A DNA stretch of 31,117 nucleotides from a virus (IMGVR_UViG_3300037041_000186:1-31117), one strand, 5' to 3'. Shown: positions 1 to 31,117, numbered from the stretch's first letter. The notes: generated by a model not told the origin, from the letters alone. A program made the numbers and translations.

Positions 1-97
1 TGCCAGATCCTCGGCCACCGTATGCCCCGAGATAGCGGGCGTCGGGGCGCTTGAGGATCGGCAGAGACCAGCGTGGGGTCTTTAGCTGGAGTTTCAT
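1..97 (-). CDS. Terminase large subunit, N-terminal 32 codons only (partial)
   Basis: This is the start of the motor ATPase that pumps phage DNA into the prohead. Reading the minus strand from the ATG at 97 gives 32 residues ending in ARYLGAYGGRGSG, cut by the window edge. The GGRGSG string is the beginning of a terminase-type Walker A (P-loop) motif, normally followed by K(S/T), and the preceding RYLGAYGG is the usual lead-in for this family. The start codon overlaps the stop of the preceding gene as ATGA, so translation is probably coupled. Only the first part of the P-loop is visible; the nuclease domain lies outside. The small terminase subunit gene lies two genes upstream. Confidence 0.85.
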   Translation of the reverse strand, partial: MKLQLKTPRWSLPILKRPDARYLGAYGGRGSG

Positions 98-2022
98 TGG
101 GGTCCGACTACTAACTGGTCCCACTGGCTGGGCGGAACTGCGATTGAGATCGCCTCTTCAATGTCGCGCCGAGAAACGCCAAGGATTTGAGCCGCGCCGC
201 CGATACCAGACTGCTTGACCAGATCCATGATCTGCGTCTCTGGCGTCCCAGCTTCTGCGTCATTACCGAGGGCCGTCAGCACCGCAGCGCCACCAACGCC
301 GGCGCTCAGGTTGCGGAGGTGGCGAAACTCAGGGTCGAAAAGAGCGAAGCGAGAGCGGATGCGTGTTGGGTCAGTCATCGCCAATGCAAGCCCGCTTTCG
401 TCCTGCATGGTGAAGCCAGTGTTGCCAATGGATTTTGTGTAATCAGAAATTGGCCTCTCGCTCATACCCTCTGAATAATGCGCGAACTGCTTACCAGAAA
501 TGTCTGATCGCAGATCTGGTCCGTAGGACAGTGACTGCTTGGGCTTATATTTTATAATCCCTTCAGGGATAGGAGCGTCAGGATTGGCGTCTCTAAATTT
601 GCTCAAAGCATCGTAATCAGTAAGATCATCAAAGAAATACGTCCAATTGCCATAACGAGGGGCCATATCGGATGCCATAAGTGCGTCCACTTCAGCTTCA
701 GTGTAGATACGATCTGGCAACGATGCGCGGAATTCATTCATGTCCTGCCTGCCATACGCGCCAAGACCTTCAACCCTGCTTGTGTCGACCCTAACCGGCA
801 TGGTTATTTTTGAGCCAGATCCGACCCCCTCATTAGCACTTGCAGACGCACCGCGCGCCGCGCCTTCAGGTGTCGGGCCAAAAAATGAAGCCCCTCGGAA
901 CTCGCTTGGAATAAACTTCTGAAAGTCTTTTCCTGTCGAATGATATGCGGTGTCAGGAAAATATTGATCCGCCCGCGCCATCCGGCTGGCATAATCCATC
1001 GGCAGGGGCGTGTTGAGATACATGTATTGCGGGTCAGCCGCTGCCCTCATCTGATCTGTCACCTCGCCAGCCCGCCCTTCGGCGCGAAGCTGAAGGATGT
1101 CACGCGCCATTGCTTCGGCCTCGTTGCGTGGGGTTGGCAGGGCTGGCGCTGCTGGCGCAAGTCGCTCCTGCATGGCGGGCGAGACCATGTTGACAGAGGA
1201 CATCTCATCGATGTCTGCGAACACTTCTTCAAGGGTCGCGTCTGGCTTGCCTGGTGGTCTGCGCCCGAGGCGATATGCCGTCGTTGCTGCCGCCTTGGAT
1301 GACACCTGCCCGCCCATCATCGGGAAGTCCTGCATCACGCGCTCTTGCAGCGTCTGGCCTATGCCCTGGCCGCGAGATGCTTCCGGCACCTCCAACTCAA
1401 GAACCGACGCGCTTCCGTCAGGACGCACGACAACCTCAATGGTGCCACCGCTTTGCGGGTCGGTGTATCTGACACGCTCAGAGCCTGCGCCGAAGATGTT
1501 TGATGCGTCACGGCGTGATACATCGAGAGGCGCACGTCCAGGACCGCCACCTGGCAGCGCTCCGCTTTCGCTGCGTGCGAACTGCGTTGCCATATCTCCA
1601 GCCGCTTGGCGTGCAGGCGAGAACCCCAGCAGGCCCTCCATCATCGCGCTGGCGGCAGGCACGCCGATAGCCTTGGCTGCTGCGATAGGCGCGGCGATGC
1701 TGGCCACGCCTGACACCATCTCGCCCAAAGATGCGATGCGGTCCCAGTAGCTTTGATCGGGCGCCAACATGCGAGATCCGGCCCGCATGGCGCTGCCGAT
1801 GCCTTCGACCGGGTTGAACGTCTGGTTCAGGAACGCAAGCCGCTCGGTGACTCCGTTGCCGATGTCGAGGATGCCCGGCGCTGTGCGGCGCGGCGCCATC
1901 GTGTCGCCAGGCTCATCCACGCGCACCCACTGACGGCCTTCTGGCGCAGGCGGGACGGGGCCAGCGTTGGGGTCGTTGCTGTCCCAGACTGCCTGCCCTG
2001 TTGCCGGATCGATCAGCTTCAT
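94..2022 (-). CDS. Large polyvalent phage protein with GNAT-like and ADP-ribosyltransferase-like segments
   Basis: This 642-residue protein lies between the terminase subunit genes. Residues 95-140 are Ala/Gly-rich and partly hydrophobic. Residues 192-250 resemble a small N-acetyltransferase: a two-strand segment (TIEVVVRP, SVLELEV) leads into SRGQGIGQTL, which fits the acetyl-CoA pyrophosphate loop R-G-x-G-I-G. Residues 359-392 (AYHSTGKDFQKF, then GASFFGPTPEGAARGAS) match the start of ADP-ribosyltransferase-like domains found in phage polyvalent proteins. The end at 551-571 (DPTRIRSRFALFDPEF) matches their usual closing motif. I cannot place the catalytic glutamate with certainty, because ALAMTD stands where E-containing strands are often seen. 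Such proteins are usually thought to be packaged and injected. AAGGA precedes the ATG. The domain calls come from motifs only. Confidence 0.65.
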   Translation of the reverse strand: MKLIDPATGQAVWDSNDPNAGPVPPAPEGRQWVRVDEPGDTMAPRRTAPGILDIGNGVTERLAFLNQTFNPVEGIGSAMRAGSRMLAPDQSYWDRIASLGEMVSGVASIAAPIAAAKAIGVPAASAMMEGLLGFSPARQAAGDMATQFARSESGALPGGGPGRAPLDVSRRDASNIFGAGSERVRYTDPQSGGTIEVVVRPDGSASVLELEVPEASRGQGIGQTLQERVMQDFPMMGGQVSSKAAATTAYRLGRRPPGKPDATLEEVFADIDEMSSVNMVSPAMQERLAPAAPALPTPRNEAEAMARDILQLRAEGRAGEVTDQMRAAADPQYMYLNTPLPMDYASRMARADQYFPDTAYHSTGKDFQKFIPSEFRGASFFGPTPEGAARGASASANEGVGSGSKITMPVRVDTSRVEGLGAYGRQDMNEFRASLPDRIYTEAEVDALMASDMAPRYGNWTYFFDDLTDYDALSKFRDANPDAPIPEGIIKYKPKQSLSYGPDLRSDISGKQFAHYSEGMSERPISDYTKSIGNTGFTMQDESGLALAMTDPTRIRSRFALFDPEFRHLRNLSAGVGGAAVLTALGNDAEAGTPETQIMDLVKQSGIGGAAQILGVSRRDIEEAISIAVPPSQWDQLVVGPQ

Positions 2023-2025
2023 TCG

Positions 2026-2409
2026 TCAGTCCTTCGGATCAATGATGACGCGCTCGATCTTCTGGATGATCGCGCCGCCGTCTGGGCCGCTGTGTTCGCT
2101 CTTCACCGTGTCGTTCCAGTCCGCACGGAAACGGTTCTTCATCTGGAAAATGTAGCTGGTGGCGTTGAAGCCATCGACGCCGCCGAAGGTCGCAATGCGG
2201 CCCTGGTCTTCCCACCAGGCTTGCGATTTTCGCAGACCTTCCTTTACGGCGCTGGAAAATTCAGGGTGGATCTTCATCCACTCGTTCAGCGTTTCCCGGT
2301 TGATGTCCAGATCGTCAGCCATGCCGACAAGAGTTTTGCCGATCTTCCCGCTTTCGATCACGGTCTGGCACATGGCTGGATCGTATTTGCTCGGGCGTCC
2401 TGCTGGCAT
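2026..2409 (-). CDS. Terminase small subunit
   Basis: This 127-residue protein is the probable DNA-recognition subunit of the packaging terminase. The N-terminus MPAGRPSKYDP is typical of the family and is followed by a helix-turn-helix-like stretch at residues 23-47 (GKTLVGMADDLDINRETLNEW). The body contains WWEDQGR, FNATSYIFQMKNRF and WNDTVKSEH, which recur in small terminases of this type. The C-terminus is mixed and charged, as expected for a part contacting the large subunit. AAGGTGGG precedes the ATG. A strong terminator lies just upstream, so this gene probably opens its own packaging transcript. It is followed after 3 bases by the 642-residue gene and then by the large subunit. Confidence 0.85.
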   Translation of the reverse strand: MPAGRPSKYDPAMCQTVIESGKIGKTLVGMADDLDINRETLNEWMKIHPEFSSAVKEGLRKSQAWWEDQGRIATFGGVDGFNATSYIFQMKNRFRADWNDTVKSEHSGPDGGAIIQKIERVIIDPKD

Positions 2410-2477
2410 GATTTCCCACCTTCATCTCGGGCGATGCGGCCCGGTCGCTGGGGCGCAGTTTAGCGCAAGGTTCAGGC

Positions 2478-2505
2478 AAAAGAAAGCCCGACACGAATGC
2501 CGGGC
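2478..2505 (-). terminator. Rho-independent terminator ending the replication operon
   Basis: Read on the minus strand, GCCCGGCA pairs with UGUCGGGC (one G-U pair) around a UUCG tetraloop, and UUUCUUUU follows directly. It lies between the last replication-operon gene (stop at 2548) and the small terminase start (2409), so it should separate early from packaging transcription. Confidence 0.9.
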
Positions 2506-2547
2506 CAAGTCGAGGCGTGTTCCAACTGGGGAGGTAGTGCGATCATG

Positions 2548-2766
2548 TTACCGCTTGACGGCAAGATATGCAAACAGTCCTTTGCCGACGCGCTTGCAGA
2601 ACAGCAGGCACATGCCGGCATCTGAGGCTGCTGCGGCATCGAGGCGATGCGGGCCGCCGCAGTGTTGGCCGATCCAATACAAGATCCTGTCGCCTTTCTT
2701 GGCCTCATGCAGTGCCAACGGGAACATGCCGCGATGCAGGCCGGTGATGTCGGTTGGGTCTTTCAC
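2548..2766 (-). CDS. Small conserved phage protein of unknown function
   Basis: This 72-residue protein reads MKDPTDITGLHRGMF at its start and contains GDRILYWIGQHCGGPHRLDA, then CLLFCKRVGKGLFAYLAVKR. It has one cysteine in the middle and two near the end, and no clear catalytic motif. The start is a GTG that overlaps the stop of the upstream gene as GTGA, the same coupling used throughout this operon. A second frame in the same stretch (2472-2708) lacks this coupling and is rejected. The compact beta-rich pattern and the position after replication genes suggest a small DNA- or protein-binding accessory, but I cannot assign a role. It is the last gene before the terminator. Confidence 0.65.
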   Translation of the reverse strand: MKDPTDITGLHRGMFPLALHEAKKGDRILYWIGQHCGGPHRLDAAAASDAGMCLLFCKRVGKGLFAYLAVKR

Positions 2767-3347
2767 TCAATCACCCCGTCGCTGAGAAAGTCAAAGTCAT
2801 CTTCCAGATCGGCCTGCGGTCGGCGCACGGCTTTCACCTCGGCGCCGGGGAAGGATAGCTTGATTGCGTCCACAAGGCCATTGCGGTGAGCGTGCAGGGC
2901 CACTGCAACCTCGCGCATGGTGTGGATGGCGATGCCCGGTCGCTTGGCGTAGGCTGCCGGCCACTCGCGGCCATCCTCAATGATGCCGTACACGGTGCCT
3001 TCGTATTCGTGTTCCCAGATCATCGGGTCCGATACTGGCCGACCGAGGCTGACGGCTTCGGCGTCCATCGCTGCCAGCCCGCGCAGGCAGACCTCGACCC
3101 AGAACTTCACCTTGTCGGGATCTTGTGCATCGATGGCACCGTTCAGGCCAGCGACAGCCTTGCCCCATTTCGCGGCGCTCTCGACCGAGACCAGCTCGGG
3201 CAGGCGATCCACGCCCCAGCGTTTGTCCATCTCGCGGACAGCCTTGTCGAAGGGTGCCAGCGATAGGTCCGCTTTGATCTCATTTGCCGTCGCTCCTTTG
3301 TGCAGGATGCGGTCGTCTTTCTTCTGCCGGGTTGGTCTCTGTGCCAT
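2763..3347 (-). CDS. Conserved hypothetical protein of the replication operon
   Basis: This 194-residue soluble protein begins MAQRPTRQKKDD. I chose the ATG at 3347 because GAGAGGAG stands just upstream; an ATG 11 codons earlier lies inside the GGTGAGG repeat block and has no such site. The first 20 residues are basic and possibly disordered. The centre is helical (RLPELVSVESAAKWGKAVAGLN; KVKFWVEVCLRGLAAMDAEA), followed by a segment with WEHEYEGTVYGIIEDG. The C-terminus is acidic (DLEDDFDFLSDGVIE), like tails that bind partner proteins at replication forks. No catalytic motif is visible. The nearby repeats and the primase-helicase gene suggest a replication accessory or origin-binding role; this is an inference. 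Confidence 0.6.
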   Translation of the reverse strand: MAQRPTRQKKDDRILHKGATANEIKADLSLAPFDKAVREMDKRWGVDRLPELVSVESAAKWGKAVAGLNGAIDAQDPDKVKFWVEVCLRGLAAMDAEAVSLGRPVSDPMIWEHEYEGTVYGIIEDGREWPAAYAKRPGIAIHTMREVAVALHAHRNGLVDAIKLSFPGAEVKAVRRPQADLEDDFDFLSDGVIE

Positions 3348-3368
3348 CGTATTGCTCCTCTCTGATTT

Positions 3369-3506
3369 CCTCACCCTCACCTCACCTCACATAACCAACA
3401 CCTTCACCTCCTCACCCCTCACCCCCTTTAGGGGGTGGGGTGAGGAGGAAGGGTGTTTTACCTCACCTTTCCTCACCTTTCCTCACCTGTGAGGCTCTAG
3501 GTGAGG
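3369..3506. repeat. CCTCACC/GGTGAGG repeat block, candidate replication origin (iterons)
   Basis: The seven-base word CCTCACC occurs exactly at 3369, 3375, 3380, 3410, 3417, 3461, 3471 and 3481, and in reverse as GGTGAGG at 3439 and 3500. The copies at 3461, 3471 and 3481 are spaced exactly 10 bases, one helical turn, within CCTCACCTTT units. The block fills the only sizable gap between the primase-helicase gene and the next gene. Iteron arrays of this kind next to RepA-type helicase genes serve as origins in plasmids and some phages. An early-transcript control element is the main alternative. Confidence 0.55.
3407..3448. repeat. Long GC-rich inverted repeat inside the CCTCACC block
   Basis: CCTCCTCACCCC (3407-3418) pairs with GGGGTGAGGAGG (3437-3448), and ACCCCCT (3421-3427) pairs with AGGGGGT (3430-3436). 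A two-base bulge lies on the left arm and the loop is TT. The 19 paired positions could form a hairpin in single-stranded DNA or RNA. No T-run follows on either strand, so it is not a classic terminator. Confidence 0.7.
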
Positions 3507-3517
3507 TGACTTTTTTA

Positions 3518-5839
3518 TCACACTTCGTCATGGCTGATCCACTCCCCGACCACCACGACGGCCACGTCTCTGGCCTGTCTCGGGTCTGTGATGCGCTCGA
3601 CGGCCAGCACGTTTGTCTTGATCCAAGTCTTCAGAATGGACGCCACTTTCGCCTTCCCTTTCTTCTCCGTGATGTCGATGCCCAGCATGTCTGCTATCGG
3701 GACGCCCACCCAGTTCTTGGACTGCGAACTCTCGCGCAGCGGCTCACCATCTGTGTGGGCGTCGGCGACGATCCTCTGGGCTGCTTTGGCGTCTTTGCCG
3801 CTGATGCCGTCAAAGGCGTTTGGCAGGGTGTACGGGATGCAGACACCGATCCACTCGCCGTTGTCGATCCTGACGCCTTCCATCTTGCGGTAGACGGCAG
3901 CGGCGGCTGGCGGGGCGAGGTTGGCCTTGCCGTCATCAACGCGGAAGATGCTGCGCGCCTCGGTCTCGTCGATGCCCAGCTTGGCTGCGTCGTCGGCTGA
4001 CATGCGGTTGATAACGCGGGCGGCACGGGCTGCACCGATCAGAGATCCTGCACCACGCACGCTGTCGATGCTGGCATCCTCGCCGTTGCCTTTGCGGATG
4101 TGATGCACCAGCCCGATGGCCGATTTCGTCTCATCAGCCACGCGCCTTATTTCCGCCACAATGGCGTTGACGGCCATGTTGTCGTTTTCGTTTATGTTGT
4201 GCGCGCCGACGAAGGGGTCGATGAACACGCAGCCGATCTGCTTTTCCGGGATTTTGCGGCAGAGGTATTCAACCAGCTTGGTGTTGGGCAGCACGCCGTC
4301 GCGGGTCTGTATGCCGAACTTCAGGCTGAAGTCTCGGCCAGCGTTGACGAACAGGCGACCCTCGACCTCGGCTGGCTTAATGCCGTAGTGGCGCATGGCA
4401 GACAGCACGCGGCGCTGGATCTCTTCCAGCGGATCTTCAAGGTTGACGATCCACACGTTGGTGCGCTCTTTCACCTCCTCGCCCAGCAGCGGGCGGCCCG
4501 TGACGATGGCGAGGGCTTCCACGATCTGGAGAGATGTCTTGCCGATGCCGCCTGCCGATGCCAGCACACTGACGAAGGAGCGCAGGTAGTGGTGGGCATA
4601 GATCCACTTGCGCGGCTCAATGCTGGCTTCGTCGAACATGTCGTAGAGGCTGGGCCAGTCGGGAGCTGCGTCAGGCGCGTCTGCTGGCGCGTCGGGGATC
4701 TCGGGCGGCGCTGCATCATCTTCGGCAGAGATCGCGCTGGCAGGTGCCTCTGACGCAGCGGTCGGGGCGATGTAGTCGAAATCATCCATGCCGTTGTCTG
4801 GCATCTCGTTGCGGGCCGGGTTGATCTCGGCACCATAGGCGCGCACGGCGCCGTCGAAGTCACCGTTGTGTTCGTAGTGGACGAACAGGTCGAAGGCGTC
4901 GCCCCAGCAATAGGAGTTCTCGCCCAGAGACTTCGGCCTGCCCACGCCGGCGGCTGCGTCTGAGCCTGAGAGGCTTACCCAATGCGATAAGAAGTTCTCT
5001 GTCGCGTAGCTGTGGCTCGTTTGATACCGAGAACGATAATGCTGGGATGATCCGCGCCGCTCATATTGATAGCGCAGAAGCAGATCCTCGATGCTGTGGT
5101 CAGCGTTGAAGGCATCGACCGGGCTGACCTCGTCGGGGAACTTCTGCCGGCGATCCGCACGCTGGCGCTCACGCTCGGCCCGCGCCCGGTCGGCCTGTTC
5201 TGAGGCCAAGCGGCGCTGTTCTGCCTTGCGGTGGAGTTCTTGCAGGATCGGGCTGTCGGCGTCGAGGCGCAGCGGTTTGCCGCGGATGATGCGGTGCTGG
5301 TAGAAGATCGGGGTCAGGTCGGGGTTGCGGCGATCGATCGGCACGTTGGGCAGGTAGATCGGCTGGCCGCAGCGTGCCAGGGCGCCGTCAGGGTGTACGC
5401 CATTGACGTGCAGCAGATCAAAGAATGCGGTCTGGATCTCTTCGTATTCGGCGCCGGTGACGATGGCGGCCAGCGGGATGATGGCGCGCCATTTGCGGTT
5501 CTCTGGGCTTGCCCCCGAGGATGAATAGATCAGGATGCTGACATCACCGCAGACGGCCTGCACAGCCTCTTGCACATCGTCGATCGATGGGTTGCCACGG
5601 TCCACGTCGATGGCAAGCGCACGGTACGCGCCATGCTCACGCTGGGCTTCGTGTGCGCGTCCGTCGTGCGCCCGGTAGGTGGACGGGATGAAGAAGTCTG
5701 CATCCCGCTTTTCTTTGGCCTGCGGGGTCTGCACCAGCTTGACGATCTCGTTCCAGCCGATGCCGGGGTAAGTTTCGCCGGGCTTGTCGATGAGCGTGAA
5801 GAAAGATCCTGGCGCTGTCAGGAAACGGACATCAGACAT
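3518..5839 (-). CDS. Primase-polymerase / RepA-type helicase fusion
   Basis: This 773-residue replication protein appears to combine primer synthesis and DNA unwinding. Residues about 1-190 resemble an archaeo-eukaryotic primase fold: ALAIDVDRGN (D78 and D80, likely metal ligands) and SSSGASPENRKWRAIIPL (106-123). A charged helical stretch (200-234) and an Ala/Pro/Asp-rich linker (355-395) follow. Residues 410-620 are a RecA/RepA-like ATPase with Walker A ASAGGIGKTS (427-436), Walker B VFIDP (538-542) and GLVHHIRKG (576-584). The C-terminus is probably a small winged-helix-like region. AAGGA precedes the ATG, which also overlaps a 17-codon leader frame. No DNA polymerase gene is visible, so host polymerase is probably recruited (inference). 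Confidence 0.85.
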   Translation of the reverse strand: MSDVRFLTAPGSFFTLIDKPGETYPGIGWNEIVKLVQTPQAKEKRDADFFIPSTYRAHDGRAHEAQREHGAYRALAIDVDRGNPSIDDVQEAVQAVCGDVSILIYSSSGASPENRKWRAIIPLAAIVTGAEYEEIQTAFFDLLHVNGVHPDGALARCGQPIYLPNVPIDRRNPDLTPIFYQHRIIRGKPLRLDADSPILQELHRKAEQRRLASEQADRARAERERQRADRRQKFPDEVSPVDAFNADHSIEDLLLRYQYERRGSSQHYRSRYQTSHSYATENFLSHWVSLSGSDAAAGVGRPKSLGENSYCWGDAFDLFVHYEHNGDFDGAVRAYGAEINPARNEMPDNGMDDFDYIAPTAASEAPASAISAEDDAAPPEIPDAPADAPDAAPDWPSLYDMFDEASIEPRKWIYAHHYLRSFVSVLASAGGIGKTSLQIVEALAIVTGRPLLGEEVKERTNVWIVNLEDPLEEIQRRVLSAMRHYGIKPAEVEGRLFVNAGRDFSLKFGIQTRDGVLPNTKLVEYLCRKIPEKQIGCVFIDPFVGAHNINENDNMAVNAIVAEIRRVADETKSAIGLVHHIRKGNGEDASIDSVRGAGSLIGAARAARVINRMSADDAAKLGIDETEARSIFRVDDGKANLAPPAAAAVYRKMEGVRIDNGEWIGVCIPYTLPNAFDGISGKDAKAAQRIVADAHTDGEPLRESSQSKNWVGVPIADMLGIDITEKKGKAKVASILKTWIKTNVLAVERITDPRQARDVAVVVVGEWISHDEV

Positions 5840-5885
5840 GCTTGATGTCCTTGTAATAGGCGCGCTGGGCCTGTATTATTTGCAT
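5832..5885 (-). CDS. Possible 17-residue leader peptide ahead of the primase-helicase
   Basis: The frame MQIIQAQRAYYKDIKHV starts at an ATG preceded by AGAGGAGAA and stops 8 bases inside the primase-helicase gene. Its ribosome binding site is stronger than that of the gene it precedes. It may couple or tune translation of the large gene, or it may be a by-product. No homolog is recognised. Confidence 0.35.
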   Translation of the reverse strand: MQIIQAQRAYYKDIKHV

Positions 5886-5917
5886 TGGAAGGTTCTCCTC
5901 TCGCTTCCGTTAATTTG

Positions 5918-5948
5918 AACCCCGGCAAGTTGCTCGCTTGCCGGGGTT
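5918..5948. terminator. Strong hairpin between SSB and primase genes (terminator or attenuator)
   Basis: AACCCCGGCAAG (5918-5929) pairs perfectly with CTTGCCGGGGTT (5937-5948) around a seven-base loop. On the minus strand, in the direction of the flanking genes, it follows the SSB stop by 10 bases, but the tail is only CAAATTAA. On the plus strand the tail is CTTCTTTAT. It may partly reduce transcription into the primase-helicase gene or protect the 3' end of the SSB message. Confidence 0.65.
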
Positions 5949-5958
5949 CTTCTTTATG

Positions 5959-6606
5959 TCACCACGGGATGTCGTCTGCCAATTCTTCTTTGATGCTCTG
6001 GCGCTTTTCTTCGGCCAGCGGTTTCTGCTCGAAGGGGTCCGACTTGCTTTCCACGGTGTCGAAGTCATCCATGCCGCCGTCGCCATAGCGGGCTTCGACC
6101 ACCTGCACGGCATCCAACAGCATCGAGATGCCGCCGTTGCCGTCCGGGTCGATCACGGCCACGGCCCACGCACGCACGGTGCCTTTGGAGCCGCCCCAGA
6201 ACGACAGGTCGGCCAGCGGCTGCTTCTGCCCGTCGATGACGGTGGGCGCCTTGTTGGGCGTGCCGTCTTTCTTCATGCCGTTGCGCTTGGCGGTGAACTG
6301 CACCATGCCGGTCTCGGTGCCATGCTCGTCCTTCAGCTTCTTCATGCCGAAGACGGTCTTGAACTGCGGCATCTTCGGGTTGCGGCCACGGCATGCGTCG
6401 TAGTGCGCCTTGAGTTGCTCAAAGAGCGGGCGGGCCTCTTCCTTGGTCATCTCGAAGCCGACCGACCAGGCCGCCCCGGAAGCGGTCGCTGCGCAGGGTT
6501 CGCTGGCCTGCTTCTGGGTATTGAAGCGATGCGGTTGCGAAAGCTTTGGATATTGGAAGGTCACGTTTTTAGCCAAGACCTTCATGAAGTCATCGTTATT
6601 TGCCAT
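5959..6606 (-). CDS. Single-stranded DNA-binding protein (DUF2815/Enc34-like)
   Basis: This 215-residue protein should coat single-stranded DNA during replication and recombination. It begins with VTFQYPKLSQPHRFNT, as in the DUF2815/Enc34 SSB family of T7 gp2.5-like OB-fold proteins. The middle contains FGMKKLKDEHG, VQFTAKRN and LSFWGGSKGTVRAWAVAVIDPDGNG. The C-terminus is acidic and ends ELADDIPW, the SSB-type tail that binds partner proteins (DDIPF in many bacteria). AGAGAGGAG precedes the ATG. It is cotranscribed with the exonuclease upstream, and the pair probably forms a recombination and replication unit with it. The aromatic last residue and acidic tail make the call secure even though overall similarity to cellular SSB is low. 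Confidence 0.85.
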   Translation of the reverse strand: MANNDDFMKVLAKNVTFQYPKLSQPHRFNTQKQASEPCAATASGAAWSVGFEMTKEEARPLFEQLKAHYDACRGRNPKMPQFKTVFGMKKLKDEHGTETGMVQFTAKRNGMKKDGTPNKAPTVIDGQKQPLADLSFWGGSKGTVRAWAVAVIDPDGNGGISMLLDAVQVVEARYGDGGMDDFDTVESKSDPFEQKPLAEEKRQSIKEELADDIPW

Positions 6607-6632
6607 TGGTTTTCTCCTCTCTGGCGGTGGTT

Positions 6633-7445
6633 TCAGAAGTCAACGGTTTCGTCGAACACGTCGGCTTCAGGCTCTTCGGTCTGCCAACGCGGCAGATCGA
6701 CATGGTTAATCAAGGGCCAGCCGGTTGTGAAGGTGTTTGCGGCTTCGGCTCTGGATATTTTTTCGAGGGTGTCGGTGACGCGCAGATCGGCGGCAGCGAG
6801 GTAGCGATCCGTCAGCGCGTGCAGACCGACAGCGTAGGGGGCTTCCTTCTCGACGCAGACGAAGATGAAGGTGTGGGCGTCATGCCCGGCAGCACGCAGG
6901 CAGCGCAGGTAGAACGCGGCTTGCAGATCGTAGCCATAGTTGCGGATCTCACGCGGAAAGCCGTCGGGTCTGGCGTCACGGGTTGTCTTCAGATCGAACA
7001 CGATGCCGGCGGTTGGCATATAGCCGTCAGGTCGGCACTTGATCTTGACGCCCGTCTGCGGATCGGTCGCGAAGAAGCTGGCTTCGGCCACAAAGCTGGG
7101 ATCGGCCACCCATGCCTTGACGACTTCGTGGCTGATGATCGGCGCCGCGATCTTCTCGGCTAGATCGTAGTCACCCTCGGTCAGCAGGATCTGGCCATCC
7201 AGATCGGCGGCAAGCTGGGCCTTTTTCCACTTGTCGCCACGGCGATCTTCGGGGCCACGCAAGACGAGGTTCTTTTCCGGCTCAAGCACCAGAGCGTGAA
7301 CTGCGCTGCCCAAGGCGAAGGCGCTGCTGTCTTTCCAGACCTTGCCCTTCCAGTGTGCCAGCGACTTGCCAGCGACGGCTTTGACATCGCTGCTGCTGAT
7401 CTCTGGGCGTGCGTGGTATGCTTCGTTTGATAGGTCGCGGATCAT
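6633..7445 (-). CDS. PD-(D/E)XK exonuclease, RecE/DUF3799-like
   Basis: This 270-residue nuclease probably resects double-stranded DNA ends for phage recombination. I start it at the ATG at 7445, which follows GAGGAAGA and overlaps the RuvC-like stop as ATGA; the longer open frame upstream is only read-through across the previous gene. From this start, the core motifs are GSAVHAL (G46, H50), E121 in EASFF, RPDGY with D140, DLKTT (151-155, the D-x-K of the PD-(D/E)XK core) and Q175xxxY179 in the following helix. This order is that of RecE/lambda-exonuclease-like and DUF3799 proteins. The beginning IRDLSNEAYHARPEISSSD is typical of phage members. The C-terminal DVFDETVDF is acidic. The SSB follows directly. 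Confidence 0.85.
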   Translation of the reverse strand: MIRDLSNEAYHARPEISSSDVKAVAGKSLAHWKGKVWKDSSAFALGSAVHALVLEPEKNLVLRGPEDRRGDKWKKAQLAADLDGQILLTEGDYDLAEKIAAPIISHEVVKAWVADPSFVAEASFFATDPQTGVKIKCRPDGYMPTAGIVFDLKTTRDARPDGFPREIRNYGYDLQAAFYLRCLRAAGHDAHTFIFVCVEKEAPYAVGLHALTDRYLAAADLRVTDTLEKISRAEAANTFTTGWPLINHVDLPRWQTEEPEADVFDETVDF

Positions 7446-7879
7446 TTCTTCCTCCATCCATAAAGTGCGATCAGCGCCGCCTCGGCTCTGCCGTCGTCTT
7501 TGACCCGCGCCCACTGATCGGAGCAGTCGGGGAAGTATTGGCTGGCCAGCGCGCGGCTGGCGTTCTTGTCGGTCGATAGCCGCATGTTTTTCTTCCACGC
7601 GGACGGATCGACCTCAAAGGTCGGCACGCCGGCGAAGAACAGGCAGGCCTTCAGTTCACCGTAGGCCTGCGCGATGGTCACGGCGTTTTTGATGCCGATC
7701 ATCCGGGGGAAGAACGGGCGTTCAAGCCACGCGCACTTCACAGATCCGATGTCCGAGATCAGCGCACGCTTTTCGTCGAGTGTGCCGGGCATGTCGTAGG
7801 TGCTGACCTGCATGTCGTCGCAGTCCAGCAGCGCGAAGGCGCCCTGCTTGCCGGGATCAATGCCAAGGATCAGGGTCAT
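7442..7879 (-). CDS. RuvC-like Holliday junction resolvase
   Basis: This 145-residue endonuclease should resolve branched DNA formed by replication and recombination before packaging. It has the RuvC/RNase H-fold motif order: ILGIDPG with D8, WLERP with E53, basic residues in SAWKKNMR (K96, K97), and the C-terminal acidic motif KDDGRAEAALIALYG (D128/D129, E133). The length matches compact phage RuvC-like enzymes. It overlaps its neighbours at both ends through ATGA junctions and is followed by the exonuclease gene. The last motif has Glu where many RuvC proteins have Asp, a common phage variant. A general structure-specific nuclease role is possible. Confidence 0.85.
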   Translation of the reverse strand: MTLILGIDPGKQGAFALLDCDDMQVSTYDMPGTLDEKRALISDIGSVKCAWLERPFFPRMIGIKNAVTIAQAYGELKACLFFAGVPTFEVDPSAWKKNMRLSTDKNASRALASQYFPDCSDQWARVKDDGRAEAALIALYGWRKK

Positions 7880-8145
7880 GCCTCACCCGTCGCGATCTCG
7901 CCGCCGCACGCCAGATAGCCGCAGCCGTCCACCCAGTTGTCGGCGTGTCCTGGGTTGGCCTTGGCGCGGGCCAGCTTCATCAGGGTCATCATGATGGCGA
8001 CATCTTCCGGACCGATGCCGACGTCGAGGTGCGCAGACCAGTAACACGCGATCAGGCCGAAGTTGCTTTCGGCGTCACCGTGCGTGTCGGCACGGTCTTT
8101 GGTGACGTATTCTTTGGCGGTGTCGAGGATATCGCTGCGATTCAT
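7876..8145 (-). CDS. DUF6378-like conserved phage protein
   Basis: This 89-residue protein starts MNRSDILDTAKEYVTKDRADTHG. The ATG at 8145 is preferred because GGAGGGA precedes it and it overlaps the HTH gene stop as ATGA; a longer frame eight codons upstream lacks these signs. The conserved block contains TKDRADTHGDAESNF, YWSAHL, VAIMMTLMKLARAKANPGHADNWVDGCGYLACG. The several His/Asp/Glu residues and the helical pattern recall all-alpha nucleotide-handling proteins, but no activity is established. The pattern matches a widely distributed small phage family (DUF6378). It is the second gene of the leftward early operon. Confidence 0.75.
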   Translation of the reverse strand: MNRSDILDTAKEYVTKDRADTHGDAESNFGLIACYWSAHLDVGIGPEDVAIMMTLMKLARAKANPGHADNWVDGCGYLACGGEIATGEA

Positions 8146-8360
8146 GCGAAGTCCCTCCCAGAAATCCATTCCTCTTCAAACCGCAGATCCTCGATCCCGG
8201 TTATGTCGGCCAATCGGTGGCGGTATACTGCTGACGGCACAACGCGGCCAGTCATCCAGCGGCTAAGGCTGGAAGATGCCACCGGCACTTTTCTTGCCAG
8301 CCAGCCAAGTTTGCGCCCGTCTTGAGCGCACCATAGCCGGATTTGAGTTTGAGCCATCAT
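8142..8360 (-). CDS. Helix-turn-helix transcriptional regulator (Cro/CI-like)
   Basis: This 72-residue protein is the probable regulator of the divergent early region. Residues 19-37 (GWLARKVPVASSSLSRWMTG) form a Cro/CI-type helix-turn-helix, followed by RVVPSAVYRHRLADITGI, a usual continuation of the fold. There is no dimerisation or cleavage domain, so it is Cro-sized rather than a full repressor. I use the ATG at 8360 after GGAGGA; an in-frame GTG at 8396 behind AGGAGG would add 12 residues. Its gene leads the leftward replication operon and faces paired GTGCAA/TTGCAC sites at 8454-8503, its likely operators. Autoregulation is an inference from this placement. Confidence 0.75.
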   Translation of the reverse strand: MMAQTQIRLWCAQDGRKLGWLARKVPVASSSLSRWMTGRVVPSAVYRHRLADITGIEDLRFEEEWISGRDFA

Positions 8361-8392
8361 TGGCATATCCTCCATACGTTCAATCTGTTCAT
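8357..8392 (-). CDS. Possible 11-residue leader frame overlapping the HTH start
   Basis: ATG at 8392 lies 9 bases after AGGAGG and opens MNRLNVWRICQ, whose stop overlaps the HTH ATG as ATGA. An in-frame GTG for the HTH gene at 8396 uses the same ribosome binding site, so only one of the two readings may be real. Confidence 0.25.
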   Translation of the reverse strand: MNRLNVWRICQ

Positions 8393-8424
8393 CCACGTTG
8401 TCCTCCTGTGGCTTTGTGCCATCA

Positions 8425-8453
8425 GACCTAAAGGCGAAAATAATTGGCGTCAA
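8425..8453 (-). promoter_or_regulatory. Candidate leftward early promoter
   Basis: On the minus strand TTGACG (8453-8448) is followed after 17 bases by TAGGTC (8430-8425). The -35 box is good and the -10 weak. It abuts the GTGCAA half-site and would transcribe the HTH and replication genes. Confidence 0.4.
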
Positions 8454-8503
8454 GTGCAATTTTTTGCTTGCACGCGGCGGAACAGGTGATATGTTGATTG
8501 CAC
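8454..8503. promoter_or_regulatory. Candidate operator sites for the HTH regulator
   Basis: GTGCAA (8454-8459) and TTGCAC (8468-8473) form a perfect inverted repeat with an eight-base AT-rich spacer. A third TTGCAC half-site lies at 8498-8503, exactly 30 bases (three helical turns) from the second. They overlap or adjoin both candidate promoters, as expected for a regulator that controls divergent transcription. Confidence 0.5.
8464..8495 (+). promoter_or_regulatory. Candidate rightward early promoter
   Basis: Two overlapping readings are possible: TTGCTT (8464) with TGATAT (8487) at 17 bases, or TTGCAC (8468) with TATGTT (8490) at 16 bases. Either would start the plus-strand small-gene operon, and both overlap the putative operator. 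Confidence 0.4.
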
Positions 8504-8528
8504 GAACTAGCAAACAAGGATGACCACC

Positions 8529-8741
8529 ATGACCACCATGAACCTCACCAGCGCAAGCGGCAGCCAGACCACCGTGCTGGTTGTTCGCGAAACACCGAAG
8601 GCAATTTTGGTAAAGGGCAACGCAAGCGAGGCTTGGTTCCCGAAGCGCGCAATCGACGCGGACGGCATCATCGCTGATTGGTTTCAGTTCGACATGGTTC
8701 ACAGCTTTCTGTTTCACGCCCCATATCGGCCAGCCGCATGA
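8529..8741 (+). CDS. Small early protein of unknown function
   Basis: This is the first gene of the rightward early operon, about 70 residues. Three in-frame ATGs (8520, 8529, 8538) lie within a repeated ATGACCACC unit. AAGGA at 8516-8520 touches the first ATG, so I favour the second at 8529, with normal spacing. The body QTTVLVVRETPKAILVKGN followed by EAWFPKRAID and ADWF has a beta-barrel-like pattern seen in small phage early proteins. I recognise no enzyme motif. Its stop overlaps the next start as ATGA. Confidence 0.6.
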   Translation: MTTMNLTSASGSQTTVLVVRETPKAILVKGNASEAWFPKRAIDADGIIADWFQFDMVHSFLFHAPYRPAA

Positions 8742-8872
8742 CCCTCGCCGACCACCTCGACCTGCTGGGGTTCATCCCCCGGCAGGCCCCGCCGAAGCCC
8801 GCCCCACAGCCAGCAGCCTACGCGCCGCCCCAGTGGAAACCAACTTACCCCGGCGAAGATCCGCCGTTTTGA
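8738..8872 (+). CDS. Tiny Pro-rich early protein
   Basis: This 44-residue frame begins MTLADHLDLLGFIPRQ and continues with a Pro/Ala/Gln-rich tail ending YPGEDPPF. Its ATG overlaps the previous stop as ATGA. The short N-terminal helix and proline-rich tail suggest a peptide that binds another protein, but no function is known. A longer frame starting at 8678 overlaps the first gene and is not used. The coupling to the neighbour is the main support. Confidence 0.5.
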   Translation: MTLADHLDLLGFIPRQAPPKPAPQPAAYAPPQWKPTYPGEDPPF

Positions 8873-8886
8873 TAGGAGAAACAAAA

Positions 8887-8991
8887 ATGAAATACCGCAT
8901 TCGTGACATCGTCGCCGACCTGATCGGCATCCTGTGCATCTTCGGCCTGCTGTACGCTGGCTTCATGTTTGGCCTCGGGATGGGGTGGTGA
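8887..8991 (+). CDS. 34-residue single-pass membrane peptide
   Basis: The frame reads MKYRIRDIVADLIGIL followed by CIFGLLYAGFMFGLGMGW. Residues about 9-31 form one hydrophobic helix behind a basic N-terminus, so the peptide probably sits in the inner membrane with its N-terminus inside. AGGAGA precedes the ATG with good spacing. It is separated by one base from the next gene. Small early membrane peptides can alter host physiology or block superinfection; no specific role can be read here. Confidence 0.55.
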   Translation: MKYRIRDIVADLIGILCIFGLLYAGFMFGLGMGW

Positions 8992-8992
8992 C

Positions 8993-9184
8993 ATGGCTGT
9001 CAGACTTGGAGCAATGGACACACACATCGTCCTGACCGCGCTGTGGGATTATCGGGAGACGCTGACCGATTTCGATGAAGCGCCGCCGAACCCGCAGATT
9101 GATGAGAAGATCCAGCGCGTTGATCGCCTCATAAAGCACTACAAGCAATCGTACTTTGCACTGGATAGATTGGGGATCATGTGA
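8993..9184 (+). CDS. Small early protein, helical
   Basis: This 63-residue protein begins MAVRLGAMDTHIVLTALWDYRETL. It is helical and charged, with IDEKIQRVDRLIKHYKQSYF near the end suggesting a short coiled coil. The start at 8993 follows the TM peptide stop by one base; an internal ATG at 9011 is an alternative but has a ribosome binding site only two bases away. No motif assigns a function. It runs into the next gene as TGATG. Confidence 0.5.
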   Translation: MAVRLGAMDTHIVLTALWDYRETLTDFDEAPPNPQIDEKIQRVDRLIKHYKQSYFALDRLGIM

Positions 9185-9384
9185 TGACCGAAGCAGACAA
9201 ACTCCGCGACTACATCGCCCACAAGCAGGGGCAGATTGATCGACTGCTGGCGACCTATGGCCAGGGCGTTCGCCCTAGCTGGGTCTCAGAAGAGCTTAGC
9301 ATTTTGTACCACTATCAGGACGACGCGATCCAAACTCTCAAGCAACTGGAAGAGAACAATGCAGCAAACAATCCTACTAACTAA
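9184..9384 (+). CDS. Small early coiled-coil protein
   Basis: This 66-residue protein begins MTEADKLRDYIAHKQGQID and ends DDAIQTLKQLEENNAANN. Two heptad-like helices flank GVRPSWVSEE, so a helical hairpin is likely. The ATG at 9184 shares a base with the previous stop; an upstream GTG gives one more residue. It overlaps the next gene by 26 bases. No function is recognised. Confidence 0.5.
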   Translation: MTEADKLRDYIAHKQGQIDRLLATYGQGVRPSWVSEELSILYHYQDDAIQTLKQLEENNAANNPTN

Positions 9385-9760
9385 CCAACTCGCCACGGGC
9401 AGTGCCTTTGCGCTGACGGCAGACAACGAAAACGTGTTCATCCCGTCGAAGGTCATGCTCGACAAGGGCGTGCGTGTCGGCCAAAAGGTGCAGGCCATCG
9501 TCGTGCCGAATATGACCCGGCCAGACCGCACGCCTTGGCTGGCGGTGAGCATCTTGGAAGCCGAGCCTGTATCACGGGATGATACGCTGGCCGCCTTCAT
9601 CTTGGGCAACCTGCAAGCTGATGGCCGCGCCACCGTTGAGGAGATCGCGGAAGACATGAACATGTCAGACGACAAGATCTCCGCCAAGCTGGCCGAGATG
9701 GTTGCAGATGGCCGCGTTGTGCGGCTGACGTGCTTTGACTTGCCGGAGGAGGACGCATGA
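9359..9760 (+). CDS. OB-fold (cold-shock-like) plus winged-helix protein
   Basis: This 133-residue protein looks like a nucleic-acid-binding regulator with two parts. Residues 1-65 follow a cold-shock/S1-like pattern: GSAFALTADNENVFIPSKV, then GVRVGQKVQAIVVPN. Residues 75-130 form a small winged helix-turn-helix (LAAFILGNLQADGRATVEEIAEDMNMSDDKISAKLAEMVADGRVVRL). The ATG at 9359 follows GGAAGAG; the longer frame upstream is shadow of the previous gene. It overlaps that gene by 26 bases. A role in transcription or translation control in early infection is plausible. Host cold-shock mimicry is an alternative. Confidence 0.65.
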   Translation: MQQTILLTNQLATGSAFALTADNENVFIPSKVMLDKGVRVGQKVQAIVVPNMTRPDRTPWLAVSILEAEPVSRDDTLAAFILGNLQADGRATVEEIAEDMNMSDDKISAKLAEMVADGRVVRLTCFDLPEEDA

Positions 9761-9972
9761 TGTTTTTCCGTAAGAAACCAGAAACCATGCCCGTGCGTGA
9801 CGTGCAGTCCGAGGCGGTGGCAGCTATCATTCAGGGGTCGGCTGTGCTGCCCAGCAAGCGGCTGACGAATGCGATATACACGGCCTTGCTGGACAACCGC
9901 GTGTCGGTCGAGGAGTTGGACGATCTGGCGAACCGCATCAGCCGCCTTGCGTGGCAGAGGGGGAGAAAATGA
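9757..9972 (+). CDS. Small early protein of unknown function
   Basis: This 71-residue protein begins MMFFRKKPETMPVRDVQ and has a helical middle (SEAVAAIIQGSAVLP, NRVSVEELDDLANRISRLAWQRGRK). Strong GGAGGAGG precedes the paired ATGs at 9757 and 9760. It overlaps both neighbours as ATGA. The basic N-terminus and C-terminus could contact nucleic acid, but this is speculation; I do not recognise the family. Confidence 0.5.
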   Translation: MMFFRKKPETMPVRDVQSEAVAAIIQGSAVLPSKRLTNAIYTALLDNRVSVEELDDLANRISRLAWQRGRK

Positions 9973-10307
9973 CTGACGAAGAACTGATCGCAAAGTTGCG
10001 CGGTGAACCGACATGGGGCGGAATTGTGGTTCTTACAAAGCAAGACGCCAACCGCATCGAAGCCCTGACTGCCGAGTTGGCCACCTGCAAGAAATACCGT
10101 GACGCCTATGCCGAGTGCGACAGGATAGGGACGCAAGCTGTGCGTGACCTCGAAGACAAGCTGGCGAAGGCAGAGGCAGAAGCTAAAAAATATAAACACG
10201 CCTTTGCGGCACAATCCCGCAAGCTGCAAGCGGTGCTTCATATTGAAGGCGTCAAAGCCACCCTCGCAGAGATCAAAGGAGGCAATGATGCCGAGAGCAA
10301 TTTGTGA
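9969..10307 (+). CDS. Early coiled-coil protein, repeat-cassette member 1
   Basis: This 112-residue protein begins MTDEELIAKLRGEPTWGG. The middle DANRIEALTAELATCKKYRD and LEDKLAKAEAEAKKYKHAF is a coiled coil. Near the end it carries KATLAEIKGG, the cassette C-terminal motif, but frame continues a little further (NDAESNL). GGGGGAGAAA precedes the ATG at 9969, which overlaps the previous stop. Two 19-base DNA blocks (9974-9992 and 10051-10069) are identical to blocks in the gene at 11055, showing recent duplication. Proteins with this DEELI-ADRIEALTA-LAKA pattern are common in phage early regions but have no known activity. Confidence 0.55.
   Translation: MTDEELIAKLRGEPTWGGIVVLTKQDANRIEALTAELATCKKYRDAYAECDRIGTQAVRDLEDKLAKAEAEAKKYKHAFAAQSRKLQAVLHIEGVKATLAEIKGGNDAESNL
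10258..10290 (+). repeat. Junction repeat copy 1 (variant)
   Basis: The CTCGCAGAGATCAAAGGAG core (10262-10282 region) matches the other junctions, but the tail is GCAATGATG instead of AGAGCCATGAGTG. It encodes TLAEIKGG and supplies the ribosome binding site of the next gene. Confidence 0.7.
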
Positions 10308-10593
10308 AGACTGCGGGTCTCTGGTTGAAGCAGAGTTGACGCACAATGGTATCTGCGCGGTTGGCCATTACGTTCACTGCGGCTGGGGGCATCAACTGTC
10401 GCCAGATGACCTAATCTCAGATGACGCAGCCGAAATCATCTCAAAGCTAGAAACCAAGCTGGCGAAGGCGGTGGAGGCTTTGGACGAAGCGGTTTACCTG
10501 CTTAAGCCTGACGAAAAAGACATGATGCGACAGGCAGGCGTGTATCGGATTGTGACCACCCTCGCAGAGATCAAAGGAGAGAGCCATGAGTGA
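10288..10593 (+). CDS. Early protein with Cys/His cluster and cassette C-terminus
   Basis: This 101-residue protein begins MPRAICEDCGSLVEAELTH. CEDC plus GHYVHCGWGH could form a small zinc-binding knuckle in residues 1-35. The rest is helical with KLAKAVEALDEAVYLL, and the C-terminus is TTLAEIKGESHE, the repeated cassette motif. AGGAGG stands five bases before the ATG at 10288; an ATG directly before it is too close. Its frame overlaps the previous gene by 20 bases. A zinc-binding adaptor is a guess from the cysteines and histidines. Confidence 0.55.
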   Translation: MPRAICEDCGSLVEAELTHNGICAVGHYVHCGWGHQLSPDDLISDDAAEIISKLETKLAKAVEALDEAVYLLKPDEKDMMRQAGVYRIVTTLAEIKGESHE

Positions 10594-10595
10594 CG
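10556..10595 (+). repeat. Junction repeat copy 2
   Basis: Forty bases identical to copy 3 at 11025-11064. They encode the C-terminal TLAEIKGESHE of the gene before, the AAAGGAGAG ribosome binding site, and ATGAGTGAC, the first codons of the gene after. Confidence 0.85.
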
Positions 10596-11062
10596 CTACA
10601 TTCTACATTGACTGCGAATTTGACGGGCATGATGGGCCACTTCTCAGCATCGCAATGGTGCGGGGCGACGGCTATAGCCTGCACGTTGAAGTGATCCAAG
10701 ATGCAAAAGACCCTTGGGTGATTTCCAACGTCATGCCGATTATGGACGCGCACAAGGCCGATATAACGCGAGTATCAGAACCTTTCTATGTCGGCCCGTT
10801 CCTTCGGGATTTCATGGGTAACTGCCAAAACCCCACCATCATCGCAGACAGCCCCGTGGATATTGGCCGCTTCTGCCGCGCTATCAGCACAGGCTATGAC
10901 GGTGGCTGGCAATCGACTGACTTTCAGCAGATGACGTTCATAGTTCGCAACGTGGACTGCTATCCCACGACGCTGGAAGGCGCGGTGCAACACAATGCTT
11001 GGTGGGATGCCATGGCCCTTCGCGCCACCCTCGCAGAGATCAAAGGAGAGAGCCATGAGTGA
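10586..11062 (+). CDS. DEDDh 3'-5' exonuclease (Rv2179c/RNase T-like)
   Basis: This 158-residue enzyme probably trims RNA or DNA 3' ends. The DEDDh motifs are present in order: FYIDCEFDGHDGPLLSIAMV with D9 and E11, IIADSPVDIGRF with D88 (and D92), and HNAWWDAMAL with H136 and D141. The spacing fits compact phage-type exoribonucleases of the Rv2179c-like family. It is the only recognisable enzyme of the early cassette array. Its last residues, TLAEIKGESHE, are the cassette motif and are not part of the nuclease fold, so the gene seems to have been fused at the junction repeat. The ATG overlaps the previous stop by 8 bases. Host mRNA turnover is a plausible target. Confidence 0.8.
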   Translation: MSDATFYIDCEFDGHDGPLLSIAMVRGDGYSLHVEVIQDAKDPWVISNVMPIMDAHKADITRVSEPFYVGPFLRDFMGNCQNPTIIADSPVDIGRFCRAISTGYDGGWQSTDFQQMTFIVRNVDCYPTTLEGAVQHNAWWDAMALRATLAEIKGESHE

Positions 11063-11064
11063 CG
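11025..11064 (+). repeat. Junction repeat copy 3
   Basis: Identical over 40 bases to copy 2, although the genes before the two copies are unrelated (Cys/His coiled-coil protein versus exonuclease). The end encodes the start of the gene at 11055. Confidence 0.85.
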
Positions 11065-11276
11065 AAGAACTGATCGCACGGCTGCGGGAGGGTGCAACGT
11101 GGGACGATGATATTGCCGCCGCCGACCGCATCGAAGCCCTGACGGCCACGCTGGCGAAGGCGGCGGAGGTTGGCAACAAAATGGCGCATTCGATTGAAGA
11201 GAACTACTACCTCCCAAACATAGCAGGAGAATGGCGTAAGGTTGCAGCCGAGATCAAAGGAGAGAACGATGAGTGA
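11055..11276 (+). CDS. Early coiled-coil protein, repeat-cassette member (paralog of 9969 gene)
   Basis: This 73-residue protein begins MSDEELIARLREGATWDDD and continues AAADRIEALTATLAKAAEVGN. It shares two 19-base identical DNA blocks with the gene at 9969 (11060-11078 and 11125-11143), placing the two as paralogs with a shortened middle. It ends VAAEIKGENDE, a variant of the cassette C-terminus. AAAGGAGAG precedes the ATG, which overlaps the exonuclease stop by 8 bases. No function is known. Confidence 0.55.
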   Translation: MSDEELIARLREGATWDDDIAAADRIEALTATLAKAAEVGNKMAHSIEENYYLPNIAGEWRKVAAEIKGENDE

Positions 11277-11277
11277 C
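11246..11277 (+). repeat. Junction repeat copy 4 (variant)
   Basis: The core GAGATCAAAGGAGAGA is retained, the left part diverges (GCAGCC), and the tail is ACGATGAGTGACG. It encodes AEIKGENDE and the next start codon. Confidence 0.75.
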
Positions 11278-11538
11278 GATCTGGTGAAGCGGCTTGATAG
11301 ATTTGATGCAGACGATTTGCACCGTGAAGCAGCCGACCGCATTGAGGAACTTGAAAAAGCCTGTGATGAATGGGCTGAGGTATCGCAGTCAAATTATCAG
11401 CGGGCAAAGGCAGCAGAAGCCAATCTGGCGAAGGCTGTCTGGGAGTTGGAAAGACTTGGGTTCGACTTTGAAAGTGTGGTTGGTCGTGACCTTATGCAAG
11501 CCATCATCGCAGAGATCAAAGGAGAGAGCCATGAGTAG
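11269..11538 (+). CDS. Early coiled-coil protein, repeat-cassette member
   Basis: This 89-residue protein begins MSDDLVKRLDRFDADD and continues LHREAADRIEELEKACDEWAE, then KAAEANLAKAVWELERLGF. It ends AIIAEIKGESHE. The layout (short start, ADRIEEL heptads, LAKA block, cassette end) matches the genes at 9969 and 11055. It uses the junction ribosome binding site and overlaps the previous stop by 8 bases. Function unknown. Confidence 0.55.
   Translation: MSDDLVKRLDRFDADDLHREAADRIEELEKACDEWAEVSQSNYQRAKAAEANLAKAVWELERLGFDFESVVGRDLMQAIIAEIKGESHE
11507..11536 (+). repeat. Junction repeat copy 5
   Basis: Thirty bases identical to the right part of copies 2 and 3, ending just after the next start codon. 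After ATGAGT the sequence diverges, so the following gene is unrelated to the other members. Confidence 0.8.
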
Positions 11539-11722
11539 ATATATTGTTGAGTGCGAACTCCCAACAGACATGATCCTTGGGATGAAAGCCATTAAGGCAT
11601 TGATAAGGTCTGAGTTGGAGCATGGCTGCACTAGCACTATTGTTGCCTTTGAAGACGATAGCATTTGGTATGTAAGAAAAACCAAGACAGGCTATTCAGC
11701 AAGGACAGCAGGAAAAACATGA
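11531..11722 (+). CDS. Small early protein of unknown function
   Basis: This 63-residue protein begins MSRYIVECELPTDMILGMKA and contains VAFEDDSIWYVRKTKTGYSAR, an alpha/beta pattern that could be one compact domain. The start lies at the last junction repeat, behind AAAGGAGAG. Unlike the genes before it, it lacks the cassette C-terminus. Base composition turns richer in A and T from here to 12238. No family is recognised. Confidence 0.5.
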   Translation: MSRYIVECELPTDMILGMKAIKALIRSELEHGCTSTIVAFEDDSIWYVRKTKTGYSARTAGKT

Positions 11723-11916
11723 CCCGATCCGCCAGCGATAGCCCAGCGGCCCGCGCTCTCAGAGACGCAGGTTACGTTAAGCTTCCCGGCTGGTGGGTTA
11801 CACTAGAACAGTATCAGATGATTCTCTGGATGGCAGAGAAGAACAAAGAAGAGATCGACCGCATAAAGGAGGCGGCAGTTGACAAACATTACCGAGATTC
11901 GTGGCGTAGTCTTTAG
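11719..11916 (+). CDS. Small early protein of unknown function
   Basis: This 65-residue protein begins MTRSASDSPAARALRDAGYVK and continues LPGWWVTLEQYQMILWMAEKN. The end KEEIDRIKEAAVDKHYRD is helical. A region of the GYVKLPGWWVT type appears in several small phage early proteins as a short folded unit. The ATG overlaps the previous stop as ATGA. The gene overlaps the next one by 38 bases. I cannot assign a role. Confidence 0.5.
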   Translation: MTRSASDSPAARALRDAGYVKLPGWWVTLEQYQMILWMAEKNKEEIDRIKEAAVDKHYRDSWRSL

Positions 11917-12238
11917 ATCACAGAAAGAAGCAGCCCAATGGGCAGGCGTCACACCTTCAGCCATCAGCACCAGACTATCCCACACTGGAACCCTTGAGCG
12001 TGTCGGCCTCAATCTAGCAGGCGGACAGATTGGCAATCAAGCAAATGCCAAACCACTAACTCTAGGCAAGACAACCTTCCCATCAAGAACGATTGCTGCC
12101 CAAGAAATAGGTATGAGCAGAGACAAGCTAACAAGAGCATTGTCTCCAAGAGCAACGACCGCAATGAAAGAAAGATTGCTCCTTGCTATCATGCGATACG
12201 AAGCCTTGAAGACAAATCATCAGGGCATTAGGATGTGA
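11879..12238 (+). CDS. Protein with two HTH-like repeats (NUMOD-like), TTG start
   Basis: This 119-residue protein starts at a TTG codon placed six bases after AAGGAGG; no ATG fits this frame with a similar site. It holds two related modules: VVFRSQKEAAQWAGVTPSAIS (residues about 10-30) and TTFPSRTIAAQEIGMSRDKLT (about 64-85). Each resembles the short helix-turn-helix unit that accompanies homing endonucleases (NUMOD type), but no nuclease motif is present. It may be a DNA-binding remnant of a homing element or a stand-alone regulator. It is the last gene before the convergent element. The sequence is AT-richer than the rest, which suggests recent acquisition. Confidence 0.55.
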   Translation: MTNITEIRGVVFRSQKEAAQWAGVTPSAISTRLSHTGTLERVGLNLAGGQIGNQANAKPLTLGKTTFPSRTIAAQEIGMSRDKLTRALSPRATTAMKERLLLAIMRYEALKTNHQGIRM

Positions 12239-12240
12239 TT

Positions 12241-12319
12241 CGAGGGGCGCACAAAGCACGGCTTTGTATTGGTCGAAGATCAGACTGCGCTACGGCTCAT
12301 CTTCATCAGGCGCCCCTCG
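12241..12319. other. Branched inverted-repeat element between convergent operons
   Basis: CGAGGGGCGC (12241-12250) pairs perfectly with GCGCCCCTCG (12310-12319). Inside lie two hairpins: ACAAAGC/GCTTTGT (12251-12267, three-base loop) and GAAGATCAG against CTCATCTTC (12275-12304, one mismatch). Together they give a three-way junction. It sits just after the plus-strand stop (12238) and just before the minus-strand stop (12323), so a two-way termination or RNA-stability role is likely, though no T-run follows. Confidence 0.65.
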
Positions 12320-12322
12320 CGA

Positions 12323-13465
12323 TTAATCTAAAAACCTGTCGATAGGGTCCAGCGCCCGCATGACGAGACCGTCCATCTTGTGGAAGGTCATAGATTGCAA
12401 AGCGCGCCGGCCACCGTATCCCATGCCGGCAGCATAAGCGTCAGGCGGGCAGAAGGCGCGCAGGCTCTCATAGCGCAACGGCCCGAGATCCTTGGCCTGG
12501 TCGTGGTGGACGTGGCCCGTCAGATAGTGCCGATGCCGCGTTTGCGACCAAAACGTGCAGACATCCGACAGATACAGCGCCATCTGCTGCGGTTTGCCCT
12601 TGTCGCCGTGGTGGGCGAAGATCGCGCACTTTCCCCACTGCAGCATGAACAGATCGCGCGGATCTTTCTCGATAGTCACCCGTGCCTCGTTGCGATAACG
12701 CTCGGCCAGCGCGAAATTCAATGTCATGCTACTGTGCGGGTCATGGTTCCCGCGAAGTACGCGAACCAGTACGTTTGCGTGCTTCTGGAGCAGCTTGTGG
12801 ATTGTCTCAGCGATGATGCCGATGCCGACATCCAGCACCTTCCAGAAGCGCCCGTCCACGTCCAGCTTGTGGCGGTTGGCTGGCGTCTCTGACCGGGTGT
12901 CGTCTGAGTGGAAGTAGTCGCCGCCGATCAGCAGCACGGCCTGCTCTGCCGCTGGTGTGAGCGCCAGCACCTTTGCAAAGGCGTGCCGCATGTCCTGAGC
13001 CGCGTGGCCGAGGTCATAGTCCTGTGACCCTGTTTCGCGGCCCCACGCCATCATGCCGACGTGCGCGTCCATGAGAGGATAGACGGCGCACAGATCGGCC
13101 ATCACGCTTTCAGGGGCCGGCACAGGCTCGGCAGGCTGCATGCCCTCCAGCGCCTCGCGTATGCGCTCAGCGACGGCCTCTGGCTGCTCTGCCTCGGGGC
13201 GCAGCATGACGGAATAGCCCGGCTCCTCGTCTTTGGCTGGAACCTTCACCCAAGCCAGCGACGGCACCATGTTTGTGCCAACGGCCTTCATGCTGTCAGC
13301 AATGGCAGGATCTACCCGGTAATCATCCCGGACATCCGAGGTCATCCCGGCGCGGTTCAGCATCCGCTGCATGTCGCGCCGATTAATTCCAATCTCACGC
13401 GCAGCCTCGGCCACGTTGCCCGTGCGCTTGAACGCCTCAACGGCCTGTTTCTGTCTAGGTGTCAT
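12323..13465 (-). CDS. HTH plus metallophosphoesterase protein
   Basis: This protein of about 380 residues joins a DNA-binding start to a calcineurin-like phosphoesterase. Counted from the ATG five codons upstream (13480), residues 16-44 (GNVAEAAREIGINRRDMQRML) are a helix-turn-helix; 138-140 DAH, GGDYFHSD (186-193), RGNHDPH (243-249), AHHGDKGK (289-296) and TGHVHHDQ (321-328) are the dinuclear-metal motifs in the right order. I prefer the ATG at 13465 (MTPRQKQAVEAF), but the start is uncertain. It overlaps the outer-spanin gene by 11 bases and is the last gene of the late operon. Such phage enzymes may act on DNA ends or nucleotides; the substrate is unknown. Confidence 0.8.
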   Translation of the reverse strand: MTPRQKQAVEAFKRTGNVAEAAREIGINRRDMQRMLNRAGMTSDVRDDYRVDPAIADSMKAVGTNMVPSLAWVKVPAKDEEPGYSVMLRPEAEQPEAVAERIREALEGMQPAEPVPAPESVMADLCAVYPLMDAHVGMMAWGRETGSQDYDLGHAAQDMRHAFAKVLALTPAAEQAVLLIGGDYFHSDDTRSETPANRHKLDVDGRFWKVLDVGIGIIAETIHKLLQKHANVLVRVLRGNHDPHSSMTLNFALAERYRNEARVTIEKDPRDLFMLQWGKCAIFAHHGDKGKPQQMALYLSDVCTFWSQTRHRHYLTGHVHHDQAKDLGPLRYESLRAFCPPDAYAAGMGYGGRRALQSMTFHKMDGLVMRALDPIDRFLD

Positions 13466-13679
13466 TGGCACACCCAGCATCGATCAGGCGGATCAGCCGC
13501 GCGCCCGTGACCAGCGAAAGCGGCCCGCCATCGTCAGCCAGAGCCGCCGCATGTTCCGTCCGCGCCGCCTCGGTTGCGCCGCAGATCGCCTCACCGCTTG
13601 CCACGCTCACGCAGCCAGCTTGCAACGCGGCTAGAATTGTGCAATGTAAAGCAACAGAAAACTTTGAGGTGCCTTGCAT
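13455..13679 (-). CDS. Outer-spanin-like lipoprotein candidate (Rz1-like)
   Basis: This 74-residue frame begins MQGTSKFSVALHCTILAALQAGC: a lysine, a hydrophobic run and a lipobox-like cysteine at residue 23 (the -3 position is Gln, so the lipobox is imperfect). The mature part, EAICGATEAARTEHAAALA then LVTGARLIRLIDAGC, resembles small lysis-cassette proteins of alphaproteobacterial phages. It would pair with the inner spanin at 14235 to fuse the membranes at lysis. The HNH gene on the other strand starts in the same CATG, so the original 5' end and ribosome binding site may have been replaced by that insertion. A downstream GTG start without the signal is the main alternative. Confidence 0.5.
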   Translation of the reverse strand: MQGTSKFSVALHCTILAALQAGCVSVASGEAICGATEAARTEHAAALADDGGPLSLVTGARLIRLIDAGCANDT

Positions 13680-14223
13680 GATCTCTGTCCCATATCTTGC
13701 CGAATGTGTCGAATACGATCCAAACACCGGGCTTTTCTATTGGCTTGAGCGACCTATACATCATTTCAAGTCTGGCCGATATGGCAGCGATGTAGTCGCC
13801 GCAGCGTGGAACGGGAAATATGCTGGGAAGCCTGCGTTTTCTCATCCCAACGGCAGGGGCTATCTTTTCGGGACCATCAACAGCAAGCACTATGCCGCCC
13901 ATCGGGTTGCCTACGCAATTATGACTAAGGAGTGGCCGTCTTGGACGGTTGACCACATCAATGGCGACCCAACCGACAATAGATTCGCAAACTTGCGAGA
14001 AGCGACCCCGGCGCAACAGATGATGAATTCCGCAAAAAGGGAAACAAAAATACGTGGAGTTGCTTGCCACAAGCGCAGCGGAGAAGTCCGTTTCAGCGCA
14101 TCGATTAGGGTTCACCTTGGCTATTTCAGCACTAAGGAGGCGGCGGCGGAAGCCTATGAAAAAGCAGCCAAGCAGGTTCATGACCGCGAGTTTTATTTGC
14201 CAAACGGGGTCAGATTGATTTGA
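13678..14223 (+). CDS. HNH homing endonuclease with AP2 DNA-binding domain
   Basis: This 181-residue protein is a free-standing homing endonuclease on the strand opposite the late genes. The HNH core comprises AAHRVAYA (H75) and VDHINGDPTDNRFANLRE (D92, H93, N95, N101, N105). Residues about 126-170 (RGVACHKRSGEVRFSASIRV, GYFSTKEAAAEAYEKAA) are an AP2-type DNA-binding domain. GAGGT stands seven bases before the ATG at 13678; the upstream extension of the open frame is antisense to the outer-spanin gene. It is AT-richer than its flanks. It sits between inner- and outer-spanin genes, which are normally adjacent or overlapping, so it is probably an insertion. Confidence 0.88.
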   Translation: MISVPYLAECVEYDPNTGLFYWLERPIHHFKSGRYGSDVVAAAWNGKYAGKPAFSHPNGRGYLFGTINSKHYAAHRVAYAIMTKEWPSWTVDHINGDPTDNRFANLREATPAQQMMNSAKRETKIRGVACHKRSGEVRFSASIRVHLGYFSTKEAAAEAYEKAAKQVHDREFYLPNGVRLI

Positions 14224-14234
14224 GGTTGCCAACG

Positions 14235-14453
14235 TCAACGCTTCGCCCGATCTTTAAGCCACTCGCGGGCAGCGTCAGCATCAGACATGCGGCCCACCTC
14301 GTCCATGCGTTGGCGTGTCTCAACATAGTCTTCAAGCCCTTCAGCTTTGGCGTCAGCCTGAGCCGTCTTTTTGCCGCCAAACCAGCTTGCTGCCAGCATG
14401 GCGACAAAAAGAAACAGCTTCGAGACAGCGCCGACCAGCGCCTGCCAGATCAT
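14235..14453 (-). CDS. Inner-spanin-like protein (Rz-like)
   Basis: This 72-residue protein begins MIWQALVGAVSKLFLFVAML and has one transmembrane helix (about residues 5-24), then a charged helical periplasmic part: KKTAQADAKAEGLEDYVETR and RMDEVGRMSDADAAREWLKD. This N-terminal anchor plus coiled coil is the inner-spanin layout. The ATG at 14453 overlaps the holin stop as ATGA; an ATG eight codons earlier is not coupled. It follows amidase and holin, the expected place in a lysis cassette. Sequence similarity to lambda Rz is too weak to see by eye, so the call rests on layout and position. Confidence 0.65.
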   Translation of the reverse strand: MIWQALVGAVSKLFLFVAMLAASWFGGKKTAQADAKAEGLEDYVETRQRMDEVGRMSDADAAREWLKDRAKR

Positions 14454-14614
14454 GCGCGCTTGGAGTAGATCGACCAAGCGGCAGCGGCCAGCGTGGCAGC
14501 AGCGCCGCCGATGGCCGTCACAGTTTCGGCATCGACCAAGCCTTGGCCAATGAAGTAGCCGCCAGCGGCAGCAACGATGGCGCGCACGACGCCTGCGATT
14601 TGTTCACCAGTCAT
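14450..14614 (-). CDS. Holin, Pam3-gp28-like, 54 residues
   Basis: This small gene encodes MTGEQIAGVVRAIVAAAGGY followed by FIGQGLVDAETVTAIGGAAA and a C-terminus AAAAWSIYSKRA. It has two hydrophobic helices (about 8-24 and 32-50) joined by a short polar turn with D/E, and a basic end; this is the layout of the Pam3-gp28-like phage holins. It should form the membrane holes that release the amidase. GGGAGAACG precedes the ATG, which overlaps the amidase stop as ATGA. The stop in turn overlaps the inner-spanin start. Confidence 0.8.
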   Translation of the reverse strand: MTGEQIAGVVRAIVAAAGGYFIGQGLVDAETVTAIGGAAATLAAAAWSIYSKRA

Positions 14615-15123
14615 AGCGTTCTCCCAAGAAAAGCGGACAGAGCCGCGAAAGGCCCAACCTTCGGCGCGACAGGCGCAGGCTGGGGTCTTGCCTTTGCATA
14701 CCAGCTTGGCACAGAAAAGCCTGGGCAGCCCTTGGCCGCATGCTGGTTATGCCCCGAGATCGTCTTGATGCTCGGGTATTGCTTCATGAGACGCACCAGA
14801 AGTGCCCGCAAAGATTGATCCTGATCCGGCGTGAAGTGATCCGCGAACTTGTCGGTGGCCGCCGATCCATGACCGCCGAAAAGCGCGATCCCGATTGTGC
14901 CGATATTTTTCCCGACAGTATGCGCGCCGATCTGATCCAGTGGGCGCCCTGTCACCGTATAACCATTGCGGTCGATCAGGAAGTGATAGCCAATGTCCTT
15001 CCAGCCGCGATCCTCGACATGCCAGCGTTTGACCTCGGCCACCTTGTCAGCCGTTGACCGCTGAGACCACCAGTCAGGCCGCGTGGCCGTGCAGTGGACG
15101 ATGATCTCGGTCAGCGGTCTCAT
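14611..15123 (-). CDS. Endolysin: N-acetylmuramoyl-L-alanine amidase (T7 lysozyme-like)
   Basis: This 170-residue enzyme cleaves the amide bond between MurNAc and the peptide in the cell wall. Zinc ligands and catalytic residues of the Amidase_2/T7 lysozyme family are visible: H10 in IIVHCTAT, Y46 in GYHFLIDRNG, H125 in SGHNQH, K131 and C133 in AAKGCPGF. The H-K-C spacing equals that of T7 lysozyme (122/128/130). After residue 143 a short Pro/Ala-rich tail (RPQPAPVAPKVG) ends in a hydrophobic stretch. No signal peptide is seen, so export depends on the holin. It overlaps both neighbours as ATGA. Confidence 0.92.
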   Translation of the reverse strand: MRPLTEIIVHCTATRPDWWSQRSTADKVAEVKRWHVEDRGWKDIGYHFLIDRNGYTVTGRPLDQIGAHTVGKNIGTIGIALFGGHGSAATDKFADHFTPDQDQSLRALLVRLMKQYPSIKTISGHNQHAAKGCPGFSVPSWYAKARPQPAPVAPKVGPFAALSAFLGRTL

Positions 15124-15344
15124 TTTCGAAGGCTCTCTTCAATCTTGTCCAGCTTGTCGAAAACCTTCTGGATCAGGATTTGCAGGTTCTTCATCTCAAG
15201 GTCGTGCGCTTTGTTATTGGCCGAGGCTTGAGCCTTCAGCACCTCAATGTCCGTGCTATGGGTCTGCTGCTTGCTGTGCAGCACCCACACAAAAGCCGCC
15301 ACCGGTGCGACAATCCACTTCATGATTGCTTCCAACACGTCCAT
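15120..15344 (-). CDS. Membrane-anchored coiled-coil protein of the lysis cassette
   Basis: This 74-residue protein begins MDVLEAIMKWIVAPVAAFVW with one hydrophobic helix (about residues 8-22), followed by a long charged helix: TDIEVLKAQASANNKAHDLE and LQILIQKVFDKLDKIEESLRK. The anchor-plus-coiled-coil layout resembles XhlA-type haemolysin/holin helper proteins, or an additional spanin-like part. It overlaps the amidase start as ATGA and so is tightly coupled to lysis genes. I would call it a holin helper, with low certainty. Confidence 0.6.
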   Translation of the reverse strand: MDVLEAIMKWIVAPVAAFVWVLHSKQQTHSTDIEVLKAQASANNKAHDLEMKNLQILIQKVFDKLDKIEESLRK

Positions 15345-15363
15345 CTCAGTCCCCGGCGCAAGA

Positions 15364-15918
15364 TTATTTCAAATTGAACTGCTGTAGGATAGCATATGGA
15401 TCATATGCCGCCAGTGCATCCGACTGCGTGCTGCGCAATTGTGGAAGCCGGAACATAGGCATCTGAGCCGTCGAGGCGATGCCGTAGTCCTCCCCGGCAG
15501 GCTGGCCCATAGCCAGCGGCAGGTTGGCCGATCTGCCATTGAAGGCGCGATCAGAAGCGCCCGTGCCGAGGATCTTGCTGACGTAGTTCTGCGTTTCCTC
15601 AAACGGCGGGATGCCACCGTATTTGCGCACGTTACCGGGGCCAGCGTTATAGGCGGCCAGAGCCAAGCGCGTGTCACCGAACTCATCAAGCTGTTCGCGC
15701 AGGTATCTAGCACCGCCGCGCAGGTTCTCTTCAGGGTCCATCGGATCAACGCCGAGATATTCGGCTGTGCCTGGCATCAATTGCGCCAGGCCCAACGCGC
15801 CGGCAGATGACACCGCGTCGGGGTTGAAGCTGCTTTCCTGCTGGATCAGCCGCAGGAACAGATCGGGGTCAACACCCTCCTCGCGGGCGATAGCGGTGGC
15901 CATCTCGATGTAGTTCAT
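15364..15918 (-). CDS. Lytic transglycosylase (SLT family)
   Basis: This 184-residue enzyme cleaves the glycan strand of peptidoglycan. Goose-lysozyme/SLT motifs are clear: [20 protein letters not shown] with the catalytic Glu of QQES (residue 28 from this start), [10 protein letters not shown], then [12 protein letters not shown]. Residues beyond about 115 are a Pro/Gln/Leu-rich tail ending [13 protein letters not shown], possibly for virion attachment. Start at the ATG at 15918, which has GGGGAA at proper spacing; a GTG two codons earlier is possible. Its place between small structural genes and the lysis cassette fits either a virion-associated cell-wall drill used in DNA entry or an auxiliary endolysin. 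Confidence 0.88.
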
Positions 15919-15920
15919 GG

Positions 15921-16214
15921 TCACTTCCCCTTATTGCGGGCCGAGATCGCCTTGGCCTTCTTCTTGGCGTCGGCTTTGCTGGATGCGCCCCAGGCCTTCA
16001 AAGACAGCAGCAGGCGCGTGGGTTCGCCGTCCTTATACTCAGGCCCCGGCATGTTGCCCATACGCGCTAGAAACGAAGCCCGGCGAGGATTGTCGCCGGA
16101 CTTCACCGGGGCCTTCAGGTTCATGCCTTCAGCCTTCGCGGACGCGCGCCCCTTGGCGTTCAAGCCGCCGCTGGCAGACTTGCCTTCTTTGCGCGTCCAG
16201 GCTGGCGTCTTCAC
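15921..16214 (-). CDS. DUF6321-like small basic phage protein
   Basis: This 97-residue basic protein begins [20 protein letters not shown] and includes [34 protein letters not shown] and a Lys-rich C-terminus ([18 protein letters not shown]). The [16 protein letters not shown] signature belongs to the DUF6321 family of phages with P22-like structural genes. It starts at GTG (16214), overlapping the 15-residue frame before it as GTGA. Its function is unknown; the charge suggests binding to nucleic acid inside the head. Confidence 0.75.
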
Positions 16215-16258
16215 TTTTTCTTGCCGCCCTTTTTGGAGCCTTTTTTCATGCCGTACAT
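16211..16258 (-). CDS. 15-residue lysine-rich peptide
   Basis: The frame reads [15 protein letters not shown]. It starts in a TGATG overlap with the gene before it and ends in a GTGA overlap with the DUF6321-like gene, and AAGGAGAAG precedes it. Such very short Lys-rich frames recur next to structural genes in related phages. It is supported only by position and coupling. Confidence 0.45.
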   Translation of the reverse strand: MYGMKKGSKKGGKKK

Positions 16259-16419
16259 CACTTCTTCTCCTTCTTCTTGGGTTTAGCAGTCACAGCAGAG
16301 GCTCTGAAAGCCGCCGCCGTGGGTGCGCCTTTGGTGCCAGGCTTTCGCATCTTTTCGCCAGATCCGGCCTTGATGCGCGCCCGCTTGGCAGCGATGTTTG
16401 CGTAAAGACCCTTGGCCAT
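16258..16419 (-). CDS. Small basic conserved phage protein (53 residues)
   Basis: The frame reads MAKGLYANIAAKRARIKAGS, then GEKMRKPGTKGAPTAAAFRA and ends KPKKKEKK. The GLYANI-AKR-RI-AGSGEKMRKPG-KGAPT signature is widely shared by podovirus genomes and always encodes a short highly basic protein. No function is established; virion-associated DNA binding is possible. It is one base apart from the structural gene before it and overlaps the 15-residue frame after it. Confidence 0.7.
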   Translation of the reverse strand: MAKGLYANIAAKRARIKAGSGEKMRKPGTKGAPTAAAFRASAVTAKPKKKEKK

Positions 16420-16420
16420 A

Positions 16421-16714
16421 TCAGTAACGCGGCGGCCAGTTGTCGTAGCCGTTCAGCGTGATCGTGGCAGATCCCGACGTGTAGGCGCCCGTCTTGATGC
16501 CGGCCCGGTAGAAGTTCTTCATCGGGTCATAGCCGACTTCCTCAACCGGGATGGTCCAAGTGTCAACGTCGCGCCAGACGGTGCCATCGGTCGAACGCTG
16601 CACCGTGACCGTGGCAGCGAATGTTCCAGAGATGGACAGATTGAAGTCACCGATGATGAGGATGGCATCGGTAAACGTGTTCTGGGCCGATAGGGTCTTG
16701 GTCGTTGCGGGCAT
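16421..16714 (-). CDS. Small beta-rich structural protein
   Basis: This 97-residue protein begins MPATTKTLSAQNTFTDAILI and continues GDFNLSISGTFAATVTVQRS, TDGTVWRDVDTWTIPVEE, then FYRAGIKTGAYTSGSATITL. It is a beta-sandwich pattern with alternating hydrophobic residues, frequent in small virion decoration or tail proteins of podoviruses. AGGAGG precedes the ATG. It follows the two fibre-like genes on the same transcript, so tail or fibre accessory is the likely role. Confidence 0.65.
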   Translation of the reverse strand: MPATTKTLSAQNTFTDAILIIGDFNLSISGTFAATVTVQRSTDGTVWRDVDTWTIPVEEVGYDPMKNFYRAGIKTGAYTSGSATITLNGYDNWPPRY

Positions 16715-16726
16715 GATCGCCTCCTG

Positions 16727-18073
16727 TCAGAAAATGGGTCGGAAGATTGACGTGAACACCTGGCTGAAAACCTGCCTGACAGCAGGGAAGAAATCCCAGC
16801 CAGTGTTGTTTCCTGCGTCCACGTTACCTGATTTCAGAAACGCATTCCAATTTGCGCCGCCGGTCGCATCAATGTCTTGGATCGACACATTCGAAACCTC
16901 AACCGTCCCGATGCTGTCGCTCAGGGTGGCGCGCGTGCCTGCCGTGCTGCTGTTCAGCGTGATGAGGTTGCCAGCGGTGCCAGACACGCCAAAGGCAGCG
17001 ACGGTCTGCGTCGTGCCAGAGGTGAGCGTGATGGTCGCAGGCTGCACGCTGTTCGTGATGTTCGCAAAGCTGTTGCTCTGCTGGATCGTCAGCGCACCCG
17101 CACCGCCTTGGTTCAGCGTTGGGTATGTTTTCCCACCGCCAGCGAATGTCTTAGCGATGGCGCTGGTCATGCTTATGATGCCAGTGCCGGGAACAACGGA
17201 AAGATTGGCCGCATCGGTGGTGGCGGACCAAGACAATCCACTACCAGCAACACTCCACGTCCCATTGCCAAGAACCAGAGTTTTGGTTCCAGTCCCCGTG
17301 CTGAAGGTGTCGAGGTTTACGTTTTTCCCGTTCCCGTTCAATGTGCCGTTGGAAAGCGAAAAAGTTCTTCCTGTCGCCATCGTCAAATTGTCGCCCAGCA
17401 GCCAAGTCCCGCCGATGCCATTAAATAGCAAGCGGAAATCAATGACTTTGCCAGAACTAGTCACCGTATATGGGCCGGAAGTCCCAGAAAATTGAACCAA
17501 AGTTGTCGAACTTGGAAGCGTCATTCCAGATGAAACTATAAGGCCGCCAAAGACAGAGAACGCCGATGTGCTAGAAAATGACAGTGTCCCAGAAAACCCA
17601 GTAAAATCTGCATCGCGGATGCCGCGACCAGAAGTGTTCGCAAGCTGAACTATGTCAGACCCGGCGACAACTTTTAATGAAAGCGCCTTACTTTCTGTGA
17701 TTGTTGCGCCGCTTTGGAACAGGCGCGTTCCGACAGATCCGCTATACGTCAATTCAATAATTGGCACTCCCGTCACGGTATAGCCAGCGCCCCCCGTGAA
17801 AACCGTCGCCGCGTTACCCGCAACGGAAATTTTGTTAGAGCCAAATGCCAAGGTTCCGGTGTAGACGCCTATGTTAGCAGTCAAACACACTGCGCCAGCG
17901 CCAATAGTGACTGTTCCGCTGCCGCTGCTGGCGTTCAATATAACAATATCAGCCGCATTCGGAACGCCAGCACCGCCAGCCCCACCTGACGTGGCCGACC
18001 AATTTGTTGTGTCGCTGGCGTCCCATGTCCCTGTTCCGCCATTTGCCGCGCCTGTCCAGAAATAAGTCGCCAT
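16727..18073 (-). CDS. Beta-rich adhesin-like structural protein, probable second receptor-binding protein
   Basis: This 448-residue protein is very rich in Gly, Ser, Thr and Ala, with short repeated strands such as GTLSFSSTSAF, GTWLLGDNLTM and GTLNGNGKNVN, the pattern of right-handed beta-solenoid adhesins. It begins MATYFWTGAANGGTGTWDAS with TTNWSATSGG, a start common to surface and tail proteins of this type. The C-terminus NAFLKSGNVDAGNNTGWDFF is also a usual end, followed by a hydrophobic FSQVFTSIFRPIF. No catalytic motif is visible. It follows the tailspike with its own AAGGA site, which suggests a second host-contact protein or a fibre that sits on the tailspike. Secretion is not expected. 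Confidence 0.6.
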   Translation of the reverse strand: MATYFWTGAANGGTGTWDASDTTNWSATSGGAGGAGVPNAADIVILNASSGSGTVTIGAGAVCLTANIGVYTGTLAFGSNKISVAGNAATVFTGGAGYTVTGVPIIELTYSGSVGTRLFQSGATITESKALSLKVVAGSDIVQLANTSGRGIRDADFTGFSGTLSFSSTSAFSVFGGLIVSSGMTLPSSTTLVQFSGTSGPYTVTSSGKVIDFRLLFNGIGGTWLLGDNLTMATGRTFSLSNGTLNGNGKNVNLDTFSTGTGTKTLVLGNGTWSVAGSGLSWSATTDAANLSVVPGTGIISMTSAIAKTFAGGGKTYPTLNQGGAGALTIQQSNSFANITNSVQPATITLTSGTTQTVAAFGVSGTAGNLITLNSSTAGTRATLSDSIGTVEVSNVSIQDIDATGGANWNAFLKSGNVDAGNNTGWDFFPAVRQVFSQVFTSIFRPIF

Positions 18074-18102
18074 GCCTCAATCCTTAATCCATGCTACCAA
18101 GA

Positions 18103-20196
18103 TCATGCAGCATACCTCATAACTCTGACACGCAATGTCCCGCTCGCCAGATCAACAGTCCCTCCGCTTTCATTCTGTAGCAGAACTGTCACTGTATCCA
18201 CGGCGGAAACCCATGCCGTCATAATGATGTTGGCAAGATTTCTCGAAAAAGACACTTCGACAAAATCACCAAGAGCCGCGCCTGTGACTGCAACGGTCGT
18301 AGAATCGTTGTCCCCGTTTAGAATGCTTGGCGGGTCATATGTCGCGGAGACAGACCCGATCAAGTTCCAAGAATTGTTTTCATCCACAAGCTGCGCGACT
18401 GTCGCGGAAACCAAGCGGATGCGTTCGTCAGTTGGGTCTGCGACGGCATTGCCGACGTTTCCAGTGGCAACAAACTTCTTGATCGTAACCGTGTCCAGGG
18501 CGATGCAGCCAGCCACACCAACAGCGGCTGTCAGCTCTTGACGGATTGAATTGCCAACGCAAGAAATGCACAAGTCTGCCACTTCCGCAGAGGAAAGCGC
18601 GCGGAACACAATCCCACCACGGACCGATGACCCGTTCCAGTCAGTGATTGCGTTCCCCTGCATCACTATCGATCTCATCGGCGCGTTGTGCGTTCTATTG
18701 CCGCCTGAAGTGATGGCACTGACTTGATATGCAGAATTAAAGGAGTTCCCCTCAGTCTGCATATGTTCGCACGAGTAAAGATTGGCTGAGTATGTGCCAG
18801 TGCCTGAGTTGTTCGCAGTTGGCACAACAATCGTATTGCGAGAAAAGTCCAGCCTGTGCATCCAACGAATATCAACGGCAGAGCCTGCTGTCATCCCGCT
18901 GCGAATAATGACATTCCCAACAATCCGTAGGTTTTGGAAGCCGACATCAACAGACGGATCGCTGTCACCCAACGTCCCCGCAAAATTCAACACCAAGCTG
19001 TCGTTTGACAGATGATTGTCAACGATGGTGTTGTTCAGGGGGAAGTTTTGCGCCCAACTGTCAGTCTTGTTCTCAAAGACGCGAGAGAAACCAGTGACAA
19101 CGATATTGTTCCCTGACAGGATGGCGTCAGTTGTCCCGGCAAACATGTCAACAACCTGCTTGTTTGACCCCGTAGAACCCACGATCTTGTTGTTGCAGAA
19201 CGAAACATTGCGGGTTCTGTAGGCTGTTATGGGATCAGCAGTAGTCCACGCTTCAGTGTCGGCCAACTTGGCAACGCGGTGACAGTTTGTGACGGAAATA
19301 TTGTTGTTCTCAATCCAAACGCCGTTGATGCCGCGAACCGTTATGACATCGTTTTGCGTCGTCAAAAAGTCGTTCAGTGAGAAATCGCAGTCGATGTCAC
19401 AGTTTTGAACCCGCAGGCCATACTGATACGCAAGCTGGGTGTTGCGATGGCGAATGCGGCCATTTTTGATCGTGCAGTTTTGGATGGTCAGCCAAGACGT
19501 ATCTTCTGCGGTGATCGCAATGTTCGCGGCTGCGGCGGCGTTTGCGCTGTTGCCCGTCAGCGTCAAGTCTGCAATGAGGACATTGTCCGCGTCCACAGCA
19601 ACAAGAATTGTTGCGCCCCCAGAGGCGTCACCAGTAATTTCTCCGGGTCCGATCAGGTTGTTTGTGATAGTGACCGTTGAGGTGATAAAATATGAACCAC
19701 CAACCAAGCCGATGGCTTTTCCTGTCGCCGCAGCAGCCTGAATGGCCACCGTATCATCCGTCACGCCATCGCCGACAGCGCCGAAGTCTTTGACCGAGAC
19801 GTAATCCTGCAAGCGCGCAGTCAATATGCGAGAAACGGCCCCGGTCCCGCCTTGATTGTAAGTCATCTGGTCGGTGTTCGTAGCCGCCGTGCCAGGGATG
19901 ATGCCATAACCAACCGGGCTGTAGATCACCAACTCGTTGTTCTTGTTCCGCACCGTCACCGAGAACTGCGCGTTGGCATAGATCAGCGCAGGGCTGCCGT
20001 TGCGCGACGGATAGCCGTTGATGGTGCGGATCGGCTGGGCCGCAGGCTGCGTCAGCGCCGCGTCATAGTAAACCTGGATCGGGTTGGTTTCCGGGTTCAG
20101 GTTTGCCGTGCCGAAATACAGATAGCCCGCGTCGAGCGGATCACCGTTCTTATCGGTGAAAATCGGATACGGCGGGGCGAGTTGCGTCAGCGGCAT
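18103..20196 (-). CDS. Tailspike with P22-type head-binding start and pectate-lyase-like beta-helix
   Basis: This 697-residue protein should bind the host surface and may cut surface polysaccharide. Residues 9-62 (PYPIFTDKNGDPLDAGYLYF, PETNPIQVYYDAALTQPAAQ) match the head-binding domain that fixes P22-type tailspikes to the tail. Residues 133-155 (VSVKDFGAVGDGVTDDTVAI) are the entrance of a pectate-lyase-type parallel beta-helix, followed by repeated coils with Asn/Asp-rich turns (IENNNISVTN, VFENKTDSW). The C-terminal 100 residues are beta-rich and probably trimerise. AAAGGA precedes the ATG. No catalytic residue can be fixed by eye, so enzymatic cutting is likely but unproven. Confidence 0.88.
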   Translation of the reverse strand: MPLTQLAPPYPIFTDKNGDPLDAGYLYFGTANLNPETNPIQVYYDAALTQPAAQPIRTINGYPSRNGSPALIYANAQFSVTVRNKNNELVIYSPVGYGIIPGTAATNTDQMTYNQGGTGAVSRILTARLQDYVSVKDFGAVGDGVTDDTVAIQAAAATGKAIGLVGGSYFITSTVTITNNLIGPGEITGDASGGATILVAVDADNVLIADLTLTGNSANAAAAANIAITAEDTSWLTIQNCTIKNGRIRHRNTQLAYQYGLRVQNCDIDCDFSLNDFLTTQNDVITVRGINGVWIENNNISVTNCHRVAKLADTEAWTTADPITAYRTRNVSFCNNKIVGSTGSNKQVVDMFAGTTDAILSGNNIVVTGFSRVFENKTDSWAQNFPLNNTIVDNHLSNDSLVLNFAGTLGDSDPSVDVGFQNLRIVGNVIIRSGMTAGSAVDIRWMHRLDFSRNTIVVPTANNSGTGTYSANLYSCEHMQTEGNSFNSAYQVSAITSGGNRTHNAPMRSIVMQGNAITDWNGSSVRGGIVFRALSSAEVADLCISCVGNSIRQELTAAVGVAGCIALDTVTIKKFVATGNVGNAVADPTDERIRLVSATVAQLVDENNSWNLIGSVSATYDPPSILNGDNDSTTVAVTGAALGDFVEVSFSRNLANIIMTAWVSAVDTVTVLLQNESGGTVDLASGTLRVRVMRYAA

Positions 20197-20248
20197 TTGG
20201 CATCCTTTCGCGTGGCATTTAACACGAAATGCAGGGGTTTGGATAGGG

Positions 20249-22888
20249 TCATTGCGGGCCAGCCTTGGGCTTCTCGCCCTCGTCTGCCGTCAGCGTCAGA
20301 AGTGCGCCGTCGATCCAGAGACGTGGATCTTGTTCGCCAACAGCAGATGCCCACTTTCTGAAAGCAGGGTCGGCCAGCAGGCGGCGCTTTGATTGCTCGG
20401 TGACGGTGCCGGTGGCGGCCTTGGCAACAAGATCCTTGAAGGCATCTGACGCGAACATGTCACCCATCGCACGCACGTTATCGCGCTTGCCGGCATCTGT
20501 CAGCGCGCCAACAAGCGCGCCAGCAGCCGCGCCGATCATCGGAGAGCCGACCGCAGCGCCAGCAGCGCCAGCGGCGGCTTGTGTGGCACGGCGGCCAAGC
20601 GTGCTGTTCATCGCCGCACCAATGACGCCTTGCGCCCTCAGTTCGGCCAGAAGCGCCTGATTTGATGCCCCGGTTCCAGTAATTTTCGTGGTCGCGTCGT
20701 TTATGTATCTCGAAACGTCATAAAGATCGCGCAAAAGTTTTTGCCCATCCTCACCCAAGGCTTCGGCAACCTTCTTGTAAACCTCAGAATTTTGCCGCAG
20801 CCCTTGATACATTTTGACGTATTGGGAAAACCCAAATGGCGTTCTGATGTCTTCGCCAAGGGTTCCCACGTTCCCGGTCGATCTTTCGGATCGAGACAGA
20901 GCCGCAATGCCAGTGGCAATAGCTTCGCGCTGAAGGTCTTTCGGGATGACCTTTAGAACACGGTTCAGCCCAGAGATGTCGCCCTTTTTTGCGCCAGTGC
21001 TAATCGCCGCTCTGATCGCGCTGGCAACGCTGCCCTCAAGATCCTGCCCGAAAGAGTTCACGATGCGCTTTTCAAGTGCCTTCTGCTTGGCAGTGGTTTG
21101 GTTTGCCAGGCGCAAAGTCTGACGCAATTCATCGCCGCCAACAGATGCGGCGACGCCAAGCTGGTCTTCTGCCAGGGCGCCATATACGCGCTTCAAGATC
21201 GCCGTATTGACATCAGTGTAAGGACCGCCACGGCCCTCCAGCGCACGGCCAACGTCCTGCTTGAGTGTCACTAGGCGCGCATAAGTCATCGGCGTGTCTG
21301 GGTCAGTTATGACATCAAACAACTCTTTCTCTTTGCCACGCAGTGCGCCAGAACCGCCCAACTCACCAATGCGCTGGTTCAGTAGTTGCACGCTGTTCGT
21401 AGGGTCAACAAGCGTGTTGGGTTTGATTTTTGCATCAACCTGGCTGTAAAGGCCCGAAGCCTCCTTCTTCAGATCATTGCGCGTTTTTTGAAGGCTGCGC
21501 AGAATGTCGCTAGAAATAAGCGACAGATCAGGGCTGCCATCGATTGCCTCAAGGGCTTCATCTGCTTTTCTTGCCGCGAGATCAACCGATCCAATCCAGT
21601 CGGCTTCTGCCTCGCTTCCTTTTTGAGAACGAGCAAGGCCAACGGCTGCGCGCAGTTGCTGGTGATCAGTCCAAACATCGGGCGGCATTTCCACGCCAAG
21701 ACGCTCTGCGGCTGCACGGGCTTCAGGATTGCCGACCGCCATAGCCGCCAGCTTTTCGCGCGCAGCCTGCGATCCTGCACCGCCAAGCGCGGCCTTGCGG
21801 GTCAGCTTGTTAAACTCGTCGGCTGCCATTTCGTCCGGCGTCATGGTCGGGCCAGAAGGCGCAGCAGACGGGCCGCCAGGAGGCGCAGCAGCAGGTCCAG
21901 CGCCCGGTGCAGCACCAGGTGCAGGCGAAGGTGCAGCGGCAGCCACAGGAGCCACAGGCGGCGCTGCTGGAGGCATAGATGCAGGAGGCGCAACAGTAGG
22001 CCGCACGGCAGACGGCGCGGCAGATGGCGCGGGAAGCGCACGCGGCGGGGGCGGCAGCATCAAAGGCGCTTCAGCCGCAGCAGCAGGGGCCGCAGCAGGG
22101 GCGCCACGCACGCCTCTAGGGGCCGCAAGGCGCGGTGCAGTGGTAAGCTGACCCGGAGATCCGGCAAACGCTTCTGGCAAGGCCGCCCAATCGCGTGCAA
22201 AGCGTTGCGCCGTCTCCGGCGACATCAGCCCGGTCGAAGCCATCACGTCGGCAATCGCGCCGCCTGCATAATTCCAAGCGCCAGAGCCAGCACCGCCGGC
22301 AGCGATGGCAGCGTCTCCAAGATATTCACCGACCGCGCGCACGGGCGCAGGGAATGAAACCTCTGCGCCGCCGGGACGCACAAGCGGCATGGTTTCGGGG
22401 ATCTGGGCCACGCCCTCGCCGCCGACAAGGCCACCAGCCGCGCGCCCTGCGGTGGCAAATTCTTCACGGCTGAATTGCTCACGCAACGGGGCCGCAGGCG
22501 CGCCGCCTTGAACCGCTTTAATCGCATCAGCGACCGTCATGCCCTGCATGATGCCCTGCACGATCCGCTGGTTGTTTGTCGAATAGCCGGGGCTGACGAA
22601 GCTGTAGCGCGGCACCTGTTGGCCCGTTACGACATCGACGGCCTCCGTGCCATCAAACGGAAGCTGCACAACGCGGCCACCGCCTTCAACTTCCATGACG
22701 ACCTTTTCGCCAGAAGGAGCCGCGGCAGTGGCGGGCGCTGGCGTTGTGGTGGCAGGTGCAGTAACAGCAGGCGCGGTGGTACCTTTGCGCGCCTGCGTTT
22801 CCCGCTTCGCCACTTTGTTGATAACGTCCTGCGACGTTCCTTCTGGAAACTCCAGAACCGTGCCGTCGAAGAGTTCGACCTCAATCAT
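20249..22888 (-). CDS. Large ejection / internal virion protein
   Basis: This 879-residue protein begins MIEVELFDGTVLEFPEGTSQ, the usual start of large podovirus internal virion proteins. Residues 36-60 and 262-349 are low-complexity Ala/Pro-rich linkers; 350-760 is mostly helical (DEFNKLTRKAALGG, LEEIDGSPDLS-type segments, VDAKIKPNTLV). Near residues 780-825 the run RATQAAAGAAGAAVGSPMIG and AAAGALVGALTDAG is a glycine-zipper-like hydrophobic stretch able to enter membranes. It lies with two other ejection-type genes and overlaps the one before it as ATGA. It is probably packed in the head and ejected with DNA to form the trans-envelope channel. Confidence 0.75.
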   Translation of the reverse strand: MIEVELFDGTVLEFPEGTSQDVINKVAKRETQARKGTTAPAVTAPATTTPAPATAAAPSGEKVVMEVEGGGRVVQLPFDGTEAVDVVTGQQVPRYSFVSPGYSTNNQRIVQGIMQGMTVADAIKAVQGGAPAAPLREQFSREEFATAGRAAGGLVGGEGVAQIPETMPLVRPGGAEVSFPAPVRAVGEYLGDAAIAAGGAGSGAWNYAGGAIADVMASTGLMSPETAQRFARDWAALPEAFAGSPGQLTTAPRLAAPRGVRGAPAAAPAAAAEAPLMLPPPPRALPAPSAAPSAVRPTVAPPASMPPAAPPVAPVAAAAPSPAPGAAPGAGPAAAPPGGPSAAPSGPTMTPDEMAADEFNKLTRKAALGGAGSQAAREKLAAMAVGNPEARAAAERLGVEMPPDVWTDHQQLRAAVGLARSQKGSEAEADWIGSVDLAARKADEALEAIDGSPDLSLISSDILRSLQKTRNDLKKEASGLYSQVDAKIKPNTLVDPTNSVQLLNQRIGELGGSGALRGKEKELFDVITDPDTPMTYARLVTLKQDVGRALEGRGGPYTDVNTAILKRVYGALAEDQLGVAASVGGDELRQTLRLANQTTAKQKALEKRIVNSFGQDLEGSVASAIRAAISTGAKKGDISGLNRVLKVIPKDLQREAIATGIAALSRSERSTGNVGTLGEDIRTPFGFSQYVKMYQGLRQNSEVYKKVAEALGEDGQKLLRDLYDVSRYINDATTKITGTGASNQALLAELRAQGVIGAAMNSTLGRRATQAAAGAAGAAVGSPMIGAAAGALVGALTDAGKRDNVRAMGDMFASDAFKDLVAKAATGTVTEQSKRRLLADPAFRKWASAVGEQDPRLWIDGALLTLTADEGEKPKAGPQ
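21842..22105 (-). repeat. Ala/Pro-rich low-complexity coding segment
   Basis: Codons 262-349 of the ejection-protein gene are almost all Ala, Pro, Gly or Ser, with imperfect repeats of GCNCCN type. The segment gives long false open frames on other strands. It probably encodes a flexible extended linker. Confidence 0.8.
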
Positions 22889-24303
22889 GGGATGGGGTCT
22901 CCGTTTTCATCAAATTTCAAGCGGCCACCAGTAGGTGCGGCTGTCGTGGGCGCAGCAGTACCGCGACCAAGCGGATTTTCACGCATCCACTTGTTTACGT
23001 CCCTTTGGCCGCTTCTGACAAACGCAAGCCACTGATCTGGGCCACGGCCAGTTGAGAAGAACTCGGCCTGCTGGGTCAAATACCCAACCAGTTTTTTCTG
23101 GGCGGCCTTTTTCGTGCGAAGCCAATCCGCCAGTGCCTTTTCTGTCAGATTTGTTGGCAAGGCTGTTTGCAGAGCCAAAGCCAGTTCGCCCTCAGACAAC
23201 GCGCCGAAAGTGACCGATCCGATCACGTCAAGGCCGAGCGTGTTCTGCATGTTGTTGAGTTCGATGGTCGCATCGCTCCAGCTTGGAAGCCTGCTTGCGA
23301 TGACGCCCGTGTTCGCGCCTTCTTCCTCAACAAGCTGAATGGCCCGGTCGAGGTTTGCGATGTTGGCGTTGACAAGGCCAATGCGCGAAAACGCATCGAT
23401 GCCAAGCTGAACGGCCTTTGCACCCATTTCAGTTTCAGCAGCCGCGACACGGCCCAAGTCAATCTTCGCTTCAAGCTCAGCCGTTGCAGCCGCGCCAGCT
23501 TTCGCGCCAGCCATTCTCGCCTGTATGTCAGATGCCTCTGCCAGTAGCTTGTCAGCAGCGGGGCCTGTGACAACCTCGTTGGTCCGGGCGTCTTTAATTT
23601 GAACCGTGCCGTCGGTCATCGTTGTTACAACAGCAATGCCACCAATGTTGTCGGCCTTTTGCACGTCGGCGGTTTCAACCTGCCCCACGCCCAAGTTCTC
23701 ATTAACCGCCTTGAAATACTCCGGGCCTTTGATGCCAAGAATGGTAAGGCCGTTCATCGTCCCGATGGTTTGCATCGCCGCTTCTGGGTTTGTATTCAGC
23801 AGATCAAGCGCGCTTCCGTATGTCGCGGTCATGCCCTCATCGCCAGAGTTCTTGGCCGCCTCAAGCTGCAAGGTCAATTGGTTGCGCACCGCGTCAACAT
23901 TCCCCAGCCGTGCGGCGGCATACAAATCCTGCGAGGTCTTCAGCATGGTGTCCAGCTTTGGACCCTCAAGCATTGTTTGAAGCGATGAGATATCCTGCCG
24001 AATGGCTGGGTTTGCAACCCATGCCCGCGTGTAGTCATCCGACGTTGCGTTGGCTCCAAGATCCACCAAACGCATCAACTCGGCTTGCCCTGTTTCTGCC
24101 TCCGCACGCTGGCGCTCGGCATCAGCACGCCGCATTTCAAACTCAGATGCCGCACGGGCTTCTGCGGCACCACGCATGCCCATCATCTGCTCGCGCTCGG
24201 CCATGATCTGGTTTTGCTCAATGTCCTGGCGAGCCAAGCCGTAGCCCTTCATCGCCTGCTGGATCGGGCTTTGGATGTCGAGGATGTAGTTAATCGGTTC
24301 CAT
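22885..24303 (-). CDS. Ejection / DNA transfer protein, coiled-coil rich
   Basis: This 472-residue protein begins MEPINYILDIQSPIQQAMKG and then runs as a long helix rich in Glu, Arg and Ala (MAEREQMMGMRGAAEARAAS, EMRRADAERQRAEAETGQAE). The middle has repeated amphipathic helices (ALDLLNTNPEAAMQTIGTMN). The end is flexible: NPLGRGTAAPTTAAPTGGR. The position between the gp7-like and the 879-residue genes matches the second of the three P22-type ejection proteins (P22 gp20/gp16 region), though direct similarity cannot be judged by eye. It overlaps its neighbours at both ends. Confidence 0.7.
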   Translation of the reverse strand: MEPINYILDIQSPIQQAMKGYGLARQDIEQNQIMAEREQMMGMRGAAEARAASEFEMRRADAERQRAEAETGQAELMRLVDLGANATSDDYTRAWVANPAIRQDISSLQTMLEGPKLDTMLKTSQDLYAAARLGNVDAVRNQLTLQLEAAKNSGDEGMTATYGSALDLLNTNPEAAMQTIGTMNGLTILGIKGPEYFKAVNENLGVGQVETADVQKADNIGGIAVVTTMTDGTVQIKDARTNEVVTGPAADKLLAEASDIQARMAGAKAGAAATAELEAKIDLGRVAAAETEMGAKAVQLGIDAFSRIGLVNANIANLDRAIQLVEEEGANTGVIASRLPSWSDATIELNNMQNTLGLDVIGSVTFGALSEGELALALQTALPTNLTEKALADWLRTKKAAQKKLVGYLTQQAEFFSTGRGPDQWLAFVRSGQRDVNKWMRENPLGRGTAAPTTAAPTGGRLKFDENGDPIP

Positions 24304-24995
24304 TATTGAAACGCGCCTCCAGTGTAGAATGCAGCTTGCATGGCTGTCAGCGGTTCCGTTGCGCCTTTAGGCGTGTATCCTGTAAACGCTGCGCTGCGCC
24401 CGAGAAGCATGCCAGCGTCGCCCATCAGGTTGCCCCAAGTGTTAGCAGCAGCCAGCGTTCCGCCAGCACGCGCCGCGCCTTGCTGGGCAAGAAGCTGCGA
24501 AACATTCTGCCCGGTGGCCTGACCGAAAGTCGCTTGGTTTGTTGCCGCGTTTTGTCCCATTTGGGCCAGACCGCCAAGGCGTCCATATTGCTGCTCAATC
24601 AGGCCAGAAAGAACCTGCGGGCGGAACTGCGCCAAGGCCTCTTGAATGTTACCACCGCGCAAGCCGCCCGTTGCTGATGCCTGCTGCAAGATCGCGTTTT
24701 CACCCTGACGGGTCAACGCTGCAAACTCTGGCCCCTGCTCAATCGCTTGCAGCGCAGCACGCTGGGCATCGGGGCCCGCAGCCCCAGCCAGGTTCATCTG
24801 CTGTCCAAAAGCAGTCGTGCCGCCCGTGACAAACGGCGCAAGAAGTTTCTGCACCGCATCGAACTGCCGGCGCTGTTCTTCAATTCCCTGCTGCGCGGAT
24901 GCTGACTGCGCTGCGGCGGCAGACTTCTGCGCACTAGACTGCATTACGCCGCTTGCGACGCTTGAACCGATCATCCCGATGACTGGATTAGGCAT
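24303..24995 (-). CDS. P22 gp7-like DNA injection protein
   Basis: This 230-residue protein begins MPNPVIGMIGSSVASGVMQS and is rich in Ala, Gln and Gly. Conserved blocks seen in gp7-like DNA transfer proteins are present: GPEFAALTRQGENAILQQAS, ATGGLRGGNIQEALAQFRP and LIEQQYGRLGGLAQMGQNA. The N-terminus has a hydrophobic glycine-rich stretch that may enter the membrane. In P22, gp7 is packaged and ejected with the DNA. AAAGGAG precedes the ATG, which overlaps the previous gene slightly. Confidence 0.82.
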   Translation of the reverse strand: MPNPVIGMIGSSVASGVMQSSAQKSAAAAQSASAQQGIEEQRRQFDAVQKLLAPFVTGGTTAFGQQMNLAGAAGPDAQRAALQAIEQGPEFAALTRQGENAILQQASATGGLRGGNIQEALAQFRPQVLSGLIEQQYGRLGGLAQMGQNAATNQATFGQATGQNVSQLLAQQGAARAGGTLAAANTWGNLMGDAGMLLGRSAAFTGYTPKGATEPLTAMQAAFYTGGAFQ

Positions 24996-25506
24996 TGCCG
25001 AACTCCTTTAGATATTCGCCAAGCGTCTCGCCATACATCTGCATGACCACATGCGAAAAAGCGGTGGCGACCTCGACACCATGACAAAGCTGAACCGTCA
25101 GCAGGACCAGATCGTAATAGCCAGCCCGCCAGACGTAGGATCTCGCGTCAGCCTGCCCCATCCGCTCGGCCTTGTCCGATGCCTGCCACTTCAGAATGGC
25201 GACAGACAGCACAGGCAGCAGCGCGGCCTTCTTGGCCTCAAAGAACGGGTTGGCGTGCAGCCCGACCAGCGTGATCCAGATCACCTTATCCAGATCCGCA
25301 CGCTCCACCGTGTCGCCATCGGCCACATCGTCAAAAAGCTGGATGCACGACCAAACGTCCATGAGAAACTGCGTTGCCTCTGCGGGCAGCGCAAGCGTCT
25401 CAGAGAAATGTTCGATTAGTGCTTTATCCAACTCGCAGCCCTCGGTGCGGTGTGGCTGCTGGATGCCGTTGGTCTCAGCGTCGGCAGTATCGCGCAAATC
25501 CTTCAT
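24988..25506 (-). CDS. Conserved all-helical phage protein of the structural operon
   Basis: This 172-residue protein contains ELDKALIEHFSETLALPAEA, WSCIQLFDDVADGDTVERAD, HANPFFEAKKAALLPVLSVA and YVWRAGYYDLVLLTVQLCHG. The pattern is all-helical with a conserved FDDVADGD and YVWRAGYYD; homologs appear between tail and ejection genes of similar phages. The DDVADGD string recalls metal-binding acidic motifs but I do not infer an enzyme from it. A chaperone or assembly factor for the ejection proteins is plausible. Start ATG at 25506. Confidence 0.65.
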   Translation of the reverse strand: MKDLRDTADAETNGIQQPHRTEGCELDKALIEHFSETLALPAEATQFLMDVWSCIQLFDDVADGDTVERADLDKVIWITLVGLHANPFFEAKKAALLPVLSVAILKWQASDKAERMGQADARSYVWRAGYYDLVLLTVQLCHGVEVATAFSHVVMQMYGETLGEYLKEFGNA

Positions 25507-25518
25507 TTTGCCAAGCCC

Positions 25519-25884
25519 TCAATCATCCCACGCCTGACAGGCGCGCAGGGCGGAACAGACAAACTCGAACTTCTTGCAGTATCCGCGACCACCGCCCGAG
25601 GCGTCATAGTCCGTCACCGGGATGCTTTCCATCATGGCCTGCATCATCGGGTCCACGCAGAAGTATTCGCAGTTGAGGCACATGCGACGGCGGGCTTCCT
25701 TTTCGTTCATGTCCCAGGCCTTCGCCAGCCCGGCCCAGAACGGCTTGTTCGCCTTCGGATCAAGCGACGGGTTGGCCGGGCCGAACTGCCAGCTATCAAT
25801 CGCCACCTGCTTGTTCTTCTTGTTGTCGGCTGCGCTGGCGATCTTCATCTTCGGCAGGCCGTATTCCATTTCTTCATAGTCCAT
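25519..25884 (-). CDS. Cysteine-rich small protein of the structural operon
   Basis: This 121-residue protein begins MDYEEMEYGLPKMKIASAAD. The second half carries RRRMCLNCEYFCVD and GGGRGYCKKFEFVCSALRAC, six cysteines in a pattern (CxxCxxxC...C...C....C) suited to binding zinc or an iron-sulfur cluster. The combination NCEYF...GYCKKFEFVC...CQAW recurs in podovirus structural operons with no known role. I start it at 25884, overlapping the previous stop by one base (TAATG), rather than eight codons upstream. Confidence 0.68.
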   Translation of the reverse strand: MDYEEMEYGLPKMKIASAADNKKNKQVAIDSWQFGPANPSLDPKANKPFWAGLAKAWDMNEKEARRRMCLNCEYFCVDPMMQAMMESIPVTDYDASGGGRGYCKKFEFVCSALRACQAWDD

Positions 25885-26219
25885 TATGCGATCTCCCGAC
25901 CTGAGCAACGAATGGTGAGCGACGTGGCAGCAGACGCCAGCGTCGAGATGAAGCCGTCAGCCTCAAGCACCTGACCGACCAACTCAGGGCAGGTGTAGGT
26001 CTCGTCAGGCGCGATGGCGCGGGCGTCCAGGATCAAGTTGCTGGCCCCGGCAGACCCGCCCGAGGTCACAATGTTCACCGACAGCGTGACGTTGTTGGCG
26101 CTGGTGTTGGTCACGGTGAACTTGTCGATGATCGCCTTGACCGCAGTGGCGGTGTATTGCGCGGTCTGCACAGCCTCAGCCTGCTTGGCCGGGATCAGAA
26201 CCTTTGGTGTCACTGCCAT
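25884..26219 (-). CDS. Small beta-rich structural protein
   Basis: This 111-residue protein begins MAVTPKVLIPAKQAEAVQTA and contains AIIDKFTVTNTSANNVTLSV, NIVTSGGSAGASNLILDARA and CPELVGQVLEADGFISTLAS. It has the beta-sandwich pattern of small virion proteins that decorate the head or tail (the FTVTNTSAN and GQVLEADGFIST elements recur in such phages). AAGGAGG precedes the ATG. It lies between a fibre-like gene and the Cys-rich gene. Confidence 0.65.
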   Translation of the reverse strand: MAVTPKVLIPAKQAEAVQTAQYTATAVKAIIDKFTVTNTSANNVTLSVNIVTSGGSAGASNLILDARAIAPDETYTCPELVGQVLEADGFISTLASAATSLTIRCSGREIA

Positions 26220-26229
26220 GTCGGCCTCC

Positions 26230-27480
26230 TTATTGCTGAACCTGCGTAACCGCCATCAATCCGGCGGGCGCGGCTGGGTAATTATTCGGCGCGGTGCCAC
26301 CGGCTGCCACGGTAGAGAGCGACACGTTTGTGCTGTCAGACATCCACCACAACTCGATATACTCGCCGGCATCTAGGCTGAAAAACTCGGCCATTGATAG
26401 GGGCGAGTATCCGTTGTTGATGTCCAGCGTGATGAGGCGCATGGAGTTTGTGACGTTGGTGCCGTTCTTCTTATACCAAAATCGCACCGTCTTGGCACTG
26501 CTGCTTCCGCTCGAAAGCTGCAAGGTCAGATCGAACTGATACAGGCCAGAGTCAACGACGGTAAGCTGGGTGCCAGAGACGATGCTGATGCCGTTTGAGA
26601 TGTCCGCGTTGTCCCATGTTACCGCATAAGCGACGTTGGCCGAGGCTGGCGACACCGTGCCTGTCTTCGAAAACTCGCCATAATATTGCTGCTGCTCAAT
26701 GGTCGGACGCACGAATATTTCGCCGTTGACCGCATCCGATGCCAGAACAGCCGCGACAGGTATTACGTTGTCGGGCGCGGTCGGCTTGGTTGCCGTAAGG
26801 CCGCCCGCCACTGTCGGGCTGGCATAGAGAATGTCGCCGACCGAGAACGCGCTGGTGTCCATGCCGCGCACATGGCCCCAGACCGTGCAATAGCCGACCT
26901 CGCCGCTGTCGGGCAGATCATGCGTCAGCACGCCGAGGATGTAGAGCGATGACAGGGTTCCGTCTGCCAGATACGGCGTGACCGAAAGCACATTGTTCGC
27001 GCCAACGCCGGCAAAGCCGACCACGGTGCCGTTAGGGATCATGACGCCCGTCATGTTCTCGACGCGGGCGTAATACTCCAGGCCGATCTGCTGGACCACG
27101 CCGTATTCCATGCCGAGATCCGCAGTCTGATCGGCATCGTTCCACGCCAAGCGACCGATCCGGCTGACATGCGGCGCGGCAAGGTTCAGATCCAGATAAT
27201 CCGTGCGCAGCGAATTGTGCGCGTCAGACGTTGGCCCCTTGCCGATCAAATCGGCCAGCCGTTCAGCCGCCGTCGCGCTAGCCAAAGCCACCTCGGCCTT
27301 ATTGTCAGCCGATCCCGTGGCATAGCTGTTGTCGAGGATCAACTGCGTCAGTGCCGCAATCTCGTCAGGCGTCAACTGCCCAGCGACCTTAAACAGCCGC
27401 TCGATGGCGCGGATGGCGTCAGGGTCATTGCCGACAAAGGCGGCGATCTGGTTGCGGTTCAGTGGGGTCGGATCAGCCAT
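26230..27480 (-). CDS. Virion fibre-like protein with C1q-like C-terminal domain
   Basis: This 416-residue protein begins MADPTPLNRNQIAAFVGNDP; the ATG at 27480 overlaps the previous stop as TGATG and the extra 29 codons upstream are discarded. The N-terminal 120 residues are helical. Residues about 130-270 are beta-rich (VGFAGVGANNVLSVTPYLAD, ILYASPTVAGGL). The last 140 residues (FSKTGTVSPASANVAYAVTW, GLYQFDLTLQLSSGSSSAKT, LDAGEYIELWWMSDSTNVSL) fit a C1q/TNF-like jelly roll, a trimeric tip domain. A head or tail fibre or knob is likely. Confidence 0.7.
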   Translation of the reverse strand: MADPTPLNRNQIAAFVGNDPDAIRAIERLFKVAGQLTPDEIAALTQLILDNSYATGSADNKAEVALASATAAERLADLIGKGPTSDAHNSLRTDYLDLNLAAPHVSRIGRLAWNDADQTADLGMEYGVVQQIGLEYYARVENMTGVMIPNGTVVGFAGVGANNVLSVTPYLADGTLSSLYILGVLTHDLPDSGEVGYCTVWGHVRGMDTSAFSVGDILYASPTVAGGLTATKPTAPDNVIPVAAVLASDAVNGEIFVRPTIEQQQYYGEFSKTGTVSPASANVAYAVTWDNADISNGISIVSGTQLTVVDSGLYQFDLTLQLSSGSSSAKTVRFWYKKNGTNVTNSMRLITLDINNGYSPLSMAEFFSLDAGEYIELWWMSDSTNVSLSTVAAGGTAPNNYPAAPAGLMAVTQVQQ

Positions 27481-28880
27481 CAGAACGCCAGCGGTTCTAC
27501 CCGCGCCTCCAGCCGTGCCATCGCAAGCTGCGCCTCGCTGGTGCCACGGAACTTCTGCAAACGCCAATTGCGCATGTTGCCCTGCTGAAGCCAGACCACC
27601 CGCTTGTTATATTCGCCCAGCTTGCCCACACGCGCCGGCTTCTCGACGCTGTAGGTCAGCCCATCAAGCGAGTATGATGTCCAGACAGTTGGATCGGCGC
27701 CGGGCTGCACGCGGCCCGTCAGGCTGACCAGTTCCATCTCATGGAAGATCGCCCCGCGCCCTTCGTTGTAGACGATGGCCGTGCCGAACTCCCAGCCAAT
27801 GGTCTCGCCCCAATGCGTGGCGATGCTCTTGTCCAGATAGCCAACGTCGGTGTCAGCAGGCTTGCAGACGTTCCAGCGATCATAGGCCCAGACAGCATCG
27901 CAGACAGCCCACCGACCGAGGCCAACCAGAGACGTGCGCAGGAAGAACCAGACAGGCTGACCAACGGCCTGAGATCCGGCGGCGTCGAACACGATGGTCT
28001 GATCCGGCAGGTGGATGTCGAGGAACTGATGCGCGCCCTCGGTGCGCTCCTGCATGAACGAGGTGGAAAGCTGTGCCTCAGTGTATCCGGCCAGGATCTC
28101 CTCGATCTCGCGCGTGGCGATCTTAGACACCGTGCCGTTGGCCCCGATGTAGATCGAGATGTTCTCGTTGGTGCCGCTGCCCATGAAGGCGATGTTCTCG
28201 CCAAAGACGCAGCAGGTGTGCGTGCCAAGCGTTCCCTTTTGCATCTGGGCGCCGGGGATGCGCTGGAACGGAAAGCCCGCCGTGCCGGTGTTGTCAAACA
28301 CCTCGATGGTGTGGCGGTTCAGCGCGTAGATCTCGTTGCGCAGCTTCAGCAGTGCCTTCACCGGGTCAGGGTCAGCTTCAGATGATCCATATTTCAACGG
28401 ATCGACGGCAAAGGGGTTGTTCAGTTCCGTGATGACGAGAAACTCGCCGTCAGTGGTCATGAAGTAACCATCAACCCAGACCACCGTCAGAGCCGCGCCA
28501 AGATCCGGGTCAGTCACCTGCGTCAGCGTGGTGCCGTCGTAGAGGTAAAGCCGACCGCCCGACGTGACCGCCAGATAGTCAAAGCTGTAGGTGAACGTCA
28601 CGCGGCCACCGCTGCCCACGTCCCCGATCACCGTGACGGTGCCGTTCTGCGCGACAGTCACCAGCTTGGTTCCCATGACGCGGTACAGCACGCCGTTCCA
28701 GTTCAGGCCGCCACGGTTTGATCCTGGCCCGTCGCCGGTCTTTACGATGCCCTCTGCCGGGCGAAGATAGCCCTCCGAGATGCCCGTGGATTTCGGCACA
28801 GGCACAAGGTTGACAGGATAGCCCGTCCGAAAGTCGGGCGTGCTATCCGTAAAAATCCCGCTCAGCAGAGGTATTTGCAT
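27480..28880 (-). CDS. P22 gp10-like packaged DNA stabilisation / tail hub protein
   Basis: This 466-residue protein seals the portal channel after packaging in P22-like phages. It begins MQIPLLSGIFTDSTPDFRTG and keeps family features: YPVNLVPVPKSTGISEGYLR, GNRGGLNWNGVLYRVMGTKL-type beta-propeller-like blades, and NRHTIEVFDNTGTAGFPFQR. The C-terminus RVVWLQQGNMRNWRLQKFRG is also typical. The length is close to gp10. It starts right after the HNH stop (TAAATG) with GAGG upstream, so expression depends on ribosomes reading through the inserted gene or on its internal site. Confidence 0.88.
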   Translation of the reverse strand: MQIPLLSGIFTDSTPDFRTGYPVNLVPVPKSTGISEGYLRPAEGIVKTGDGPGSNRGGLNWNGVLYRVMGTKLVTVAQNGTVTVIGDVGSGGRVTFTYSFDYLAVTSGGRLYLYDGTTLTQVTDPDLGAALTVVWVDGYFMTTDGEFLVITELNNPFAVDPLKYGSSEADPDPVKALLKLRNEIYALNRHTIEVFDNTGTAGFPFQRIPGAQMQKGTLGTHTCCVFGENIAFMGSGTNENISIYIGANGTVSKIATREIEEILAGYTEAQLSTSFMQERTEGAHQFLDIHLPDQTIVFDAAGSQAVGQPVWFFLRTSLVGLGRWAVCDAVWAYDRWNVCKPADTDVGYLDKSIATHWGETIGWEFGTAIVYNEGRGAIFHEMELVSLTGRVQPGADPTVWTSYSLDGLTYSVEKPARVGKLGEYNKRVVWLQQGNMRNWRLQKFRGTSEAQLAMARLEARVEPLAF

Positions 28881-29378
28881 TTACGTCAGCCTCGCAAAGT
28901 CACCGTGGCGCTGCCTCGCAGCCAGACAATAGGCATCATACGCCTCTTCAGGAGTATTAAAAAGCCCGAGATATTTTTTGACATATGATGCCTGCCACTT
29001 TTGTGCAGCCTTGTTCCAGCAAACGCCCTTATATCCAGACGTATTCTTGCTGTTCCTCCTACGATTGGCTGAGTTTTGAGACGGGTTTGCCAATCTCAGG
29101 TTCGATCTTCTGTTGTTCAATCCATCAAGATCTATGTGATCAACCTGAACTTCGTCAGGTGCATCCATCAGATGCCTGTGCATTGATATTTTGCTCCCAC
29201 GCCCCTTAACGCCGGAAACCCGTCTCATCGCATAAACGCAATGGTCTTGGACAATGGAAAACCAATTGTAACCGCTGACTTTTTCTAAGTCACACGCATC
29301 TATCACTGAGACAAAGCCTCGCGTCAGCGGAACCATTGCGACATCCCCAGAAATCTCAATCTCTCTTTTTTGTGGCAT
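28881..29378 (-). CDS. HNH homing endonuclease with AP2 domain (second copy type)
   Basis: This 165-residue endonuclease begins MPQKREIEISGDVAMVPLTR; the ATG at 29378 follows AAAGGAGT, and the 11 codons upstream are discarded. The HNH core is ISMHRHLMD (H67) and VDHIDLDGLNNRRSNLRLA (D80, H81, D85, N89, N93). Residues 114-155 (SGYKGVCWNKAAQKWQASYV, LGLFNTPEEAYDAYCLAARQ) are an AP2-type domain. It differs in detail from the HNH gene at 13678 but has the same architecture. It is AT-richer than flanking structural genes and lies on the same strand. Direct repeats just upstream suggest it was inserted between the 148-residue gene and gp10-like gene. Confidence 0.88.
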   Translation of the reverse strand: MPQKREIEISGDVAMVPLTRGFVSVIDACDLEKVSGYNWFSIVQDHCVYAMRRVSGVKGRGSKISMHRHLMDAPDEVQVDHIDLDGLNNRRSNLRLANPSQNSANRRRNSKNTSGYKGVCWNKAAQKWQASYVKKYLGLFNTPEEAYDAYCLAARQRHGDFARLT

Positions 29379-29389
29379 GGCGTAACTCC

Positions 29390-29438
29390 TTTCAGAACCG
29401 CTATACCACAATTTTCAGAACTATCCAACTCTATACCA
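29390..29438. repeat. Short direct repeats beside the HNH insertion
   Basis: TTTCAGAAC occurs at 29390-29398 and 29413-29421, and CTATACCA at 29401-29408 and 29431-29438, in the same order. The right copy lies in the end of the 148-residue gene. They may be a footprint of HNH gene insertion. Confidence 0.55.
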
Positions 29439-29867
29439 GGCGTTGGTTGCCGCATCGAAGCGCATGGTGAAGAAGGCGTTGGCAGCGGCCAAGGTTGTCG
29501 GCGCGCCGGTGACAGTCCTGCCGGCACCCGAGACGGTCAGCGCAGTGACGATCTGGGTGCAGTTGACGCTCACCTCGTCCTTGTCCACAGGGGCCGATGG
29601 CAGAACGATGGTGCCAGCCGCGAAGGTTGCCGTGGGCGTCAGAAGCAGCCAGGTGTCGCCCAGAGCGACAGTGACCGAAAACCCAGTGGCGCTCGGTGCC
29701 GCGTATTGCGTCGTCAGCGATCCCGGCAGCGTCAGGTTGGCCTGCATGAACGACAGCAGCAGGCTCATCGATGCCTTGCGCGTGTCGCCGTTATTCGTGG
29801 ACCAGACGGCGAGGAGATCGCCAAGCTGGATCGTGTCGAGCGAAGAAAGCTGGTTGATGTTGGTCAT
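29421..29867 (-). CDS. Tail-associated structural protein (148 residues)
   Basis: This protein begins MTNINQLSSLDTIQLGDLLA and continues VWSTNNGDTRKASMSLLLSF, then beta-rich segments (GFSVTVALGDTWLLLTPTAT, AGTIVLPSAPVDKDEVSVNC) and ends NAWYRVG. The start IN-LS-DT-GDL-VWS-NNGD-RKAS is common next to gp4/gp10-like genes in P22-like phages, where it is probably a tail or needle-associated protein. Position between gp4-like and gp10-like genes supports that. The end has been brought near the HNH insertion, and the last codons lie in a short duplicated sequence. Confidence 0.65.
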   Translation of the reverse strand: MTNINQLSSLDTIQLGDLLAVWSTNNGDTRKASMSLLLSFMQANLTLPGSLTTQYAAPSATGFSVTVALGDTWLLLTPTATFAAGTIVLPSAPVDKDEVSVNCTQIVTALTVSGAGRTVTGAPTTLAAANAFFTMRFDAATNAWYRVG

Positions 29868-29871
29868 CGCG

Positions 29872-30357
29872 TCATTCCCATGTCAATGCGCTGTCCGGGC
29901 CAACCGTCAGCGGGTCAATCGGTTGACGCAGGAACGCGTCGTTGTAATAGCGCCAGCCCTTGTTGCCCTGGCCGCTCGGGATCGTCATATCGCCAAGCTG
30001 CATTTCAACCGGGAAGGTTGAGCGAGACAGCAGCGCCTTATAGGCAAGCTGCGCGTTGGCCTTCGTGTCGGGCGATACGGTCTTACCATAGCCCGGCGCG
30101 ATGCGAACCGCCAGATTGAGGTGCATGGCTTCAAGCGCGTCATCGGGAACGCCGATGTCTTGGTTGAGATCGCTGGCCGCCGTGGACGATGGCAGAGGAT
30201 AGCGCAGGCGAATGCCCTTGCCGTTCCACGTTGCCATCATCGCATCAAGGCGCTGCAATGCGCCCTCAAGCTGCTGCGGGGCCAGATCGTAGACATAGGC
30301 CGCAAGGCCGATCTCTTCGAATGCCCGGTTCACGATGTCGCGCTTGGTGTATGCCAT
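29872..30357 (-). CDS. P22 gp4-like tail accessory factor
   Basis: This 161-residue protein begins MAYTKRDIVNRAFEEIGLAA and contains LAPQQLEGALQRLDAMMATW, DALEAMHLNLAVRIAPGYGK and DTKANAQLAYKALLSRST. These are the helical features of the gp4 tail adaptor that binds the portal and begins tail assembly. The C-terminus (DMTIPSGQGNKGWRYYNDAF) fits too. The ATG at 30357 overlaps the previous stop as TGATG; an upstream GTG adds one residue. It precedes the 148-residue and gp10-like genes, the order seen in P22 tails. Confidence 0.82.
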   Translation of the reverse strand: MAYTKRDIVNRAFEEIGLAAYVYDLAPQQLEGALQRLDAMMATWNGKGIRLRYPLPSSTAASDLNQDIGVPDDALEAMHLNLAVRIAPGYGKTVSPDTKANAQLAYKALLSRSTFPVEMQLGDMTIPSGQGNKGWRYYNDAFLRQPIDPLTVGPDSALTWE

Positions 30358-30584
30358 CACAGAGCCTCAGATTTGCGCGTGTGGCCACGCTTTGGCTTGG
30401 CCTTGGCCTCGGGTTCAGGATCTTGCAAAGCACCGCTGGCGGCTGCGATAGCCTCGCGCACGGTGTAATGCCAGCCAGCCTTGATGGTGGCCTCAATCTC
30501 GTCGTCGTCCACGATGCACAGATCAAACGTCTCGCTTGCGCTGCGCTTGAACTGGCCGGGCGACTTGTAGAGCATGGTGGTCAT
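30357..30584 (-). CDS. Small acidic/basic hypothetical protein of the head-tail region
   Basis: This 75-residue protein begins MTTMLYKSPGQFKRSASETF and continues DLCIVDDDEIEATIKAGWHY, then a helical EAIAAASGALQDPEPEAKAK and a basic end PKRGHTRKSEAL. The LYKSPG-F-LCIVDDDEIEA-KAGW pattern is known in podovirus structural operons, without a function. It overlaps both neighbours (ATGA and TGATG). Confidence 0.6.
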   Translation of the reverse strand: MTTMLYKSPGQFKRSASETFDLCIVDDDEIEATIKAGWHYTVREAIAAASGALQDPEPEAKAKPKRGHTRKSEAL

Positions 30585-30751
30585 TTCTTCTTGCCTTTCG
30601 GTGCCTTCGACGGCTTGCCTGCTTTCATGGCGGCGGTGCGCGCGGTGTTCAGCGCAATGGCGATGGCCTGCTTGCGCGGCTTGCCCGATTTCTCTTCCAT
30701 CTTGATATTCTCGCCGATGGACTTGCGGCTGTAACCTTTTGTCAGCGGCAT
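30581..30751 (-). CDS. DUF6496-like small basic protein (56 residues)
   Basis: The frame reads MPLTKGYSRKSIGENIKMEE, then KSGKPRKQAIAIALNTARTA and ends KPSKAPKGKKK. The MPL-KG-S-K-I-NI and PRKQA-AIAL signature matches the DUF6496 family of short basic phage proteins. It lies between the coat protein and the head-tail genes and overlaps the following gene as ATGA. No function is established. Confidence 0.75.
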   Translation of the reverse strand: MPLTKGYSRKSIGENIKMEEKSGKPRKQAIAIALNTARTAAMKAGKPSKAPKGKKK

Positions 30752-30778
30752 GGTGCTATCCCATTGTCAAAGGTGAAG

Positions 30779-30800
30779 GGGGGCGAGTTTCCCCGCCCCC
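30779..30800 (-). terminator. Hairpin after the coat protein gene
   Basis: GGGGGCG pairs with CGCCCCC around an eight-base loop, just after the coat gene stop at 30813. No U-run follows on the minus strand, so it may lower rather than stop transcription into the tail genes, or protect coat mRNA. Confidence 0.5.
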
Positions 30801-30812
30801 GATGCTATCAGA

Positions 30813-31117
30813 TCAGGGAACCTGATTGAACAGCAAGATGCCCGACATTTCAGGCTGCTTGTTCACAACGCCGAAGAAGGTATCCATACGATACTTCGTG
30901 ATGGCGGTGTTGATGTCGTAGAACTTCTGCATCACCAGTTCGATACCCTGATCGGTGGTGCCACGCATCACGTCAACGCCAGCGTTCGCGGGGATTGCGT
31001 AACGGCCCGGCAGGATTTCCAGAGCGTCTTTCTGCCAGAACACGTTGATGTCGGCAGCGTCCACGTTCAGGATGGTGACGGTCGAACCGTTGGCCGGGGT
31101 GGCCGAGACGTTCTTGT
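30813..31117 (-). CDS. Major capsid (coat) protein, C-terminal part (partial)
   Basis: The visible 100 or so codons belong to the coat protein; the N-terminus is cut by the window edge. The reading frame runs open through 31117: KNVSATPANGSTVTILNVDA, then INVFWQKDALEILPGRYAIP, GVDVMRGTTDQGIELVMQKF, YDINTAITKYRMDTFFGVVN and KQPEMSGILLFNQVP. The KDALE-LPGRYA-P, RGTTDQGIELVMQKFYDIN and FGVVNKQPEMSGI strings are typical of P22-coat-like phage capsid proteins. The internal GTG at 31064 is not the start. It is the most upstream late gene in the window. Confidence 0.85.
   Translation of the reverse strand, partial: KNVSATPANGSTVTILNVDAADINVFWQKDALEILPGRYAIPANAGVDVMRGTTDQGIELVMQKFYDINTAITKYRMDTFFGVVNKQPEMSGILLFNQVP

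Follow-up and report, generated by a model that had tools for sequence, protein, structure and literature searches.

Small early-gene cassettes and half-gene modules of unrelated phages are probably recombined at short shared DNA linkers

Genes and junctions of the array

We analysed a viral DNA stretch of 31,117 nt (IMGVR_UViG_3300037041_000186:1-31117; hereafter the window), in which an array of small plus-strand genes lies rightward of a repressor-like gene and of leftward recombination and replication genes. Cassette 1 (9969..10307) encodes a coiled-coil-type protein of 112 aa whose C-terminus is a variant of the tag LAEIKGESHE, and cassette 2 (10288..10593) combines a Cys/His N-module with a different C-module that ends in this tag. 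Cassette 3 (10586..11062) encodes an Rv2179c-like DEDDh exonuclease with a junction-derived tail, and cassettes 4 (11055..11276) and 5 (11269..11538) encode proteins of 73 and 89 aa. The last gene started by a junction (11531..11722; 63 aa, MSRYIVECEL) has a relative that follows a junction in L046. Beyond it lie the array-end gene (11879..12238, +) and, at the right array end, a conserved, GC-rich, hairpin-like segment (12241..12323, +) that is common to ~30 arrays. Elsewhere, the window encodes a head closure protein (27480-28880) of a kind found in P22-like phages. Rfam gave no match anywhere in the window.

The first-pass annotation had described the same sequence at five gene boundaries, with two copies identical over 40 bases between unrelated genes, and both descriptions were borne out. 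We recovered the sequence as repeat family D1, with five plus-strand copies in the window, of which copies 1 and 4 are variants. The junction block (L4) spans ~46 bp and comprises the last ~10 residues of a gene, a Shine-Dalgarno sequence and the first codons of the gene after it. Its upstream frame reads ACC CTC GCA GAG ATC AAA GGA GAG AGC CAT GAG TGA (TLAEIKGESHE*) and its downstream frame ATG AGT GAC (MSD), with an 8-base stop/start overlap and AAAGGAG as the ribosome binding site. Copy 2 (10556..10595; LAEIKGESHE, AAAGGAG, ATGAGTGAC) and copy 3 (11025..11064) are identical over exactly 40 bp, with the next base mismatched at both edges and unrelated flanking genes. In copy 1 (10258..10297; ...LAEIKGGNDAESNL), the upstream frame continues to GGNDAESNL and the following gene begins ATGATGCCG. 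Copy 4 (11239..11278; VAAEIKGENDE) is divergent over its first ~10 bases, and copy 5 (11501..11540) encodes IIAEIKGESHE ahead of a gene beginning ATGAGTAGA. The stop/start overlap is ATGAGTGA in copies 2-4; the end of copy 5 is ATGAGTAG. A junction 27-mer, searched with a tolerance of 3 mismatches, had four matches in the window, copies 2 and 5 among them, compared to 0 expected from shuffled sequence. The junction fold is weak (-2.7 kcal/mol), and no promoter-like match was found at the junctions.

Two 19-base blocks had also been reported as common to the genes at 9969 and 11055; we identified them as families D5 and D6, and the two genes are paralogous in their N-halves. The N-module of the Cys/His gene is 97.7% identical to L015 and 95% identical to L053. 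In 12-base bins, the matches to L015 climbed from 4 to all 12 positions at 10257, which lies within junction 1, and fell back from 12 to 4 at 10473, just past an internal linker (L3). The homologous stretch spans junction 1 to L3 and ends there in the comparison with L053 as well. The window breakpoints lie at 10257, ~10473, 10556-10560 and ~11062.

The exonuclease matches L067 at 84% over 10556-11060, which corresponds to the interval from junction 2 to junction 3. Among ~40 homologues, the core ends in NAWWDAMALR or a close variant and unrelated tails follow. The ATLAEIKGESHE tail (LAEIKGESHE) occurs only in the exonucleases of the window, L066 and L067, the three that bear junctions, and in none of the homologues that lack a junction. 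The L066 and L067 proteins are 76-78% identical to that of the window, and the genes that come after the three exonuclease genes are unrelated to one another. This alignment, proposed in the first-pass annotation as a check, places the tail outside the family core ending at MALR and upholds the view that the enzyme carries a foreign C-terminal tag. The DEDDh catalytic residues (D-x-E, D, H...D) are present, with D9, E11, D88 or D92, H136 and D141 invariant, and the protein matches the Rv2179c structures 4oke/6s0m (E 1.2e-6), which are of the 3'-5' exoribonuclease type. Because of this match, the exonuclease is cargo rather than an obvious recombinase, and the first-pass suggestion of the phage's own exonuclease as a recombination enzyme is corrected in this respect.

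Junction conservation across viral genomes

Searches of IMG/VR with degenerate junction patterns found first 44 and later 62 stretches with the junction, amounting to about 60 contigs. The exact 20-base junction core had 0 matches in 84,980 sequenced bacterial and archaeal species, and a broader pattern had 0 matches in 385 genomes from the class of the Phenylobacterium genome G051. All junction copies lie on one strand in the 20 larger records, and a reversed control pattern gave 0 matches. We parsed 92 junctions from 60 arrays (47 once near-duplicates were removed) and found them flanked by dozens of different cassettes, with many distinct upstream and downstream genes. The junction is a short stretch of conserved sequence that borders modules which are themselves unrelated. 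A comparison of related phages, recommended by the first-pass annotation, showed that gene content around the copies differs, with no common gene order.

To quantify this conservation, we compared 69 junctions, restricted to the 2,212 pairs in which neither the upstream nor the downstream modules are related. Identity was ~0.27 (chance) outside the block, compared to a mean of 0.68 inside it. Counted from the GAG codon, identity was 0.4-1.0 from -18 to +27, of which the search pattern covered the core from -6 to +13, the outer parts and internal N positions lying outside the pattern. Codon choice within the junction was strongly skewed, with CTC for Leu in 55/59 (background 0.10), GCA for Ala in 62/69 (background 0.19) and ACC for Thr in 44/48 (background 0.31). 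Silent junction positions are conserved and, therefore, the sharing is at the DNA level. The junction exists in several dialects (LAEIKGE, LAEIEGE, LAELKGQ/D), and the dialect CTGGCCGAGATTGAGGGAGAG (34 copies) has different letters and the same role. Junction variants are also present in MW202675, a 61-kb circular record that carries the annotation of a complete genome; the junction-bearing genomes in the analysis are all metagenomic.

In close relatives of the window, structural and helicase genes are 84-98% identical and array contents are different. Two of the junction-bearing genomes, G037 and G009, have both their structural and their recombination genes in common with the window, and the three arrays differ from one another in content. 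Nine other large junction-bearing contigs have 0-8 of ~122 ORFs in common with the window. The array-end gene is 97% identical at the amino acid level in G010 and G012, two of these nine contigs that are otherwise unrelated to the window, so that phages without relationship to each other carry the arrays and the same cargo. These data support the conclusion that phages with unrelated backbones share a cassette- and domain-shuffling locus.

Internal linkers and natural before/after pairs

We observed a second exchange point that the first-pass annotation had missed, an internal block CTGGCGAAGGC (LAKA; family D3), and exchange within genes at this second linker is an addition to the original idea. 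The block, L3, is common to four window genes, ~100 nt ahead of the junction, on the plus strand: at 10161..10171 in gene 9969, 10459..10469 in the Cys/His gene, 11151..11161 in gene 11055 and 11425..11435 in gene 11269. Another plus-strand internal linker, L2 (GCCGACCGCATCGA, ADRIEAL; family D10), lies at 11118..11134, with more copies at 10044-10060 and 11329-11345, and is over-represented across arrays. The words that arrays most often have in common are the junction, GCCGACCGCATCGA and CAAGCTGGCGAAGG (KLAKA, from L3, whose fuller peptide is EAKLAKAVEAL), and 74 cassette proteins give the consensus M-x-D-x-EL...ADRI...LEAKLAKAV..L...RATLAEIKGESH. L2 and L3 join N- to C-modules within one coiled-coil-type protein family, acting as the junction does.

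We defined N- and C-modules by cutting the cassettes at L3. One C-module had 11 occurrences, in which 7 N-modules preceded it and 8 genes came after it, and other C-modules occurred 2-4 times each with different partners. Pairs of C-modules with 95-100% identity had N-parts and downstream genes that were unrelated. In these pairs, which are not independent of one another, the right-hand breakpoints of the shared stretches fell within the L4 block in 58/68 cases and the left-hand breakpoints gathered just ahead of L3 or at L2.

The strongest evidence comes from seven distinct genome pairs that capture states before and after exchange. Their matching sides are 91-100% identical, and one member of each carries an insert of 200-515 bp with linker copies at both ends, present as direct copies of 16-48 bp. 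At the junction level, L002 has one 469-bp cassette more than L025, at a site where L025 holds a single 48-bp junction copy, and L229 and L015 differ by 370 bp at 30 bp. With the junction in another dialect, one cassette distinguishes L216 from L262 (272 bp at 32 bp) and L224 from L218 (200 bp at 33 bp). The intragenic linkers L2/L3 bound the other three inserts, in L025 versus L016 (515 bp at 16 bp), L247 versus L014 (221 bp at 44 bp) and L208 versus L246 (325 bp at 23 bp). L016 contains one intact fused gene, in which the N-module comes from one gene and the C-module from the gene that follows it. This fused form is found in L012, L014, L016, L031 and L041, from five metagenomes, and the long form in L025 and L027, from two. 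The pairs are natural recombinants with the crossover inside conserved sequence.

In an initial test for breakpoints, which took in every BLAST match, 13% of the left and 7% of the right match ends lay near junctions, compared to ~5% expected. This test was weak overall because long paralogous matches dominate, and it was replaced by the module-level and clean-indel tests. Both insert ends lay in linkers in 15/62 clean indel pairs, compared to a mean of 1 and a maximum of 9 for a shifted-linker null (500 controls). Since many pairs are not independent, such pair counts overstate the number of events, which is seven at the event level. The other 47/62 clean indels lack linker bounds and, therefore, other recombination also shapes the region. 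The linker-bounded indels are direct evidence of gain and loss and, with the differing arrays of close relatives, support the earlier proposal that early genes are gained, lost and swapped at the junction.

Probable recombination at the linkers and rival explanations

We consider it highly probable that the array is a hypervariable early-gene locus in which small cassettes and half-gene modules are recombined at short shared DNA linkers. Homologous recombination between linker copies, in the same genome or in co-infecting phages, would delete, insert or swap a cassette or half-gene without disturbing frame, ribosome binding site or stop/start overlap. Either homologous recombination or single-strand annealing would account for the direct repeats that bound the inserts, for products that stay in frame and for conservation at the level of DNA. 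Translational coupling across the junction is predicted from the logic of its sequence, and selection for expression could add to junction conservation. Rad52-like phage recombinases accept short, diverged homology, in a study whose scope did not extend to the gp2.5 class (PMC3945230).

Candidate recombination enzymes of the window are a RecE/exonuclease VIII-like nuclease (6633..7475, -; phrog_412 4e-72, PF12684), a gp2.5-like ssDNA-binding/annealing protein (5959..6606, -; phrog_112 1e-14) and a Holliday-junction-resolvase-like protein (7442..7879, -; phrog_1770 8.5e-26). A primase-helicase-like gene (3518-5839) belongs to the leftward recombination/replication group. The exonuclease, annealing protein and resolvase are likelier recombination enzymes than the DEDDh protein of the array, and this set may be responsible in the group of the window. 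The RecE homologue and phrog_112 are absent from the nine larger junction-bearing contigs and RecT (PF03837) is absent from 20 junction-bearing records, so the arrays do not go with any one phage recombinase. Since the arrays occur in unrelated phages, the enzymes moving them need not be those of the window, and host RecA or other enzymes could act on them.

The junction could instead be a conserved translation-initiation or regulatory element that is selected for its function, with recombination incidental. It has a strong Shine-Dalgarno sequence (AAAGGAG) at the correct distance from the ATG, and its position and one-strand orientation are like those of the start-associated sequences (SAS) of mycobacteriophages, as described in the available part of the source (PMC3203893). 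We regard this as unlikely, given that conserved silent positions extend ~18 nt upstream, within coding sequence, that dialects with different letters (CTGGCCGAGATTGAGGGAGAG, 34 copies) fill the same role and that L3, which has no start site, shows recombinant boundaries of the same kind. Ordinary illegitimate recombination, with selection then retaining the gene boundaries that are intact, would also fit phage mosaicism, in which breaks typically coincide with the borders of genes, and the 47/62 clean indels without linker bounds. However, the linker-bounded events carry 16-48-bp direct repeats at both insert ends and several breaks are intragenic, at L3, which makes this explanation distinctly improbable.

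An ancestral gene that was duplicated in tandem and then diverged, with no exchange among genomes, would explain the N-half paralogy of genes 9969 and 11055 and the consensus architecture common to many cassettes. We judge it very improbable: the exonuclease, Lar-like and HTH proteins share only the junction, with flanks at chance, near-identical modules lie beside unrelated neighbours in different contigs, and modules are common to otherwise unrelated backbones. There is hardly any likelihood of a metagenome assembly artefact at short repeats, even though the junction-bearing relatives were all assembled from metagenomes. The occurrence of the fused form in five metagenomes and of the long form in two argues against it, the linkers are shorter than common short reads, and junction variants occur in the annotated complete circular genome MW202675. 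Site-specific, integron-like cassette recombination at the junction would fit a boundary repeated between single-gene cassettes that all point the same way, but is scarcely credible when crossovers occur at several unrelated linkers. We dropped an integron as candidate, with a tyrosine recombinase (PF00589) in 1/20 junction-bearing records, absent from the other 19 and from the window, and a weak junction fold (-2.7 kcal/mol).

Recombination at shared linkers has counterparts in known systems. Boundary sequences were proposed as modular exchange sites for P22 and HK620 (Susskind and Botstein 1978; Clark et al. 2001, cited in PMC3029335), and in the available portion of that source they are, as here, short homologies at module edges through which general recombination swaps non-homologous modules. 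In contrast, here one multi-copy linker serves dozens of cassettes within an array and codes on both sides, and intragenic linkers are added that swap half-genes. The adjacent genes 67 and 68 of Island3, a Cluster I mycobacteriophage, have a common 60-bp 3' end and 18 similar C-terminal residues, and a relative has one copy and is missing the gene (PMC3029335). Island3 represents one event, called the first such mycobacteriophage example, whereas here there are many cassettes, genomes and linker types. SAS, as far as the accessible text describes it, is likewise a repeated AGGAG element before the starts of unrelated non-structural genes, mostly in one orientation, but it is 13 bp long, differs in sequence and has a proposed translation role, without a linked C-terminal tag or internal linker (PMC3203893). 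We dropped it as a candidate, as the junction consensus is AAAGGAGAGAGCCATGAG and departs from the 13-bp GGGATAGGAGCCC consensus.

The promoter/stem-loop cassettes (PeSL) of T4-like phages are repeated intergenic motifs said to drive gene shuffling in variable regions (Arbiol 2010, Comeau 2014, cited in PMC4503421). In the accessible text they are promoter/terminator motifs (PMC4503421), whereas here there is no intergenic space; PeSL was dropped on the overlapping genes, the weak fold and the lack of a promoter-like match at the junctions. Lambda Ea22, in the part of the source available, is similarly an early, mosaic coiled-coil protein with an N-segment, a coiled coil and an exchangeable C-terminus, but no shared junction array is described there (PMC10834534). 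The Ead_Ea22 profile had no match among the 74 cassette proteins, and we did not assign them to that family. No paper describing such a junction-linked array was found in the part of the literature covered by our search. What is new is the combination of a dual-coding junction for many cassettes, paired intragenic linkers, dialects and natural before/after pairs.

The origin of mosaic phage genomes is a long-standing question, and here boundary sequence, cassettes, recombinants and before/after pairs are visible together in natural genomes, for whole genes as well as for half-genes. This offers a testable model for the spread of small early genes, some likely counter-restriction, among unrelated phages. 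More tentatively, and with considerable doubt, the locus might be a dedicated evolvability device, a community-wide pool of phage early-gene cassettes and half-genes kept interoperable by selection on linker dialects, from which unrelated phages would build new early-gene sets and chimeric proteins in the absence of a cassette-specific recombinase. PADLOC, Pfam, PHROGs and NCBIfam gave almost nothing for the 74 cassette proteins beyond two Lar restriction alleviation proteins (TIGR03655), one RyR domain and HTH proteins, alongside the exonuclease. It is plausible that the cargo serves host takeover or counter-defence, and the junction provides a DNA tag for discovering new cargo genes.

Junction dialects and internal changes

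Two dialects of the junction, CTGGCCGAGATTGAGGGAGAG (encoding LAEIEGE) and CTCGCAGAACTGAAAGGACAA (encoding LAELKGQ), were present in the L147-L246 set of array-bearing stretches, for example in L218, L211 and L207. Both behave in the same way as the window's junction, and single arrays at times hold a mixture of dialects. We also observed the variants CTCGCAGAACTGAAAGGAGA and CTCGCAGCAATCAAGGGAGA around positions 5780 and 6010 of L109, the annotated 61-kb Manatee Spring myovirus MW202675; the first of these is shared with contig G033.

Changes were seen within the junction itself. A 12-bp tandem duplication, GAGATCAAAGGAGAGATCAAAGGA, lies around 4590 in L051 and around 4864 in L053. With it the tag becomes the longer LAEIKGEIKGE, a pattern that slippage or unequal pairing might have produced. 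The cassette at 3475-3735 of L012 ends in ADSALIKGESHE, as do its counterparts in L014, L016, L031 and L041, and meets the junction through the second half only, which suggests that part of the junction can serve for crossovers.

Counter-restriction cargo

The L050 array encodes a Lar-like restriction-alleviation protein (552-764) with the junction tail LAEIKGDSHE. The cassette pool therefore includes counter-restriction cargo.

Window features outside the cassettes

For the 97-aa DUF6378 protein at 7876-8169 of the window, the PHROGs label of phosphofructokinase looks doubtful. At the right end of the array, a GC-rich hairpin-like segment (12241-12323) is kept in ~30 arrays with otherwise different flanks. 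The segment has no match in Rfam and may be a terminator or a further exchange boundary. Adjoining the right flank is an HNH endonuclease with an AP2 domain (13459-14223), a possible homing endonuclease.
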